Assembly (NCBI GenBank): GCA_947449765.1
Contig: CANFSP010000004.1
Span: forward strand, 124,001 to 188,000
DNA from: Actinomycetota bacterium
GTDB taxonomy: Bacteria; Actinomycetota; Actinomycetes; Actinomycetales; Microbacteriaceae
DNA: 64,000 bases
Direction of reading: 5' to 3'
A program made the translations under genes and the position numbers. Of the stretch, positions 1 to 64,000 are shown piece by piece. Position 1 is the stretch's first letter. Each line of letters starts with the position of its first letter. The notes beneath the pieces were generated by a model. That model searched no databases. It was not told the DNA's origin and was given only the letters and a program-made list of their open reading frames with translations.

Positions 1-1476
1 CGCCCGAGCAAACGTGACGGATGCTCCACCGGCACGAATGCGATCAACGATGTGTTCGCCACCGAGATCGCTCACCGAGCCCACCAGGGCTACGCCCACG
101 TGACCTATCACGGCGTCGACTCCCCCAACGTGATCCATGTCGTAGTGAGTAAGCACGAGTAGGTCTATCTGGGTAACCCCCGTGCGATCCAAACATGACC
201 TCAGCTTTTCCGGCGATCGCCCTGTGTCGATGAGTGCCACGCGATAGCCGGCCGACGGCGTCGCGACCCTCAACAAAAAAGCGTCGCCTTGGCCAACGTC
301 GCATGCGGCGATAACCCAGTCCTGGGGAATAACAACCTGTTGCCAACGAATCACCAGCACCCCAGCGAACGCGGATGCCCCCAGAGCCGCCACGACGACA
401 ACTGCGGCGATATTTCTCACTAATTTTTGGTGGGCGGAGAACCGACTGGGTAAAACGACGACGAGGGAAACCACCGCCGCACTCAGCAAACTTGCCAGGA
501 TGAAGCCAGGGATCGCGTCAACGAAAGGCAAACGCGCGAGAGGCCAGCTTGCCACTGACTGTGCGACGCGCCCAATCCACTCCGCCGGAATCCACGCAAT
601 CCACGCACACACGCTTGCTACGGGCGGGGCGACGAGGGCGAGAACGCAGAGAATGAGGCCGCTCACTGTTCCCACACCGGCTGCTGGAACGGTCAGGACG
701 TTCGCGAGGAGGCCATAGGTTGAGAGCGATGGACTGAGCAATATCAGCACGGGTTGGCACGCAACCGCGGCCGCTATCGGAACCGATAACACCACAAGAA
801 CGTTGTGGGATAACGATTTCAGAACAGGTAACCGCGCAATCGCTGTGGCGATTGGTTCGGTCAGCAGAAGAAGTCCAGCCGTCGCACTTACTGAGAGCGC
901 AAACCCATAGTCCATGCACCAGCGCGGCTCAATGATGAGGAGAACAATCACGGAGAGAGCCAATACCGAGATCCCGCCCCGGAGCCGACCAAGAGCGAGT
1001 CCCGCAAGTACCGCGAGAGACATGGTTGCCGCCCGAGAAACACTCGCCGCGGGAGTGACGAGCGCGACGAAAGCGATGAGAGCCACAAATGCTCCGAGGA
1101 TGCGCATCCATCTTGGTGCCCCGCACCACGCGAGAAGAAAAAACACCACCGTCACCACGATCTGACAATTGGCTCCTGAGACCGCAGTGAGGTGGCTCAG
1201 TGACGCAAGCTTCATCGCGGAGTCCAACGAGTCGCTCACTCGAGACGTATCACCGGTGGTCAGTCCCGGCAACAAAGCTCCCCCTGGAGCCGGGAGCTCA
1301 ACTGTCGCGCGCATCAGTGCATCCCGCACCGGCGAAAACCAAGACGACGGAAGCGCAAAAAGATGAGCGAGTGCATCCTCGCCGGGTCGAACTCGAGGCG
1401 TTGCGGTTAGTAGGTGTGTTGCAAGGAGCACCAGCCAGAGTGCGCCAGCGACGGCGACGAGCCAGCGACGTCTCAT
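1..1476 (-). CDS. comEC: ComEC/Rec2 DNA-uptake channel (3' end outside window)
   Basis: The reading frame is open from the ATG at 1476 to the left edge, 492 codons without a stop, so the C-terminus lies outside the window. The predicted protein has an N-terminal membrane segment (about residues 6-24), then the Competence domain with the signature SHLTAVSGAN at residues 94-103, many hydrophobic helices, and near residue 440 a metallo-beta-lactamase-type motif, LTHYDMDHVGG. This is the standard ComEC order, here apparently without a long N-terminal OB-type domain. ComEC forms the inner-membrane channel for single-stranded DNA uptake. The start overlaps the comEA stop as ATGA, so the two genes are translationally coupled. 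Whether natural transformation works cannot be judged from this window. Confidence 0.93.
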   Translation of the reverse strand, partial: MRRRWLVAVAGALWLVLLATHLLTATPRVRPGEDALAHLFALPSSWFSPVRDALMRATVELPAPGGALLPGLTTGDTSRVSDSLDSAMKLASLSHLTAVSGANCQIVVTVVFFLLAWCGAPRWMRILGAFVALIAFVALVTPAASVSRAATMSLAVLAGLALGRLRGGISVLALSVIVLLIIEPRWCMDYGFALSVSATAGLLLLTEPIATAIARLPVLKSLSHNVLVVLSVPIAAAVACQPVLILLSPSLSTYGLLANVLTVPAAGVGTVSGLILCVLALVAPPVASVCAWIAWIPAEWIGRVAQSVASWPLARLPFVDAIPGFILASLLSAAVVSLVVVLPSRFSAHQKLVRNIAAVVVVAALGASAFAGVLVIRWQQVVIPQDWVIAACDVGQGDAFLLRVATPSAGYRVALIDTGRSPEKLRSCLDRTGVTQIDLLVLTHYDMDHVGGVDAVIGHVGVALVGSVSDLGGEHIVDRIRAGGASVTFARA

Positions 1477-2162
1477 GGTGTGACGAGCGGACCGAGTGAA
1501 CTCAACAAACTCGGACCGATACCGCTGACGTTATCGAGCTCGTTCACGCTGCTAAATGCACCATGAGCTTCGCGATAGTCAATAATTCGTTGTGCCAATG
1601 CCGGCCCAACCCCCGGCAAGGTGTCCAATTCTGCGGCGCTCGCCGAAGACAAACTGACAAGCCCACTTGCCGAACCCGAGCTGCCTTCACCACTCGAGGC
1701 GTGCGCGACGCAATCGTCACTGCCGTCAGTGTGACGGGGAATGATAATTTGCTCTCCATCGCGGAGCTCACGCGCCAGATTGATCGCACATTGGTTGGCC
1801 GTAACCGTCAATCCACCCGCCTTGAGCACCGCATCAATGACGCGTGAACCGATCGGCACTGAAATCAGGCCGGGATGGTTGACCTCGCCAACGATGTGAA
1901 CGATGAGAGACAGGGCGGTGCCACCGACAATTCCTTGAGCTGATTCGCGTGCCGAGGGTCCCGCGTTTGCGGCACTGCTAGATGACGTTCTCGGCGACGA
2001 CTGTGATAGCCCATCGACAGTGGTGACGTGAGGATGAGCCAACACAGCCGGGATGAGCATCCATGACGCAATAATCACCACGAGCACGGCAAAAACCACA
2101 ATCAATCTGAAGCGCCTTCGCCGCGCTAGCGGATGAGGAACAGAAGCGTGGGATGATGACAC
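1473..2162 (-). CDS. comEA: ComEA-type DNA-binding competence protein
   Basis: A 229-residue protein with an N-terminal membrane anchor (about residues 18-43), a Ser-rich linker, an SLBB-like domain (about 85-140, containing VHIVGEVNHPGLISVP) and a C-terminal helix-hairpin-helix module (about 175-229, with LPGVGPALAQRIIDYR and VSGIGPSLL). ComEA is the membrane-tethered receptor that binds incoming double-stranded DNA outside the membrane and passes it to ComEC. The GTG start at 2162 is chosen because TAGCCT lies exactly six bases upstream and no Shine-Dalgarno is present, which fits a leaderless mRNA. The gene is coupled to comEC by ATGA. Confidence 0.93.
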   Translation of the reverse strand: MSSSHASVPHPLARRRRFRLIVVFAVLVVIIASWMLIPAVLAHPHVTTVDGLSQSSPRTSSSSAANAGPSARESAQGIVGGTALSLIVHIVGEVNHPGLISVPIGSRVIDAVLKAGGLTVTANQCAINLARELRDGEQIIIPRHTDGSDDCVAHASSGEGSSGSASGLVSLSSASAAELDTLPGVGPALAQRIIDYREAHGAFSSVNELDNVSGIGPSLLSSLGPLVTP

Positions 2163-2168
2163 GCGCCA

Positions 2169-2174
2169 AGGCTA
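2169..2174 (-). promoter_or_regulatory. -10 element of comEA (leaderless type)
   Basis: On the minus strand TAGCCT is followed by six bases and then the GTG of comEA. There is no Shine-Dalgarno. The same arrangement recurs at many operon starts in this window. No convincing -35 box is visible. Confidence 0.5.
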
Positions 2175-2250
2175 AACAACGGCTTAACCCTGTGGTCATG
2201 GGTTGCCGATGCAAGCGCGCAGAAATGCCCTCAGAGAGCTTGGGGAAAAA

Positions 2251-4758
2251 TCAAGTGGTGCGCGTGGCGATGTTCACCACACGAGGCGCGCGCACGATGA
2301 CGTTGACCACCTCACGCCCCTCAAGTGAACGAACCACGCCGGGCAAACTGAGCGCGAGTTCCCTGAGTTCTCCCTCGTCAATGGACGGAGAGACGTCAAG
2401 CCGATCTCGAACCTTGCCATCAACTTGCACTACACAGGTAACGCTGTCCTGAACCAGCAGTGCTCCCTCTGCCTCTGGCCAAACCACGTGAGCCACAGTA
2501 GGTTCGTGTCCGAGAATGCTCCACATGTCTTCTGCCGTGTAGGGGGCATACAGGTCAAGCATCATGGCGGTCACTTCGGCCGCTTCACGAACGGCTGGAT
2601 TCCCGGCACCAACTCCCGAGTCAATCGCTTTGCGGGTTGCATTCACCAAGTCCATCAGGCGAGCAATGAGCACGTTGAATTTGAAGGACTCGACGAGTTT
2701 CGGAGCGTCGGCGAGAAGAGCGTGCGTCACTCGGCGAAGTCCGATATCGCCGAGAGAAAAATCAACTCCGGGACTACTGTCAACGTCCTGAGCGACTCGC
2801 CACGCGCGAGCTAAAAACTTATTCGACGCGGATGGGGAAACATCTGCCCAGTCGATGTCATCCTCCGGCGGTCCCGCAAAAGCCATGGTGAGGCGCACCG
2901 CGTCAATCCCGTGTTCTTCGAGCTGGTCGGAGAGTTTGACGATGTTGCCTTTCGATTTACTCATGGCTGAACCATCCATGAGCACCATTCCCTGGTTGAG
3001 CAGGTTCGTAAAGGGCTCATCGAAATCGAGGTACCCGAGGTCGTGAAGAACCTTGGTGATGAAGCGCGCATACAGCAGGTGAAGAATTGCGTGAGTGACG
3101 CCACCAACATATTGATCGACGGGGGCCCACTTTTTTGCTTCCTGAGGATCAAACGCCTGGGTGTCATCGTGTGGGGAAAGGTAGCGCAAGAAGTACCACG
3201 AGCTGTCGACAAAAGTGTCCATTGTGTCTGGATCTCGTCGAGCAGGTTTTCCATCGAGCGGGTTGAGGACGTTTACCCAGTCCTCGGCCGCCCCCAGTGG
3301 AGACTGCCCTTTGGGCTGAAGATTGAGACCCTCGGTGGGTGGCAAAACAACGGGCAACTGGTCTTCAGGCACGGCAATTTCAGTGCCATCTTCAGCATGA
3401 ATAATCGGTATGGGCGTTCCCCAGTAGCGCTGGCGAGATATAAGCCAGTCACGCAGACGGAAATTCTTCGCAGCCTTACCTGTGCCGCGTGCCACCAGCA
3501 GTTCGATGGACTTGGCGATGGCCTCCGTCTTGTGGAGTCCATTCAGATCACCCGAGTTAGCCAGCACTCCGTCGCCAGCGATGGCAATGCCCGAGGAAGC
3601 TGGATCAGAGTTGACGTTTCCCTCGTCGTCAGGAATTGGCTCAACAACCACACGTACCGGAAGTTCATACGCGCGCGCAAAATCGAGGTCGCGTTGGTCG
3701 TGAGCAGGGACAGCCATGATTGCTCCATGACCGTAGTCACTCAGCACATAGTCAGCCGCCCAGACGGGGATGCGCTCGCCGTTGACCGGATTGATAGCGT
3801 AGCGACCAAGAAAGACACCCGTTTTCGGTCGATCTGTAGCCTGACGCTCAATCTCCGTGGCTTTCTGAACCTCAACAAGATAGGCATCAAATGCCTCGCG
3901 CGTTTGCGCATCAGCGGAGGCCACAAGCTCGCTCGCCAAGTCCGCATCCGGAGCGACCACCATAAAGGTTGCACCAAAGAGCGTGTCTGGTCGCGTGGTG
4001 AAAACAGTGACCGGCTCCTCACGCCCTTCAATGACAAAATCAACGTCAGCACCGAGAGAACGACCAATCCAATTGCGCTGCATCGTGAGAACCTTGGCGG
4101 GCCAATGCCCCTCAAGCTTGTCGAGATCATCGAGCAGGCGATCCGCGTACTCGGTAATGCGAAAGTACCACTGAGTAAGTTTTTTCTTCACGACAATTGC
4201 ACCAGAACGCTCTGATGTACCGTCGGGCATGACTTGCTCATTCGCAAGCACGGTCTGGTCAACCGGGTCCCAGTTCACCCATGAGTCTTTGCGATAGGCA
4301 AGACCTTTTTTGTACATCTGCAAAAAGAGCCACTGATTCCACTTGTAGTACTCAGGATCAGACGTGTGAATCGTGCGCGTCCAGTCAAAACTGGCGGCAT
4401 AACGACGCATGGATGTTCGCTGCTGTTCAATGTTGTCGTACGTCCACGTGACCGGATTGAGCCCGCGTTTGATCGCCGCATTCTCAGCAGGTAACCCAAA
4501 CGAGTCCCACCCAATTGGATGCAAGACATTGAAATTGCGGTGTCGCCAGTAACGCGCGATGACATCGCCGAGTGCATATGCCTCAGCATGCCCCATGTGT
4601 AGGTCACCAGAGGGGTAGGGAAACATGTCGAGAACGTACTTGCGCGGTCGATCATCCGATGCGTCATCACATCGAAATGGTTCAAGTCGATCCCAGACGG
4701 GCAGCCACTTGTCTTGAATCTCGGCGAAGTTGTAGGTCGCGGTCTCGTGCTCAGTCAT
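2251..4758 (-). CDS. leuS: Leucyl-tRNA synthetase
   Basis: An 835-residue class I synthetase that charges tRNA-Leu. The open frame extends 34 codons upstream, but the ATG at 4758 (protein [18 protein letters not shown]) is the right start because the family begins with the Y-N-F-x-x-I-E/Q-x-K-W motif. Visible landmarks are the HIGH equivalent ([14 protein letters not shown]), the [13 protein letters not shown] motif, the CP1 editing insertion ([17 protein letters not shown]), the [13 protein letters not shown] motif and the KMSKS loop ([11 protein letters not shown]). Length and domain order are those of bacterial LeuRS. TATTCT lies nine bases before the start, so the transcript may have almost no leader. 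Confidence 0.98.
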
Positions 4759-4780
4759 GGTGAACCCAGAATATCGCGGG

Positions 4781-6148
4781 TTAGTGCACGCCCAGTGCGC
4801 GAAGGGCGGCAGCCGCCTTGAGGAGCATTTCATCCAATTCGCTTGACGGATCAGAGTCACTCGTCACACCGCCGCCGCTACCGATGGAAGCTCCCGAGGC
4901 ATCAATGACGAGCGAACGAATCACCATCGCTAACTCCGCGCAACCGTCGAGACCGAACCAGCCAAAGGCTCCGGAATAAATCCCCCGAGGACCCTGTTCG
5001 AGACGCTGCAGAATTTCCATCGCTGCGCGCTTAGGAGCGCCGGTCATCGAACCGGCAGGAAAACACGCGTCGAAGGCGTCGAGGGCGGTCTGACCAGGCT
5101 CAATGAGGGCACTCACGGTACTCACCAACTGGTGCACATGCGGCAAGGTTTCGACCTCGAGTAGTCGATCCGCACTCACGGTTCCGGTCACCGCGACTCG
5201 CGATAGGTCGTTGCGCATGAGATCGACAATCATGAGGTTCTCGGCGCGCTCTTTCTCGCTTGACCGCAGCTCATGGATGAGTTGGGCATCCTCATCGGTC
5301 GTTGCGCCACGGCGTCGAGTGCCCTTAATGGGCATGGTTGTCACGCGAGAATCTGGCGTCACGCGCAAAAAGACTTCGGGAGATGAACTGAGCAAGTTGA
5401 CTCCGCCGAGCCGAAGCAGCCCTCCGTGGTGACTGGGGTTATCCTCGCGTAACGCGTGGTAGGTCGCGAGGACGTCCCAGTCCCCCGGGATTCGAATCTG
5501 ATTGGTAAGACACAGCAAATAGGCATCGCCGTCCCGAATAAATTTCCGGCACTGATCAACCAGGTTTTCGTACTGCTGCGGCTCATGGCGCCACCGAAGT
5601 GATGAATGGATGTTCGCGGCAGCTTCGCGTGAAGCACCGCCGCTGCCCTCCTGCCGCCCTCGAGAAACATTTCCGGCCGGATAGGCCGCGACGAGCTCCG
5701 CGAGAGCCTGCGGGGTGTGCGCAACAGCGATGACGCTTTGACCCGCATGATCGAATGCATACATAGCGCGAACGCGCGCGAAACACGCATCCGGGTAGGG
5801 AGAAGTCACATGCGGTATGCCGACCAGCCCGTTGCCGAACTCGTATCCAAACCAACCCACATAACCTAATCGAAAGGGTCCGACCGAGGTGAGCGGAAAG
5901 CCCTTCGGGATGAACATGTCACCATCTGGGTCAACGGCAGTCGGCGCAGGGATTTCTGCCCGAAGCGCATCCATCACATCCTCGGTAATGAGGGGATCGG
6001 TAATGCCCGCAATGTAGGAGTACCCCGTCGTTGCGAGAGGTCCCGCGTCCAGCCACACGGTGTTGTCATGCTCACCATCGAGCTGCGCATGGACATCCTT
6101 CGGATCGCTCCACTGAGGAAGGACCGACCAGTAAATGGGCGCAGACAC
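4781..6148 (-). CDS. pabB: Aminodeoxychorismate synthase component I
   Basis: A 455-residue chorismate-utilising enzyme. Together with a glutamine amidotransferase subunit (PabA/TrpG, not in this window) it makes 4-amino-4-deoxychorismate for folate. The motif [10 protein letters not shown] carries the lysine typical of aminodeoxychorismate synthases where anthranilate synthases have alanine, which argues for PabB over TrpE. The C-terminal catalytic signatures [19 protein letters not shown] and YSGAFGWFG are intact. It starts with GTG at 6148 and lacks a Shine-Dalgarno. It diverges from pabC across only 18 bp, and the predicted -10 elements of the two genes overlap. Confidence 0.94.
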
Positions 6149-6153
6149 GGTAC

Positions 6154-6160
6154 TAGCCTA
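6154..6160. promoter_or_regulatory. Shared bidirectional -10 element between pabB and pabC
   Basis: The 7-bp sequence TAGCCTA reads TAGCCT on the plus strand, seven bases before the pabC ATG at 6167. It reads TAGGCT on the minus strand (6160-6155), six bases before the pabB GTG at 6148. Both fit the TANNNT leaderless pattern seen across this window, so one near-palindrome could direct transcription both ways. Promoter activity is inferred. Confidence 0.5.
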
Positions 6161-6166
6161 AAGAGT

Positions 6167-6937
6167 ATGACTTTGCCGAGTGGTCACTACCGTTTTAACG
6201 GCTCTGCTCTGAACACACTCGAGAACCCCGGCAGCATCTCACTATTGGTTGCGGATTCGTGGCTGATTCGAGACGGTCGCGTGGTGAGACTCGAGGATCA
6301 CTTCCAGCGCTTTAGCGACGGCGCAGCGGCGCAGGGGTTAGTTACCAACCCCCGCATTTTTCTGGAGCGTGTGCGCGATGCCCTTCCGGACTCCGGCGTG
6401 TGGTTTCCGCGAATCGAACTCACGTCACGCGGGGAACTCCAACTGCTGATTCGCGAAGCACCTGAACTCACCGAATCGGTGTCACTATGGACCGCGGAAC
6501 ATGATCCTCGAACTGAACCGACAATCAAAGGCCCAGACATCCCCGCACTAGAAAATCTTCGAAATGAGGCGCGCGAACACGGCGCCACCGAAGCCGTCAT
6601 TCTCTCAATCGATGGTTTCATCGTTGATGGTGCCACCACTTGTTTGCTCTGGTGGAGAGAAAACCAACTACACATTCCTCGTCGCGAATTTGCCCGGGTG
6701 ACAAGTGTTACCCAGAAAATTGTTGAGTCGATCGCGCGTGACCGCGGAGTCGCAATCGTGGAAAGCGCCCACTCACCACAGGAACTCGACGAGTGCGAGG
6801 TATGGGCGGTCAATGCCCTCCATGGCCTCAGGCCGGCGCGAAGCTGGGTTTCTGGACCGCGGTTATTCGTCGATGAGACTCGCTTGGCACTCTGGCGTGA
6901 CGCGTACGAAAACTATCGCGAACTCGTGACAAACTAA
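6167..6937 (+). CDS. pabC: Class IV aminotransferase, probable aminodeoxychorismate lyase
   Basis: A 256-residue fold-type IV PLP enzyme. Its position beside pabB points to 4-amino-4-deoxychorismate lyase, which releases p-aminobenzoate and pyruvate. The family pattern is visible: a conserved early Arg (about residue 45), the candidate Schiff-base lysine in TIKGPDIPALENLRNEA, and the later IVDGATT motif corresponding to the usual EGSTSN cofactor loop. In that loop the usual Glu is Asp, a conservative but less common change. The ATG at 6167 is used because the upstream in-frame extension runs into pabB. A branched-chain or D-amino-acid aminotransferase role is possible but less likely given the context. 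Confidence 0.82.
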   Translation: MTLPSGHYRFNGSALNTLENPGSISLLVADSWLIRDGRVVRLEDHFQRFSDGAAAQGLVTNPRIFLERVRDALPDSGVWFPRIELTSRGELQLLIREAPELTESVSLWTAEHDPRTEPTIKGPDIPALENLRNEAREHGATEAVILSIDGFIVDGATTCLLWWRENQLHIPRREFARVTSVTQKIVESIARDRGVAIVESAHSPQELDECEVWAVNALHGLRPARSWVSGPRLFVDETRLALWRDAYENYRELVTN

Positions 6938-6942
6938 CTCTC

Positions 6943-8016
6943 GTGCCGTCAACGCCGAAAGAGCCTGTGCCGACCGAAACCGCGTCGATGCACATCGCTG
7001 CGCGCGCAGAAGACCGGCTTCACCTGTGGCGTCAAATGTGGGCGCGCCGTCGCAAGCGTGCTGTCACCGTTGTTCCATTTCGCGGTTACGGCACCACCGA
7101 ACAGGTGCGTGTTCTGTGTCGCGTTTTGTTAACCAAGGTCCCCAAACGCGGCTCGCGTGAAGCTCAAAAATTTGCTCGCCGCGCCGAGAGCGTGCGTGGA
7201 TGGCGAAGTTTCGTCAGCGTCCCGGTTAAGAACGCCGAGGTCTCGGTGGAGATTGAGGGCGTGGTGCATCGTGTCACGGCCGATCGAGGTGGAGTTGTCG
7301 ACATCACCTTGCCAATTCGCCTTGCTCCCGGGGCACACAAGGTGCGCATCCAATCAGAAGATTCGGAAATCGCTGAGGCCGAGGTGAACATCGCACCAGA
7401 CCACACTCAGTTCGGTCTCATCAGCGACGTGGACGACACCGTCATGGTCACCGCTCTCCCCCGACCATTCCTCGCGTTTTGGAACGCCTTCGTGCTCAAC
7501 GAGCACGCGCGTGTTCCCACATACGGGATGTCGGTCTTGCTCAATCGACTGACGCGTAAAGAGACTGGCATGCCGGTCATTTACCTCTCGACCGGGGCGT
7601 GGAACGTGGCACCGACGCTTCGTCGTTTTCTCAGTCGAAATTTGTACCCGATTGGATCAATGTTGTTGACCGACTGGGGCCCGACCCACGACCGTTGGTT
7701 TCGGAGTGGTCGTGAGCACAAAGAGAAACAACTCGAGCGTCTGGCCAATGAATTCCCGCGCGTGAAGTGGATTTTGGTGGGCGACGACGGACAGCATGAC
7801 GAAGTGATTTACACCGAGTTCGAAAAGAACCATCCCGAGAATGTCGCGGCGGTCTGCATCAGGCAGCTTTCCACGTCGGAAGCGGTTCTTGCTGGTGGAC
7901 GCAAGAAGGGACTGGCCAAGTCTCTTCACGGTGGAGCGCCCTGGGTCTACGGTGGCGACGGCGCCTCTCTCTACGACCAGTTAGTGTCACTAGGCTTTCT
8001 CGAACCCCGCACGTAG
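6943..8016 (+). CDS. APP1-like phosphatidate phosphatase family protein (DUF2183)
   Basis: A 357-residue protein with the APP1 catalytic domain in its C-terminal half. The HAD-like motif SDVDDTVMVT (about residues 160-170) gives the DxDxT nucleophile; YLSTGAWNV and LVGDDGQHDEVIY supply the later HAD motifs. The N-terminal half (about residues 60-155) is a beta-rich region of the type that precedes this domain in bacteria. The yeast namesake dephosphorylates phosphatidate; bacterial substrates are poorly known, so only the family is assigned. The GTG at 6943 is five bases after pabC; an ATG at 6988 is an alternative start. Co-transcription with pabC is likely, but no functional link to folate is evident. 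Confidence 0.82.
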   Translation: MPSTPKEPVPTETASMHIAARAEDRLHLWRQMWARRRKRAVTVVPFRGYGTTEQVRVLCRVLLTKVPKRGSREAQKFARRAESVRGWRSFVSVPVKNAEVSVEIEGVVHRVTADRGGVVDITLPIRLAPGAHKVRIQSEDSEIAEAEVNIAPDHTQFGLISDVDDTVMVTALPRPFLAFWNAFVLNEHARVPTYGMSVLLNRLTRKETGMPVIYLSTGAWNVAPTLRRFLSRNLYPIGSMLLTDWGPTHDRWFRSGREHKEKQLERLANEFPRVKWILVGDDGQHDEVIYTEFEKNHPENVAAVCIRQLSTSEAVLAGGRKKGLAKSLHGGAPWVYGGDGASLYDQLVSLGFLEPRT

Positions 8017-8110
8017 TCGTTCCAGATCGCGCCAGCACCTTTCTCGTTTGCGATGTGCATCGCTGATGTGCCGCGCTGTTGTGCATCGTTAATGCCCTTC
8101 GCTAACCTTC

Positions 8111-8128
8111 AACCTTCGCGTTAAGGTT
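8111..8128 (+). terminator. Possible weak terminator hairpin
   Basis: AACCTT and AAGGTT form six-bp arms around a six-base loop, 95 bases after the APP1-like gene. The U-tract is poor, so this is a weak call. The rest of 8017-8174 holds only short GATGTGC-like repeats and no gene that I can support. Confidence 0.25.
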
Positions 8129-8174
8129 TATGTGAATATCGGCTTTACTGTCCCACCCCCTCCGTATCGTGTTT

Positions 8175-8194
8175 ATTCGAAGATATATTCGAAT
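8175..8194. promoter_or_regulatory. LexA/SOS-type palindrome upstream of the dnaE2 operon
   Basis: A 20-bp near-perfect palindrome contains TCGAA and TTCGA separated by six bases, with a single mismatched pair in the interior. This spacing matches the actinobacterial SOS box (TCGAAC-N4-GTTCGA), with substitutions only at the inner C and G. It includes a TATATT sequence (8184-8189) that could be the -10 element and lies 17 bases before the start codon at 8212. The downstream DnaE2-type polymerase is a classic SOS target, which supports the LexA assignment. Confidence 0.72.
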
Positions 8195-8211
8195 ACGCGA
8201 AGGAGTTTTTT

Positions 8212-8574
8212 ATGCACATCAACGAAGAAATCAGCGTTGAGTTAGGACATGCCGGTACCCCTATCGGCTTTATCTGGCGAGGCATTACCTACCGCGTCGT
8301 CACCACCACCGAGACATGGCTTACCCGTCGGGCCTGGTGGAATGAGCCGGCAAGTGTGGCACGTGATGCACTACACGGAAGTCTCGATGTGCCGGTCTGG
8401 CGAGTCGACGCAACACCGTCAAGCACCATTGGTGCGGGCATGAACGGCACCTTCGACCTCGCCTGCTACGACACCCCCCACGAAGCGACACCCGACGAAA
8501 ACTTTACGCGTCGAGTCGGATGGCTCCTCATGTCTGCGTGGACCGACGTGCTCGACGATCGCCTCCTCGCCTAA
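8212..8574 (+). CDS. Small conserved protein preceding dnaE2 (possibly DUF6504 family)
   Basis: A 120-residue soluble protein with no signal or membrane segment. The pattern IGFIWRGITYRVVTTTETWLTR followed by a WW-containing stretch resembles the short domain found beside Y-family or DnaE2 polymerases in other actinobacteria (DUF6504-like; recalled from family knowledge, not searched). It has a good Shine-Dalgarno (AAGGAG at 8200-8205) before the ATG. It follows the SOS-type box directly and lies 38 bp upstream of dnaE2, so it is probably damage-inducible with the polymerase. Its molecular role is unknown. Confidence 0.7.
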   Translation: MHINEEISVELGHAGTPIGFIWRGITYRVVTTTETWLTRRAWWNEPASVARDALHGSLDVPVWRVDATPSSTIGAGMNGTFDLACYDTPHEATPDENFTRRVGWLLMSAWTDVLDDRLLA

Positions 8575-8612
8575 CCCTCAGACCACAACGCGGCCGGGCG
8601 TTCAAGGATGCC

Positions 8613-11600
8613 ATGCCACGCTTCACCCATTTACACGTTGCCAGTGCGTACTCGGCACATTACGGAACCGCACGTCCCGAAACACTGGTCGGTCTCGTTG
8701 CCGCACGTGGAGAAAGCCACGCCGCGCTTACAGACCGAGACGGTCTCTACGGTGCCGTGCGACACATTCGCACGTGCCGTGAAAACGGAATTACGCCCAT
8801 CGTGGGAGTAGACCTCGCGGTCTGCGACGCGCACAACAATGAAACCGGGCGCATTACCATCCTCGCCCACGGACGCACTCAGGGGCGAGGATGGGCGAGC
8901 CTGGCCAGAACAATTACCGCAGCACACAGTAAACGCCGTAAAACCTGTGCGGTACCACAATCGCGTCTGCGTGGCTTACTCGTCGGACCCGACGGCGTCG
9001 CAGTCACGGTACTCCTCGGCCCAGACTCACCCATTGGTCGACTCGTTGCCACGGGTGCTCGTGAGGCCGCACGCGACATGCTCATCACGTGGAAAAAAGA
9101 GCTCGGCGCGGCAATTTGCATCGAGATTGTCTGCCACCACACTGAGCCAGGCCACTCGCGCAGCGTCAAACACGCAGCGATGATGCTCGAACTCGCCGAA
9201 GAAACCGATGTGCCGGCGGTACTCACCAATGCGGTGCGCTACCTCATCCCTGACGACGCCCTCACCGGAGACGTGCTCGACGCCGCACACACACTTCAGC
9301 CGCTGGGCTCGTTCAACACCCAACCAAACGGTCAAGCCTGGCTCAAACCCGCAACCCACATGCATCGAATCGCCACACGGATAGCGCGCTCATCGTCGTT
9401 AGACGGGGGCGCGGCTCACCGTCTGCTTGCCCACACCGAGCGGGTGGCGGCCCTCTGTGGACTTGACCCGGAGACAGACATCGGCTGGCGACAAGCGAAA
9501 ATCCCTGAAAACGACGTCATCGGTCTGGGCAGCGACCCCGACCGGGTTCTCTGGCAAACCGCGGAAGCCGCCATCGGCGAACGCTACCCCTACGCGTCAG
9601 CACAACACCTGACTCGTGTACGAGAGCGCATGCGCGAAGAACTAGTGACAATTTATGGGTTTGGGTTTTCCTCGTATTTTCTGACCGTCGCAGATGTGTC
9701 TGTACTCATTCGAAGCATGGGGATCCGCAACCAGGCACGGGGCTCAGGCGCAGGAAGCCTCGTCAACTATCTCTTGCGGATCAGCAACGTTGACCCCCTA
9801 GAACATGACCTCCTCTTCGAGCGCTTCCTGGGCAACAAGCGCGAAACACTCCCCGATATCGACATTGATGTGGAGTCGGCCAGGCGACACGACATCTATC
9901 GCGCCATTTTCGATCGATACGGATCAACGCGGGTGAGCCTCATGGCAATGCAGAACACCTATCGTGCGCGTGGCGCGGTGCGCGATGCCGGCTTGGCGCT
10001 CAATCTCGACGACGAACAAATCGACTTTGTCGCAAAGAACATCTGGCGATTCAATGCGCGAAGCTTCCGTTCGGCGCTGGAAACTAAACCCGAATTACGT
10101 GAATTTGCCGAGATGATTGGGCATGACGTGAAGCTTGACCAACTCGTCGACATCACCCAACGGCTCGATCGGCTCCCCCGACACGTTTCGATGCATCCCT
10201 GCGGGGTCATCCTCGGAAACAACGACCTCTACAACATCAGCCCCATGCAACCCAGTGGCGCGGGATTACCCATGAGTCAATTCGACAAGGACGACATCGA
10301 CGATGTGGGGTTACTTAAGCTCGACGTGCTCGGCGTGCGCATGCAGTCCACTCTGGCGTACACGCTCAGCGAGATTAAGCGCATTCATGGACGCGACGCA
10401 GCACAGGCCGGAGGCCTCAACCCTGACGCGCCATACATCAAGCCCGACGGCTTCATTGAGCTCGACCTCATTCCCCACGACGATGAAGCCACCTTTGAAA
10501 ACATTCGCACCGCACACACGATTGGCATGTTCCAGATTGAAAGCCCTGGGCAACGTGAACTTGTCGGCAAGATGCAACCCGACGAATACAACGATTTGAT
10601 CGCCGATATTTCCCTGTTTCGTCCGGGGCCGATGAAAGGAAATATGGTTGCCCCCTTTCTCGATGCCAAACACGGCTTCACGCCACCCGACTACCTGCAT
10701 CCTCGATTTCGCTACTTCTTGCAGGACAGTTACGGGGTGGTTATTTACCACGAACACGTCTTACGAATATTGCACGAGTGCATGGGGGTTTCACTCGCGG
10801 AGGCCGACGAGCTACGACGCGCCATGGAAAAAAACACAGCCTCAATTGAAAGCTCGTTTCGGGCGCGAACCGCGGCGAACCGGGACCCAAACACCGGGGC
10901 ACGTCGATATAGCGACCGAGACATCGAGCGCATCTGGACTGTGTTGCGCGGTTTTGGTTCATTCGGTTTTTGCAAAGCACACGGGGCGGCATTCGCACTA
11001 CCGACGTATCAAAGCGCGTGGCTTAAGACGCACTACCCAGCCGAGTTCTTGGCCGGATTACTGACCCACGACCCGGGCATGTACCCGAAACGCTTGCTCC
11101 TGGCCGAGGCTAGACGATTGGGTGTGCCCATCCTCGGCGTCGATGTCAACCTGAGTGATGAGACATATCGCGTGGAGCCGATTCAGGTTGAGTCCCTGCC
11201 GGTTGAGTCACCGCCGGTTGAGTCGCCGCCGGTTGAGTCGCCGGCGGTTGAACCCGAAGCGCCACCGCCTTCACCAGGCGACGCACTCGTCGTCCCCGCT
11301 CCCAGCTCCCGTACCACTCGGCTCGGAATCCGGATGAGCGTGCGCGACATTCACGGCATCAGCAACGCCGAAACCAGTCGCATCCTGGCTGAGCGACCCT
11401 ACCGTGACCTGCTCGATTTTTATGAGCGCGCCCGCCCATCCCGACCGCTATTTCAACGCCTTGCTCTGATTGGCGGGCTCGATCAGCTAGCGCGTGACGA
11501 AGCTCTGCGCACTGCACCACAGAGCGCGCCACCCGCACGCGGAGACATCATTGCGCGCGTGCGGCAACTCACCGCGCACGCACGCCCCCGCCACAGCGGC

Positions 11601-12095
11601 GACACCCAACTGGACTTCACCGTTGACTACGGCCACCTCATCCCCCGAACGCATGATGAGTTCACCACTGCGCAACAAATCGATGCCGAAATGTCTGTGC
11701 TCGGAATCGACGCAACAGCACACGTCATCGAAACCTATCGACCACTCCTTGATGAGCTGGGGGTGGTGAGTGCTAACGAGCTGCTCTCCCAGCGCAACCG
11801 CACCGAAGTGCTCGTTGCGGGGGTGCGCGTTGCCACCCAGACCCCGCCAATGCGCAGCGGTAAGCGCGTCGTGTTCATCAGTCTTGATGACGGAACAGGA
11901 TGCGCGGACGCAACATTCTTCGAAGAAGCACAAAACGCCACCGGGCCACTGCTCTTCGGCACAAAGTACCTGGTGATTCGAGGACGCACTCGCCGCACAG
12001 GTGAGCGGGGTATTTCGATAGAAGCGGATCGGGCCTGGGATCTGCGCGAGCTGTGGGCACAGTACCGACAGTTCCGGACTAGCGTAGAAGCGTGA
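8613..12095 (+). CDS. dnaE2: DnaE2-type C-family DNA polymerase (error-prone, SOS-linked)
   Basis: An 1160-residue alpha-subunit-like polymerase. It has an N-terminal PHP domain (FTHLHVASAYSAHYG at residues 4-18), the palm with ARGSGAGSLVNYLL and the catalytic triplet in LPDIDIDVE, and the fingers motif GRPGPMKGN-like at FRPGPMKGNMV. Further on are the helix-hairpin-helix region after residue 900 (IHGISNAETSRIL) and a C-terminal OB fold (about 1060-1130). An SOS-type box upstream and the lack of replication genes nearby favour the damage-tolerance paralogue over the replicative DnaE1. The ATG at 8613 follows AAGGA and replaces a longer spurious frame. A proline-rich linker of pentapeptide repeats (residues about 858-880) is unusual. 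No imuA or imuB lies nearby. Confidence 0.88.
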   Translation: MPRFTHLHVASAYSAHYGTARPETLVGLVAARGESHAALTDRDGLYGAVRHIRTCRENGITPIVGVDLAVCDAHNNETGRITILAHGRTQGRGWASLARTITAAHSKRRKTCAVPQSRLRGLLVGPDGVAVTVLLGPDSPIGRLVATGAREAARDMLITWKKELGAAICIEIVCHHTEPGHSRSVKHAAMMLELAEETDVPAVLTNAVRYLIPDDALTGDVLDAAHTLQPLGSFNTQPNGQAWLKPATHMHRIATRIARSSSLDGGAAHRLLAHTERVAALCGLDPETDIGWRQAKIPENDVIGLGSDPDRVLWQTAEAAIGERYPYASAQHLTRVRERMREELVTIYGFGFSSYFLTVADVSVLIRSMGIRNQARGSGAGSLVNYLLRISNVDPLEHDLLFERFLGNKRETLPDIDIDVESARRHDIYRAIFDRYGSTRVSLMAMQNTYRARGAVRDAGLALNLDDEQIDFVAKNIWRFNARSFRSALETKPELREFAEMIGHDVKLDQLVDITQRLDRLPRHVSMHPCGVILGNNDLYNISPMQPSGAGLPMSQFDKDDIDDVGLLKLDVLGVRMQSTLAYTLSEIKRIHGRDAAQAGGLNPDAPYIKPDGFIELDLIPHDDEATFENIRTAHTIGMFQIESPGQRELVGKMQPDEYNDLIADISLFRPGPMKGNMVAPFLDAKHGFTPPDYLHPRFRYFLQDSYGVVIYHEHVLRILHECMGVSLAEADELRRAMEKNTASIESSFRARTAANRDPNTGARRYSDRDIERIWTVLRGFGSFGFCKAHGAAFALPTYQSAWLKTHYPAEFLAGLLTHDPGMYPKRLLLAEARRLGVPILGVDVNLSDETYRVEPIQVESLPVESPPVESPPVESPAVEPEAPPPSPGDALVVPAPSSRTTRLGIRMSVRDIHGISNAETSRILAERPYRDLLDFYERARPSRPLFQRLALIGGLDQLARDEALRTAPQSAPPARGDIIARVRQLTAHARPRHSGDTQLDFTVDYGHLIPRTHDEFTTAQQIDAEMSVLGIDATAHVIETYRPLLDELGVVSANELLSQRNRTEVLVAGVRVATQTPPMRSGKRVVFISLDDGTGCADATFFEEAQNATGPLLFGTKYLVIRGRTRRTGERGISIEADRAWDLRELWAQYRQFRTSVEA
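11186..11260 (+). repeat. 15-bp tandem repeat inside dnaE2
   Basis: Five consecutive 15-bp units begin with GGTTGA (11186, 11201, 11216, 11231, 11246). The first four differ by only one to three bases and the fifth is degenerate. They encode the pentapeptide VESPP and variants. The repeat is in frame and lies between the polymerase core and the helix-hairpin-helix region, so it extends a flexible linker without breaking the gene. Confidence 0.85.
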
Positions 12096-13144
12096 GCATC
12101 ATTTCAAATTTTGCGTCGAAACGCAGAATCCCCGTGTTACAGATGCTCAAAACAATTGCTGCTGCCGTCGCCGCGTGGTATCTCGGGTCACTGATTATCC
12201 CCGGTGAAAAACCCATCTTTGCGGTCATGGCCGCAACGATTGTGGTTCAACCGAGCGTCAACCAGTCCCTCGGTAAAGTACTCGAACGCTCCGTCGGCAC
12301 CATCGTGGGTGTCGTCGTCGCACTTGCCGCCGCACTGGCCTTCGGAGACCCCAGCTGGCTCGTCATACTGGCTATCGTGGTGGCGCTCGCCATTGGATGG
12401 CTGGCCAAATTCACTCCGGCCACTGCCAACCAAATTGCCATCACGGCAATGCTCGTAATTGCGATTGGAGCCGCAACGCCCGGCTATGCCGTACAGAGGA
12501 TTGCCGAGACAATCGTCGGAGCCCTGGTTGGTTTTCTCATCAACGCAATGATCGTTCCCCCGGTGCCCCTGGAGTCAGCGACGAAAGCCGTCGCCACTCT
12601 GGGAGACCACATCGCGAACGTCCTCGAAGACATGGGAACGGTGCTCACTCGACCAACACGAGACAACATCGTGATCAACATCCATCTACGAGCCAGGGCA
12701 CTTCGCGAGGAACTCAATTCATCCCGGGCCACAGTCGATCGACTTCATGAAAGTTTGCGCTTTAACATCCGGCGAAGTCGCAAACGCGATCAGCTTGAGC
12801 GATATCAGACACTGCTCGACATGTACGCCGTTCTAGTCACCCGAACGATAGGACTCGCACGCGCGATACGCGATCACTACGACGAGAGCCTCACCACCGA
12901 ACCGGTGATTTCACAAATTGCGGAAGAACTATCCAATGCCGGACACGACCTTCGAATGAGAATGCGCGACGCCAACCTCCCGGCAATCACGACACCCCAT
13001 CCGCCGACCGGTGAGCTGCCCGCCCTGACCTCGCCGATTTCACTCAAAGCACCGACGGGAGCCAATTGGATACTCGTCGGCTTCCTTCTCGAGTCACTTC
13101 GACGCATCCGCTCAGAAATTATGAGCGTAGAGGATGACCAGTAG
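12092..13144 (+). CDS. FUSC/aromatic acid exporter-like membrane protein
   Basis: A 350-residue protein with about six N-terminal membrane helices (residues 15-160) and a cytoplasmic, charged helical C-terminal half. KPIFAVMAATIVVQPSVNQSL, followed by RSVGTIVGVVVALA, is characteristic of the ArAE/FUSC families, whose members export aromatic carboxylates such as p-hydroxybenzoate. The substrate here is unknown. The GTG start overlaps the dnaE2 stop as GTGA, so it is translationally coupled to an SOS-linked polymerase. It converges with nagZ six bases downstream. Confidence 0.8.
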   Translation: MSIISNFASKRRIPVLQMLKTIAAAVAAWYLGSLIIPGEKPIFAVMAATIVVQPSVNQSLGKVLERSVGTIVGVVVALAAALAFGDPSWLVILAIVVALAIGWLAKFTPATANQIAITAMLVIAIGAATPGYAVQRIAETIVGALVGFLINAMIVPPVPLESATKAVATLGDHIANVLEDMGTVLTRPTRDNIVINIHLRARALREELNSSRATVDRLHESLRFNIRRSRKRDQLERYQTLLDMYAVLVTRTIGLARAIRDHYDESLTTEPVISQIAEELSNAGHDLRMRMRDANLPAITTPHPPTGELPALTSPISLKAPTGANWILVGFLLESLRRIRSEIMSVEDDQ

Positions 13145-13150
13145 GCGGCA

Positions 13151-14458
13151 CTATGGGTAAACGCGGGCAGCGAGATATCTCTCGACGGATGCGTCACTCA
13201 GTTCCGTAACCGGGTTGAGCAAGGGACACACTCGCCCGCATTCGGTTGTACGCGCATACTGTGATCGCTTGATGTCTCTCATCAGGGTGAGTACGCGAAG
13301 TGCCGATTCATCTATTCGTTTCGCACTAATCTCCCCGCGAGCGACATCAGATACCAATCCGTCGATAATCGACTCCGGCGTGTATCCGGCAAGCTGATTA
13401 GGATTTGACGAAACGTAGAGCAAGAGATCATTACCTGCCATCACGGCAGCTCGAGCAACAGCCAACGGATCGGCATACTCCGGAAGGCCGGAATGTTGAA
13501 GCATGAGCAAGTCATCGGTAACGGCAACACCCGTGAAACCCAATTCGGAGCGCAAAATCCTGTGCCATTCGAGCGACAGAGAAGCCGGCTGAGAATCGAC
13601 AGCTGGGAATGATATGTGCGCCATCATGACAAGCTGAGCGCCCGCGGCGATTCCCGACGAAAACGGTTGCCCGTCAGTGAGACGCCACTTTTCGAGATTT
13701 TTGTCAGAAACGGGAACACTCGAATGGGAGTCGCCAGACACCGAGCCGTGGCCGGGAAAATGCTTGAGCGTTGATGCGACATAGGGATTCTCACCGCGAA
13801 CGGCTTCAGACACCCGATCTGCAGCCGCCTGTGGAGTGACACCAAGAATGCGCGACGCGATAAAAGATGATGGGTTATCGGTGACATCAGCCACGACGCC
13901 AAAATTGACCGTGACACCGGCCTCAGCGAGAAGCGCACCGCGCTGCGCAAAAACGTCGCGAGCACTCGAAGGGTCCTCACGGCTGAGTTGGTGCGCGCCG
14001 GGGAGGTCATCCCACGGAAGGCGGACGACATCCCCGCCTTCTTCATCCATCGCGACCAGAGTCGAAAAGCGTGGCAATGTCTGCGCCCCGGCAGTCAGCG
14101 CTCGTACGGTTTCGGGATCTGAACCGACATTAGACCCCATGAGGATGAGGCCACCGGGGTGAACGCGCTCGACGAACGCCGTGACGTCGCTCGCTGACTG
14201 ACCCGGAACATTCCACATGGTGAGGAGAGCGACCTTGTCGCGGAGCGACATCGAGTCGAGCTGACCCTGAACCAGAGCTTGGTCAATCTCGTCGGCGCGC
14301 GTGAGTGGAGAAATACTCGGGCTCGGCGCAGGTCCAGATCCAGCCCATCCCTGGGCAAGAGAGAGTGCGATGAGACCGACAGTTGCCATCACCGCGACAC
14401 CGACGACTAGCAGACTGGGCAGGAGTCTGTTCGCGCGGTTGGGAACAGGAGTGGGCAC
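13151..14458 (-). CDS. nagZ: GH3 beta-N-acetylhexosaminidase (NagZ-like), membrane anchored
   Basis: A 435-residue glycoside hydrolase family 3 enzyme. It has an N-terminal hydrophobic anchor or signal (about residues 13-36), then the catalytic barrel with VAMDEEGGDV, the family signature KHFPGHGSVSGDSH carrying the His/Asp acid-base dyad, and VTDDLLM with the nucleophile Asp. NagZ-type enzymes remove N-acetylglucosamine from muropeptides in cell-wall recycling; the membrane segment suggests action outside the membrane here. The GTG start at 14458 lies six bases after TAGCCT with no Shine-Dalgarno, a predicted leaderless start. Confidence 0.9.
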   Translation of the reverse strand: MPTPVPNRANRLLPSLLVVGVAVMATVGLIALSLAQGWAGSGPAPSPSISPLTRADEIDQALVQGQLDSMSLRDKVALLTMWNVPGQSASDVTAFVERVHPGGLILMGSNVGSDPETVRALTAGAQTLPRFSTLVAMDEEGGDVVRLPWDDLPGAHQLSREDPSSARDVFAQRGALLAEAGVTVNFGVVADVTDNPSSFIASRILGVTPQAAADRVSEAVRGENPYVASTLKHFPGHGSVSGDSHSSVPVSDKNLEKWRLTDGQPFSSGIAAGAQLVMMAHISFPAVDSQPASLSLEWHRILRSELGFTGVAVTDDLLMLQHSGLPEYADPLAVARAAVMAGNDLLLYVSSNPNQLAGYTPESIIDGLVSDVARGEISAKRIDESALRVLTLMRDIKRSQYARTTECGRVCPLLNPVTELSDASVERYLAARVYP

Positions 14459-14464
14459 CTGTTC

Positions 14465-14470
14465 AGGCTA
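14465..14470 (-). promoter_or_regulatory. -10 element of nagZ (leaderless type)
   Basis: TAGCCT on the minus strand, six bases before the nagZ GTG. The short gap to the upstream gene (stop at 14477) means nagZ may also be reached by readthrough. Confidence 0.5.
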
Positions 14471-14476
14471 GATGCC

Positions 14477-15520
14477 TCACCCCTCTTTGGCGAGTAAGGC
14501 GTGCACGCGAGGAGCAACCTCTTCACCGTAGAGCCGAATGCAGCTCATCAAATGTTCGTGCGGAAGCGTGCCCAGACTGTATTTGAGGTCAAAGCGGGTG
14601 AGTTCCAGCGCCGCGGCTGAGCGGGCAATCTTGGCAGCGACCGTGTCGGGAGAACCAATCATCAGTGCTCCATGCGGACCGGCTTCGCTGACGAACTGGT
14701 CCTGTGACAATGGCGGCCATCCGCGCTCCCGCCCAATCCGAGCGTGCATTGCCTGATAGTGCGGGAACAACAAATCAATCGCTTCGTCATCCGTTTCGGT
14801 GACGAAACCTGGCGAGTGCTGGCCGATGGGCAAATGATCTTTACCGAGCTGATCCAAAGCCTGCTGGTAGAGCTCGACGTAGGGACGAAAACGAACGGGG
14901 TCTCCCCCAATGATGGCGAGCATGAGCGGCATCCCATAGTGAGCGGCGCGAACGACGGACTGTGGGCTTCCCCCAACACCGATCCACGTGGTGAGTCTGC
15001 CGTTCTCGATTGGCGGGAAAACGTGTTGCTCCGACAGCGGCGGTCGGAATGAACCCTCCCAGGTGACCGGTTCCTCGGTCACGAGCGCTGACAGCAAGTC
15101 GAGCTTCTCCTCGAAGAGTTCTTCGTACTTGCTCAAGGGGAAACCAAAAAGGGGAAACGACTCGGTGAATGACCCGCGACCAAGGATGACTTCTGCACGA
15201 CCGGACGAGATCGCGTCGAGCGTGCTAAATCGTTGATAAACCCTGATCGGATCATCGGAGCTGAGAACGGTCACGGCAGATCCCAGACGAATGTTTTTAG
15301 TCCGCGCTGCGATCGCGGCGAGGACAACGTCAGGGGCAGAGACGGCATAATCGGCACGATGGTGTTCACCTATTCCGATAAAACTCAATCCCAATTCATC
15401 TGCGAGCACTGCTTCGTCGACGACATTTCGGATCACTTGAGCATGAGAAAGTGGTTCGCCATCGAGTCCGAGGGTGGCATCACCAAAAGTATCTAGTCCT
15501 AATTGAAATTGCTGAGGCAT
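14477..15520 (-). CDS. LLM-class flavin-dependent oxidoreductase
   Basis: A 347-residue luciferase-like monooxygenase-fold protein. Typical family segments are visible: FIGIGEHHRADYAVSAPDVV near residue 48, IRLGSAVTVLSSDDPIRVYQ, the GRAEVILGRGSF motif that lines the flavin phosphate site, and WIGVGGSPQSVVRAAHYG. These proteins use reduced FMN or F420; the cofactor and substrate cannot be told from sequence alone. An AGAAAGA Shine-Dalgarno precedes the ATG. Neighbouring genes give no pathway. Confidence 0.88.
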   Translation of the reverse strand: MPQQFQLGLDTFGDATLGLDGEPLSHAQVIRNVVDEAVLADELGLSFIGIGEHHRADYAVSAPDVVLAAIAARTKNIRLGSAVTVLSSDDPIRVYQRFSTLDAISSGRAEVILGRGSFTESFPLFGFPLSKYEELFEEKLDLLSALVTEEPVTWEGSFRPPLSEQHVFPPIENGRLTTWIGVGGSPQSVVRAAHYGMPLMLAIIGGDPVRFRPYVELYQQALDQLGKDHLPIGQHSPGFVTETDDEAIDLLFPHYQAMHARIGRERGWPPLSQDQFVSEAGPHGALMIGSPDTVAAKIARSAAALELTRFDLKYSLGTLPHEHLMSCIRLYGEEVAPRVHALLAKEG

Positions 15521-15654
15521 GAAAATCTTTCTCTGTCGTAGTCAGTGCCGTCGATGAACACCCGAATCGCCGGCCGCATACGTGGTAAGGCGGTCGTAGT
15601 GATGGTTATTCCCGAGATATCGGTTTTTCCTTGCCACCTTTAGCTTCGCGCGCG

Positions 15655-15678
15655 CACCTGCGATAATAATGACGCAGC
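15655..15678 (+). promoter_or_regulatory. Probable -10 region of the MsiK-type ATPase gene
   Basis: An AT-rich GATAATAAT sequence follows a GC-rich spacer in the 225-bp intergenic region, about 75-80 bases before the start codon. A matching -35 box is not clear. The rest of 15521-15745 shows no gene. Confidence 0.3.
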
Positions 15679-15745
15679 CAATGAAGGCTGTGTTTTCATT
15701 CACAACGGATCGTCCGGCACGTACCTGCCGGTGAAAGAGAAAAAA

Positions 15746-16840
15746 ATGGCAACTGTAACATTCGAAAAGGCTTCGCGCCTTTATCCTGGCACCACGAAAG
15801 CGGCAGTCGACTCCATCGACTTACACATTGAGGATGGCGAGTTCCTCGTTCTCGTCGGGCCCTCCGGATGCGGAAAGTCAACGACTCTGCGCATGCTCGC
15901 CGGTCTTGAAGAAGTCAACGCGGGACGTATCTTCATCGGTGATCGCGACGTAACTCACGTACCGCCCAAAGATCGTGACATCGCAATGGTGTTCCAAAAC
16001 TATGCGCTTTATCCGCACATGACTGTCGCCGAGAACATGGGTTTTGCGCTCAAGATTGCCGGCGTAGCAAAGGACGAGCGTGCAGCTCGAGTGCTCGAGG
16101 CCGCCAAACTGCTTGACCTGGAACCCTACCTCGACCGAAAGCCGAAGGCACTCTCGGGTGGTCAGCGCCAGCGCGTCGCCATGGGGCGCGCAATCGTGCG
16201 ACAGCCCCAGGTCTTCCTCATGGATGAGCCGCTCTCTAACCTTGATGCGAAACTGCGTGTACAAACCCGCACTCAGATTGCCTCATTGCAGCGCCGCCTC
16301 GGCGTCACCACGGTCTACGTGACCCACGACCAGACCGAAGCCCTCACCATGGGTGACCGCATTGCCGTGCTCAAAGACGGCATCCTGCAGCAAGTCGGTG
16401 CTCCGCGCGATCTCTACGAAAGCCCGGCAAACATTTTCGTTGCGGGCTTCATCGGTTCGCCGGCGATGAACTTCGTTCCGGCAAAAGTTGTCAGTGGTGG
16501 AATCCAGTTTGGAAACACGGTCGGCAAAGTCGACGACGCCACGATGAAGAACGCTTCGGGTCATCAGGTCACAATTGGCGTCCGACCCGAAGACCTCATC
16601 GTCTCAACTTCGGGCAAGGGGCTTGAAGTTGCAATTGACGTTGTCGAGGAGCTCGGCGCTGATGGTTACTTGTACGGACGCGCAGAAATCGACGGTCAGG
16701 AGCACAACATTGTTGTGCGTGTGGATGGTCGCGTTCACCCACACCGTGGAGACAAAATCTTCGTCGAACCGGTAGACAAGCACATCCACGTTTTTGACGC
16801 AGAATCTGGTATCCGCCTGTCGACCGCAGTGGCTGACTAA
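15746..16840 (+). CDS. Sugar ABC transporter ATP-binding protein, MsiK/UgpC type
   Basis: A 364-residue ABC ATPase of the CUT1 carbohydrate family. Walker A is GPSGCGKST (about residue 38), the signature is LSGGQRQRVAMGRA, Walker B is VFLMDEPLSNLDAK, the H-loop is YVTHDQTEA, and a C-terminal TOBE/regulatory domain follows after residue 240. No permease or sugar-binding protein lies nearby. Such solitary ATPases in actinobacteria (MsiK) energise several different sugar importers, and that is the likely role. The ATG at 15746 is preferred to the GTG at 15731 because GAAAGAG sits at Shine-Dalgarno distance. A hairpin follows the stop codon. Confidence 0.92.
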   Translation: MATVTFEKASRLYPGTTKAAVDSIDLHIEDGEFLVLVGPSGCGKSTTLRMLAGLEEVNAGRIFIGDRDVTHVPPKDRDIAMVFQNYALYPHMTVAENMGFALKIAGVAKDERAARVLEAAKLLDLEPYLDRKPKALSGGQRQRVAMGRAIVRQPQVFLMDEPLSNLDAKLRVQTRTQIASLQRRLGVTTVYVTHDQTEALTMGDRIAVLKDGILQQVGAPRDLYESPANIFVAGFIGSPAMNFVPAKVVSGGIQFGNTVGKVDDATMKNASGHQVTIGVRPEDLIVSTSGKGLEVAIDVVEELGADGYLYGRAEIDGQEHNIVVRVDGRVHPHRGDKIFVEPVDKHIHVFDAESGIRLSTAVAD

Positions 16841-16858
16841 ACCTCAAGGTTCACGAGA

Positions 16859-16897
16859 TGAGTGCCCGCCCTCACACGATCGGGGTGCGGGCACTCA
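16859..16897 (+). terminator. Terminator-like hairpin after the MsiK-type gene
   Basis: Perfect 11-bp arms (TGAGTGCCCGC and GCGGGCACTCA) surround a 17-base loop, beginning 19 bases after the stop codon. There is no U-tract, as is common for actinobacterial intrinsic-type hairpins. Confidence 0.6.
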
Positions 16898-16913
16898 CTC
16901 GTTGTGAGCATCC

Positions 16914-18284
16914 ATGACTCCCGTCAGCATCAGCGCCGCCGAGGCGATTCCCGGACTTATCACTCTGCCGTGGCACATCTCTCTCGAGGCGTGGCCGGAT
17001 GAACTGATTACCGCCCTGCCAAAGGGAATCTCACGACACGTCGTGCGATTCACCACGATTGACGGCACGGTTGTTGCCGTCAAAGAGACCACGCCTGAGC
17101 TTGCCCGGAGTGAGTTCGACCTCCTCAAGCAACTGGTCAAGGCGAACATCCCGTGTGTAGAACCTCTTGCCGTTGTGACATCTCGATCGGACTCGGCCGG
17201 TGAATCGCTTCCCGCGGCACTCATCACCAAACACCTCAAGTTTTCGATCCCCTTTCGCGCGCTGTACTCAACCACGTTGAGGCCAGAGACGTTGCGGCGA
17301 CTCATCGATGCCCTTGCGCTCCTTCTCGTGCGTCTTCACAACTATGGATTCTTTTGGGGAGACGTTTCACTCTCAAATACTCTTTTCGTTCGGGATGCTG
17401 GCGCATTCGCCGCATACCTGGTGGACGCCGAAACCGGTCGGTTGTACCCGTCGCTTACCGACGGCCAACGTGCTCATGACCTAGAGATTGCGCGCGTGAA
17501 CATCGCCGGAGAGTTGATGGACCTGCAGGCTGGCTCTCGCATGGATGAGTCAATCGACCCAGTCATGATTAGCGACAGAATTTTGGCGGCATACGAGTCG
17601 CTCTGGCATGCGCTCAACGATCCCGAGGTGCTGGCGCAACACGAGTTGTGGAAGATTCACGAGCGTGTTCAGCACCTCAATGATCTCGGTTTCGATATCG
17701 AGGAACTGGACATCACTACCGATGAATCGGGAACTACCGTTCGCATCCAACCTAAGGTTGTCGACGCTGGCCATCACGCGAGACGACTGCTTCGACTCAC
17801 CGGGTTGGACACAGAAGAGAATCAAGCTCGACGACTGCTCAACGATTTGGACGAGTACCGGGCTCGGGTATCTCCGACACACCTCGATGAGGAAGTCGTT
17901 GCACACATGTGGCTTACGCAGGTTTTTGAACCCGTCGTGACGAGCATTCCGGAACGACTTGAGCGCAAACTTGAAGACGCCGAGGTATTCCATCAGGTAC
18001 TCGAGCATCGCTGGTACATGTCCGAGCGCGAAAAGCGAGACGTCACGCTGGAGGAGGCGGTTCGAAATTACATCGAGACGGTCCTCGTGAATCGGCGTGA
18101 CGAAGAGTTGCTCATCAATCCTCCGACGGGAGCGATTACGGCGGCCAACCGTCTCCCCACAAAACGGCAGGCGCGCAAACGGTCATCCTCATCTAAGAAA
18201 TCGATGAGCTTTGGGATCGATGACGAAGAACCGCCACCACGTGACGCGGACGAACCTGAGGTGGATTGGCGTGACTTGGTTTAG
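16914..18284 (+). CDS. DUF4032 protein with a kinase-like N-terminal half
   Basis: A 456-residue soluble protein. The N-terminal part resembles lipopolysaccharide-kinase-type folds: a possible ATP-binding lysine in VVAVKETTPELARSEFDLL (about residue 60) and a catalytic-loop-like sequence FFWGDVSLSNTLFV with an Asp and Asn (about 143-156), then LVDAETGRL as a DFG-like position. The C-terminal half (about 260-410) matches the DUF4032 region. The extreme C-terminus is Lys/Ser/Glu rich. Phosphotransfer is an inference; no substrate is known. It follows the MsiK-type gene after a hairpin, so a separate transcript is likely. Confidence 0.78.
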   Translation: MTPVSISAAEAIPGLITLPWHISLEAWPDELITALPKGISRHVVRFTTIDGTVVAVKETTPELARSEFDLLKQLVKANIPCVEPLAVVTSRSDSAGESLPAALITKHLKFSIPFRALYSTTLRPETLRRLIDALALLLVRLHNYGFFWGDVSLSNTLFVRDAGAFAAYLVDAETGRLYPSLTDGQRAHDLEIARVNIAGELMDLQAGSRMDESIDPVMISDRILAAYESLWHALNDPEVLAQHELWKIHERVQHLNDLGFDIEELDITTDESGTTVRIQPKVVDAGHHARRLLRLTGLDTEENQARRLLNDLDEYRARVSPTHLDEEVVAHMWLTQVFEPVVTSIPERLERKLEDAEVFHQVLEHRWYMSEREKRDVTLEEAVRNYIETVLVNRRDEELLINPPTGAITAANRLPTKRQARKRSSSSKKSMSFGIDDEEPPPRDADEPEVDWRDLV

Positions 18285-18317
18285 CCGTCTGACCGAACTC
18301 GCATGAGCTCGCACTAG

Positions 18318-18390
18318 TGGATCTGAGGGGACTCGAACCCCTGACCCCCTGCATGCCATGCAGGTGCGCTACCAGCTGCGCCACAGACCC
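18318..18390 (-). tRNA. tRNA-Ala (anticodon GGC)
   Basis: Minus-strand cloverleaf of 73 bases. The acceptor arm GGGTCTG pairs with CAGATCC, the D arm is GCGCAGCTGGTAGCGC, and the anticodon stem CCTGC/GCAGG encloses ATGGCAT, giving anticodon GGC. The T arm contains GGTTCGAGTCC. No CCA is encoded. It lies 111 bp downstream of rsfS on the same strand. Confidence 0.96.
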
Positions 18391-18501
18391 AATGTCGTTG
18401 TTTCCAACAGGGTTCAAGCCTACTACACCGCGAAACTCGTCTCGGCACCAGTGCCGGGCTTGCACTCGGCGGAGCAGGCGCCTGAAAGCGAAGACTGGTG
18501 C

Positions 18502-18885
18502 CTAGTCGGCCGAGCCAGGTACCGCCACGTCGACGGAAATGGGAAGAATCGGACAGTCGTTCCACAGGCGTTCCAACCCGTAATACATGCGCTCTTCTTC
18601 ATGGAACACGTGAACAATCACGTCACCAAAATCGAGCAACACCCATCGTCCCTCAGATTTTCCTTCGCGTCGAAGGGGTTTGACTCCGGATGCGATTAAC
18701 TGGTCCTCAATTTCACCTGCAATCGCGTTGACGTTGCGCTCGTTTCTTCCACTCACAATGAGGAATATCTCGGTAAGTGGGAGTGGCCCTGAGACATCGA
18801 GAGCGACCTGGTCGAAACCGCCCTTGTCTGATGCCGCCTTGACAGCAATAGCGAGCTGCTCCCGTGCTAATTCACTCGTAGCCAC
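18502..18885 (-). CDS. rsfS: Ribosomal silencing factor RsfS
   Basis: A 127-residue RsfS/Iojap protein. It binds ribosomal protein uL14 and blocks subunit joining when nutrients are scarce. Characteristic stretches are VSGPLPLTEIFLIVSGRNERNVNAIA, GRWVLLDFGDVIVHVF and the E-E-R-x-Y-Y-x-L-E-x-L-W motif near the C-terminus. The GTG start overlaps the stop of the upstream membrane protein gene by one base (TAGTG), so it is translationally coupled in the nadD-rsfS operon. Length and order are typical. Confidence 0.96.
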   Translation of the reverse strand: MATSELAREQLAIAVKAASDKGGFDQVALDVSGPLPLTEIFLIVSGRNERNVNAIAGEIEDQLIASGVKPLRREGKSEGRWVLLDFGDVIVHVFHEEERMYYGLERLWNDCPILPISVDVAVPGSAD

Positions 18886-19988
18886 TAGAACACCTGGAAA
18901 ACGAAGTGCGCGATAAACACACCCGCAACAGCAATGGCGAGCACGGCAGCCGAGACGGCCAAGACAACCGGCAAACGTTCCGCCTTGCGATGTATCTGAA
19001 TGTTGGTACTCACGGCACCAACCGCGGAACTCACCGCGTTCGTCGCACTTACCGGGGCGAGGTCTGCCCGAGTAATGGGTACCTCGACATCGTAGGTCAG
19101 GTCCAATTCTGCGGTGTCAAGCTTTGTCACATCAGCGCCAACCTGTGCTACCCCAGCCGGGAGCGTTATTTGCCCGGTGATCAAAATTTGACCAGTTTGG
19201 TTCAGTGCCCGAATAACGCTTGGTTCGTTTTCGGGCAAATTGGAGAGGACGAGAGTGTGTCCGGTGGTGGGAATGGCACCGGTTGAGGCGGATGCACGGA
19301 AAACCGCCTCTTCCTCACCGCGGAATGGCTCGACGTAGGTCGAACGAGGATCCTGGTAACCGTAATCTGGGGCCGCTGCTGGCGCCGGAGCGCCCCCTCC
19401 CTGATACACCTGCTGGGCAGGAGGTGCCTGTGCGGGATAGCCTCCGGTTACTCCAGCCAACTGAGGTGGGTATGGTGGCGGGGGTGCATAACCGGGTGGA
19501 ACGACGGGAGCCTGTGGCTGTTGCGCCATTTCAGCAGCATAGGCCGCTGCCCGTCGACGCAGCTCCTCCGTGGGAGATGAGCTCGACGGAACACCAGTGC
19601 CCTGAATGGGTGGCGTCGTGACCGGCGCATACTGCGACGGGTTGGGAGTCGCGGCTTGCTGCTCCAACAGCGCGCGCTCTCGTCGCGTCAGCGGCACACC
19701 TCCGGTACCGTTAGCCGCTCCAGCCGCACCAGCCGTGTTTGCCTGAGCAGCTTCGGCCGCACGAGCCTCCGCCCGGGTCAAGGGCACGGGCGACATCCCT
19801 AGCGAACCCGTTGAAGAAGATTGAGATCCTCGTGGCATACCAGGAATGATGACGTCAATGCTTCCCGTGGCCCGACGAACAGCCTCGGGATCATTCACGT
19901 CAACACCGCGCGCTTCGAGCTCGCGGCGAACCTTTCTGGACAGCTCTCCCCCCGGGGCGCCGTGCCCACTGGTCGGAAAGTTTGTCAC
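18885..19988 (-). CDS. Proline-rich single-pass membrane protein of unknown function
   Basis: A 367-residue protein with a charged N-terminus (SRKVRRELEARGVDV) and a repeated short motif PLTR-x-E-x-R (about residues 73 and 100). The centre is rich in Ala, Pro and Gln (about 110-225), followed by a more ordered segment (about 230-320). A single C-terminal transmembrane helix lies at about 341-365 (VVLAVSAAVLAIAVAGVFIA) with only a few residues after it, so it is tail anchored with the bulk in the cytoplasm. Its start overlaps the nadD stop as ATGA and its stop overlaps rsfS by one base. I do not recognise a functional family; tight coupling suggests co-expression with nadD and rsfS. Confidence 0.85.
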   Translation of the reverse strand: MTNFPTSGHGAPGGELSRKVRRELEARGVDVNDPEAVRRATGSIDVIIPGMPRGSQSSSTGSLGMSPVPLTRAEARAAEAAQANTAGAAGAANGTGGVPLTRRERALLEQQAATPNPSQYAPVTTPPIQGTGVPSSSSPTEELRRRAAAYAAEMAQQPQAPVVPPGYAPPPPYPPQLAGVTGGYPAQAPPAQQVYQGGGAPAPAAAPDYGYQDPRSTYVEPFRGEEEAVFRASASTGAIPTTGHTLVLSNLPENEPSVIRALNQTGQILITGQITLPAGVAQVGADVTKLDTAELDLTYDVEVPITRADLAPVSATNAVSSAVGAVSTNIQIHRKAERLPVVLAVSAAVLAIAVAGVFIAHFVFQVF

Positions 19989-20605
19989 GAAATCCTCCGG
20001 TATAAATCGTTTTTTTCAATGTACTCGTACACCGCTTCGGGCAACATAAACCGAAACGGTCGACCATCTTCACAACGTTGACGGCAATCCGTCGATGAAA
20101 TATCGATGGCTGGAACTTCTACAAATGTTACGGCACCAGAGTATTTCGGCGATGTTTCCACGCGGTAGCCCGGTCTTGCCAGACAAACAATCTGAGCCAT
20201 GGTTGCGATTCGTTCCGGCTCCTTCCAGGTGTGAATTCCGTTGAGAGCGTCGGTACCGATGAGGAGAAGGAGCTCCGCGTCTCGGTAGTGGGTTCGCAAG
20301 TCCGAAAGCGTGTCAACCGTGTAGGTGTTTCCCCCACGGGAAATATCCACGTCACTCACCGAAAATCCAGGCACGGAATTTACCGCGAGGCGGACCATCG
20401 CTAATCGATGAGACGCGTCGACCTGTGGTTGCTTCTGCCATGGGGCCGCCGCCGGAACGAAGACGATCTCGTCTAGGGCTAGCTGGTGGCGAGCCTCGTC
20501 AGCAACGATGAGGTGACCAAGGTGGATCGGGTCAAAGGTGCCACCCATGACGCCTATTTTGCGACGGCTCGACAGTCCGACTCCCGGAGTATCGCCCGTT
20601 CGCAT
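19985..20605 (-). CDS. nadD: Nicotinate-nucleotide adenylyltransferase
   Basis: A 206-residue nucleotidyltransferase that makes nicotinate adenine dinucleotide in NAD synthesis. The diagnostic N-terminal motif is IGVMGGTFDPIHLGHLIVADE (about residues 17-37), with the HxGH ATP-binding site. The C-terminal ISSTDCRQR is a variant of the usual ISSTxIR. Transcription order is small membrane protein, nadD, membrane protein, rsfS. A GAGGG sequence precedes the ATG at 20605. Confidence 0.95.
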   Translation of the reverse strand: MRTGDTPGVGLSSRRKIGVMGGTFDPIHLGHLIVADEARHQLALDEIVFVPAAAPWQKQPQVDASHRLAMVRLAVNSVPGFSVSDVDISRGGNTYTVDTLSDLRTHYRDAELLLLIGTDALNGIHTWKEPERIATMAQIVCLARPGYRVETSPKYSGAVTFVEVPAIDISSTDCRQRCEDGRPFRFMLPEAVYEYIEKNDLYRRIS

Positions 20606-20616
20606 GAGAGCCCTCG

Positions 20617-20802
20617 CTAGTGGTGGCCGCCAGAAGACTTACTCGTCTTGTTGCTGTGACGATTGGCGACATCTCGATAGGTAAACACTGCGAAGGCGAG
20701 AATGGCGAAGACGACGAGTGCGATAACGCCGAAGACAAAGTCCGGCATGACAAGCGGGTGGGCAGCTTCCTCTGCTGCTAACAGGTGAGCAACCGTGTTC
20801 AT
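20617..20802 (-). CDS. Small single-pass membrane protein
   Basis: A 61-residue protein with one clear transmembrane helix (about residues 23-42, VFGVIALVVFAILAFAVF). A basic, Ser- and His-rich tail ends in GGHH. It has a strong Shine-Dalgarno (GAGGAGA) seven bases before the ATG and lies 11 bp upstream of nadD. The function is unknown. The coding potential is supported by the ribosome-binding site, the membrane segment and the operon position. Confidence 0.75.
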   Translation of the reverse strand: MNTVAHLLAAEEAAHPLVMPDFVFGVIALVVFAILAFAVFTYRDVANRHSNKTSKSSGGHH

Positions 20803-20832
20803 GACAATCTCCTCATAGGTCTTACGTGACTA

Positions 20833-20838
20833 AGTCTA
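20833..20838 (-). promoter_or_regulatory. Candidate -10 for the small membrane protein-nadD operon
   Basis: TAGACT on the minus strand overlaps the proA stop codon and lies about 30 bases before the small gene's ATG, leaving room for its Shine-Dalgarno. No good -35 box is visible. Confidence 0.3.
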
Positions 20839-22098
20839 CTTGCGAATCTGACCTGCACCGCGAACGAGCCACTTCGTGCTCGTGATTTCGTTGAGTCCCA
20901 TCGGACCCCGTGCGTGCAATTTCTGAGTAGATATTCCCACCTCGGCACCGAAGCCAAACTCGCCACCATCGGTAAAGCGAGTGGATGTGTTGACCATCAC
21001 AACAGCAGCATCCACCTCCGCCAAGAATCGCTCGGCATTACCCATATCGTTGGTCACGATTGACTCGGTGTGTTTGGTCGAATACTTGCGGATGTGCCCA
21101 AGGGCGTCATCCAGGTTGGCCACCACAGCAACAGCGACGTCGAGAGACATGTACTCCGTGCCAAAATCGTCCTCGGTGAGTGGGACAACGTCGCCGAAAC
21201 GCGCTGCGGTCGCCTCATCCGCGTGAATTGTCACGCCGGCTTCGCGAAGACGGCTGAGCACGGGTGGGATCAGCCGGTCAGCGGCACTCTCGAGAACCAG
21301 GATGGTTTCGAGTGCGTTGCAGACACTCGGACGCTGCACTTTGGAATTATGCGCAATCTCAACTGCCCAATCCAGCTGAGCCGATTCATCGAGAACGAGG
21401 TGAACCACACCGGCACCGGTCTCGATGACCGGAACCTTCGATTCGAGAACCACGGTGTTGATGAGATCAGCGGAGCCACGAGGGATGAGTACGTCCACGA
21501 AGCCACGGGCCGCCATCAGAGCCTTGGCCCCGTCACGCCCGAATTCGTCAATGGTCTGAACCGCATGCCGCGGCAACCCGACCGAGGCGAGGGCATCCTG
21601 AATCACCCCGACGAGAACAGCGTTGGAGTTTTCGGCCGCGGATCCTCCGCGAAGAACGACCGCGTTTCCACTTTTCAGTGCGAGAGCGGCGATATCCACG
21701 GTGACGTTAGGCCGCGCCTCATAGATGGCACCGACCACCCCGAACGGGACGCGAACCTGCGTCAAGTGCACGCCGTTGGGCATGTCCATGCCACGAAGCA
21801 CCTGTCCGACTGGATCGGTGAGCTTGACGATGTCGCGAACCGCGGCAGCAAGCGACGCGATACGAGTCTCATCGAGCAAGAGTCGGTCGAGTAATCCTTG
21901 GCTCATGTTGTTGGCGCGACCATTTTCTAAATCGCGCGCATTGGCCGCAATGATGGCTGCTACCGAAATGTCCAAACCGGTGGCAATCGCCTCGAGTGCA
22001 GCGTTTTTAGCATCAGTGGTCAAGGTGGCAAGTGCGAGTGACGCGTCGCGCGCATCCACTAATTTCGCCTCGAATGCGGAAGAGTTGAAAGCCACCAT
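20836..22098 (-). CDS. proA: Gamma-glutamyl phosphate reductase
   Basis: A 420-residue NADPH-dependent reductase that converts gamma-glutamyl phosphate to glutamate semialdehyde in proline synthesis. Typical family segments include GVVGAIYEARPNVTVDIAAL, LKSGNAVVLRGGSAA, the nucleophile region SVCNALETILV containing the catalytic Cys, and FTDGGEFGFGAEVGISTQKLHARGPMGL near the C-terminus. The ATG at 22098 (MVAFNSS) is chosen over an upstream frame that would overlap proB. It lies ten bases after proB, as part of obg-proB-proA. Confidence 0.97.
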   Translation of the reverse strand: MVAFNSSAFEAKLVDARDASLALATLTTDAKNAALEAIATGLDISVAAIIAANARDLENGRANNMSQGLLDRLLLDETRIASLAAAVRDIVKLTDPVGQVLRGMDMPNGVHLTQVRVPFGVVGAIYEARPNVTVDIAALALKSGNAVVLRGGSAAENSNAVLVGVIQDALASVGLPRHAVQTIDEFGRDGAKALMAARGFVDVLIPRGSADLINTVVLESKVPVIETGAGVVHLVLDESAQLDWAVEIAHNSKVQRPSVCNALETILVLESAADRLIPPVLSRLREAGVTIHADEATAARFGDVVPLTEDDFGTEYMSLDVAVAVVANLDDALGHIRKYSTKHTESIVTNDMGNAERFLAEVDAAVVMVNTSTRFTDGGEFGFGAEVGISTQKLHARGPMGLNEITSTKWLVRGAGQIRK

Positions 22099-22108
22099 AC
22101 CGTCGATG

Positions 22109-22897
22109 TTACCGGCGTTGTGTGGCTTCAAACCACGTGCCAACAGAATGACCCGCCAGCGCTTCACTCACGAGCGAAGCCGCAGTGACGAGAACCGGAA
22201 CGCCCGCGGCTGTTGCGTGCGCAGCCGCGCTCACTTTGGTTGCGGCGCCACCAGTGCCCACACCCGCTGCTCCAATCGAGCCAAACTCGACGCCCTGAAG
22301 TGCGTCGCCGACGGGGACGACATCGATTCGCGCGGCGCCTGGCTCAGTTGGAGGCTTCGTGTACAGAGCATCAACATCGCTGAGCAAAATGAGCACGTCG
22401 GCGGCAACAAGTTCAGCCACCAGTGCGGCGAGTCGGTCATTGTCGCCAAAACGAATTTCTTGGGTGGCAACAGTGTCGTTCTCATTGACGATAGGCAGGA
22501 TGCGCAGACTCAACAAGCGCTCGACAGCTCGTTGGGCGTTCTCACGGTGGGCAGGATTCTCCAAGTCACCAGCGGTCAGGAGCACCTGCGCAGCCGTAAT
22601 GTCGAATCGATCGAGACTCTGCTGATAGCGCACCATAAGCATGTTTTGGCCCACGGCAGCCGCAGCCTGTTGGGTGGCAAGGTCGTCGGGTCGCGCATCC
22701 AATTTCAGAAATGGCAAACCCGTGGCAATCGCGCCCGACGAGACGAGAATGACCTCGGTTCCACGCTGGTGTGCCTCAGCAAGAGCTTCCACAATCGTCC
22801 CGATGCGCTCCGCATTCGCGCCACTGATGGACGACGAGCCCACCTTAACGACGATTCGCTTAGCCGCAGCAATGTCGGCGCGACTAGTCACGTTCAT
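22109..22897 (-). CDS. proB: Glutamate 5-kinase, short form without PUA domain
   Basis: A 262-residue amino-acid-kinase-fold enzyme that phosphorylates glutamate in the first step of proline synthesis. [14 protein letters not shown] binds [14 protein letters not shown] and [24 protein letters not shown] are the substrate and catalytic segments, and [13 protein letters not shown] is the usual ATP-site loop. The protein ends near residue 262, so it lacks the C-terminal PUA domain of the E. coli enzyme (367 residues). The ATG at 22897 lies inside the 3' end of obg (14-base overlap), which implies translational coupling. Confidence 0.95.
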
Positions 22898-24407
22898 CGA
22901 CTTCATCCTCCACCCAGAGACCAGCTTCTTTTTCACGGACAAGCTCCGCGCGCGCTTCAGCCTTCGCATCCATCAGGTCGTAGTACTCGTCACGACGCGC
23001 TTTATTTGTTCTGCGCGCGTTGGGACTGAGGCGATCGTCTGAACCACGCGGGCCAACCGTCACCTCAGCGGCTGACGACATGGTCGGCTCCCAGTCGAAG
23101 ACAACCCCGTTGCCCGCACCAATCACCACGGTCGCGCCTGGCACTGCGCCTGCCGCAAAAAGACTGTCCTCAACACCGAGTTTTGCGAGTCGATCAGCGA
23201 GATATCCCACGGCCTCATCGTTCGAAAAGTCAGTCTGCTGCACCCATCGCTCGGGTTTCGCCCCAAGAATTCGATAGAGCGGTCCGGTCGGCGTGGACTC
23301 CACACGCACCTCAAAGTCTTTGAGATCAACGGCATTCGGCCGCAGGACAATCCGCGGTTTGGGCGCTTGTGCGATTGCTTCGGCTCGTGCACGAGCAGCA
23401 CTCACCAACTCAGCAAGAGCAAACGACAGCGCTCGCAACCCGTCGTGACTGACGGCCGAAATCTCGAACACCCTGTATCCGCGCGCTTCGAATTCAGGTC
23501 GTACCATTGCCGCAAGGTCGCGGGCGTCGGGGACATCAACTTTGTTTAGCGCAATGACAGAAGGCCTGTCCAGAAGCGGCACCTGCCCCTGTGGCACAGG
23601 GTACGCAGCGAGCTCGGCGAGGATGACATCGAGATCAGTCAGCGGATCGCGACCCGGTTCGAGCGTTGCGCAGTCAATGACATGAACGAGCGCCTCACAG
23701 CGCTCCACGTGACGAAGAAACTCGAGACCGAGACCTTTTCCTTCACTCGCGCCCTCGATAAGCCCCGGCACGTCAGCGATGGTGTACCGCACATCGCCTG
23801 CCTGGACCACACCAAGATTGGGGTGGAGGGTCGTGAAGGGGTAATCGGCAATTTTCGGCTTAGCCGCTGAGAGGGCCGCAACCAGCGAGGACTTCCCCGC
23901 TGAGGGAAAACCAACCAGGGCGACATCAGCGAGTGTCTTGAGTTCAAGAATGACATCGCCTGACCACCCAAGGGTGCCCAGGAGCGCAAAACCCGGGGCT
24001 TTGCGTTTCGTGTTTGCCAACGAATTGTTTCCGAGACCACCAACTCCCCCTGCGGCGGCAACAAAGCGCATCCCAGGTTCGTTGAGGTCGATGAGTTCAC
24101 CACCATTGGCGTCCTTGACAACGGTGCCGACCGGCACGGAAAGTTCGTTGTCAGCTCCGCTTGTGCCAGAACGATAATCCCCCATGCCCGCACTGCCATT
24201 TTCGGCAGACTGGTGAGGATGACGATGGTGCGAGAGCAGCGTGGTTACTTGTGGATCAGCGACAAGGATGATGTCACCGCCGTCACCGCCATTTCCACCG
24301 TCAGGGCCGGCCAGGGGCTTAAATTTCTCGCGGCGGACGGAAACACATCCATTTCCTCCATTGCCCGCTCGCAGATGAAGTGTGACTGAATCGACAAAGG
24401 TCGTCAT
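22884..24407 (-). CDS. obg: Obg/CgtA GTPase
   Basis: A 507-residue ribosome-associated GTPase. The glycine-rich Obg domain comes first ([20 protein letters not shown] onward, to about residue 158). The G domain follows with the P-loop GFPSAGKSS, the G3 motif [14 protein letters not shown] and a later Ser-Ala motif. The C-terminal OCT domain spans about 350-430. A charged tail follows, longer than in E. coli. Obg works in 50S assembly and stress responses. The ATG at 24407 (MTTFVDS) matches the conserved N-terminus. It follows rpmA across an attenuator-like hairpin. Confidence 0.96.
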
Positions 24408-24462
24408 GTCACTTCCCTTCGGTTGTGGATGTGCGGATGAGAATTTTCTCACTCAACACAAA

Positions 24463-24487
24463 AGGGCGAGCCACTCGAGCTCGCCCT
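24463..24487 (-). terminator. Terminator or attenuator between rpmA and obg
   Basis: On the minus strand AGGGCGAGC and GCTCGCCCT form a 9-bp perfect stem around a seven-base loop, followed by TTTTGTGTT. It sits between rpmA and obg in the same operon. It would separate abundant ribosomal protein mRNA from a lower level of obg-proBA readthrough. Confidence 0.7.
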
Positions 24488-24508
24488 GCTGTGAAACTTT
24501 GCCCGGAG

Positions 24509-24760
24509 TTAGGCCGTGACGATGTTGACGACCTTACGACCGCCTTTGGTACCGAATTCGACCGATCCCGCAGCAAGCGCGAACAGAGTGTCGTCACCGC
24601 CGCGACCCACGTTTACTCCCGGGTGGAAGTGTGTGCCACGCTGACGAACAAGAATTTCGCCCGCGTTGACTTTCTGTCCGCCGTAACGCTTTACACCGAG
24701 ACGCTGTGCGTTCGAGTCACGACCGTTGCGAGTGGAACTCGCACCCTTTTTGTGTGCCAT
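24509..24760 (-). CDS. rpmA: 50S ribosomal protein bL27
   Basis: An 83-residue protein that starts [20 protein letters not shown], the conserved L27 N-terminus that reaches the peptidyl-transferase centre. There is no N-terminal extension of the Firmicutes type that needs protease processing. It is separated from rplU by 19 bp and is followed by a hairpin before obg. Confidence 0.98.
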
Positions 24761-24779
24761 GTCTTCTTCTCCTCGGACC

Positions 24780-25088
24780 TTACTTAATTCCGGTCACTTT
24801 GACACGGGTCAGCTCTTGGCGGTGACCCTGACGTCGCTTGTAGCCAGTCTTGTTTTTGTAGTGCTGAATAACGATTTTCGGACCGCGAAGGTCTTCGAGA
24901 ATTTCGGCGGTAACAGTCACCTTGGACAGCGTTGCCGGGTCAGAGGTGACCTTGTCACCATCCACGAGCAATACTGCAGGAAGGGTTACGGTGCCCGACT
25001 TGTCGGCCTTGATGCGGTCCATCGTGACGATGGTGCCGACCTCGACCTTTTCTTGACGACCGCCTGCGCGGACTACTGCGAAAACCAC
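24780..25088 (-). CDS. rplU: 50S ribosomal protein bL21
   Basis: A 102-residue protein with the L21 features [15 protein letters not shown] at the N-terminus and [25 protein letters not shown] at the C-terminus. It heads the rplU-rpmA-obg-proB-proA series. It has its own strong promoter about 130 bases upstream, which leaves a leader that could hold regulation. Confidence 0.98.
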
Positions 25089-25218
25089 TTTTCGAACCTA
25101 ACTTCTTGAATGAAAACGCCTAACGGCGTGCATGAGACGCGTGAACCGGAAAGCAAACTTTCTCGGGGACGAATTCTCTGGGCGGACACGCTACATCGCG
25201 AACACGCACCAAGACTCA

Positions 25219-25248
25219 AGACTACCCTGACTCGTGGGCGCCGGTCAA
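25219..25248 (-). promoter_or_regulatory. Promoter of rplU-rpmA
   Basis: TTGACC (25243-25248), an 18-base spacer and TAGTCT (25219-25224) on the minus strand form a good housekeeping promoter just after the rne stop codon. It would start a leader of roughly 125 bases before rplU. No classic riboswitch pattern is recognised in that leader. Confidence 0.7.
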
Positions 25249-25250
25249 AC

Positions 25251-27464
25251 TCAACGACCGCGGGATTTTCCCTCTCCGGGTGACTTGGGATCGGGAAGTG
25301 CGTCGAGCACACTATCGAGCATTTCCGACGTATCGACGGTTGCCCGGCGGGACTTGCGGCCACGCACACGGACTGGGATGTCGAGAATTTCGACGACGTC
25401 GTTTTCGTCAAAAATGTCGACGGTGTCGTGTGCGTCACTCAGATCGAGTTCGTCGCTGTTGAGCTCGATGTCACCCTCAACCCGTGTATTCGGGTCGTCA
25501 GATTCGTGCTCGTGGTTGTGCCCCAGAGTGCTTGCGGCAATCTGTGCCAGAGCGCTTGAGGCCCCCTGAGGAATGCCATGCGGTTCAACCACGAGTTTCT
25601 CGGTCCCCCGACCGCGGCGCCGGGATGAACGTTCCGCCGGCGCGGAATTCGAGGACGACGATGAACCGGATGTCGCTTTTCGGATGACGGGCTCGTGATA
25701 CACAATCACGCCGCGGCCAGCGCAGATGTCACACGGTTCACTAAACGTTTCGAGCAAGCCGAGACCCACTTTTTTGCGCGTCATCTGCACCAGACCGAGA
25801 GACGTGACCTCGGCGACTTGGTGTTTCGTCCGATCTCGACTCAGGCACTCGATTAGCCTCCGATGCACGAGGTCACGGTTGGACTCCAGCACCATGTCGA
25901 TAAAGTCCACCACGATGATTCCTCCGATATCCCGGAGCCTCAGTTGACGAACAATCTCTTCGGCAGCCTCGAGGTTGTTTTTTGTCACCGTCTCTTCGAG
26001 GTTTCCACCTGAACCGACAAATTTCCCGGTGTTGACGTCGACGACCGTCATGGCTTCGGTTCGATCGATGACCAACGAGCCACCGGATGGCAACCAGACC
26101 TTACGGTCAAGAGCCTTCTCAATCTGCTCGGTCACCCGGTAAGTCTGAAAAGCATCAAATTGTCCATCGTGAATCTCGACACGTTCGAGCAATTCTGGGG
26201 CGACTTGAGCCAGGTAGGTCTCAATCGTCGACCGCGCGCTCTCGCCGTCAATGATCATCTTGTGGAAGTCTTCGTTGAAGACATCGCGCACAATCTTGAT
26301 CAGGAGATCAGGCTCGCTGTGCAGGAGTGCAGGTGCGTTGCCCGCTTCGACCTTCTTCTGAATACTTGCCCACTGCGACGTCAAGCGCTGAACGTCAATC
26401 GTCAATTGCTCTTCACTCGCGCCTTCAGCGGCCGTACGTACGATGACTCCCACATTGTCGGGGAGCACCTCTTTGAGAATTTTCTTGAGCCGGGTGCGTT
26501 CGTTTTCGGGAAGTTTGCGGCTAATACCGTTCATAGACCCGTTCGGAACATAAACCAGGTATCGACCGGGCAGCGAGACCTGACTGGTGAGTCGGGCTCC
26601 CTTGTGACCTACCGGATCTTTCGTCACCTGAACCAAGACACGATCTCCGGGCTTCAGCGCCAACTCGATGCGCCGAGGTTGATTTCCCGTCTCGACCGAA
26701 TCCCAGTCCACTTCGCCGGAATACAAAACAGCGTTTCGTCCGCGTCCGATGTCGACGAATGCCGCCTCCATCGAGGGCAGGACATTCTGCACTTTGCCTA
26801 AGTAGACATTTCCAATCAGGCTCGCCTCAGACGACCGGGCTACATAGTGCTCAACGAGGACGTTGTCTTCCAAGACACCGATCTGAATACGATCGTCCTT
26901 CTCGCGAACGACCATCATGCGGTCTACCGCCTCTCGACGCGCGAGGAACTCGCTCTCGGTGATGACGGTGCGTCGCCGACCAGAATCACGGCTGTCGCGT
27001 CGACGTTGCTTCTTAGCCTCTAAACGCGTTGAGCCACGAACCCGCTGCGGCTCGTTGGAGAGCTCGTTGTCTCTGCTTGGTCGCACTTCAGCGGAGTCAC
27101 CGCGCGTACGCGTGCGTCGACGGCTAGGAACGCCCTCATCCGCATCGTCCTCGTCCCGAGGATTTACTGTCGAGCGATCACGACGTTGCGGGCGACTTGA
27201 GCGACTGTCCCGATCATAACGGTCAGGTCGAGCCTCCCGATCGGGAAACCGGTCTCGACGACGATCTGTCTGTGGAGGGGCCGGCGGTGCATAAAAGATG
27301 AGGTCGGTGATTTCCTCCGCAGAAAGCGTCGGAAAGACAGGTACATCAGCAATAACGATTTGCGCCTCAGCCGTGACATCTCCTTCGGGCGCTACCTCAG
27401 TCAGAGGTGTGTAGGCCCGTGAGGAGTCGGGTTCGAGGAACAATCCAAAATTTTCATTCACCAT
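25251..27464 (-). CDS. rne: Ribonuclease E/G
   Basis: A 737-residue RNase E/G family endoribonuclease, the main enzyme of mRNA decay and rRNA processing in actinobacteria. An Arg/Asp-rich disordered extension (about residues 60-180) precedes the S1 domain (GNVYLGKVQNVLPSMEAAFVDIG). The catalytic DNase I-like part has VVDVNTGKFVGSG and IIVVDFIDM carrying the metal-binding Asp residues. The zinc-link CDICAGRG follows. The acidic C-terminal tail is probably unstructured. It lies upstream of rplU-rpmA on the same strand, the usual actinobacterial order. Confidence 0.96.
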   Translation of the reverse strand: MVNENFGLFLEPDSSRAYTPLTEVAPEGDVTAEAQIVIADVPVFPTLSAEEITDLIFYAPPAPPQTDRRRDRFPDREARPDRYDRDSRSSRPQRRDRSTVNPRDEDDADEGVPSRRRTRTRGDSAEVRPSRDNELSNEPQRVRGSTRLEAKKQRRRDSRDSGRRRTVITESEFLARREAVDRMMVVREKDDRIQIGVLEDNVLVEHYVARSSEASLIGNVYLGKVQNVLPSMEAAFVDIGRGRNAVLYSGEVDWDSVETGNQPRRIELALKPGDRVLVQVTKDPVGHKGARLTSQVSLPGRYLVYVPNGSMNGISRKLPENERTRLKKILKEVLPDNVGVIVRTAAEGASEEQLTIDVQRLTSQWASIQKKVEAGNAPALLHSEPDLLIKIVRDVFNEDFHKMIIDGESARSTIETYLAQVAPELLERVEIHDGQFDAFQTYRVTEQIEKALDRKVWLPSGGSLVIDRTEAMTVVDVNTGKFVGSGGNLEETVTKNNLEAAEEIVRQLRLRDIGGIIVVDFIDMVLESNRDLVHRRLIECLSRDRTKHQVAEVTSLGLVQMTRKKVGLGLLETFSEPCDICAGRGVIVYHEPVIRKATSGSSSSSNSAPAERSSRRRGRGTEKLVVEPHGIPQGASSALAQIAASTLGHNHEHESDDPNTRVEGDIELNSDELDLSDAHDTVDIFDENDVVEILDIPVRVRGRKSRRATVDTSEMLDSVLDALPDPKSPGEGKSRGR

Positions 27465-27829
27465 GGGAGGTGCACTCTCTTCATGCTTTCCTCAGAATTC
27501 GGAGGACAGCATTTGCTTATTGGGGCGAAATGCGAGGTTCATTTTCGCAAACAGCTCGTAAACAAGCCGCTAAGAGTATGAGCCTCACTCATTCACCAAA
27601 CTCTGACGCAGAAAGGCGGTGTGCCCAACTGCCCGTGGGTGTTCACAATGAATACCCACACGCGTAAAACCTCTCAAGGGGTCTTACAAAGTCTTCGTGC
27701 CACTCACGGTTGTGATGATGGCCTGACTCCAGTATCGCACGCCGTCGGCAATCCGAGACGATTTACCCGAAAGTGAAATATCTCTCGTGTTCAGAGAATT
27801 GACGGTCAGGAGTTGGAATAATCACTAGC
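27465..27829. other. Intergenic region between rne and the VKOR gene
   Basis: This 365-bp gap carries the divergent control regions of rne and the VKOR-family gene. I find no protein-coding gene in it. It contains a 25-bp palindrome at 27635-27659 and, on the minus strand, a promoter-like TTGAGA-N17-TATTCA whose -10 falls within that palindrome. A transcript from it would give rne a leader of about 170 bases. Confidence 0.5.
27635..27659. repeat. 25-bp palindrome in the rne leader region
   Basis: Arms of 11 bases (GTGGGTGTTCA and TGAATACCCAC) flank a three-base loop; ten of eleven pairs are Watson-Crick and the remaining pair is a G-T wobble. It could be an operator dyad or an RNA hairpin in the rne leader. 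Confidence 0.7.
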
Positions 27830-28429
27830 GTGACTCTCATAACGACTCCCCGCCGCCCAACCGCCTTTGCCATCTTCCTGATCGTGGTGGCGTTACTGGG
27901 ACTCGCCGCAGCATTCGCGTTAACTTATGAAAAGTTTTTCCACCTCATGCACCCGGAAACCACCCCGTCGTGTGACTTCAGCATCGTCGTGCAATGCGGC
28001 AAAAACTTGAGTTCGTGGCAGGGCTCACTCTTCGGATTCCCAAATCCTCTGATTGGACTCATGGCCTGGCCTGTGGTCATCACCTCGGGAGTGGCTCTCT
28101 TAGGTGGGTCAACTTTTGCCAGGTGGTTCTGGCGCGCTTTTGGGGTAGTCAGCCTGTTGGCATTCGTGTTCGTCATCTGGCTTTTCGCAGAAAGCGTTTT
28201 TGAACTTGGGACGCTCTGCCCCTGGTGCATGGTGACATGGGTGGCCACGATCTCTCTCGTGGTCGTGTTCAAGGGCTGGTCATTCAAAAATGGCGTGTGG
28301 GGCGACGCGCCCTGGCTCAGGAGCCTCGGAACAAAAGTGCTCTCCTGGTCGCCGACAATCATCCTGGTCATCCTCGTCATCGAGGCGGTCATCGCCCAGA
28401 TCCGCTTGGACTGGATTCACTACCTCTAA
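27830..28429 (+). CDS. Vitamin K epoxide reductase (VKOR) family protein
   Basis: A 199-residue membrane protein with about five helices. It carries the VKOR cysteines: a loop pair in the first half (TPSCDFSIVVQCGKNL, about residues 45-60) and the active-site CPWC late in the protein (about residue 131) next to a helix. Bacterial VKOR homologues reoxidise a DsbA-like partner and so drive disulfide formation outside the membrane using quinones. No DsbA gene lies beside it. The GTG at 27830 follows AATAAT by seven bases, which may be another leaderless start. Confidence 0.9.
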   Translation: MTLITTPRRPTAFAIFLIVVALLGLAAAFALTYEKFFHLMHPETTPSCDFSIVVQCGKNLSSWQGSLFGFPNPLIGLMAWPVVITSGVALLGGSTFARWFWRAFGVVSLLAFVFVIWLFAESVFELGTLCPWCMVTWVATISLVVVFKGWSFKNGVWGDAPWLRSLGTKVLSWSPTIILVILVIEAVIAQIRLDWIHYL

Positions 28430-28450
28430 ATCTCAACGCACTATTAGATA

Positions 28451-28465
28451 CCCTGAAGTTCAGGG
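28451..28465. promoter_or_regulatory. 15-bp palindrome upstream of the DHA2 exporter
   Basis: CCCTGAA and TTCAGGG are perfect seven-base arms around one base, 22 bases after the VKOR stop and 94 bases before the exporter start. The near-zero loop favours a protein operator over a terminator. Confidence 0.4.
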
Positions 28466-28558
28466 CGTAGACCTTCTCGTGTCCATTCCTGGCACGTCTC
28501 GCTAACGCCTCACTGAACTACCTTCCCGCCACCATTCCCATTCGCCGCAAAGGCTGCC

Positions 28559-30016
28559 ATGACCGTCCCCGTTGATGTGCGTCTTGATCCGCGCAATAAA
28601 GTGGCTCTCTCGGTTCTTCTTGTGGCGACTTTCGTCGTCTTTCTCAACGAAACAATCCTTGGTGTTGCCCTGCCACAAATCATGGCAAACCTCAACATCA
28701 CGGCAAGCACCGGGCAGTGGCTTTCCACGTCCTACATGCTGGTGATGGCGATTGTCATTCCGATAACCGGCTTCCTGCTCCAAAGGTTCAGCATGCGCAG
28801 CATGTTTGCCTTTGCCATGGGCATGTTCAGCATCGGCACGCTACTTGGGGCGCTGGCACCAGATTTTGGACTCCTCCTCTTCGCCCGAATCGTGCAAGCG
28901 TCGGGTACCGCCATCATGATGCCTCTACTCATGACGAACCTCATGGTGATGGTTCCCGAAGCGATTCGTGGAAAAATCATGGGGACCATTTCCATCGTCT
29001 TGTCGGTGGCGCCTGCAATTGGACCAGCTGTATCGGGACTAGTGCTCAGCATTCTCAACTGGCGCTGGCTTTTTTGGCTTGTCCTGCCGATTGCACTCGT
29101 CACCCTCGTGCTGGGAACGATCCGCATCTCGACGATGGGCGAGAAGAAGCGAGTACCGGTGGATGTGCTGTCCATCATCCTCTCGGCGCTGGGCTTTTCT
29201 GGTCTCGTCTATGGACTGAGCAGTTTTGCTGAAGCCGCGAGGGGAACATCCCTCGTGTCGCCGTATCTTCCTCTGGTTGCGGGCGCGGTCCTTTTTGGAC
29301 TGTTTGTGTGGCGTCAGTTGAGTTTGCAGAAAACCGACCGCGCCCTGCTCGACCTGCGAACCTTTCGGGCATCCTCATTTTCGATTGCGATCATCCTGAT
29401 GGTCATCTTCATGATGTCTCTTTTCGGAGTGTCCATTGTGATGCCGATTTATGCCCAGGATGTGCTTGGGGTTACTGCGCTGACCACGGGGCTCTTTCTT
29501 CTTCCGGGGGGTCTCGCCATGGGGCTTCTCGGACCCGTGGTCGGAAAACTCTATGACCGGTGGGGTGCGCCCCGACTCGTTCTTCCGGGAACACTGATCG
29601 TCGTGATGAGCATGTGGTCATTCACTCTGTTCGACCAGTTCACCTGGCCCGTGTGGATCCTCATTACGAACGCCACCTTGAGCATGGGGATGGCATTGAT
29701 TTTTACGCCACTGTTTACCGTGTCAATGAGTTCCGTTCCCGCACAGTTGTATTCGCACGCTAGCGCGACCATCGGCTCGGTGCAGCAGTTAGCGGGCGCT
29801 GCCGGGACAGCTCTGTTCGTCACGGTTCTCACCGCTGTGGCCTATTCATCATCGAGTGCGACCTCCGGCTCCAACGCGAGTGTGAGTCAGCTGGCCGCAG
29901 GAATGCACGCGGCATTCCTGTGCGGCGCAATCATCGTCACTCTCGCGATTATTCCCGCCGTGATGCTACGTGGGCCGGCAACGCGTGACGAAATGGACCT
30001 AGAGCTTCAGCCCTAG
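28559..30016 (+). CDS. DHA2-family (EmrB/QacA-type) drug/proton antiporter
   Basis: A 485-residue major facilitator with about 14 membrane helices. The early motif FVVFLNETILGVALPQI, then TGQWLSTSYMLVMAIVIPITGFL and RIVQASGTAIMMPLL, match the DHA2 motifs around helices 1, 2 and 4 (motif C-like proline/glycine pattern in helix 5, SVAPAIGPAVSGLVL). These export drugs or metabolites in exchange for protons. No regulator lies adjacent, but a palindrome upstream may be an operator site. Confidence 0.9.
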   Translation: MTVPVDVRLDPRNKVALSVLLVATFVVFLNETILGVALPQIMANLNITASTGQWLSTSYMLVMAIVIPITGFLLQRFSMRSMFAFAMGMFSIGTLLGALAPDFGLLLFARIVQASGTAIMMPLLMTNLMVMVPEAIRGKIMGTISIVLSVAPAIGPAVSGLVLSILNWRWLFWLVLPIALVTLVLGTIRISTMGEKKRVPVDVLSIILSALGFSGLVYGLSSFAEAARGTSLVSPYLPLVAGAVLFGLFVWRQLSLQKTDRALLDLRTFRASSFSIAIILMVIFMMSLFGVSIVMPIYAQDVLGVTALTTGLFLLPGGLAMGLLGPVVGKLYDRWGAPRLVLPGTLIVVMSMWSFTLFDQFTWPVWILITNATLSMGMALIFTPLFTVSMSSVPAQLYSHASATIGSVQQLAGAAGTALFVTVLTAVAYSSSSATSGSNASVSQLAAGMHAAFLCGAIIVTLAIIPAVMLRGPATRDEMDLELQP

Positions 30017-30055
30017 GCTCGCCTCACGACGTTGCAGTCTGTGCAGGCTGCTTCG

Positions 30056-30475
30056 TTAGAACCAGAGTGCGAGTTCCCGCGCTGCCGACTCGACCGAATC
30101 GGAACCGTGAACGAGGTTCTGGGCGACCTTGAGTCCCCAGTCGCGGCCGAGGTCTCCACGAATCGTTCCCGGGGCCGCAGTCGTCGGGTCGGTCGTGCCG
30201 GCAAGCGACCGGAAACCCTCAATCACTCGCTCTCCGCGGAGGCGAATCGCAACAACAGGACCAGAGAGCATGAACTCCACGAGCGGCTCAAAGAACGGCT
30301 TGCCTTCGTGCTCTGCGTAGTGCTGGTGAAGCAGTTCTTTCGTGGCGGTGACCATGCGCAAGTCGACGATGTCGTAGCCTTTGGCCTCAATCCGACGAAG
30401 GATTTCACCGGTCAGGTGACGCTTGACGCCATCCGGTTTGATGAGGACGAGGGTTTCTTCACGCGATGCGCTCAC
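30056..30475 (-). CDS. ndk: Nucleoside diphosphate kinase
   Basis: A 139-residue kinase that balances nucleoside triphosphate pools. [19 protein letters not shown] is the conserved N-terminal stretch, and the active-site histidine lies in [15 protein letters not shown], as in all Ndk proteins. It starts directly at the end of the DUF4233 gene and is the last gene of ileS-folC-DUF4233-ndk. Confidence 0.97.
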
Positions 30476-30847
30476 TTAGCTAGCCTTTTTCTTGTCAATA
30501 CGTGCCCCAGCGATCATGGCGTAGGTCCATGCTGAAGCAAAAACGATTCCTACGAAAAACATAGTGGGTTGGATGAGGCCACTCGCGATAACCAGAGCCT
30601 GCACGATCCAACCAGCGATGATGCCGACCTGCCACCGAAGGAGCCCCACGAGCGCGATCATGAGCACGGCCAACCCCCATCCCCCACCTAGGGCGATTGC
30701 CGGCGGGAGTGTTTTGAGACCAAAAAGCACGAGTGCCGCAAGAAAAACGACGACGGACTCAAATCCTAGAACGACGGATGCGAGCAGCTCAGTCACACTG
30801 CGTACCCGGCGCGGACGCACCGGTGGTTGTTCAGACGCCTTGCTCAT
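30476..30847 (-). CDS. DUF4233 membrane protein
   Basis: A 123-residue protein with four predicted membrane helices (about residues 20-110) and a basic N-terminal tail. The position between folC and ndk is characteristic of actinobacterial DUF4233 proteins. The function is unknown. The ATG overlaps the folC stop as ATGA, so it is translationally coupled to it; the upstream in-frame methionine is rejected for that reason. Confidence 0.85.
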   Translation of the reverse strand: MSKASEQPPVRPRRVRSVTELLASVVLGFESVVVFLAALVLFGLKTLPPAIALGGGWGLAVLMIALVGLLRWQVGIIAGWIVQALVIASGLIQPTMFFVGIVFASAWTYAMIAGARIDKKKAS

Positions 30848-32235
30848 GTGAAGTCTCTCCATCCTCGTGTCGCCTGCGCAAGCGCGATGGTTTCGCCGAC
30901 CAACACGATGGATCCCGCAACCACAACAGCAGCGTCTTCCGACGTGGCAGCGGCACGAGCCCGGGCATGCGCGAGTGCCTCGGCTACGGTCGCTGCCGTG
31001 TGAACCTCTACGTCGGGAGCTACCTCGCGGGCGAGCAGAGCAATTTCCGCGGCGGGCATTGCTCGTTCCGTGTCGAGGTCGGGGACGATAAAGCGGGACG
31101 CGACCGGAGCGAGCGCACTGAGCATCCCTCGAACGTCTTTATCGGCGAGACCGGCGAAAACACATGTGACATCGTCGAAGGTGAAGAACTCGCCGAGCGC
31201 AGTGGCGAGTGAGCGGGCTCCGTGTGGGTTGTGCGCAGCATCCACCAGCACAGTGGGTTCGGTGGCGAGCAACTGCAAACGGCCCGGCGAGGTCACCGTG
31301 GCGAATGCTTCGGAGATGACCTCGGGATCAAGCTGCTGTGAACCGCCACCGATGAAACTCTCGACAGCGAGAACAGCAAGTTGGGCGTTGACGGCTTGGT
31401 GTGCCCCGTAGAGAGAGAGAAAGATATCCTCATACCGCGCGGCAATGCCTGTGATGGTGAGGAGCTGACCGCCGACGGCGAGCGTCGAGGACACACTCAA
31501 CCCGGGATCATCGGTAAATCTGATAGTCGAGTTGGCACGTTCAGCCGCTTCGCGAAGTACCTCGCGAGCATCCGGTTGCTGCGGCGCAGACACAACTAGG
31601 CTGTCCGGCTTGATGATTCCCGACTTGGTCTGCGCGATCGCGCGAATCGTGGACCCCAGCCGTTCCATGTGATCCAAGTCGATTGGCGTGAACACGGCGA
31701 CATCAGCGTCGGCGACGTTAGTCGAATCCCACTCGCCGCCAAGTCCTACCTCAATGACCGCAACGTCGACGGGAGCATCGGCAAAGGCCGCGAAGGCCAG
31801 AATTGACAAGACCTCAAAGTAGGTGAGTCGTGGCTCTCCGGCTTCGCGAAGTTCCTCGTCGACGAGGCGAATGTACGGCTCGATGTCGCGCCAATTGTCA
31901 ACAAACTTTTCATCGATTATCGGCTCACCGTCAACCTGTATCCGCTCAGCTAAGTGGACGAGATGAGGGCTCGTGAAAAGTCCGGTACGCAGCCCATAGG
32001 TGCGCAGGATTGACTCGATGAGTCGAGCCGTGCTGGTCTTGCCGTTTGTTCCGGCGACCTGAATGATCGGATACGCGCGATGAACGTCACCGAGCATCTC
32101 GACCACTTTGCGCGTGGGTTCGAGCCTCGGTTGAGGAGATCCCTCGCCGAGACGCGCGTGAAGCTCGAGAACAATCTCGCGAGCATCTGCCGCAAAGTCG
32201 CGTGACTCGTTGCCCTCGAAATCAGAGTCAGACAT
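30844..32235 (-). CDS. folC: Folylpolyglutamate synthase / dihydrofolate synthase
   Basis: A 463-residue Mur-ligase-like enzyme that adds glutamate to folates. The P-loop is [57 protein letters not shown] and [13 protein letters not shown] are the family motifs. It starts eight bases inside the 3' end of ileS. Together with pabB and pabC at 4.8-6.9 kb it shows folate synthesis is encoded at two places in the window. Confidence 0.96.
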
Positions 32236-35200
32236 CGACGACCTTTGTTTCCCGTTCTACCGACACAACGAATGCTCCGACGTTTGCAAAAGCTCCCGCG
32301 TCGAAACGAGCAATGTGCTCGGGTGATCCCCCAGCAACCGAGGCAATCCATTCGCTTGCGAGCTGTGATTCCACGGTGTCGAGGTGCCCATGCGTGCTCA
32401 TCGAGGCAATCGTGAACGATGTGGCCAAAGTTTCTCCCGCCACGTCCACGTCAACAACCGACCTCAAGGCAGAGGCGTCCTCTTCAGCGAAGCAGACCAC
32501 GGTCAGCGAAATTCGATCGCTCACGTCAAAGCCAGCCGACTTACGGGTGTCTTGAATTGCGCGAATGACATCGCGGGCGAGACCCTCCGCCTCGAGCTCG
32601 GGCGTCATCACGGTGTCGAGCAACACAAATCCACCACCGGTGATGAGGGCAAGGGCGAGCTGAGTCCCATCATCCGTGGGAGCGGTCTCGAGCGTGAGCT
32701 CGAATTCTCCGTCTTCGAGGGGGGTGCCATCTACCACGACGACGCCATCATCCTCGAGTTTCCACGCTCCAGCCTTGGCAGCCTGAATGATGCGTTGCAC
32801 GTCTTTACCGAGCCGAGGACCGGCCGCACGAGCGTTCACCGAAAGTCGCTGAGTGATTCCATACTCGGCCGCACTCGATTCGGATTGCGTCACTAGATTT
32901 ACGCTTTTGACGTTGAGCTCATCGCGCAAAATATCGGTAAACGGTTCGAGCCCCGCAACGTCCGAAGAGACCACGGTAAGCGCCGCGAGGGGCAAACGCA
33001 CGCGTAAGCCAGTCCGTTTGCGCAGAGCAAGTGCGTGCGAGGTGATGTCTCGAACGGCATCCATCGCCTCAACCAGTGCGGGCTCTTCGGGAAATAGATC
33101 AGCATCGGGCCAATCGGTCAGATGAACACTCCGACCCCCGGTTAGTCCTTGCCAGATGTTCTCGGTAATGAGAGGAAGAAGTGGCGCGCTGATCCGACAC
33201 AGCGTTTCGAGGACGGTATAGAGCGTGTCAAATGCTTCGCGTCCCGATTCACCGCCAGCCCAGAACCTGTCTCTCGAACGACGGACGTACCAGTTGGTCA
33301 AGACATCGGCGAACTCACGAAGTGTGGCGCATGCCATGGTTGAGTCGAGCACATCCAAATGCGCCTGAACCGCAGTCACCACGTCACGAGTCTTGGCGAG
33401 AATGTATCGATCAAGGACGTTCGTTGAGTCCGTCCGCCACGTTGCCTCGTAGCCGTCGGCATTCGCATAGATGGAGAAGAAATAGTAGGTGTTCCAGAGC
33501 GGTAACAGCATCTGCCGCACACCCTCTCGGATGCCCTCCTCGGTGACGATGAGATTCCCACCTCGAAGAACTGGCGAGCTCATGAGGAACCAACGCATGG
33601 CATCCGAACCGTCACGGTCGAATACCTCATTCACGTCCGGGTAGTTGCGCAGTGACTTGGACATCTTCTGCCCATCGCTGCCCAACACGATTCCGTGGCT
33701 GATCACATTGCTGAACGCGGGTCGGTCAAACAGCGCCGTCGAGAGGATGTGCATGGTGTAGAACCAGCCACGCGTCTGACCGATGTACTCCACGATGAAA
33801 TCCGCGGGTGAGTGACTGTCGAACCACTCTTGGTTATCGAACGGGTAGTGCACCTGCGCAAACGGCATCGATCCCGAATCGAACCACACATCCAACACGT
33901 CGGTGATGCGCCTCATCGTGGATGCTCCCGACGGGTCGTCGGGATTGGGCCTGGTCAGTTCGTCGATATAGGGTCGGTGCAAGTCGGTGGGGCGCACCCC
34001 AAAGTCTCGTTCAATCTCATCGAGAGAACCGTAGACGTCAACGCGCGGGAAGTCGGGATTGTCGCTCTTCCAGACGGGGATGGGTGATCCCCAGTAGCGG
34101 TTTCGGGAGATAGACCAGTCTCGCGCTCCCGCAACCCACTTGCCGAACTGGCCATCCTTGACGTTCTCGGGAACCCAGGTGATGTCTTGGTTGAGCGTTT
34201 CCATGCGGTCACGGAAGTCCGTGACGCGAACGAACCAACTCGAGACGGCGCGATAGATCAGCGGGGTGCGACAGCGCCAGCAGTGCGGATAGCTGTGTTC
34301 GTAGCTGGCGACGCGCACGAGGCGTCCCATCTCGCGCAATTTTTTCGTGAGCGGTTTGTTAGCGTCGAAAACCTGTAGTCCGGCGATGTCCCCGAATCGC
34401 GAGAGAAACTTGCCCCCGTCATCAACCGAAAGCATGATGGGGATGCCCGCCAGCTCACACACGCGCTGGTCATCCTCACCGTACGCAGGTGCCAAGTGCA
34501 CGATTCCCGTTCCATCGGCAGCCGTGACGTAGTCGTCCGGAATGATTCGCCAAGCGTTTTCGGCGTACGCAGGTTCGTCGGCATAGAAATCCCAGAGCCT
34601 CTGGTACTCGACGCCCGCTAGCTCGGCGCCGCGAAATGTCATGGTGACCGCGTGAGCAGCCAAAGCGGCGTCCTCGTAGCCAAGGTCTTTCGCGTAATTT
34701 CCGACCAAATCGGTGGCAATCAGAAAACGATCCCCCATTGAGCTTGCCGACACCATCCCCTCGGGCAGACCGTTCGGACCGACCGGGTAGACGCCGTACT
34801 CGATCTGCGGGCCGACCGCGAGAGCGGCGTTGGTGGGCAAGGTCCACGGTGTCGTCGTCCAACCCAGGGCACGCACTTCGTCGATACCCAATTCGACAGC
34901 CCTGGCACCGGTGAGGGGGAAGGTCACAGTAACCGACTGGTCTTGACGCATCTTGTAGACGTCGTCATCCATGCGGAGTTCGTGATTCGAGAGCGGAGTT
35001 TCGTCATTCCAGCAATACGGCAATACGCGAAAACCCTCGTACGCCAGTCCCTTGTCGTACAGCTTTTTGAAGGCCCAGATCACGCTCTCCATGAACGTGA
35101 TGTCGAGCGTCTTGTAGTCGTTGTCAAAATCGACCCATCGCGCCTGTCGGGTGACGTACTCCTGCCACTCCTGTGTGTAAGCGAGAACGGATTCGCGAGC

Positions 35201-35611
35201 AGCCCGGTTAAAGGTCTCGATTCCCATCTCTTCGATTTCGTCTTTTTTGGTGATGCCTAGCTGACGCATCGCCTCGAGCTCCGCGGGAAGTCCGTGGGTG
35301 TCCCATCCGAACCGACGCTCGACACGCTTGCCGCGCATGGTTTGGTACCGCGGAAAGATGTCTTTCGCATACCCGGTCAGCAGGTGCCCGTAGTGCGGCA
35401 GCCCATTGGCGAAAGGCGGTCCGTCGTAGAAAACCCATTCCGTGGCGCCTTGCTCGGCACGCTGAGCGATAGACACGCGAAAGGTGTCGTCGCGCTTCCA
35501 GAATTCGAGGATGGCCTCTTCGATCGCCGGGAATGACGGTGAGGGCGATATGCCGTCAGCGGCTGAGCCAGTCGAAACCGGACCGAATGCACTCGATTTG
35601 GGGTAACTCAC
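32228..35611 (-). CDS. ileS: Isoleucyl-tRNA synthetase, eukaryal-like type
   Basis: An 1127-residue class I synthetase. The motifs are [20 protein letters not shown] (HIGH loop), [13 protein letters not shown], the CP1 editing domain ([19 protein letters not shown]) and [11 protein letters not shown]. The sequence pattern and length fit the type 2 (eukaryal-like) IleRS that occurs in many actinobacteria and is typically less sensitive to mupirocin. The GTG at 35611 is chosen because GGAG lies about ten bases upstream and a T-box leader ends there; an in-frame ATG at 35647 lies inside the leader. The stop overlaps folC by eight bases. Confidence 0.96.
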
Positions 35612-35840
35612 GGGCGAATCTCCAGGGGCGATAGGAATGTGGATCAACTACTTCGCCAGGACGCAGTCACCCTTCGGCTTCCACGCGGTACCACCTGAGC
35701 TTGTCGCGATTTCTCGCGACCCCTCTTTCGTTGGCTGTGACGGGCCAGACCCGTTCGGTTCTACTGTTTGTTGACCGCCGCAAAGCACCCAACAAAGTTC
35801 TTCCGAAAGCTCCCCGGTGATAGCCGGATTTACGCTCGTG
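35612..35840 (-). promoter_or_regulatory. T-box riboswitch leader of ileS
   Basis: The conserved T-box sequence AGGTGGTACCGCG is present on the minus strand at 35684-35696. A short Stem I region with CCGGCTATCACCGGGGAGC presents the isoleucine specifier ATC at 35821-35819. Between them are two clear hairpins: ACGGG/CCCGT at 35740-35754, and GTCGCGA-GAAA-TCGCGAC at 35703-35720. There is no terminator hairpin with a U-tract before the start, so control is probably translational, by sequestering the GGAG ribosome-binding site until uncharged tRNA-Ile binds. This is the known actinobacterial ileS arrangement with an ultrashort Stem I. Confidence 0.9.
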
Positions 35841-35846
35841 ATTCCT

Positions 35847-35852
35847 ATTCTA
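35847..35852 (-). promoter_or_regulatory. -10 element of the ileS T-box transcript
   Basis: TAGAAT on the minus strand lies just upstream of Stem I, predicting a start near 35840 and a leader of about 230 bases. The -35 region is weak. Confidence 0.5.
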
Positions 35853-35952
35853 TGGCGTTCGATAAACTGAGATTCGACCACAGCAAGGCACACATCGTCG
35901 GATTTCCATCCGGCCAAATTACGCGGTGCCGCCCATATCGAAAGAGTTATCC

Positions 35953-38538
35953 ATGTCTTCGTCTGCACACGTTCCCGAAAAGCCCGCACTCGAGGGCCTC
36001 GAAGACAAATGGGCACCGGTATGGGAGTCACGCGGCGTTCACGCCTTCACTCGGGATGGGGCATCCCGCGACAGCGTCTACTCGATCGATACTCCCCCAC
36101 CAACGGCTTCGGGTTCACTGCACATCGGGCACGTATTCAGTTACACCCACACGGATGCGGTCGCCCGCTACAAGCGCATGTGTGGCTTCAATGTCTTTTA
36201 CCCGATGGGGTGGGACGACAACGGTCTACCCACGGAGCGCCGCGTTCAGAACTACTACGGCGTGCGCTGCGACCCGACGCTTCCCTACCAGCCTGACTTC
36301 ACACCGCCGTTCGAAGGCGGGGACAACAAGAGCACGAAGGCGGCCGACCAGGTCCCGATCAGCAGACGCAATTTCATCGAACTCTGCGACAAGCTCACCG
36401 TCGAAGACGAGAAGCAGTTTGAGGCGCTCTGGCGCACCCTCGGCCTCTCAGTGGACTGGTCGCAGACCTATCGCACCATCGACGACAACTCACGCCGCGC
36501 ATCCCAACTCGCGTTCATTCGCAACGTCGAGCGCGGTGAGGCGTATCAGGCCATGGCTCCCACCCTCTGGGATGTGACCTTCCGCACCGCGGTCGCGCAG
36601 GCCGAACTTGAAGACAAAGACATGCCGGGCGCGTACCACCGTCTCGCCTTCCACCGTCCGAACGGTGACGACATCCACATCGAAACAACTCGCCCCGAGC
36701 TGCTTGCAGCCTGTGTTGCGCTGGTGGCGCATCCCGAGGACGAACGCTACAAACCACTTTTCGGGTCCACCGCGACCACACCCATCTTTGGCGTCGAGGT
36801 TCCCGTTCTCTCCCACCACCTCGCCCAACCCGATAAGGGCTCGGGAATCGCCATGATTTGTACTTTTGGTGACGTGACCGACGTTATTTGGTGGCGTGAA
36901 CTCGACCTACCGAACCGGGCGATTATCGGTTTCGATGGTCGCATTGTGAGCGAGGCGCCAGATGCCATCACGGGCGAGGCCGGCAAGGCCGCTTTCGAGT
37001 CCATCGCCGGAAAGACGGTGTTTTCAGCCAAGGAGACCATCGTTGACCTTCTCAAAGAGTCAGGCGAAATGATCGGCGAGGCAAAACCGATCACCCACCC
37101 GGTCAAGTTCTTTGAAAAAGGAGACAAGCCGCTCGAAATTGTTTCCACGAGACAGTGGTACATCGTCAATGGTGCGCGCGACGACAAACTGCGGTCACGC
37201 TTAATTGAGCTCGGCAAAGAGCTCGACTGGCATCCCGACTTTATGCGCGTCCGTTACGAGAACTGGGTCGACGGACTTGCCGGTGACTGGCTCATTTCAC
37301 GTCAGCGTTTCTTCGGTGTGCCCATCCCTGTGTGGTATCCCCTCGATGGTGACGGCAATCCCGTCTTCGACGCGCCGATTGTGGCTGGTATCGAGCAGCT
37401 TCCGGTTGACCCGTCGAGCGATGTGCCCAACGGCTATGCCGAGAGCCAGCGCGGTCAGGCTGGCGGTTTCGTCGGCGAGGTCGACGTCATGGACACTTGG
37501 GCCACCAGCTCACTGACCCCGCAACTCGCTGGCGGTTGGGAACGGGATGCTCACCTCTGGCAAGCCGTTTTCCCCTTCGATCTACGCCCGCAGGGTCAAG
37601 ACATCATCCGCACTTGGCTGTTCTCCACGATGCTGCGTTCCACCCTCGAGACGGACGAAAAGCCGTGGCGGCATGCGGCCATCTCAGGATTCATCGTCGA
37701 CCCGGATCGCAAGAAAATGTCGAAGTCGAAAGGCAATGTGGTCACACCGTCGGACATGCTCGAGCAGCATGGTTCAGACGCGGTGCGTTACTGGGCCGCC
37801 TCGAGCCGACTAGGCACGGACGCCGCGTTCGATCCACAAAATCCAACACAAATCAAAATCGGACGTCGTCTCGCGATCAAGGTGCTCAACGCGTCGAAGT
37901 TCATCCTCGGGTTTGAGGTTCCGGCTGGCGAGCTTAACGGGTCCGTGACGGATGCCATGGACTTGAGCATGCTGGCCTCGCTCCGATCTGTGGTGAATGA
38001 GGCAACGGCGGCCTATGAAAATTACGACCATGCCAAGGCGCTCGAGGTGACAGAGAGTTTCCTGTGGACATTCACTGACGATTACCTCGAGCTGGTGAAG
38101 GAGCGAGCCTATGACGCCGGTCACCCCGGTCAGGCTTCAGCTGCCGCTGCGCTGCGCCTCGCGCTCACCGTTCTCTTGCGCTTATTCGCCCCGGTGATTC
38201 CATTCGCGACTGAAGAGTCATGGTCGTGGTTCAACGACTCGAGTGTTCACACGGCGACCTGGCCGAACCAGAGCGAGCTACCCGACTCGGGCAACACTGA
38301 GGTCTTGACGGTTGCTTCGGCTGCACTGATCGGGATTCGCAGAGCAAAGACCGACGCGAAAGCCTCGCAAAAGACGGAGGTGAGCGCTTGTGTGATCGCC
38401 GCTCCCGCTGCACAACTGGACTCCCTTCGGGCAGCCGCTGAAGACTTGCGCGCGGTGGGTCGTATCGCGGAGCTCTCGATCGTTGAGGGCCCTGAACTCG
38501 CCGTAACCGCGATCGAACTGATTCCGAACGCGGAGTAG
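35953..38538 (+). CDS. valS: Valyl-tRNA synthetase, archaeal-like type
   Basis: An 861-residue class I synthetase. PTASGSLHIGHVFSYTHTD is the HIGH region, GWDDNGLPTERRVQNYYGV is the conserved motif of the alternative (archaeal-like) ValRS of actinobacteria, and KKMSKSKGNVVTPSDML is the KMSKS loop. The C-terminal part (after about residue 680) is the anticodon-binding domain; a long C-terminal coiled coil as in E. coli ValRS is absent. The ATG at 35953 matches the protein start. The gene diverges from ileS across 341 bp, most of which is the ileS T-box leader. I see no T-box for valS itself. Confidence 0.96.
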   Translation: MSSSAHVPEKPALEGLEDKWAPVWESRGVHAFTRDGASRDSVYSIDTPPPTASGSLHIGHVFSYTHTDAVARYKRMCGFNVFYPMGWDDNGLPTERRVQNYYGVRCDPTLPYQPDFTPPFEGGDNKSTKAADQVPISRRNFIELCDKLTVEDEKQFEALWRTLGLSVDWSQTYRTIDDNSRRASQLAFIRNVERGEAYQAMAPTLWDVTFRTAVAQAELEDKDMPGAYHRLAFHRPNGDDIHIETTRPELLAACVALVAHPEDERYKPLFGSTATTPIFGVEVPVLSHHLAQPDKGSGIAMICTFGDVTDVIWWRELDLPNRAIIGFDGRIVSEAPDAITGEAGKAAFESIAGKTVFSAKETIVDLLKESGEMIGEAKPITHPVKFFEKGDKPLEIVSTRQWYIVNGARDDKLRSRLIELGKELDWHPDFMRVRYENWVDGLAGDWLISRQRFFGVPIPVWYPLDGDGNPVFDAPIVAGIEQLPVDPSSDVPNGYAESQRGQAGGFVGEVDVMDTWATSSLTPQLAGGWERDAHLWQAVFPFDLRPQGQDIIRTWLFSTMLRSTLETDEKPWRHAAISGFIVDPDRKKMSKSKGNVVTPSDMLEQHGSDAVRYWAASSRLGTDAAFDPQNPTQIKIGRRLAIKVLNASKFILGFEVPAGELNGSVTDAMDLSMLASLRSVVNEATAAYENYDHAKALEVTESFLWTFTDDYLELVKERAYDAGHPGQASAAAALRLALTVLLRLFAPVIPFATEESWSWFNDSSVHTATWPNQSELPDSGNTEVLTVASAALIGIRRAKTDAKASQKTEVSACVIAAPAAQLDSLRAAAEDLRAVGRIAELSIVEGPELAVTAIELIPNAE

Positions 38539-38545
38539 TCGTCAC

Positions 38546-38776
38546 ATGCAGATCGGTACCCGCTGGAAAGTGCACACGACTCCCCCGGCCTCGTTGCCCC
38601 CGGAATATCTTGCGGCTATTGCCGAGCAGGAGGCGGAACTCCGTCCGCTCAAGGTCGATACGAGCAACTGGCACTGGACCCTGACCTACCTGGAGTCACG
38701 ACCTGTTGTGGTGCTGGATGACGGAACGACAATCACCTCTGACAGCTACGGTGACATCCACGTCACCCAAGAATAG
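38546..38776 (+). CDS. Small conserved-looking protein downstream of valS
   Basis: A 76-residue soluble protein starting seven bases after the valS stop. It has a basic N-terminus, a Pro-rich stretch, and a C-terminal beta-rich part with WHWTLTYLESRPVVVLDDG and an acidic end. Composition and reading-frame position fit a real gene, and it is read with valS. I do not recognise a family. It converges with clpX, eight bases away. Confidence 0.65.
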   Translation: MQIGTRWKVHTTPPASLPPEYLAAIAEQEAELRPLKVDTSNWHWTLTYLESRPVVVLDDGTTITSDSYGDIHVTQE

Positions 38777-38784
38777 GCGTCGGG

Positions 38785-40062
38785 CTAAGCGGTCTTTTCG
38801 ACCGGAGCAACGACCCGCTGAACGAGTGTGGGCGGAGCGTTATCGACAACCGATGCGAGGGTGACAACGACCTTAGAGATCGTGTCGGTTGAGGGGACCT
38901 CGAACATGATTGGCCCGAGCACGTCTTCCATGATGGCGCGCAGACCGCGAGCACCGGTCTGACGCTTGACCGCGAGGTCGGCGATGGCGAGTAGCGCATC
39001 CTCATCAAAGTCGAGGTCGACACCGTCGAGCGCGAACATGCGCTGATACTGCTTGATGAGCGCATTCTTGGGGACGGTGAGAATGTCGATGAGGGCAGCA
39101 CGGTCAAGTGGCGCGACCGACGTGACGACGGGCAGACGACCAATGAACTCGGGGATGAGCCCGAATTTGTGCAGATCTTCGGGTAACACCTCAGCGAACA
39201 TGTCGATGCTGTCGTCTTTGCTGTGCAGCGGTGCACCAAAGCCGATGCCTTTTTTGCCGACACGAGCCGAAACGATTTCGTCTAGACCAGCAAACGCACC
39301 GGCGACGATGAAGAGCACATTCGTGGTGTCGATCTGGATGAATTCTTGGTGCGGGTGCTTGCGACCACCCTGCGGTGGCACAGACGCGACCGTGCCCTCA
39401 AGAATCTTGAGGAGGGCCTGCTGCACGCCCTCACCGGAGACATCTCGAGTGATGGACGGGTTCTCCGCCTTGCGCGCAATCTTGTCGACCTCGTCGATGT
39501 AGATGATGCCGGTCTCAGCACGAGCCACATCAAAATCGGCAGCTTGCAACAGTTTGAGCAGGATGTTCTCTACGTCTTCACCAACGTATCCCGCTTCGGT
39601 CAAGGCAGTGGCATCCGCTACGGCGAAGGGCACATTGAGTCGGCGAGCGAGCGTTTGTGCGAGGTAAGTCTTTCCACAACCGGTAGGTCCGATCAGCAAA
39701 ATGTTGCTCTTAGCTATCTCTACCTCGTCAGCCTTGGCTTCGGCAGGCTTGACGCCCTGGTCGGCGCGAACACGTTTGTAGTGGTTGTAGACAGCAACTG
39801 ACAGAGCTTTTTTGGCACGGTCTTGACCGATGACGTATTCCTCGAGGAACGCGTAAATCTCTTTTGGCTTGGGAAGCTCAAAGTCTGTCGCCTCTGCATC
39901 AGAGGATTCGGCAAGGCGTTCTTCGATGATTTCGTTGCACAGCTCGACGCACTCGTCACAGATGTACACGCCAGGTCCGGCGATGAGCTGTTGCACCTGC
40001 TTCTGGCTCTTGCCACAGAAGGAACACTTGAGAAGGTCTGCACTCTCACCAATGCGCGACAT
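38785..40062 (-). CDS. clpX: ClpX ATPase subunit of the ClpXP protease
   Basis: A 425-residue AAA+ unfoldase. The N-terminal zinc-binding domain has [11 protein letters not shown] and [10 protein letters not shown] (residues about 14-42). Walker A is [12 protein letters not shown], Walker B is [13 protein letters not shown], and the pore loop is GYVGEDV. The IGFGAPL loop for docking to ClpP is seen as [10 protein letters not shown] good Shine-Dalgarno (AAGGAAT) precedes the ATG. It follows clpP1-clpP2 after 113 bp and may have its own promoter (TAGTCT at 40100-40106). Confidence 0.97.
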
Positions 40063-40175
40063 TGCGATTCCTTACTGTCAGTGTCACCGGACGCATTCCA
40101 GACTAAACCCTCGCAGTGACATCGCCACGCAGGCTGTGCCCACGAGTCGCGAACACCCAAACGCCGGCTGACGCG

Positions 40176-40844
40176 CTACGAGAGACCGAGCTGAGCCTTG
40201 CGCGAGGTGAGCACCTGATCGATCAAGCCGTAGTCGAGCGCCTCGTTAGCCGAGAGGATCTTGTCACGGTCGATGTCTTTGTTGACCTCGTCGAGGGACC
40301 GCTTCGAGTGCGCCGACAGCGTGGTCTCAAGCCACTCACGCATCCGCATGATTTCTTTGGCCTGAATTTCGATGTCCGACGCCTGACCGCGACCAGCTTC
40401 ACCCATGGCGGGCTGGTGGATGAGGATGCGCGAGTTAGGCAGAGCAAGACGCTTTCCCGGCGCTCCGGCCGCGAGCAGCACGGCAGCTGCTGATGCAGCC
40501 TGACCGAGACACACGGTCTGAATCTCCGGCTTGATGTATTGCATCGTGTCGTAGATCGCCGTCATCGCAGTGAAGGATCCACCCGGAGAGTTGATGTACA
40601 TGGTGATGTCACGGTCAGGATCTTGACTTTCGAGCACGAGGAGCTGTGCCATCACATCGTCGGCGGATGCGTCATCCACCTGCACACCAAGAAAGACGAT
40701 GCGGTCCTCAAAAAGTTTGGAGTACGCATCCATTTGTTTGTAGCCGTAGGAGGTGCGCTCAGTAAATGAGGGCATGATGTAGCGGCTGGCAGGCATCGTG
40801 TTCGGGTCAACTCCGGCGGTTCCACCAAGGTTCGGGATGTTCAT
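40176..40844 (-). CDS. clpP2: ClpP protease subunit, ClpP2-like
   Basis: A 222-residue serine protease subunit with a longer N-terminal segment than its partner. The catalytic serine lies in [15 protein letters not shown], the histidine in [14 protein letters not shown], and the Asp follows in the family position. In actinobacteria ClpP1 and ClpP2 form a mixed tetradecamer, and both are usually essential. It is the second gene of the pair, 35 bp after clpP1. Confidence 0.95.
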
Positions 40845-40879
40845 GTTTCTTCCTTAAAAATCGTGTGTTCTCGGTGGAC

Positions 40880-41467
40880 CTAAGCGGCGCTAGTGCCGCC
40901 ACCGCCGGCGACATCGGCAGCTGACTCGCGAACGTGATCGACGAATCCGTACTCGAGGGCTTCCTGCGCGGTGAACCAGCGGTCACGGTCGCCGTCTTCA
41001 TTGATCTGTTCGACAGTCTTACCGGTTTGATCGGCGGTAATTTTCGCCAGAGTCTGCTTCATCGAGTTGATGAGCTGAGCCTGCGTCTGGATGTCGCTTG
41101 CCGTACCACCGAAGCCTCCGTGCGGCTGGTGCAAAAGAACGCGGGCGTTCGGCGTGATGTAGCGCTTGCCCTTCGTACCTGAGGTGAGCAGCAGCTGGCC
41201 CATGGATGCGGCCATTCCGATGCCGACGGTCACGATGTCGTTCGGCACGAACTGCATGGTGTCATAAATCGCCATACCCGCGGTGATCGATCCACCGGGC
41301 GAGTTGATGTAGAGGTAGATGTCTTTCTTGGGATCCTCGGCGGCTAGCAGAAGCATCTTCGCGCAAATTTCGTTCGCGTTGTCATCGCGAACCTCTGAAC
41401 CGAGCCAAATAATGCGGTCCTTGAGCAGTCGGTCAAAGACACTGTTCGGCTGTGGCATGTCTGCCAT
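40880..41467 (-). CDS. clpP1: ClpP protease subunit, ClpP1-like
   Basis: A 195-residue serine protease subunit. The catalytic serine lies in [16 protein letters not shown] and the histidine in [13 protein letters not shown] Gly/Ala-rich tail ends the protein. The ATG at 41467 is preferred because GGAG lies six bases upstream; the ATG at 41479 would use that same sequence as codons. It precedes clpP2, the usual actinobacterial order. An inverted repeat lies about 35 bases upstream. Confidence 0.95.
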
Positions 41468-41502
41468 GGGATGCTCCATTCACGCGTTTCTTTTCGGCCG
41501 CA

Positions 41503-41524
41503 CGTTACGCGCGACCACGTAACG
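41503..41524. promoter_or_regulatory. Inverted repeat upstream of clpP1
   Basis: CGTTACG and CGTAACG, perfect seven-base arms separated by eight bases. This site lies between the predicted promoter region and clpP1. It could bind a stress regulator; actinobacterial clpP operons are often under ClgR, but the sequence does not match a ClgR box closely. Confidence 0.4.
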
Positions 41525-41612
41525 AATCTATCCAAGTCAACGCGTGCGTTTTGACGTGTTCGCCGTGGGCTAAGTCGTGTCCGTGTGCCGAGAAACGTCG
41601 CTCACCCACAGG

Positions 41613-41618
41613 TAGGCT
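41613..41618 (+). promoter_or_regulatory. -10 element of lysE (leaderless type)
   Basis: TAGGCT followed by six bases and the ATG at 41625; no Shine-Dalgarno is present. Confidence 0.5.
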
Positions 41619-41624
41619 GAGTCG

Positions 41625-42269
41625 ATGCTTATCCCGTGGCCGACCCTCGTGCTCGGGTTTCTTACGTCACTGTCGCTCATTGTGGCAATCGGGGCACAAA
41701 ATGCTTTCGTGTTGCGCCAGGGCATTCGTCGCGAGCACATTGGCGTGATCATCCTGATCTGTGCGTTGTCGGATGCGCTCCTCATCGCAGCCGGCGTGGC
41801 CGGTCTTGGCGCACTCATCACACAGCTCGGTTGGCTGCTGTTGATCATCCAACTCGGCGGTGGAGCCTTCGTCATCGCTTATGGCGTGCGGGCCGTGATT
41901 CGTGCCACAAAAACCGAAACGCTCAGTGTCGACAATTCCACGAACACAATCACCCTCGGGGCTGCTGTGCTCACCATTCTCACGTTCACCTACCTGAACC
42001 CTCACGTCTATCTCGACACCGTTCTGTTGCTTGGCTCGATTGCATCGACACACGGAGCCGAGCGTTGGTGGTTTGGCATCGGCGCCATGTTGGGCAGCGT
42101 CGCCTGGTTTTGTGCGCTGGGCTTCGGGGCGAGGTGGCTCGCACCACTCTTTCGAAAGCCACTCTCCTGGCGAATCCTTGATGGCGCCGTCGCACTCGTG
42201 ATGTTCTATCTCGGTGCGAGCCTGCTGTACGGATTCATCACCGAGCTACCGACCTACTGGCACCCGTAA
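41625..42269 (+). CDS. LysE/ArgO-type amino acid exporter
   Basis: A 214-residue membrane protein with five to six helices. GFLTSLSLIVAIGAQNAFVLRQGIRREH is the N-terminal signature of LysE/ArgO exporters (the GxQNA motif). TYLNPHVYLDTVLLLGSIA is the conserved second-half motif with the Asn-Pro pair. Substrates in the family are lysine and arginine; the exact one is unknown. No LysG-type regulator is adjacent. A predicted leaderless -10 precedes it. Confidence 0.92.
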   Translation: MLIPWPTLVLGFLTSLSLIVAIGAQNAFVLRQGIRREHIGVIILICALSDALLIAAGVAGLGALITQLGWLLLIIQLGGGAFVIAYGVRAVIRATKTETLSVDNSTNTITLGAAVLTILTFTYLNPHVYLDTVLLLGSIASTHGAERWWFGIGAMLGSVAWFCALGFGARWLAPLFRKPLSWRILDGAVALVMFYLGASLLYGFITELPTYWHP

Positions 42270-42302
42270 CCGACAGCGCACGCTAAATCGCGTGGTGCTT
42301 AA

Positions 42303-42340
42303 CGGAGTGAGCTCGCACCCTTCCGAGTACGAGCTCACCG
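42303..42340. terminator. Hairpin between convergent lysE and tig
   Basis: GTGAGCTCG and CGAGCTCAC form a nine-bp stem with two further G-C pairs beyond a bulged base, around a 14-base loop. It lies between convergent genes and could act for both. No U-tract is present. Confidence 0.5.
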
Positions 42341-42359
42341 TTGACGCGGGGCAGAAGAA

Positions 42360-43751
42360 CTAGTCCTTCTTTGCCTTCGTCGACTTCTTGGCGGCGGGCT
42401 TTTCTGCCGTGGCCTCAGCAGCGGAATCATCAGTTGCGGAACCCTCAGTTGCCGACTCGACGATCTCCTCGGCGCTCTTTTTCGGCTTTTCGTCTGAAAA
42501 GTCGAGAACCTTGCCCGACTTGTCGGTTACCTTGGCTTCACTTAGCACCAGGGTGAGAGCCTTACCACGAGCGATGTCGGCGTAAACCATCGGTAGCTGG
42601 TTGTTCTCGGAGAGAACCTTGGCGAACTCGCTCGGTTCCATTCCGTACTGCATTGCGCCCTGGAAGAGGTACTGCATCACCTCGTCTTCGCCGGCCTGAA
42701 TTCCTTCGGATTCGGCGATGGTGTCGAGAATGATCTGCTGCTTGAACATGCGGGTGCTCTCCTCGATCACCTCGGCACGGTGACCGTCATCCTCTAGACG
42801 ACCCTCACCCTCGAGGTGGCGGTGCACCTCGTCGTCGACGATGCCGTCGGGAAGCGGCACATCGAGGGTGTCGATGAGGTGGTTGAGGATTTCGGTGCGC
42901 GCGGCGTTACCTTGCTCGCGCTTCTTGCGGGTCTCGAGCTCGGTCTTGATGTTCTCTTTGAGTGCGGAAATCGTGTCGAACTCGCTAGCGATCTGCGCGA
43001 AATCGTCATCAGCCTTGGGTAGCTCGCGTTCTTTTACGGTGAGAACCTTGACCGCAATTTCGGCTTCTTCGCCCTCGTGGTCGCCACCGAGCAGCGTGGA
43101 CTTGAACGTGGTCTCTTCACCAGCAGTGAGGGTTTCGAGGGCGTCGTCGATGCCGGCAATCAGTTCGCCCGATCCCAGCTCGTAGGAGATGGACTCTGCC
43201 GTGTCAACCGTGTTGCCACCGATGGATGCGGTGAGGTCGATCTGCAAGAAGTCACCCTTTTTCGCGGGGCGATCCACCGAGGCGAGCGTGCCAAAGCGTG
43301 AGCGGAGCTTGTCGAGCTCGTCGGCGATGTCATCGGCACTGACCTTGGTGTCGTCAACACTGACGGCAATCTTGCTGAAGGCAGGAAGCTTAATTTCCGG
43401 GCGAACGGGAACCTCGATCGTGATGACCAGGTCACCACTGAAGTCTTCGTGGTTTGGCCACGTGGTCACGTCAGCCTCGGGACGACCCATCGGACGCACC
43501 TTGTGCTCGAGAATGGCGGCGCGGTAAAAACCGTCGAGGCCTTCCTGAACCGCGTGGTCGAGAACAGCCGGACGACCAACTTTGGTGTCGATGATGCGCG
43601 GCGGAACTTTGCCTTTGCGGAAGCCCGGGATGTTGACCTGCTCGGCAATGTGCTCGTACGCGTGGTCAATCATGGGCTTCAGGTCGTCAGTGTCGACCGT
43701 GATGGTCAGCTTGGCGCGCGTCGGGTTGAGCTTTTCGACGATGGTCTTCAC
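42360..43751 (-). CDS. tig: Trigger factor chaperone
   Basis: A 463-residue ribosome-bound chaperone and prolyl isomerase. The N-terminal ribosome-binding domain has [15 protein letters not shown], the FRK signature. The PPIase domain (about residues 155-240) and the long helical C-terminal domain follow, then a Lys/Ala-rich acidic tail. The GTG at 43751 is preferred because AGGAGA lies nine bases upstream and the family starts with a K-T/S-x-V-E-K-L pattern; the longer frame runs toward tRNA-Pro. Confidence 0.95.
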
Positions 43752-43793
43752 GTGCGTGGTTCTCCTGATTGATTGTGGTGTCACGAGGTGTGG

Positions 43794-43868
43794 TCGGGGC
43801 GACAGGATTCGAACCTGCGACCTCCCGCTCCCAAAGCGGGCGCTCTAGCCAAGCTGAGCTACGCCCCG
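43794..43868 (-). tRNA. tRNA-Pro (anticodon TGG)
   Basis: Minus-strand cloverleaf of 75 bases. The acceptor arm is CGGGGCG/CGCCCCG, the D arm is GCTCAGCTTGGCTAGAGC, and the anticodon stem CCCGC/GCGGG encloses TTTGGGA, giving anticodon TGG. The T arm is GCAGGTTCGAATCCTGT. No CCA is encoded. The gene is upstream of tig on the same strand. Confidence 0.96.
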
Positions 43869-43875
43869 AACGAAA

Positions 43876-43899
43876 GCGACCCAAACGCTAGTGGGTCGC
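43876..43899. repeat. Inverted repeat upstream of tRNA-Pro
   Basis: GCGACCCA and TGGGTCGC, perfect eight-base arms around eight bases, eight bases before the 5' end of tRNA-Pro. A TAGCGT (minus strand) falls near its centre. Confidence 0.5.
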
Positions 43900-43908
43900 G
43901 AACATCGG

Positions 43909-43924
43909 TTTCGCCGAGGCGAAA
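43909..43924. repeat. Short perfect palindrome
   Basis: TTTCGCC and GGCGAAA separated by two bases. The role is unknown; it may be an operator or a fragment of an intergenic element. Confidence 0.4.
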
Positions 43925-43980
43925 TGACCGCTTTCACTCTATCGCATGCACGCAGGGCACCCCGCCCCGCTCCTCTCGCC

Positions 43981-44166
43981 GGTCGAGCCGCCCGCCTGTC
44001 GAGCCGCCCGCCGGTCGAGCCTGTCGAGACCTTTTCGCTGGTCGAGCCTGTCGATACCCCTTCGCTGGTCGAGCCTGTCGAGACCTTTTCGCTGGTCGAG
44101 CCTGTCGAGACCCGTTCGCTGGTCGAGCCTGTCGAGACCCGTTCGCTGGTCGAGCCTGTCGAGACC
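43981..44166. repeat. 27-bp tandem repeat array
   Basis: Five full units and a 19-base partial unit start at 44013, 44040, 44067, 44094, 44121 and 44148 with exact 27-base spacing. Each begins GGTCGAGCCTGTCGA and ends in a TTCGCT-type linker. A degenerate stretch at 43981-44012 extends the array to the left. The core GGTCGAG-CCTGT-CGAGACC is partly palindromic and resembles intergenic repeats common in Microbacteriaceae. There are no unique spacers, so it is not a CRISPR. Confidence 0.9.
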
Positions 44167-44197
44167 ACAGAATTCGCGACCCATTCCCGGCGTGCCA

Positions 44198-44203
44198 TAT
44201 ACT
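44198..44203 (+). promoter_or_regulatory. -10 element of tRNA-Gly
   Basis: TATACT lies seven bases before the first base of the tRNA. The -35 region overlaps the end of the repeat array and is weak. Confidence 0.55.
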
Positions 44204-44210
44204 TCCATGT

Positions 44211-44284
44211 GGGGATGTAGCTCAATGGTAGAGCCTCAGTCTTCCAAACTGATGGTGCGGGTTCGATTCCCGTCATCCCCTCCA
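44211..44284 (+). tRNA. tRNA-Gly (anticodon TCC)
   Basis: The cloverleaf spans 44211-44281, with an encoded CCA at 44282-44284. The acceptor arm is GGGGATG/CATCCCC, the anticodon loop CTTCCAA lies between TCAGT and ACTGA, giving anticodon TCC, and the T arm is GCGGGTTCGATTCCCGT. Its 3' end is the left part of a very long inverted repeat. Confidence 0.96.
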
Positions 44285-44326
44285 AATAAGAAACCCACCG
44301 CGAGGTGGGTTTCTTATTTGGAGGGG
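44277..44326 (+). terminator. 23-bp perfect inverted repeat overlapping the tRNA-Gly 3' end
   Basis: The left arm 44277-44299 begins with the CCCC of the acceptor stem, the discriminator base and CCA. The right arm 44304-44326 is its exact reverse complement, and the loop is GCGA. The outer part ends GGAGGGG, so the hairpin can displace the 5' GGGG strand of the mature tRNA acceptor. A strong terminator role is likely. There is no long U-tract after it. Confidence 0.75.
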
Positions 44327-44442
44327 TAAGTCACGACTACATGCGAGGACGCAAGATCGAGCCGACGTGTCGATTCACTGGCCCACATGCGGCAACACAC
44401 TCTCGACAAACGCATCGCAGCGACTTGTGACAGCGGCTAGAG

Positions 44443-44799
44443 CTACACAACCTTCTTCACGACCGACGACTTGAGCTGCATCTGCCCAAAACCGTCCACC
44501 TTGCAATCGAGGTCGTGTCCGTTGACGGGCTCGATCAGTCGGATGCCCCGTACCTTGGTTCCCACCTTGATCGAATTCGCATAGCCCTTGACTTTGAGGT
44601 CTTTGATGATGGTCACGGTGTCGCCGTCAGCAAGTTCGTTGCCGACAGCATCCTTCACCATGCGGGCCTCGATTGCGCCAGCATCGACGGCATCTTCGGG
44701 ATTCCACTCGTGGGCACATTCCGGGCAGACAAGTAGAGCTCCCATCTCATAGGCATACTCGCTCTGGCATTGAGGACACGGTGGCAACGATTCACTCAT
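44443..44799 (-). CDS. yjdM: YjdM/PhnA-type zinc-ribbon protein
   Basis: A 118-residue protein. The N-terminal zinc ribbon has [11 protein letters not shown] and [11 protein letters not shown] (residues about 8-31). The C-terminal PhnA-like domain contains [15 protein letters not shown] and [12 protein letters not shown]. Despite the old PhnA name, the protein is not a proven phosphonate enzyme; its role is unclear. A TAGGCT lies six bases before the ATG and no Shine-Dalgarno is present. I see nothing in the 116 bases between the preceding hairpin and the gene end. Confidence 0.92.
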
Positions 44800-44805
44800 G
44801 CAGTC

Positions 44806-44811
44806 AGCCTA
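44806..44811 (-). promoter_or_regulatory. -10 element of yjdM (leaderless type)
   Basis: TAGGCT on the minus strand, followed by six bases and the ATG at 44799. Confidence 0.5.
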
Positions 44812-44836
44812 GAGCGACCGGTGCCTACTCCCAGGA

Positions 44837-45238
44837 TCATGCCGTGACCAGGTAGGTGTGGATACCGAGTTCACGAGCCTTGCTCGCGAGCACGGCATCG
44901 GTGGTTGCGATGTGCGCAGAATCACGAACAGCGACGTGCACGACAAGTGCATCGGGCATTTTTAGAGTTGTGGATGCGCGTGTCTTCGATAGTACGACGG
45001 CATCAACTTCACGAATATCGTTGACGACCAAATCGAGATCCATGAACACCGAAAGCGCCTCGCCCACCCGATCTGCCATTGCGGGTCGCACCAGCACCTC
45101 GGCAAGTGTGAGTGGGGAGATAGCAAACTCGTGGTCGCAGTGCTCAGTAAGAAAGTCCACGGCGGCGGCGTGATGTGTGTCGCGTGAGTCTCCGTACGCG
45201 ATGAGCACTCCTGCATCGAGCACAATCACTCTGGCCAT
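44837..45238 (-). CDS. vapC: PIN-domain toxin, VapC type
   Basis: A 133-residue PIN ribonuclease. The first metal-binding Asp is in VIVLDAGVLIAYGD, the conserved Glu in ISPLTLAEVLVRP (about residue 46), and the later Asp residues in KMPDALVVHVA and IATTDAVLASKA. The four acidic residues of an active PIN fold all appear present. VapC toxins cleave tRNA or rRNA. The start lies inside the 3' end of the antitoxin gene (13-base overlap), as expected for a coupled pair. Confidence 0.92.
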   Translation of the reverse strand: MARVIVLDAGVLIAYGDSRDTHHAAAVDFLTEHCDHEFAISPLTLAEVLVRPAMADRVGEALSVFMDLDLVVNDIREVDAVVLSKTRASTTLKMPDALVVHVAVRDSAHIATTDAVLASKARELGIHTYLVTA

Positions 45239-45495
45239 TCCTCAACACGTTGTCGAGCCTCGCCACGCGGCCACATTCCCGCGAGCTTGCCCGCACCAAG
45301 GCGAATGGCTTCTTCACGTTGCAGGCGACGATTTTTTGCGACATCGTCAATTTGCTGGATGCCGAGCGCAAGAACGTGACGCAACAAATCGGCTCGGTTT
45401 TTCGCCTCTTCAGGCCAGAGACCGGCTGCGATATCGAGAGCGCGCTCGAGCTCCCGAGTTTCCGTGATCATGTGGCGTGCGCGAATCGTGGGCAT
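45226..45495 (-). CDS. vapB: Antitoxin of the VapBC pair
   Basis: An 89-residue protein (MPTIRARHMITETREL at its N-terminus) with a helix-rich body. The C-terminal WPRGEARQRVEEWPE is the part likely to wrap the toxin. The ATG at 45495 is chosen because the -10 element and operator lie directly upstream. An ATG at 45510 would lie within the operator. An internal ATG at 45471 is a less likely alternative. The DNA-binding fold is not obvious by eye. Confidence 0.82.
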   Translation of the reverse strand: MPTIRARHMITETRELERALDIAAGLWPEEAKNRADLLRHVLALGIQQIDDVAKNRRLQREEAIRLGAGKLAGMWPRGEARQRVEEWPE

Positions 45496-45498
45496 AAG

Positions 45499-45532
45499 CA
45501 AGTGTAACACTCCCCAACAAGTGCAACACTTG
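45499..45532. promoter_or_regulatory. Twin palindromic operators and -10 of vapBC
   Basis: Two sites share CAAGTG-NAA-CACT. The distal copy (45518-45532) is a perfect six-base-arm palindrome. The proximal copy (45499-45511) contains AGTGT-A-ACACT. Their centres are 19 bp apart. On the minus strand TACACT (45501-45506), the probable -10, lies inside the proximal site, five bases before the vapB ATG. This fits autorepression by the antitoxin or the complex. Confidence 0.65.
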
Positions 45533-45548
45533 CTCGGTGCGGCAAAAA

Positions 45549-47075
45549 CTACGACAGCGTGGAGTGCGTCACGCGCCCAGCCACCAGGGTGAGCGCAACC
45601 GGCATCGTGCGCAACTGCTCACCGTCGCACTCGAGCGGGTCGATATCCAGCGCAATCAGGTCAGCCGGCTGTCCGATGGCAAGTCGCGAACGGGTGGATG
45701 CCTCAAGGGCATCCTCGACATCAATGCACTGTTCGGGATGCCAGGGCTCGCGTCCATCGCGAGAGCGCGTGACGGCTGCGGCGATCCCCCGCCACGGATC
45801 CAGCGGCGTCACCGGAGCATCCGAACCGAAGGCGAGTTCGACTCCCGCCTCGAGCATGCTCGCCAGCGAAAAGGCCCACGCCGCGTGAGCCGGCCAGAGC
45901 GCGTCAACTGCGTCACGATCATCCATCGCGTGCTCGGGCTGAACGGACGCCACAATCTCGAGTCCAGCTATGCGTTCAACATCAGCCGGGCTGACCAATT
46001 GCGCGTGCTCGATGGCACCCTCAGCATCGGAGTGTTCGAATTCGTCGAGAGCCAGCGCGACCGCATTGTCACCGATGGCGTGAATGGCCGATTCGATGCC
46101 ATTGCTTTGCGCCCGCTCCATGAGCACTCGCAAATCTGCGGGCAAGATGTTGAGAACGCCTCGAGCCCGCGCCCCAGTTGCCGCGGGATAGGGCACCGAG
46201 CAGTACGCCGTGCGCGAACCGAGAGAGCCGTCGCTGATGACCTTGAGCCGCCCAACCCGCAACAGCCCATTCGTTGAGGCGACGGTGTCTCCCGTGCGCA
46301 AGCCCGTCTCAATCGCACGCTCAAGGTGCTCGGGGTAAATCCCACACTCGACCCGCAGGAGGTCATTTCCGTTTTGGATGCGCCGCCGCCAGTCCCCCGG
46401 ATTCCAAGCCAGTTCGAAATCAACGATGCCCACCACCCCGCGAGCTGCGGCTTCACGTGCTGCCTCAGCAACCCAGGCGTCGAGCGTAGTCACATCGACG
46501 ACCTGCATACGTCGTTCGAGGGCGTAGCATTCCTCCTCGATGAGAATTCCGGTGGGGTGGTCAATGCCCTGCGCCAACAGCCCTGCGGAATTCACCCACA
46601 CCGTGTGCAGGTCAACACTGAACAGGTAAACGGGAGTAGCGCCGGTATATCGGTCGAGGAGGTCTTTGTGCGGCTCGCCATCCCAGAGCGTGCCGCGCCA
46701 ACCAAAACCGATGACTGGCTCGGCAATGCCGGCATCTCGATTCGCAGCACGCAACGCGAGATTCTCGGCCACAATGGCGGACGCGTGATCGGCAGACTCC
46801 GCGCGGGCGAGGTCAAGGCGTCGGCGGGTCTGCGCCCACTGCCCCATGTGCACGTGGTTATCCCAGAGACCGGGGATGAGAAACCGGCCGCCAAGATCGA
46901 CTATCTGTTCCGCTTCGACCGCTGAGTCACCACCCGCTGCCGGAACCGTAAACGCGGAGGTTTGTCCGACAAACTCGATGTCGTCGATGATGCCATCCCG
47001 AATCACCACGTTGATACCGCTACCCATGAGGCCACGCTCGCCGGGCAGGCGCGCATTGAGCAGGGTGAGTTTCAC
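45549..47075 (-). CDS. YtcJ-like amidohydrolase
   Basis: A 508-residue metal-dependent hydrolase. The HxH metal site is in LIPGLWDNHVHMGQW; DLHTVWVNSAGL, HAIGDNAVALALDEFE and FGSDAPVTPLDPW supply the later metal and catalytic residues of the YtcJ/NfdA group. The substrate is unknown; relatives act on N-substituted formamides or similar. It follows the Nei-type gene by four bases, so it is part of rpiB-nei-amidohydrolase. Confidence 0.9.
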   Translation of the reverse strand: MKLTLLNARLPGERGLMGSGINVVIRDGIIDDIEFVGQTSAFTVPAAGGDSAVEAEQIVDLGGRFLIPGLWDNHVHMGQWAQTRRRLDLARAESADHASAIVAENLALRAANRDAGIAEPVIGFGWRGTLWDGEPHKDLLDRYTGATPVYLFSVDLHTVWVNSAGLLAQGIDHPTGILIEEECYALERRMQVVDVTTLDAWVAEAAREAAARGVVGIVDFELAWNPGDWRRRIQNGNDLLRVECGIYPEHLERAIETGLRTGDTVASTNGLLRVGRLKVISDGSLGSRTAYCSVPYPAATGARARGVLNILPADLRVLMERAQSNGIESAIHAIGDNAVALALDEFEHSDAEGAIEHAQLVSPADVERIAGLEIVASVQPEHAMDDRDAVDALWPAHAAWAFSLASMLEAGVELAFGSDAPVTPLDPWRGIAAAVTRSRDGREPWHPEQCIDVEDALEASTRSRLAIGQPADLIALDIDPLECDGEQLRTMPVALTLVAGRVTHSTLS

Positions 47076-47079
47076 AGCC

Positions 47080-48072
47080 TCAAGTCTGGCAGGACGGACA
47101 CCAGTAAAGCTTGCGTGTTGCCATGGTGTCGAGCTGGATGTTCGTCCCGCACTTTCGGCACGGCAACCCCTCGCGCTTGTAGACCCAGTGCCGGTCGGCG
47201 CGATGTGCCATCGCGGCTTCCCACTTCTTTCCGCGCAAGCCGTCCATCGTCATCATCTGGCCGGTCTCGATACCGATGGCGAGCAGCTTCACCCAGTCCT
47301 TCCACAGGGCGTGCGCTTCATCGACGGTCACCAGAGTACCCGGGCGGTAGGGATCGATTCCGGCTCGAAACAGCATCTCGGCACGATAGACATTGCCGAT
47401 TCCCGCAACAATGCTCTGATCCATCAGCAACTGACCGACCGGTGTCTTTTTGGATCTCAGTCGATCCGTAAACCGGTTTCGCCCGGCGACACCCGGCTCA
47501 TGCTGCGGGTCAGGCCCCAGCGCGTCCATGACCGCGTGTACACGTGCCGAGGTGAGCAATTCGCAGGCGGTCGGTCCGCGGAGGTCTGCACACACCGTTT
47601 CGGTCATCAGACGAAGCCGCACCTGCCCCACCGGTTCGGGTGGGAAGTGGGCTGAGTGCACCCCGCCGGATTGCGACTCCTCCCCCATGCGCACGCGGCT
47701 GTTTCGAGGCGCGCCAATTGACGTGAGCGAGTTCTCCCCGGCTGAGTCGAGGACGCGATCACTCACCACGGTGCCACGCTGGTTCGTTTGCCCCATGCGA
47801 CCATTGGCCGAAGCGATGGTCGCATCCACCAGAATGTCTCCACTGAAATCCCAGGCGCCATAAATTCCGAGATGGATGCGCACCCACTCGTCCTCGCCAA
47901 ACCTCAAGAACATCTGCTTTCCCACTGCGAATGCTTCGAGAAGCTCCCGCCCGGAAATGACCGCGGCACCGTCGACGAACCGGCCCTGTGGCGACTCCGC
48001 GACAACGGTGTGCCCGACGAAGTTGGTCGCGAATTGCTTGGCAATGCGATGAACGGAATGACCTTCAGGCAT
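47080..48072 (-). CDS. Fpg/Nei-family DNA glycosylase
   Basis: A 330-residue base-excision repair enzyme. It begins MPEGHSVHRIAKQF, with the N-terminal Pro nucleophile and Glu, and the PEGH form is typical of actinobacterial Nei proteins. The H2TH region holds VGQLLMDQSIVAGIGNVYRAEML. The C-terminal zinc finger is CRKCGTNIQ ... YWCPSCQT. A long Ser/Gly-rich insertion (about residues 90-145) is unusual between the N-terminal strands. Target lesions are oxidised bases. It starts on the last base of the rpiB stop. Confidence 0.93.
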   Translation of the reverse strand: MPEGHSVHRIAKQFATNFVGHTVVAESPQGRFVDGAAVISGRELLEAFAVGKQMFLRFGEDEWVRIHLGIYGAWDFSGDILVDATIASANGRMGQTNQRGTVVSDRVLDSAGENSLTSIGAPRNSRVRMGEESQSGGVHSAHFPPEPVGQVRLRLMTETVCADLRGPTACELLTSARVHAVMDALGPDPQHEPGVAGRNRFTDRLRSKKTPVGQLLMDQSIVAGIGNVYRAEMLFRAGIDPYRPGTLVTVDEAHALWKDWVKLLAIGIETGQMMTMDGLRGKKWEAAMAHRADRHWVYKREGLPCRKCGTNIQLDTMATRKLYWCPSCQT

Positions 48073-48563
48073 TAGTAGGAGTCGACACCCTTGCCGGCAA
48101 TTTCTCCGGTTTCTTCATACTCGGCCAGCTGCGCGATACGGCGCACGTGCCGTTCATCGCCGGAAAAGGGCTCTGCCACGAATGCGTCGATGAACGCGAT
48201 GGCTTCATCAACGGTGTGCTGACGGGCCCCGATCGAAATGACGTTGGCGTCGTTATGCTGCCGGGCAAGCTCAGCGGTCGCGATGCTCCACACCAGCGCC
48301 GCCCGAATCCCGCGCACCTTATTCGCGGCGATCTGCTCGCCATTTCCGGAGCCGCCGAAAACGACACCGAGGGCAGGGATGCCTGCTCGTTGATCACGGG
48401 CCACCGCAGCAGCCGCATTGATACAAAAAGCCGGATAGTCATCGAGCGCGTCGTATTCGGTTGGGCCATGGTCGTGAACTTCGTGCCCACGTGACGTGAG
48501 GTGTTGTTGAATCACGGCGCTGAACTCGAGGCCGGCGTGGTCGGTGGCGATGTGAATGCGCAT
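48072..48563 (-). CDS. rpiB: Ribose-5-phosphate isomerase B
   Basis: A 163-residue isomerase that interconverts ribose 5-phosphate and ribulose 5-phosphate in the pentose phosphate pathway. MRIHIATDHAGLEFSAVI is the typical start, and GVVFGGSGNGEQIAANKVRGIRAAL the anion-hole region; the usual active-site Cys of that loop is Gly/Ser here, as in many actinobacterial RpiB. The ATG at 48563 lies six bases after TAAAAT, a leaderless-type start. Confidence 0.95.
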   Translation of the reverse strand: MRIHIATDHAGLEFSAVIQQHLTSRGHEVHDHGPTEYDALDDYPAFCINAAAAVARDQRAGIPALGVVFGGSGNGEQIAANKVRGIRAALVWSIATAELARQHNDANVISIGARQHTVDEAIAFIDAFVAEPFSGDERHVRRIAQLAEYEETGEIAGKGVDSY

Positions 48564-48569
48564 GTCTCG

Positions 48570-48575
48570 ATTTTA
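48570..48575 (-). promoter_or_regulatory. -10 element of rpiB (leaderless type)
   Basis: TAAAAT on the minus strand, followed by six bases and the rpiB ATG. It is nearly back to back with the pepN -10 at 48584. Confidence 0.5.
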
Positions 48576-48583
48576 AGAGTGAT

Positions 48584-48589
48584 TAGGCT
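48584..48589 (+). promoter_or_regulatory. -10 element of pepN
   Basis: TAGGCT on the plus strand. The predicted start is near 48596, which leaves a leader of about 29 bases containing the GGGAG ribosome-binding site. Confidence 0.45.
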
Positions 48590-48624
48590 TGACTCGAACC
48601 GCCACCTAGTAACGGGAGTTGAAC

Positions 48625-51195
48625 GTGCCTGGAGAAAACCTCAGTTGGAATGAAGCGATTGAGCGCGCATCCCGGCTCAACGTGCACTCATACGATGTCG
48701 TGCTTGATCTCACTCGTGGCGATCTCGTCTTCGGCAGCGCGACGACGGTGGTTTTTGATGCCACCGCGGGAACATCGACCTTCATCGACGCCATCTCACA
48801 CCGCATCGATCGCATCGAGCTCAATGGCGTGGCTCTCAACGTTTCCGCGGTCAACGACGGAACGCGCATCCAGCTCGATGGCCTTGCCGAACACAACACG
48901 CTTGTCGTGGAAGGCGAGTTTCTCTACACGAACACCGGCGAGGGCCTGCACCGCTTCGTCGACCCGGTTGACAACGAGGTCTACCTGTACACCCAGTTCG
49001 AAGTGCCGGATTCGCGACGCATGTTCGCGGTCTTTGAGCAACCCGATCTCAAGGCGACCTTCACGTTCACCGTGACCGCGCCGGAGTACTGGCAGGTCAC
49101 GAGCAATCAGCCGACCCCTAAACCGACCGTCAACGGAAATGGCAGCGCGACCTGGAACTTTGGCGCGACCCCGCGCATCTCGTCGTACATCACCGCGCTG
49201 GTTGCGGGGCCCTACTCAGTTGTGCGCAGCGAGCTGACGAGTCGGGATGGGCGCACCATCCCCCTCGGAGTCTTCTGTCGCGCATCCCTCTTTGAATATC
49301 TGGATGCCGACTACATTTTCGAAAAAACTCGTCAGGGCTTCGCCTTCTTCGAGGAAAAGTTCGACTTCGCCTACCCGTTTGACAAGTACGACCAGCTCTT
49401 CGTTCCCGAGTTCAATGCGGGCGCGATGGAGAACGCCGGGTGCATCACGTTCACCGAAACCTATGTCTTCCGTTCCAAAGTCACGAATGCGATTCGGGAG
49501 CGACGCGTCGTGACGATTCTGCACGAGCTCGCCCACATGTGGTTCGGGGACTTGGTGACCATGCGCTGGTGGAATGACCTCTGGCTCAACGAGTCATTTG
49601 CGGAGTACGCGTCGACGCTGGCAACCGCCGAAGCCACCGAGTGGACACACGCGTGGACGACGTTTGCGGCGATGGAAAAGAGCTGGGCGTACCGGCAAGA
49701 TCAGCTTCCGTCGACGCACCCGATTGTTGCCAACATTCCCGACTTGGATGCGGTACGGGTCAATTTCGATGGAATCACCTACGCCAAGGGCGGCTCGGTC
49801 CTCAAGCAGCTTTCCGCCTGGGTGGGACCGGATGCGTTTCTTACCGGTGTCGGAAATTATTTCAAAAAGCACCAGTGGGGCAACACCGAGTTGCGCGATC
49901 TTCTCGTGGAGCTGGAGGCAACGAGTGGCCGCGACCTGTCGACCTGGTCGCAGCTGTGGCTCGAAACGGCCGGCGTAAACACCCTTCGCCCGCTCATTTC
50001 ACTCGATGCCGAGGGCGTCATCACGTCATTCAGCATTCAGCAGACCGCACCCGCGGAGTGGCCGACCCTCCGCCCACACCGCATGGCGATTGGTTTTTAC
50101 AACGTGGTCGACGGCAAGCTGGTGCGCGAGCACCGCATCGAGCTTGACGTCGATGGCGCGTCAACCGAGGTCGAGCAACTTGTCGGCCTGCGCCGCCCGA
50201 ACCTCATCCTCATCAATGACGACGACCTCGCCTACGCGAAAATTCGCCTCGATGACGACTCGACTCGAGCTGCCATCCAACACCTAGCATCGATTACCGA
50301 CCCGCTTGCCAGGTCGCTGGTGTGGGGATCGGTGTGGGATGCCACACGCGATGCTGAAACTCCTGCGCACGATTTCATTGACCTAGTGCTCGGAAACATT
50401 GCCACGGAAACAGAGTCGACTACGGTGCGCACCGTTTTGGGTCAGCTCCTGACCGCGACCACGCTTTACACCGACCCCACTTCGCGCGCAGCGACCGTGG
50501 CTCGAGTTGGGGACCGCCTACTCGAACTGGCGCGCGCGGCCGAGCCGGGAAGCGACAACCAATTCCAGTTCCTCCGTAATTTTGCGGCCATCGCCTCTGC
50601 CCCGACTCACTTCGATGACATTGCGGCGCTTCGTTCCGGCACATCGACTCTGGATGGTCTCGACATCGACACCGACCTCGGCTGGGAGCTGCTCATCGCA
50701 CTCGCTTCGGGCGGTCGCGCGACCGTTGCCGATATCGACGCGTACCTCGCCGTCGACAATACGGCGACGGGTGCACAGTCAGCCGCCCACGCGCGCGCAG
50801 CACTTGCTGGTATCGAGAACAAGCAGATTGCCTTCGACTCAGTCTGGAAGATGGATGACCAACCGAACACGATCGTTCGTACCACCGGTCTCGGCTTCCA
50901 ACGCTGTGTTGACGCGAGCGTGTTTGAAGCATTCGTGAAGCCGTACTTTGAACTTCTCGAGCACATTTGGCAGACCCGCACCTACGCCATCGCCGAGGAC
51001 CTCATCGAGGGATTCTGGCCGGGATTGCTTGCCAACGACGCCCTTGCTGACGCGGCACGAGAGTGGCTCAACACGCACGCCGATGCGCCAGCGCCTCTGC
51101 GTCGCATGGTCAGTGAGAGTCTCGACTCCACGCTGCGCGCCTTGCGTGCGCAGACCTGTGATGCTAAGTCCCAGACGTCAGCCACTCGGTCGTAG
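48625..51195 (+). CDS. pepN: Aminopeptidase N (M1 family)
   Basis: An 856-residue zinc aminopeptidase. The exopeptidase motif is GAMENAGCITF and the zinc site is TILHELAHMWFGDLVT, with the third ligand Glu in LWLNESFAEYAS. The long C-terminal ERAP1-like domain is present. The GTG at 48625 is preferred because GGGAG lies six bases upstream; an in-frame TTG at 48619 would abut that sequence. The gene heads pepN-mscS-globin and diverges from rpiB. Confidence 0.96.
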   Translation: MPGENLSWNEAIERASRLNVHSYDVVLDLTRGDLVFGSATTVVFDATAGTSTFIDAISHRIDRIELNGVALNVSAVNDGTRIQLDGLAEHNTLVVEGEFLYTNTGEGLHRFVDPVDNEVYLYTQFEVPDSRRMFAVFEQPDLKATFTFTVTAPEYWQVTSNQPTPKPTVNGNGSATWNFGATPRISSYITALVAGPYSVVRSELTSRDGRTIPLGVFCRASLFEYLDADYIFEKTRQGFAFFEEKFDFAYPFDKYDQLFVPEFNAGAMENAGCITFTETYVFRSKVTNAIRERRVVTILHELAHMWFGDLVTMRWWNDLWLNESFAEYASTLATAEATEWTHAWTTFAAMEKSWAYRQDQLPSTHPIVANIPDLDAVRVNFDGITYAKGGSVLKQLSAWVGPDAFLTGVGNYFKKHQWGNTELRDLLVELEATSGRDLSTWSQLWLETAGVNTLRPLISLDAEGVITSFSIQQTAPAEWPTLRPHRMAIGFYNVVDGKLVREHRIELDVDGASTEVEQLVGLRRPNLILINDDDLAYAKIRLDDDSTRAAIQHLASITDPLARSLVWGSVWDATRDAETPAHDFIDLVLGNIATETESTTVRTVLGQLLTATTLYTDPTSRAATVARVGDRLLELARAAEPGSDNQFQFLRNFAAIASAPTHFDDIAALRSGTSTLDGLDIDTDLGWELLIALASGGRATVADIDAYLAVDNTATGAQSAAHARAALAGIENKQIAFDSVWKMDDQPNTIVRTTGLGFQRCVDASVFEAFVKPYFELLEHIWQTRTYAIAEDLIEGFWPGLLANDALADAAREWLNTHADAPAPLRRMVSESLDSTLRALRAQTCDAKSQTSATRS

Positions 51196-51212
51196 AAGCG
51201 AGAACCCAAACC

Positions 51213-51869
51213 ATGGCTAGTTTTTGGGCCGATCTGCTACACATCCCGGTCTTTCTGGCGTTTATTTTGCTGATTGCATTCACCATCGGCATCGCGGTCG
51301 CACTGCGATTCATCGTGGTCGCCGTCATCACTCGGGTGATTCGCAACATCGTTGACGGAGTAAAGCACCAGGAGCGCAAAGCGGCCCGACAGGGCAAACC
51401 AAGCCCAATGAGTCCACGGGCGGCACAGCGCGCCAAAACGCTCGGAAGTGTGCTGAACAACAGCGTGACGTGGGTCATCGTCATCATCACACTCATGGTG
51501 GTTTTGCAAGAGCTTGGCGTTTCGGTGGTAGCCATTGCCGCGTCAGCCGGAATCGCGACCGCGGTAATCGGTTTCGGCGCGCAAAACGTCATCAAGGACA
51601 TCCTCAACGGTCTCTTTTTAGTTTTTGAAGACCAATTCGGCGTCGGCGATCAGGTTGACCTCGGGCTCGCCACCGGAACCGTCGAGGATGTCGGTGTCCG
51701 CATCACCAAGGTGCGCGATGCCGCGGGTGTGCTCTGGTTTGTCCGTAACGGCGAAATTGTTCGTGTCGGAAACCTGTCGCAGAAAATTCCACCGAAGCCA
51801 GTCCCGGCGCCAGAAACGAAAACTTCACCACAAACAAAACCAACACCGAAAACGACACCTTCGGCATGA
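51213..51869 (+). CDS. Short MscS-type mechanosensitive channel
   Basis: A 218-residue protein with two hydrophobic N-terminal segments (about 10-38 and 82-105) and the pore-lining helix with GIATAVIGFGAQNVIKDILNG. The upper beta domain (FGVGDQVDLGLATGTVEDVGVRIT) follows. It ends with a Pro/Lys/Thr-rich tail (about 190-218) soon after the beta domain, so the lower vestibule of E. coli MscS (286 residues) is missing. Such channels release solutes on hypo-osmotic shock. The stop overlaps the globin start as ATGA. Confidence 0.88.
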   Translation: MASFWADLLHIPVFLAFILLIAFTIGIAVALRFIVVAVITRVIRNIVDGVKHQERKAARQGKPSPMSPRAAQRAKTLGSVLNNSVTWVIVIITLMVVLQELGVSVVAIAASAGIATAVIGFGAQNVIKDILNGLFLVFEDQFGVGDQVDLGLATGTVEDVGVRITKVRDAAGVLWFVRNGEIVRVGNLSQKIPPKPVPAPETKTSPQTKPTPKTTPSA

Positions 51870-52255
51870 CCGACCAATCACACGACTCCTTTTTCGCGCA
51901 GGTTGGCGGTCACCCGACTTTCGCAAAACTCGCCCACGTTTTTTATCAGGGAGTCTCTCGGGACGACGCGCTCAAACCGATGTACCCCGAGGACGACCTA
52001 GGACCCGCCGAGGAACGATTGCGAATGTTTCTCGAGCAGTACTTCGGCGGACCAACCACCTACAGCGACACACGTGGACATCCGCGTTTGCGCATGCGCC
52101 ACTTTCCGTATCCCATCACCCACGATGCTCGCCGACGCTGGCTCGAGCACATGACTGCGGCTGTCGACAGCCTCGACCTCGCCCCGCTGCAACGAGAAAC
52201 AATGATGGACTACTTTGACCGCGCAGCAACAGCAATGCTCAACACAAGCGAATAA
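51866..52255 (+). CDS. Group II truncated hemoglobin
   Basis: A 129-residue truncated globin of the GlbO/YjbI type. FFAQVGGHPTFAKLAHVFYQGV is the A-B region, MYPEDDLGPAEERLRMFLEQYFGGP gives helix B-E features with Tyr and Phe, and RMRHFPYPITHDARRRWLEHM contains the proximal histidine and helix F. These bind oxygen and may handle nitric oxide or peroxide. It is translationally coupled to the MscS-type gene, which is unusual. Confidence 0.9.
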   Translation: MTDQSHDSFFAQVGGHPTFAKLAHVFYQGVSRDDALKPMYPEDDLGPAEERLRMFLEQYFGGPTTYSDTRGHPRLRMRHFPYPITHDARRRWLEHMTAAVDSLDLAPLQRETMMDYFDRAATAMLNTSE

Positions 52256-52298
52256 GAACACCCCTGTCCTCTGCCGCTCAGTTTTTCGCGACTACGAT

Positions 52299-52994
52299 CT
52301 AACGGATCAACACGTGCCCGCGCTCGTTAGAAATCCGCATCCACTTACCATTGACCGTCACCCGCATGTAACGCTCGGACTCCTGGGGGCTGGTCGCCAG
52401 GCCAGTGGGCGAAGAATGCAGTGGCTCATCATCGATGAAGCCGAGTCCGAGGGCGGCGAACGCCGCTCCAGCAGGGACGATGTGCCCGGTTTCGAGTGTC
52501 GCGAGTGGCGCATTCCACGTGGAATGACGCACCTCCTCGACAATTCGCACGCCCAACCCATTCGCGTCAGCCACGGCCGTGATTCCCGCTCGAGCAACAG
52601 AGCGGAGCGCATCCTCACTCAACAAGCCCACCGGTTGCCAGTCGTCGCGGGGTGCACTCACGCCAGCCCACGCCACACCGGGTTGTGGCACGGGCAGCGC
52701 AATTGCGCTCGTGCCACGAGCTAATCGATCGAGAACGGCAGCAATCTCTACGACGATCGATCCATGCCAACTCGTGGTCGTCACGTGGCCGGTGCGCCCG
52801 CCGATAATGTTCGGTGACGTGTCGAGCAAGCCTTGCTTGGTTAGCACCCCCACGCTCGCAGAGAAAATTCCGCCGTCCTCAGATGAGGCACTGACCGCGA
52901 CGTGTTCACAGCCGAGCCTTTTCGCTCGCTGGAGGAACGTCGAAAAATCACGGGCATCATCCGTGGAGGCGAGTTCAAGAAGCGCTGATGTCAT
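52299..52994 (-). CDS. Conserved hypothetical protein
   Basis: A 231-residue soluble protein with no signal or membrane segments. The AKRLGCEHVAVSASSEDGGIFSASVG stretch and the VNGKWMRISNERGHVLI end show no motif I recognise. It is a single-gene unit: it converges with the globin gene and diverges from the thioesterase. A good Shine-Dalgarno (AGGAGTGAC) precedes the ATG, with TAGTTT just upstream as a candidate -10. Confidence 0.75.
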   Translation of the reverse strand: MTSALLELASTDDARDFSTFLQRAKRLGCEHVAVSASSEDGGIFSASVGVLTKQGLLDTSPNIIGGRTGHVTTTSWHGSIVVEIAAVLDRLARGTSAIALPVPQPGVAWAGVSAPRDDWQPVGLLSEDALRSVARAGITAVADANGLGVRIVEEVRHSTWNAPLATLETGHIVPAGAAFAALGLGFIDDEPLHSSPTGLATSPQESERYMRVTVNGKWMRISNERGHVLIR

Positions 52995-53079
52995 GTCACT
53001 CCTAAACTAGCCAATGAGTCGGAGCGCACATTCGCACGCCGAAACTCGAATACTGGCATTACCCACCCGAGGAGTCCCC

Positions 53080-53985
53080 GTGCACGACAGCGTCACGCGC
53101 ATGCTTGAGGCGCTCACGCTGACGCCGTCGACGTCCCTGACGTCGCACACCGAGGCCAGCTCCCCCGACACTTCCAACCCGCCAGACACGTTTACCGCAC
53201 CGAGCATCAAGATGCCGCACAACCGGGTCTACGGCGGCCAAGTCATGGCTCAGGCGCTGCTGGCTGCAACAAGTACCGTGGAGGGCGATCGAGCTGCACA
53301 CTCCCTGCACGGTTATTTTTTGAGACCGGGCGACGACACCCAGCCCATTTCTTTTGCCGTTGATCGCATTCACGACGGGCGCTCCTTTTCGACGCGCCGC
53401 ACTCAGGCCTATCAAAATAGTGTTCCCATATTTTCGATGATTGCGTCGTTCCAGACACACGACGAAGGTCTGGATCACTTCGAAGCCGCGCCCGTGGATA
53501 TTCCGTTGCCGGAGACACTCCCCAGCCCCGCTGAACTCTTTGCCAACGCACCTGACCCGCGCGCCGAGTACTGGGCTAATCAACGCCCTTTCGACATTCG
53601 ATACGTCAACGGTCCGATCTATCTCTCGGTGGAAGGACCTCGCGTCGCCCATCAAGCTGTCTGGATGCGCTGTCTCGATTCACTCCCCGACGACCCCGCT
53701 CTGCACCAGGCAGCCATCGCTTATGCGAGCGACTACTCGATTCTCGAGCCCATCTATCGGCGTCATGGCGTGCCGTGGACAACCCCGGGGCTGCGAGCGG
53801 CCAGCCTAGATCACGCGATGTGGTTTCATCGAAACGCACGCGCAGACGAGTGGATGCTCTACACGCAAGAATCTCCGAGTGCTCAGGGCGGTCGCGGACT
53901 CAGCCTCGGGAAAATTTTCACCCTCGACGGTGTGCTTATTGCCAGTGTTGCCCAGGAGGGCACGATCCGGGTTCCCGCAAAATAA
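53080..53985 (+). CDS. tesB: Acyl-CoA thioesterase II (TesB type)
   Basis: A 301-residue double-hotdog thioesterase. RVYGGQVMAQALLAAT is the conserved N-terminal hotdog motif, HSLHGYFLRPGD and VDRIHDGRSFSTRRTQAYQN follow, and the second half has the Asp and Gln/Thr region in YASDYSILEP and SLDHAMWFHRNARADEWMLY. It hydrolyses medium- and long-chain acyl-CoA. The GTG at 53080 follows GAGGAG by five bases and is preferred to the upstream ATG at 53014. It converges with the TetR gene. Confidence 0.93.
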   Translation: MHDSVTRMLEALTLTPSTSLTSHTEASSPDTSNPPDTFTAPSIKMPHNRVYGGQVMAQALLAATSTVEGDRAAHSLHGYFLRPGDDTQPISFAVDRIHDGRSFSTRRTQAYQNSVPIFSMIASFQTHDEGLDHFEAAPVDIPLPETLPSPAELFANAPDPRAEYWANQRPFDIRYVNGPIYLSVEGPRVAHQAVWMRCLDSLPDDPALHQAAIAYASDYSILEPIYRRHGVPWTTPGLRAASLDHAMWFHRNARADEWMLYTQESPSAQGGRGLSLGKIFTLDGVLIASVAQEGTIRVPAK

Positions 53986-53995
53986 CAGTGGGCAA

Positions 53996-54766
53996 CTAAC
54001 CGTTTTTGGCGAACTCGATGAGGTGTTCGATGTGAAAGTTCGAAAGACGAGCCTGCATCTCGGAGACACCATCGATTTGTGTCGTGGGCAGGTGTTGACC
54101 CGCGTTCCACACGGACATGCCCAAAATCGACCAGGCAATCGATCCGGTGAGCTCCATGATGTGGGGGTCGGTGGCCAGCCCTTCACGTTGAACATTCCCG
54201 CGTGAGAGTTGGTACAACCCGACCTCACCATTGCGCACATCAAGCACGAGCGAGAAGAGGCGACCGATGTTGAGCTCTGCCAGTTGGGTGAAGTCTTCGC
54301 GATACTTCTCATCAATGACTCGAGTTACTTCACCCGACGCCGTGGGGTAATCCAGAATGGCGCTCATGCCGTTGTAGCGGCGCGACCAGGAAACATTTTC
54401 GGTCAACCAGGCGCGCAGACGGTCATCCGGACGGGAGGGTGCATTGTTCGCCGCTTTCCAGAGCGCGTCAATGTAGAGCGAATACCAGAGCACCGCCGCT
54501 TCGGCGATGAGCTCATCCCGGCTGCCAAAATGGTGATTGATGAGGCTATAACTCACGTCGAGAGCGTCGCACACCAGTTTGACATTGAAGGTGGCTGCTC
54601 CGACCCGGCCAACATCGTCGAGTGTGACCAGGATGATCTTCTCGCGCATTGAGGGATTGGGGTTGTTCCCGAACTGAAGCCAAAACTTTTCGTCAAGCAC
54701 GCGATCTGAAGGAACCTGAAAATCGACAGCGTTGACCCGCGATCGCGTGGTGTCGCGCCAGACCAT
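53996..54766 (-). CDS. TetR-family transcriptional regulator
   Basis: A 256-residue protein. The HTH region (about residues 42-82) includes VGRVGAATFNVKLVCDALDVSYSLINHHFGSRDELI, whose SLINHHFGSR matches the TetR recognition helix (usual x-x-Y-Y-H-F-x-S/N-K/R-E). A 40-residue N-terminal extension precedes it, and the C-terminal domain (after about 90) would bind a ligand. A palindrome overlapping its -10 suggests autorepression. Thioesterase genes flank it, so an acyl-CoA-type ligand is possible but not shown. Confidence 0.85.
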   Translation of the reverse strand: MVWRDTTRSRVNAVDFQVPSDRVLDEKFWLQFGNNPNPSMREKIILVTLDDVGRVGAATFNVKLVCDALDVSYSLINHHFGSRDELIAEAAVLWYSLYIDALWKAANNAPSRPDDRLRAWLTENVSWSRRYNGMSAILDYPTASGEVTRVIDEKYREDFTQLAELNIGRLFSLVLDVRNGEVGLYQLSRGNVQREGLATDPHIMELTGSIAWSILGMSVWNAGQHLPTTQIDGVSEMQARLSNFHIEHLIEFAKNG

Positions 54767-54780
54767 GAAGACTCCTCGAA

Positions 54781-54801
54781 ACTGAATTCCTCTTCAGTCT
54801 A
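54781..54801. promoter_or_regulatory. Operator-like palindrome and -10 of the TetR gene
   Basis: ACTGAA and TTCAGT, perfect six-base arms around six bases (54781-54798). TAGACT on the minus strand (54796-54801) overlaps the distal arm as the likely -10. A GAGGAG ribosome-binding site follows before the ATG at 54766. The arrangement predicts autorepression. Confidence 0.55.
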
Positions 54802-54802
54802 G

Positions 54803-54828
54803 CGATAAGGGGTTTCACCCTGTTATCG
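54803..54828 (-). terminator. Hairpin at the end of the hotdog thioesterase gene
   Basis: CGATAA/TTATCG and an inner GGG/CCC form an interrupted stem that includes the stop codon of the thioesterase gene. It lies just upstream of the TetR promoter and may insulate it. Confidence 0.45.
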
Positions 54829-55314
54829 GCGATGCTCCAGCGGTGCGTCCACAAAATCAGAGAGATACGTCCGCTCGTCATCCGTAAGTCGTCGTGGCCG
54901 TGAACTCGCGACATCGACGAGGACCATGACCGTGGTTGCTCGCGCATACATGAGTCGTGGTTCGGCGCCTACTGGCGAGAAAATTTCGTAGCACACATCA
55001 ACACTGGCCCCGCCGATGCGACCAATCCACAGCTCGACGTCGAGGGGATCGCGCAAGTGTGGAATGGGAAGCAAATACTCAACCTCTTGACGGGCAATGA
55101 GCGTGTACGTTTCGGCAGATGCACCACCCGAGAACGGTGCCGATTGCGTGGACTCTCCCACACCCGCGTTGTCGCCAAAGGAACTCGGGTTCGGGTCATC
55201 CCACAGCGCCAGGATGCGAGCCTCTTCGAGGAGCGTCAGCATCGTGGCGTTATTGACATGCCCGTATGCGTCGAGGTCTGACCAGCGCACCGGGACCGGA
55301 ATGTGCAGGCGCAT
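54823..55314 (-). CDS. Single-hotdog acyl-CoA thioesterase (4HBT family)
   Basis: A 163-residue protein. RWSDLDAYGHVNNATMLTLLEEARI is the diagnostic 4-hydroxybenzoyl-CoA thioesterase-type motif with the catalytic Asp. A Ser/Gly-rich insertion (about 45-70) interrupts the next strands, and VEYLLPIPHLRDPLDVELWI continues the fold. The substrate is unknown. It begins immediately after ettA on the same strand. Confidence 0.92.
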   Translation of the reverse strand: MRLHIPVPVRWSDLDAYGHVNNATMLTLLEEARILALWDDPNPSSFGDNAGVGESTQSAPFSGGASAETYTLIARQEVEYLLPIPHLRDPLDVELWIGRIGGASVDVCYEIFSPVGAEPRLMYARATTVMVLVDVASSRPRRLTDDERTYLSDFVDAPLEHRR

Positions 55315-55315
55315 G

Positions 55316-56998
55316 CTAGTCCCGTGTCAACTTACGGTAGGTGGAGCGGTGCGGATTTGCCGCGTCCGGCCCGAGTCGCTCAATTTTGTTTGCTTCGTAG
55401 GCTTCAAAGTTTCCCTCGAACCAGTGCCAGTAGCCCGGTTTCTCCTCGGTGCCTTCATAGGCAAGGATGTGCGTGGCGATTCGGTCCAAGAACCACCTGT
55501 CGTGCGTAATCACCACGGCACAACCGGGGAATTCAAGGAGCGCATTCTCCAGGCTGGACAGTGTCTCAACGTCAAGGTCGTTGGTCGGTTCGTCGAGAAG
55601 CAATAGGTTGCCACCCTGCTTGAGGGTGAGAGCAAGATTGAGTCGGTTGCGCTCACCGCCCGAAAGCACGCCGGCAGGTTTTTGCTGATCCGGACCTTTG
55701 AATCCGAACGTCGAGACGTAGGCGCGACTGGGGATCTCCGTGTTTCCCACCTGGATGAAGTCCAAACCGTCCGACACGACTTCCCACAGGGTCTTTTTGG
55801 GATCAATTCCCGATCGCCCCTGGTCGACATAGGAAACCTTGACGGTCTCTCCGATTTTGACGGCACCGCTGGATGCTTCTTCAAAACCGACGACGGTTTT
55901 GAAGAGGGTGGACTTTCCAACACCGTTTGGACCGATGACGCCCACGATTCCATTGCGGGGCAAGGTGAAGGAGAGATCTTCAATGAGGACGCGGTCGCCG
56001 AATTTCTTTGTGAGTTTCTCGACCTCGAGAACCACACCACCGAGCCGAGGTCCGGCTGGAATCTGGATCTCCTCGAAATCGAGCTTGCGGGTGCGCTCGG
56101 CTTCTGCAGCCATCTCCTCGTAGCGACCCAATCGCGCCTTGGACTTTGCTTGCCGTCCTTTGGCGTTACTGCGCACCCAATCCAGCTCTTCAGCGAGTCG
56201 CTTGGCAAGCTTGGCGTCTTTCTTGCCCTGCACCTCAAGGCGTTCGGCTTTCTTCTCGAGGTAGGTCGAGTAATTGCCTTCGTACGGATAGAGGTGACCG
56301 CGATCCACCTCCGCAATCCACTGGGCGACGTGATCGAGGAAGTAGCGATCGTGGGTAACCGCGAGCACAGCGCCGGGATACTTGGCCAAGTGTTGCTCGA
56401 GCCACAGCACACTCTCGGCATCCAAGTGGTTGGTGGGCTCGTCAAGGAGCAATAGATCGGGCTTTTGTAACAAGAGCTTGCACAACGCAACGCGACGCTT
56501 TTCACCACCGGACAGAACGGAAATGGCCGAGTCAGAGGGTGGGCACCGAAGGGCATCCATTGCTTGTTCTAGTTGTGAATCGAGGTCCCACGCATCTGCG
56601 GCATCAATCTCGCTCTGCAGATGTCCCATTTCTTCAAGGAGGGCATCGAAGTCGGCATCAGGATCAGCCATCGCAGCCGAGATGTCGTTAAATCGGTCAA
56701 TCTTCGACTTGATTTCGCCGACACCCTCTTGAACATTTTCGAGAACCGTTTTGGTTTCGTCGAGCTCGGGCTCCTGCATGAGGATTCCCACGGAATAACC
56801 CGGTGTCAGTTTGGCTTCACCGTTACTGGGCGTGTCCAATCCAGCCATGATCTTGAGAATGGTTGATTTACCCGCACCGTTCGGACCGACCACACCAATC
56901 TTTGCTCCGGGGAAAAACGACATGGTCACATCGTCGAGGATGACCTTGTCGCCAACCGCTTTGCGAGCACGAACCATGGTGTAGATAAATTCAGCCAT
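55316..56998 (-). CDS. ettA: Energy-dependent translational throttle protein EttA
   Basis: A 560-residue ABC-F protein with two ABC domains. The first has GPNGAGKSTILK and the signature LSGGEKRRVALCK. The interdomain linker (about residues 240-310) is Lys/Arg/Glu rich. The second has GPNGVGKSTLF and LSGGERNRLNLA, with LLLLDEPTNDLDVET as Walker B. The length and arm match EttA, which gates the first peptide bond according to the ATP/ADP ratio, rather than an antibiotic-resistance ABC-F. TAGGCT lies six bases before the ATG. Confidence 0.95.
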   Translation of the reverse strand: MAEFIYTMVRARKAVGDKVILDDVTMSFFPGAKIGVVGPNGAGKSTILKIMAGLDTPSNGEAKLTPGYSVGILMQEPELDETKTVLENVQEGVGEIKSKIDRFNDISAAMADPDADFDALLEEMGHLQSEIDAADAWDLDSQLEQAMDALRCPPSDSAISVLSGGEKRRVALCKLLLQKPDLLLLDEPTNHLDAESVLWLEQHLAKYPGAVLAVTHDRYFLDHVAQWIAEVDRGHLYPYEGNYSTYLEKKAERLEVQGKKDAKLAKRLAEELDWVRSNAKGRQAKSKARLGRYEEMAAEAERTRKLDFEEIQIPAGPRLGGVVLEVEKLTKKFGDRVLIEDLSFTLPRNGIVGVIGPNGVGKSTLFKTVVGFEEASSGAVKIGETVKVSYVDQGRSGIDPKKTLWEVVSDGLDFIQVGNTEIPSRAYVSTFGFKGPDQQKPAGVLSGGERNRLNLALTLKQGGNLLLLDEPTNDLDVETLSSLENALLEFPGCAVVITHDRWFLDRIATHILAYEGTEEKPGYWHWFEGNFEAYEANKIERLGPDAANPHRSTYRKLTRD

Positions 56999-57004
56999 GG
57001 TCTT

Positions 57005-57010
57005 AGCCTA
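57005..57010 (-). promoter_or_regulatory. -10 element of ettA (leaderless type)
   Basis: TAGGCT on the minus strand, six bases before the ettA ATG; no Shine-Dalgarno is present. Confidence 0.5.
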
Positions 57011-57016
57011 GGAGAT

Positions 57017-57475
57017 TTAGTAGTTGTTGATATTCCGGCCAAGGAGGCAACCACCGGATGCGAGTCGCGGTTGCAGACTAGTCACGACTGAGCCAGATGC
57101 CTCGCCATATTGCGCGATGAGACACTGTCCGGCCATCTCTATCGACACGGTGGTGCTGTCGGCTTTCATTCCGGCTGCCGTGCTGGGGTCGCTGTACTGC
57201 GCCCCTTCCGACGGGAATCCTGCGGCAAAGAGTTGCTCGAGCATCCACTTGGTGTCGGCGTGAAGTCCCTGCGCAGCGACGCCCTGTTCGACGAAATACT
57301 TGAACGCCTTGGCGTTTGCGCTTGCACCGGCTTGAGGCGCCACGGTCGGAGCAACCGTTGGTCGCTGGGAATGAGTTGGGGTCGGCACTGGCATTGACCC
57401 CGAGCACGCTGCCAGAAGTGAGGCGCTGAGCGTGACTACGGCGAGAATGCTGACGACTCGACCGGTGTGTTGCAC
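57017..57475 (-). CDS. Putative lipoprotein (possibly DUF6993)
   Basis: A 152-residue secreted protein. A signal peptide ends in the lipobox LLAAC (Cys at about residue 23), followed by a Pro/Thr-rich linker (about 27-50). The globular part (about 55-150) has two cysteines (QCLIAQY and GGCLLG) that may form a disulfide. It resembles short lipoproteins of Microbacteriaceae (DUF6993-like, from memory). A GGGAGG ribosome-binding site precedes the GTG at 57475. Confidence 0.8.
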   Translation of the reverse strand: MQHTGRVVSILAVVTLSASLLAACSGSMPVPTPTHSQRPTVAPTVAPQAGASANAKAFKYFVEQGVAAQGLHADTKWMLEQLFAAGFPSEGAQYSDPSTAAGMKADSTTVSIEMAGQCLIAQYGEASGSVVTSLQPRLASGGCLLGRNINNY

Positions 57476-57516
57476 AGCGCCTCCCTGTTGGACTTATTTC
57501 ACAATCGCGTTTGAGT

Positions 57517-57972
57517 CTACGATGCCGCCGGCCACTCATCCTGACTGGATGCTGTACCTCCACTCGCCGTAACCTCGTGCTCTCCGTCATCATCGCCCGG
57601 ATGCGTTCCCGGTGTCGCAATGACCCGTGTAAATACCGAGGTGCCCCAGGTCAAGTCGTGACCGAGCGAATCGGCTTCAATTTCGACGGTCGTGCCGGAG
57701 CGATCGGTGTTTTCCCAGTCCCGAATTCGCAACCGACCCGAAACCATGACTCGATCACCCTTGACAAGAGATTCCGCGGAGTTTGTGGCGAGGGCTCGAA
57801 AAGCAGAGACGGTGTACCAGTTTGTGTCGGCATCGATCCACTTTTGTTGACTCCGATCAAATCGGCGCTGGCTCGACGCGAGACGAAAACTCGTGATGGC
57901 CAGGCCCTCACTTGTGGTCAGGTGTCGTGGGGTGGTGGCTACGAGCCCGGTCACGGAAATGCTGTCAGACAT
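57517..57972 (-). CDS. ssb: Single-stranded DNA-binding protein, accessory type
   Basis: A 151-residue OB-fold protein. SISVTGLVATTPRHL, ITSFRLASSQRRFD, NWYTVSAFRALATNSAESLVKGDRVMVSGRLRIRDW and SGTTVEIEADSLGHDL follow the SSB pattern. The C-terminus ends DEWPAAS rather than the canonical DDDIPF tip, so recruitment of partner proteins may differ. This suggests an accessory SSB, with the main ssb elsewhere. A GAGGAGA ribosome-binding site precedes the ATG. Confidence 0.9.
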   Translation of the reverse strand: MSDSISVTGLVATTPRHLTTSEGLAITSFRLASSQRRFDRSQQKWIDADTNWYTVSAFRALATNSAESLVKGDRVMVSGRLRIRDWENTDRSGTTVEIEADSLGHDLTWGTSVFTRVIATPGTHPGDDDGEHEVTASGGTASSQDEWPAAS

Positions 57973-58115
57973 GATGTCTCCTCACTTGTTAGGTGGGGAT
58001 ACCGTAGGGATGTTTCGACCTAACAGTCCGCTCGAGATGAGCAACTGTGGACAATGACGCGTGAACACTCAGCTGTGTACATCCCACGTGCACGATTGCC
58101 TGTCATCTCGATACG

Positions 58116-58180
58116 ACGCGGCGATGTGACGCGTCAATGCGACGCGACGATGTGACGCGGCGATGTGACGCGGCAATGAC
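58116..58180. repeat. 13-bp tandem repeat between ssb and msrA
   Basis: Five consecutive 13-bp units start at 58116, 58129, 58142, 58155 and 58168. Each begins GACGCG and ends in a CGATGT- or CAATGN-type sequence. The array lies in the 217-bp gap downstream of msrA and upstream of ssb, ten bases after the msrA stop. The remainder of the gap shows no gene. Confidence 0.8.
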
Positions 58181-58189
58181 GCCTCTCCG

Positions 58190-58711
58190 CTATCGAATGT
58201 AGGACACGAACGACTTGCGGACCTTAACCACCTTGGGAACGGCAACTGCCATGCAATAACCCTGTCCGGGATTCTTGGCGAAGAAGTCTTGGTGATACTC
58301 CTCGGCGCGGTAAAAAGTAGTGGCCGGCTCAAGCGTGGTCACGATGCCGCCGCCCCAGATTTCTGACGCTCGCTCGATAGCTGAGGCGAACACGTCCCGT
58401 TCCGCGTCGTCGCGGTAAAACATCGCGGAACGATACTGGGTACCGACATCGGCTCCCTGACGATTGAGCTGGGTCGGGTCGTGGAGGGTGAAAAACACAT
58501 CGAGGACGACGGTGAGCGGCAGCACATCCTCGTCAAAAATCACTTCGACCGCTTCAGCGTGATCCGTGAGTCCGGTGCACACCTGCTCATATGTTGGGTT
58601 TTCGGTTGCCCCACCGATGTATCCACTCACGACATCGTTCACACCTCGAAGTGACCGATAGACCGCGTCCAAACACCAAAAACACCCACCTGCAAGAATC
58701 ACCGAAGCCAT
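58190..58711 (-). CDS. msrA: Peptide-methionine (S)-S-oxide reductase
   Basis: A 173-residue MsrA. The active-site motif is LAGGCFWCLDAVYRSLRGV (catalytic Cys at residue 10). GYIGGATENPTYEQVCTGLTDHAEAVEV and YRSAMFYRDD and AEEYHQDFFAKNPGQGYC complete the family pattern. It repairs oxidised methionine. TATGCT lies six bases before the ATG, another leaderless-type start. Confidence 0.97.
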   Translation of the reverse strand: MASVILAGGCFWCLDAVYRSLRGVNDVVSGYIGGATENPTYEQVCTGLTDHAEAVEVIFDEDVLPLTVVLDVFFTLHDPTQLNRQGADVGTQYRSAMFYRDDAERDVFASAIERASEIWGGGIVTTLEPATTFYRAEEYHQDFFAKNPGQGYCMAVAVPKVVKVRKSFVSYIR

Positions 58712-58717
58712 GCGACC

Positions 58718-58723
58718 AGCATA
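58718..58723 (-). promoter_or_regulatory. -10 element of msrA (leaderless type)
   Basis: TATGCT on the minus strand, six bases before the msrA ATG. Confidence 0.5.
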
Positions 58724-58843
58724 CGCAGGCGTCCCCGCTCGACGAACTCAGAACGTGGTTCGCTACACCTGAACGCTGGCTCGCGAGGTGGCGCGACTTT
58801 CGTTTTAATGTGTCAACCTCCCCCAGTTTCGATAAACGAGTTC

Positions 58844-58849
58844 TAGACT
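58844..58849 (+). promoter_or_regulatory. -10 element of the PGQ-rich membrane protein gene
   Basis: TAGACT followed by six bases and the ATG at 58856. Confidence 0.5.
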
Positions 58850-58855
58850 TGACGC

Positions 58856-59395
58856 ATGCAGTGGGTAAACGCCTTCATGGACTGGGTTAACGATCCGATC
58901 AATTTCGGGGCTGTTCTTCTCGCACTAGTGGACTTTGTGGTCTTCCTCATCGTCACGATTTCGTTGGGAGCAGGCCTTTCGAAGCTTCGAAGGCAAGTTC
59001 GAGAGACGCACGAAGAACTCATGATTCAGGTGCAGATGCTCTCTCGAGCGCAAAACGCGCGCGACAATGGCGCGAATAGAGGACAAGGACAGGCTTATCC
59101 CACTGGCGGAGCTGCCCCACGGTCTACACAGCAGCCCGGCTACCCCGGCCAGCCCGGACAACCCGGTTATGGTCAACCCGGACAAGGTAATTATCCGCAG
59201 CCCGGCGCGTACCCGACAGGTGCAGCCTTCGGACAGGCGGGACAACCAGGATTCGTTCCGGGTGGCAATTACGCTCCCCCGGGTGCGTACCCCACGGGAG
59301 CACAACCCGGGTACCAGCAGACTCAGCCCGTCCCTCCCGGAGCAGTCGCGCAAGCCCGCTATTCCTCAATGGATAACGATCCGCTCAACCAGTAG
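58856..59395 (+). CDS. Membrane protein with a Pro/Gly/Gln/Tyr-rich tail
   Basis: A 179-residue protein. One transmembrane helix (about residues 18-42, AVLLALVDFVVFLIVTISLG) is followed by a short coiled coil (about 43-68). The long tail (about 75-170) is rich in Pro, Gly, Gln and Tyr, with repeats such as PGQPGQPGYGQPGQ and PGAYPTGA. The tail is probably disordered and may phase-separate or interact with other proteins. No family is recognised. It precedes the KhtT/KhtU-like pair. Confidence 0.82.
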   Translation: MQWVNAFMDWVNDPINFGAVLLALVDFVVFLIVTISLGAGLSKLRRQVRETHEELMIQVQMLSRAQNARDNGANRGQGQAYPTGGAAPRSTQQPGYPGQPGQPGYGQPGQGNYPQPGAYPTGAAFGQAGQPGFVPGGNYAPPGAYPTGAQPGYQQTQPVPPGAVAQARYSSMDNDPLNQ

Positions 59396-59420
59396 TCGCG
59401 CATCCTCTCTCACACATTGG

Positions 59421-59426
59421 TAGCGT
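59421..59426 (+). promoter_or_regulatory. -10 element of the khtTU-like operon
   Basis: TAGCGT followed by six bases and the ATG at 59433. Confidence 0.5.
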
Positions 59427-59432
59427 GAGTGC

Positions 59433-59927
59433 ATGAGCGTTCGCGTCGAGCACATTGAGCTTCCCGGCATCGGGTTTCGGAATGACCTGGTAACCAAGTC
59501 GGGTCGACACATCGGCATCATCACCTATCGGGACGGTTCACGTGAGGTCGTTCTCTACGAACCGGACGACCCCGACACCGCGATTGAATCGGTTACCGTC
59601 ACACAACCCGAGGCAGATGCACTAGCCGAGCTTTTGGGCCAGACCACGCTCATCGGTCAGATCGAGGACCTTCACACGGGAACGATTGGTCTCTTCACGG
59701 AGCACCTGCTCATGCCCATCGACTCCCGCTATCTCGACAAGCCTCTGGGAGAAACCAAAGCACGGACTAAAACCGGTGTATCGATTGTCGCCATCCTTCG
59801 TGGGGAAGCAGTCATTCCCTCACCAACGCCGGATGAGGTGCTCATCACGGGCGACCGCCTCGTGGCAGTCGGAACCCGCGCCGGACTCGATGCGCTCGAA
59901 ACTCTCCTGCAAAAAAACAAGCTGTAG
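59433..59927 (+). CDS. KhtT-like regulatory subunit with RCK_C domain
   Basis: A 164-residue soluble protein. The N-terminal half (about 1-75) resembles KhtT; the C-terminal RCK_C/TrkA_C domain (about 85-160) has LGETKARTKTGVSIVAILRGEAVIPSPTPDEVLITGDRLVAVGTRAGLDAL. In the KhtTU system this subunit binds nucleotides and gates the antiporter. The next gene starts three bases after its stop codon, so the two are co-translated. Confidence 0.9.
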   Translation: MSVRVEHIELPGIGFRNDLVTKSGRHIGIITYRDGSREVVLYEPDDPDTAIESVTVTQPEADALAELLGQTTLIGQIEDLHTGTIGLFTEHLLMPIDSRYLDKPLGETKARTKTGVSIVAILRGEAVIPSPTPDEVLITGDRLVAVGTRAGLDALETLLQKNKL

Positions 59928-59930
59928 ATC

Positions 59931-61094
59931 ATGCACGACACCGTCGTCATCCTCATCGAAGTCGGTGGGCTGTTACTCCTGCTCGCCATTGTGGGGCGCA
60001 TCGCCATCAAGCTTGGGCAGTCGCCAATACCCTTCTACATGTCCGTCGGTCTGCTTTTCGGAACCGGCGGCTTTCTCAGTCTCGCGCTCAGCAAACCGTT
60101 CCTCGAAACCGGCTCAGAAATCGGAGTCGTTGTTCTTCTGCTCATGCTGGGGCTTGAGTACTCCCCCAAGGAGCTCGTCGGAAGTCTGAAGCGTTCCGCG
60201 CCCGTCGGGTTGATGGACGCCGCCTTCAACGCGATTCCCGGTGCCGCCTTTGGACTTCTGATGGGATGGGGTGCCATCGGTGCCCTCGTCATGGCCGGCG
60301 TCACCTGGGTTTCATCCTCCGGTGTCATCGCCAAACTGCTGACCGATCTCGGTCGACTCGGTAACCGCGAAACCCCCAGTGTGCTCTCGGTGCTGGTTAT
60401 GGAAGATCTCGCCATGGCCTTCTACCTGCCCATCCTCTCGGCCGTCGTCATTGGCGCCAGCATTTTGCAGGGATCGATTACCGTCGCGATAGCTGTTGCC
60501 GCCGTCGTGCTCATCCTCTTTCTGGCCTACCGATTTGGCACACGGCTATCACGGGTCTTCAATCCGAATCAACTGGAAACACTCGTCATCGGCGTGTTGG
60601 GGTTGAGCATGCTGGTCGCCGGACTTGCGGCGACGGTTAACGTCTCGAGCGCTATTGGCGCGTTTCTCGTCGGCATTGCACTGTCGGGCCAGGTTGCGCG
60701 TAATGCTCAGAAATATTTGGCTCCGGTCAGAGACGTGTTCGCAGCCATCTTCTTTGTCTTCTTCGGGCTAACCACAGATGCGCGGGAAATTCCTGCGGCA
60801 ATCCTGCCGGCTCTCGCCCTCGCAATCGTGACGGGCGCCACGAAGATCCTCACCGGATACTTGGCCGCCCGACGCGCAGGGATTGGTCGTGCCGGTCGCT
60901 GGCGTGCGGGACTCGTGCTCATCCCCCGCGGCGAGTTCTCCATCATCATTGCTGCACTCGCCGTTTCTCAAGGAGCTGATCCATTCATCGCGTCCGTCGC
61001 GGCGACCTACGTGCTCCTGACGGTGATTGGCGGCCCGCTGGTTGTGCGCCTGAGTGAGATTGCTCGACCGCGTAAGCGTGTCGCGAGGAGCTAG
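59931..61094 (+). CDS. KhtU-like potassium/proton antiporter (CPA2)
   Basis: A 387-residue membrane protein with about 12 helices. LLLAIVGRIAIKLGQSPIPFYMSVGLLFGTGG, LLLMLGLEYSPKEL and LSVLVMEDLAMAFYLPIL are the CPA2 motifs, with the ED pair in the ion-transport helix. No C-terminal TrkA-N domain is present; regulation is supplied by the preceding subunit. It likely exports potassium or other monovalent cations at high pH or salt. Confidence 0.92.
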   Translation: MHDTVVILIEVGGLLLLLAIVGRIAIKLGQSPIPFYMSVGLLFGTGGFLSLALSKPFLETGSEIGVVVLLLMLGLEYSPKELVGSLKRSAPVGLMDAAFNAIPGAAFGLLMGWGAIGALVMAGVTWVSSSGVIAKLLTDLGRLGNRETPSVLSVLVMEDLAMAFYLPILSAVVIGASILQGSITVAIAVAAVVLILFLAYRFGTRLSRVFNPNQLETLVIGVLGLSMLVAGLAATVNVSSAIGAFLVGIALSGQVARNAQKYLAPVRDVFAAIFFVFFGLTTDAREIPAAILPALALAIVTGATKILTGYLAARRAGIGRAGRWRAGLVLIPRGEFSIIIAALAVSQGADPFIASVAATYVLLTVIGGPLVVRLSEIARPRKRVARS

Positions 61095-61127
61095 TCGCGT
61101 TTTCGGGTGAACCGGTCTTGGACGGGC

Positions 61128-61133
61128 TACGCT
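61128..61133 (+). promoter_or_regulatory. -10 element of the DUF2207 gene (leaderless type)
   Basis: TACGCT followed by six bases and the ATG at 61140. Confidence 0.5.
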
Positions 61134-61139
61134 GACTCC

Positions 61140-62951
61140 ATGACTCGTTCTCCCCTGGTTGCCGTACCCATCGTTCTCGTGGCTCTCGTCGCATCAGTGT
61201 GGACCGGCTCGTCGGCTCGGGCGGGTGTCGATGACTTCACGTTTGAGTCAATGGCCGTCGAGTACACGCTCGCCGCGTCTGCCACGGGTGAGTCTGAGCT
61301 CACGACGCGAGAAGACCTCATTGCCGTGTTCCCTGAGACGGATCAAAACCATGGAATACAGCGTGCCATTCCGCTGAGTTACAACAGGCTCGCGACCCAT
61401 CCCACCATCACCGGCGTGACTGATGGTGCTGGTCAGACCCTGCCGTACACCGAGGAAGAGTCAGACGGATATTTACTCGTCACAATAAAGGACGACAATT
61501 TCGTGCACGGACGGGTGGAGTACGTCATCACCTATACCCAGACAAACGTCATCCAGGTTCCGGATAACTCCGGCGGAAACCAGGAGTTCTACTGGGATGT
61601 CAACGGAACCGGATGGGCACAACCGTTCGGAGTCGTCAGTGCGACAGTCACTCTGCCACCCGACTTGGCGAAGCACCTGACCTCGGAATCGGCCTGCTAC
61701 CAAGGGGATGAGGGGAGCTCAACCGCGTGCAGCACATCGCAAGCGGAGAGCACACCGGACGGAAGCCGGGTGTTCACGTTTGGAGCCAGCGACCTCGGTC
61801 CGTACCAAACACTCTCGTTCGCGATTGGTTTTAGTGCGGACACGTTCGTGCTACCCGACACATCGCTGTGGGCGCATCCCCTCGGAGCACTGTTCGCCGT
61901 TTCAGCCGGACTACTCGCGCTGCTCCTTCTGCTTAGTCTCGTCATGCGCCTCGCGGTCTGGCGAAACGCTCGCGGTCGGGGCATCATCATCGCGCAGTAC
62001 GAGGCCCCCGAAGGGATGACGCCGTTGATGGCGTCCAACATTGTGCGTCGATCTTCGCGAGCCGTTGTGGCATCAATCCTCCGACTTGCCGTGCAGGGAA
62101 ACCTCATGATTCGCGACGAAAAAGTCGGAAACACCCGCCGGTCGTCATACCAGGTCGACATCGTCACCCTCGAAGGCACAAGCGACGAAGACCGGATGAT
62201 GCTCGAAGCGGTATACGGAGAGTGGATGGCGACTGGGGCGAGCATGAACACATCCACCCCCGATACAGCGCGTGCACGACGTCTCCGGCAGGCCATCAGG
62301 TTAACCAAGCGCAATGCCGTGGCGCTCGGTTTTCGTACTCAACCGCATCGTTCACTGCGACGAGTGGCGACCATCCTCAGCATCATCGCCGGTGTCGCGG
62401 TCTTCTTCATGGGCGGGATCATCGTTACGGACGGATATGGCGGCACACTCGAGGCTCTCATCACCTACCTCGGGTGCATTCCGGCCGTACTGGTGACTCT
62501 CCTGCTTCTGAACAACGTCGCGCCGCTCACGCAGGCTGGCGCTCAGGCGCGCGAGCATCTGCAGGGGCTCAAGCTGTTCATCCGACTCGCTGAGGCTGAC
62601 CGCATCGCCTTCTTGCAGAGCCCTTCCGGCGCCGAGAAACGAGTGGATGTCTCCAAGCCTGGCGCGGTTATTAATCTGTATGAAAAAGCATTGCCGTACG
62701 CGGTACTATTCGGGCTGGAAAATCAGTGGGCCCGATCGCTCGCCGCTCTCTACGAGCAGGATTCGCGAACCCCGTCCTGGTTCGTGTCGAACGACCCGTT
62801 CCTTGATGCCGCTTTCGTCACCGCCGTCGCGACTTTTGCCACAACGTCAACCACGTGGGCCTCATCCGCTTCGTCTTCGTCCTCCTCCGGTGCATCCGGC
62901 GGCGGCTTCGCCGGTGGTGGCGGAGGAGGCGGTGGAGGCGGAGGCGTCTAG
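61140..62951 (+). CDS. DUF2207 membrane protein with poly-glycine tail
   Basis: A 603-residue protein. A signal peptide (about 1-28, VAVPIVLVALVASVWTG) is followed by an extracellular domain (about 30-235) that matches DUF2207. A central helix (about 255-278) is followed by a cytoplasmic region, two further helices (about 418-470) and a C-terminal tail of SSSSG-type and then eleven glycines before a final Val. This architecture is typical of DUF2207 proteins, whose function is unknown. The ATG at 61140 is chosen over an upstream frame. Confidence 0.88.
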   Translation: MTRSPLVAVPIVLVALVASVWTGSSARAGVDDFTFESMAVEYTLAASATGESELTTREDLIAVFPETDQNHGIQRAIPLSYNRLATHPTITGVTDGAGQTLPYTEEESDGYLLVTIKDDNFVHGRVEYVITYTQTNVIQVPDNSGGNQEFYWDVNGTGWAQPFGVVSATVTLPPDLAKHLTSESACYQGDEGSSTACSTSQAESTPDGSRVFTFGASDLGPYQTLSFAIGFSADTFVLPDTSLWAHPLGALFAVSAGLLALLLLLSLVMRLAVWRNARGRGIIIAQYEAPEGMTPLMASNIVRRSSRAVVASILRLAVQGNLMIRDEKVGNTRRSSYQVDIVTLEGTSDEDRMMLEAVYGEWMATGASMNTSTPDTARARRLRQAIRLTKRNAVALGFRTQPHRSLRRVATILSIIAGVAVFFMGGIIVTDGYGGTLEALITYLGCIPAVLVTLLLLNNVAPLTQAGAQAREHLQGLKLFIRLAEADRIAFLQSPSGAEKRVDVSKPGAVINLYEKALPYAVLFGLENQWARSLAALYEQDSRTPSWFVSNDPFLDAAFVTAVATFATTSTTWASSASSSSSSGASGGGFAGGGGGGGGGGGV

Positions 62952-63009
62952 GCTCGTCGAATGCGGCTCGCGTTGCGACCTTCTTCAGGCAGACACGCAC
63001 GACATCCGG

Positions 63010-63015
63010 TAGTTT
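63010..63015 (+). promoter_or_regulatory. -10 element of tRNA-Arg
   Basis: TAGTTT lies nine bases before the tRNA 5' end. Confidence 0.35.
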
Positions 63016-63024
63016 TGAGGTATT

Positions 63025-63097
63025 GCCCTCGTAGCTCAGAGGATAGAGCAGGAGCCTTCTAATCTCTTGGTCGCAGGTTCGATTCCTGCCGAGGGCA
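63025..63097 (+). tRNA. tRNA-Arg (anticodon TCT)
   Basis: Cloverleaf of 73 bases. The acceptor arm is GCCCTCG/CGAGGGC, the D arm is GCTCAGAGGATAGAGC, and the anticodon loop CTTCTAA gives anticodon TCT. The T arm is GCAGGTTCGATTCCTGC. No CCA is encoded. The closing pair of the anticodon stem is a C-U mismatch. Confidence 0.95.
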
Positions 63098-63169
63098 CGT
63101 TATCGAAGCTGTTTGCGCGAGTGGCTTCGATGTGTCGACTTCCGTCAGGCTAGCTACGCACTCCCCCGA

Positions 63170-64000
63170 CTATCCCTCCGGGAGAAGCGCCCCCTTGCGG
63201 ATGACGAGGATCGCCGTGCGTATCGAGAGCATCACGACGACGACCGCGAGAACCACAAAGAAACTCAGAGCGAGGATGGCGAAAAAGACCTCGTGCACGA
63301 GCGAGTAGTAGAGAAACGACGCGATCGAGATTGACGCAATCGGAAAGCTAAACGCCCACCAGGTCAGGGCAAAGGGTAGGCGAGCGAATTTCTTCCACTG
63401 ACTCATCACCATGAGGGTCATGAACAACCCGACGAAATAGAGCACCCGCCCAAAGTCGTCGAGCACGCCGGCGTGCAGCGCCGTCCATGCTGAGAAACCA
63501 ATCGCTGGCGGCACGATGAGAATGAATAGTGTGGGACGCAGTTTCGCCGGCACCGGCGCGAAGAAGAAGCTGCGGTTCAAACTGATCGCCATGAGGGGTA
63601 GCCAAAACACAATCCCAATGGCGAAAAAGAAGTAGGAAATTTCAACGTAACCCAGTGGTGCACCGGCAAGCGGGACAAGCAGGTTAGCCACAATCGGGAT
63701 GAACCACGCGGGCGAATTGTGTTCCGTCGTGAAGTGCTCGGCATGAATCCAGAAATTCAACACCATGAGCGTAAAGGCGAGCTGTGCCACAACCGAAATC
63801 CACCACAGCACCTGTGTCACCGCCGGGAGGTAGGGAAACACCGCGGTGGCGATGAGCATGAGACCAATGGAGCTCGCCGGAAAGAAACTCAGTCGGATGG
63901 GATGGCGCACCTCAGCTACGACCGCAGCGGGAAAGCGCACGCACTTCAGCAGGTAGGTCACGGTAATGCTGAGCCACACCAGCGCAGTGACAACGAGCAA
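63170..64000 (-). CDS. SLAC1/TehA-type transporter (5' end outside window)
   Basis: A partial frame of 276 residues that runs off the right edge, so the N-terminus is missing. At least eight hydrophobic helices are visible, with segments such as VEISYFFFAIGIVFWLPLMAISL and LFILIVPPAIGFSAWTAL and LPFALTWWAFSFPIASISIASFL. The Trp-rich FALTWWAFSFP stretch is typical of the tellurite-resistance/dicarboxylate (TDT) family that includes SLAC1 anion channels. The substrate is unknown. The gene ends about 70 bases after tRNA-Arg on the opposite strand. Confidence 0.85.
   Translation of the reverse strand: MLVVTALVWLSITVTYLLKCVRFPAAVVAEVRHPIRLSFFPASSIGLMLIATAVFPYLPAVTQVLWWISVVAQLAFTLMVLNFWIHAEHFTTEHNSPAWFIPIVANLLVPLAGAPLGYVEISYFFFAIGIVFWLPLMAISLNRSFFFAPVPAKLRPTLFILIVPPAIGFSAWTALHAGVLDDFGRVLYFVGLFMTLMVMSQWKKFARLPFALTWWAFSFPIASISIASFLYYSLVHEVFFAILALSFFVVLAVVVVMLSIRTAILVIRKGALLPEG

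Follow-up and report, generated by a model that had tools for sequence, protein, structure and literature searches.

A conserved pabB-pabC intergenic site in Microbacteriaceae as a probable bidirectional promoter of two leaderless genes

The 18 bp that separate a divergent pabB-like and pabC-like gene pair in a Microbacteriaceae genome very probably form a minimal bidirectional promoter of the sigma-70 type, from which both genes would be expressed as leaderless mRNAs. This reading, which we derive from the sequence and its comparison among relatives, concerns positions 6146-6169 of the window, the 64,000-nucleotide stretch of contig CANFSP010000004.1 that was analysed. The evidence consists of the anatomy of the site, the exact spacing between the −10 elements and the start codons, and a pattern of conservation in which changes fall at the free positions and not at the TANNNT letters.

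The segment 6146-6169 reads CAC-GGTACTAGCCTAAAGAGT-ATG, where GGTACTAGCCTAAAGAGT is the 18 bp between the two start codons. On the minus strand, the pabB-like gene (4781..6148), an open reading frame for aminodeoxychorismate synthase component I that is predicted to be leaderless, starts with GTG at 6148-6146, a position that is retained in relatives. On the plus strand, the pabC-like gene (6167..6937, 256 aa), which encodes an aminotransferase of class IV resembling aminodeoxychorismate lyase, starts with ATG at 6167-6169, and its N-terminus is retained in same-genus relatives; a longer pabC reading frame from 6068 was set aside in favor of this start, the one that relatives retain. Between the genes lies a shared 7-bp near-palindrome of the form TANNNTA, TAGCCTA (6154-6160), which can be read as a TANNNT −10 element on both strands. 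The pabB −10 element is TAGGCT (6160-6155, minus strand), ending 6 nt before the GTG, while the pabC −10 element is TAGCCT (6154-6159, plus strand), ending 7 nt before the ATG, and each start codon is also the predicted transcription start of its gene. No Shine-Dalgarno 4-mer was found 4-10 nt before the start of either gene. The original prediction had described the two starts, the double −10 reading with its 6- and 7-nt spacings and the lack of a Shine-Dalgarno sequence on either side. All of this is confirmed from the sequence, and the last point extends to all 25 pairs with the geometry of the window, in which neither gene has such a 4-mer.

The names pabB and pabC are used at the family level and come from family membership and neighborhood, because neither protein passes an NCBIfam cut-off. 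The pabB protein (455 aa) contains the Pfam domain Chorismate_bind, and its best NCBIfam model, TIGR00553 pabB, scores 313.4 bits, under the cut-off of 328.4. The pabC-like protein contains the Pfam domain Aminotran_4 (E 2.7e-24) and is 58-61% identical to two same-genus homologues; the best aminodeoxychorismate lyase models give it 37.9 bits against cut-offs of 273 and 176.85, and the second gene is called pabC-like because of its partner pabB. Inside this gene, a weak terminator-like hairpin with a T-run is located at 6334-6352 on the plus strand (one found against 0.3 expected from shuffles).

In the mechanism that we propose, the housekeeping RNA polymerase would recognize TANNNT in either orientation of TAGCCTA, and RNA would begin about 7 nt downstream, with the G of the pabB GTG on the minus strand and with the A of the pabC ATG on the plus strand. 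Both transcripts would then lack a leader, and their translation would not use a Shine-Dalgarno site. Since the two polymerase positions overlap completely, only one could be bound at a time, and we infer from this geometry that RNA begins at each of the start codons and that the two polymerase orientations exclude each other. The arrangement might also have an effect on folate supply, although the original suggestion that it holds the two enzymes in balance found no support in these comparisons. The idea from which this work started, that one symmetric −10 element serves two leaderless genes, is strongly supported by the comparison of spacing and conservation described below, with the transcription starts themselves standing as predictions.

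Of 398 genomes searched in the family Microbacteriaceae, 307 contain a match to the pabC protein. We examined 90 loci, 30 from this search and 60 stretches from other matching genomes, which were hand-picked among the best matches with one to several per genus and are a non-random sample. No pabB was detected by tblastn in five of them (L017, L019, L028, L060 and L068), and in the other 85, which represent 43 genera, it lies on the strand opposite to pabC. For every in-frame ATG and GTG candidate, TANNNT was scored over distances of 0-30 nt; choosing the start by the smallest gap was dropped, as in at least six loci this rule selected GTG codons inside the gene. Among the 85 loci, TANNNT stands 6 nt before pabB in 68 and 7 nt before it in 10, and it stands 6 nt before pabC in 51 and 7 nt before it in 21. 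At other distances, the count reaches at most 18 loci for pabB, at 0 nt, where it reflects the adjoining neighbor box of the second geometry described below (the next highest is 10), and at most 6 loci for pabC.

Both elements occur together, with start codons 11-20 bp apart and TANNNT at 6-7 nt from the pabB start and 6-9 nt from the pabC start, in 68 of the 85 loci and 33 of the 43 genera. The gap is 11 bp in 33 of these loci, 12 bp in 10, 17 bp in 16, 18 bp in 5, 19 bp in 3 and 20 bp in one, and the pabC distance is 8 or 9 nt in four. The original prediction regarded the compact leaderless pair as extreme, but it does not stand alone: such a pair occurs in all of these genera, and a tighter form with a gap of 11-12 bp is found in 25 of the 43. 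The remaining 17 loci lack the double short arrangement, with a −10 element for pabB only in seven, for pabC only in five, for both but more than 60 bp apart in three and for neither in two, L033 and L085, in which no −10 element stands 6-7 nt ahead of pabB or pabC. At loci from which one gene has moved off, the −10 element of the other remains. TAGGAT-N6-ATG is retained for pabB in L056 and L057, which no longer have the pabC ATG at this place, and TAGCCTA is retained in L039, L040, L061 and L062, where pabC lies farther away.

A second, named set, consisting of the best 80 of 239 relatives, was found by an alignment-based scan of genome contigs and shares genomes with the first. It contains the double arrangement in 61 of 80 rows, among them Leifsonia, Rathayibacter, Agreia, Cryobacterium, Salinibacterium, Frigoribacterium and Alpinimonas; 13 rows are not double, five are without pabB and one is tandem, and other rows of Leifsonia and Rathayibacter do not have the double arrangement. 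Among 149 genomes of the order, 13 matched at E<=1e-20, including that of the window itself, and no short-gap divergent pair was found at the other 12 loci, which lie outside the family. At these loci, pabB lies just upstream on the same strand in four (L206, L208, L210, L211), a pabB match lies downstream on the same strand in three (L214-L216), a weak partial match lies on the opposite strand about 0.8-1 kb away in three (L207, L209, L212), and L213 and L217 gave no pabB match.

The 68 double loci fall into two geometries. In type I, to which the window belongs, one TANNNTA serves both strands with a gap of 17-20 bp (25 loci, 8 genera). In type II, the gap of 11-12 bp is filled by CATANNNT-N(1-2)-ANNNTATG (43 loci, 25 genera), giving the layout CAT-ANNNT-N(1-2)-ANNNT-ATG, in which each −10 box is completed by the ATG of the opposite gene: the first base of the plus-strand box is the T of the pabB CAT, and that of the minus-strand box is the T paired with the A of the pabC ATG. 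The notion of a single melting site for both genes fits type I, where the −10 elements overlap; in type II, they are adjacent without overlap.

The start codons follow the same division. In a gap-11 set that was chosen blind to the motif, from start codons only and with ATG, GTG and TTG allowed, ATG stands at both starts in 36 of 36 loci, as expected if the first base of each box comes from the ATG of the facing gene. (ATG at both starts in 43 of 43 type II loci is forced by the selection rule and has no evidential value.) Type I has no need of ATG, and there the pabB start is GTG in 25 of 25 loci; among the rows on the tree, 26 of 26 of type I carry CAC at this place. In type II, a Shine-Dalgarno 4-mer precedes pabB in 8 of 43 loci (19%, about twice the 9% of shuffled sequence) and pabC in none of 43. 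We also counted the bases that must be fixed to hold two start codons and two TANNNT elements. Ten are needed at gaps of 6, 7, 11, 12, 17-19 and 22-24 bp, and at every other gap up to 30 bp the number is 12 or the layout is impossible. The observed gaps of 11, 12 and 17-19 bp all belong to the ten-base class, and the single gap of 20 bp uses a 9-nt spacing; gaps of 6-7 and 22-24 bp, also in the low class, do not occur among the loci observed.

On a tree of the PabB and PabC proteins (82 rows, quick search), types I and II are separated by a single change, indicating two inherited states rather than many inventions, so that the 68 loci are far from independent. Adding the 13 rows without the arrangement and the tandem row as further states gives 10 changes. 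With the tandem Streptomyces row as the outgroup, type I lies on basal branches and type II is nested, and type I looks ancestral from this topology; the outgroup row is long, which makes the root uncertain. Two rows carry unexpected labels. L199, a metagenome-assembled genome (MAG) of Microthrixaceae, has a type I arrangement with a gap of 20 bp and sits among Microbacteriaceae rows on a long branch, which may reflect either a transfer or a misbinned contig. L153, whose contig title is Mucilaginibacter (Bacteroidota), has a pab locus of type II that falls with the Microbacteriaceae on the tree, and it is probably a MAG contig assigned to the wrong organism.

For the conservation test, we relied on the motif-blind gap-11 set only, because the column counts of type I use rows chosen by the motif. 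Over the 36 loci of this set, the tree requires 33 changes at the seven free positions (10, 2, 0, 4, 7, 7 and 3) and none at any of the four −10 positions (p = 3e-7, assuming equal rates at all sites), with one of the seven free sites likewise unchanged. Among motif-blind gap-12 rows, 6 of 8 fit the layout and 2 of 8 do not. Within the boxes, the middle letters vary across the tree, while the TANNNT letters keep both their identity and their spacing from the start codons.

These data bear on three other explanations of the site. In the first, only one gene uses it, while transcription of the other begins at a promoter within the opposite coding sequence and gives a leadered mRNA. In its favor, the −10 element is at the right distance for pabB only in 7 of 85 loci and for pabC only in 5. 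We consider it unlikely: no consensus −35/−10 promoter was found at 5950-6400 of the window, type I pairs have no Shine-Dalgarno 4-mer before either start, and in the motif-blind gap-11 set the tree requires no change in either −10 element.

A second explanation takes TAGCCTA as the operator of a regulator of both genes, with its likeness to a −10 element being secondary. The near-palindrome of type I would suit an operator, as would its flanks, which are fairly similar in four Microbacteriaceae genera (g1, g13, g59 and g83). However, an operator should conserve its middle letters and not its spacing to a start codon, and the reverse is seen: the middle letters vary, and type II has lost the palindrome yet keeps TANNNT 6-7 nt from both starts. 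We consider this explanation very improbable, as the constraints on the site fit a −10 element with a leaderless start and not an operator.

That a compact divergent pair merely happens to hold TANNNTA is scarcely credible, for although the full pattern CAY-N5/6-TANNNTA-N5/6-RTG is no commoner in this 1.97-Mb genome than its reversed control (6 places against 8), the exact spacing recurs in 33 of 43 genera and the four required sites show 0 changes against 33 at the free sites. The number of genera and the tree changes already tell against chance as an account of the family-wide pattern, as judged from these comparisons. Since the genome-wide count is not above its control, the single case in the window is not significant alone, and the argument for a double-leaderless promoter rests on conservation across species.

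Within the window, TANNNTA is under-represented (11 occurrences against 22.75 expected), and TAGCCTA occurs twice against 0.56 expected. The only other TAGCCTA (57004-57010, TAGGCTAAGACCATG) lies 6 nt before the start, at 56998, of a 560-aa open reading frame on the minus strand. Another close divergent pair of open reading frames, starting at 52994 (minus) and 53014 (plus), has TAAACTA at 53003-53009, with spacings of 9 and 5 nt that misfit the leaderless rule. Overall, TANNNT stands exactly 6 nt before an in-frame ATG or GTG in 11 of the 55 open reading frames of the window and in 0-3 at any other distance, which suggests that about a fifth of the genes in this genome may be leaderless.

The pab pair is the main user of the type II pattern among the loci that were retrieved, but not the only one. 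In 120 genomes of the family, the pattern occurs at 67 sites, against 15 for the reversed pattern. Of 30 loci fetched from such sites, 16 hold the pab pair (identified by eye from the N-termini), 3 hold other pairs of open reading frames and 11 are not such pairs. In relatives, type II candidates stand between polyphosphate kinase-like and DUF255-like genes (L111) and between uracil phosphoribosyltransferase-like and tRNA adenosine deaminase-like genes (L113), both named by eye. The genome of the window itself contains a second type I double-leaderless candidate (L219, C3:166472-166494) between Nramp-like and MFS-transporter-like open reading frames, which reads CATGCGCCTAATCTAGCCTTATG and has a gap of 17 bp with both −10 elements at 6 nt. 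A looser candidate in the same genome (L092) has a gap of 20 bp and lies between cysteine desulfurase-like and glycogen debranching-like genes; the genes of both candidates were likewise named by eye.

Among the 43 genera examined, 25 have pairs in which each start codon physically belongs to the −10 box of the facing gene, so that drift from ATG would damage the promoter of the neighbor. The site may thus be a selected unit with neither leader nor spacer, in which transcription and translation signals are interlocked and two successive folate enzymes are bound to compete for polymerase, and we put the chances of this wider interpretation at about even. The loci also form a natural series of variants, some of them one-sided, that is suited to asking how few bases two promoters need, how the promoter of a neighbor constrains a start codon, and whether the output of two successive enzymes is determined by competition for polymerase.

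Both bidirectional promoters and leaderless genes are already known; here, the two would be fused into one conserved unit of 11-20 bp. Symmetric −10 elements at bidirectional promoters of E. coli were reportedly described by Warman et al. in 2021. Among the literature matches listed for leaderless genes with bidirectional or divergent promoters, none concerned the pab pair, judged by title and the start of the abstract, and none concerned start codons shared with an opposing −10 element. Matches for pabB or pabC with leaderless or divergent promoters, judged in the same manner, did not include this pair either, and the matches listed contained no RNA 5′-end data for any member of the Microbacteriaceae.

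According to the available portions of a later study of E. coli (Warman et al. 2026, PMC12825309), the −10 elements of bidirectional promoters overlap on the two strands, as they do in type I here. The same portions give 18 bp as the commonest spacing of divergent starts, with 18, 10 and 23 bp as common distances and small variation allowed. The predicted start distance (gap + 1) of type I is 18-21 bp, and 19 bp in the window, which is near the 18-bp class; that of type II is 12-13 bp, near none of the three, though small variation is allowed for there. Steric constraints are described there as barring simultaneous polymerase binding, and the promoters as having low basal activity and competition between polymerase orientations (PMC12825309). 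Unlike these E. coli promoters, both RNAs here are predicted to be leaderless, and the promoter and two translation starts lie within about 24 bp.

The spacing of each half of the site has counterparts in leaderless genes. In the accessible text of studies of Actinobacteria (PMC3160421, PMC3898074) and Deinococcus (PMC12340547), such genes carry TANNNT about 12 bp before the start, counted from the first T, as here, and in M. tuberculosis, where the element is likewise TANNNT, 26% of the genes with a primary start are leaderless (PMC3898074). The difference is that two divergent genes, both predicted to be leaderless, share one site in the pab pair; by word count, "divergent" and "bidirectional" do not occur in the main text of PMC12340547, nor does "divergent" in that of PMC3160421. 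A figure legend of PMC3898074 calls closely juxtaposed divergent promoters a common feature in M. tuberculosis, and the part of that paper available describes prpD and Rv1129c as divergent neighbors that are both mapped as leaderless, where the pab genes are predicted to be so. That pair consists of an enzyme and its regulator (PMC3898074), unlike the two enzymes of the pab pair.
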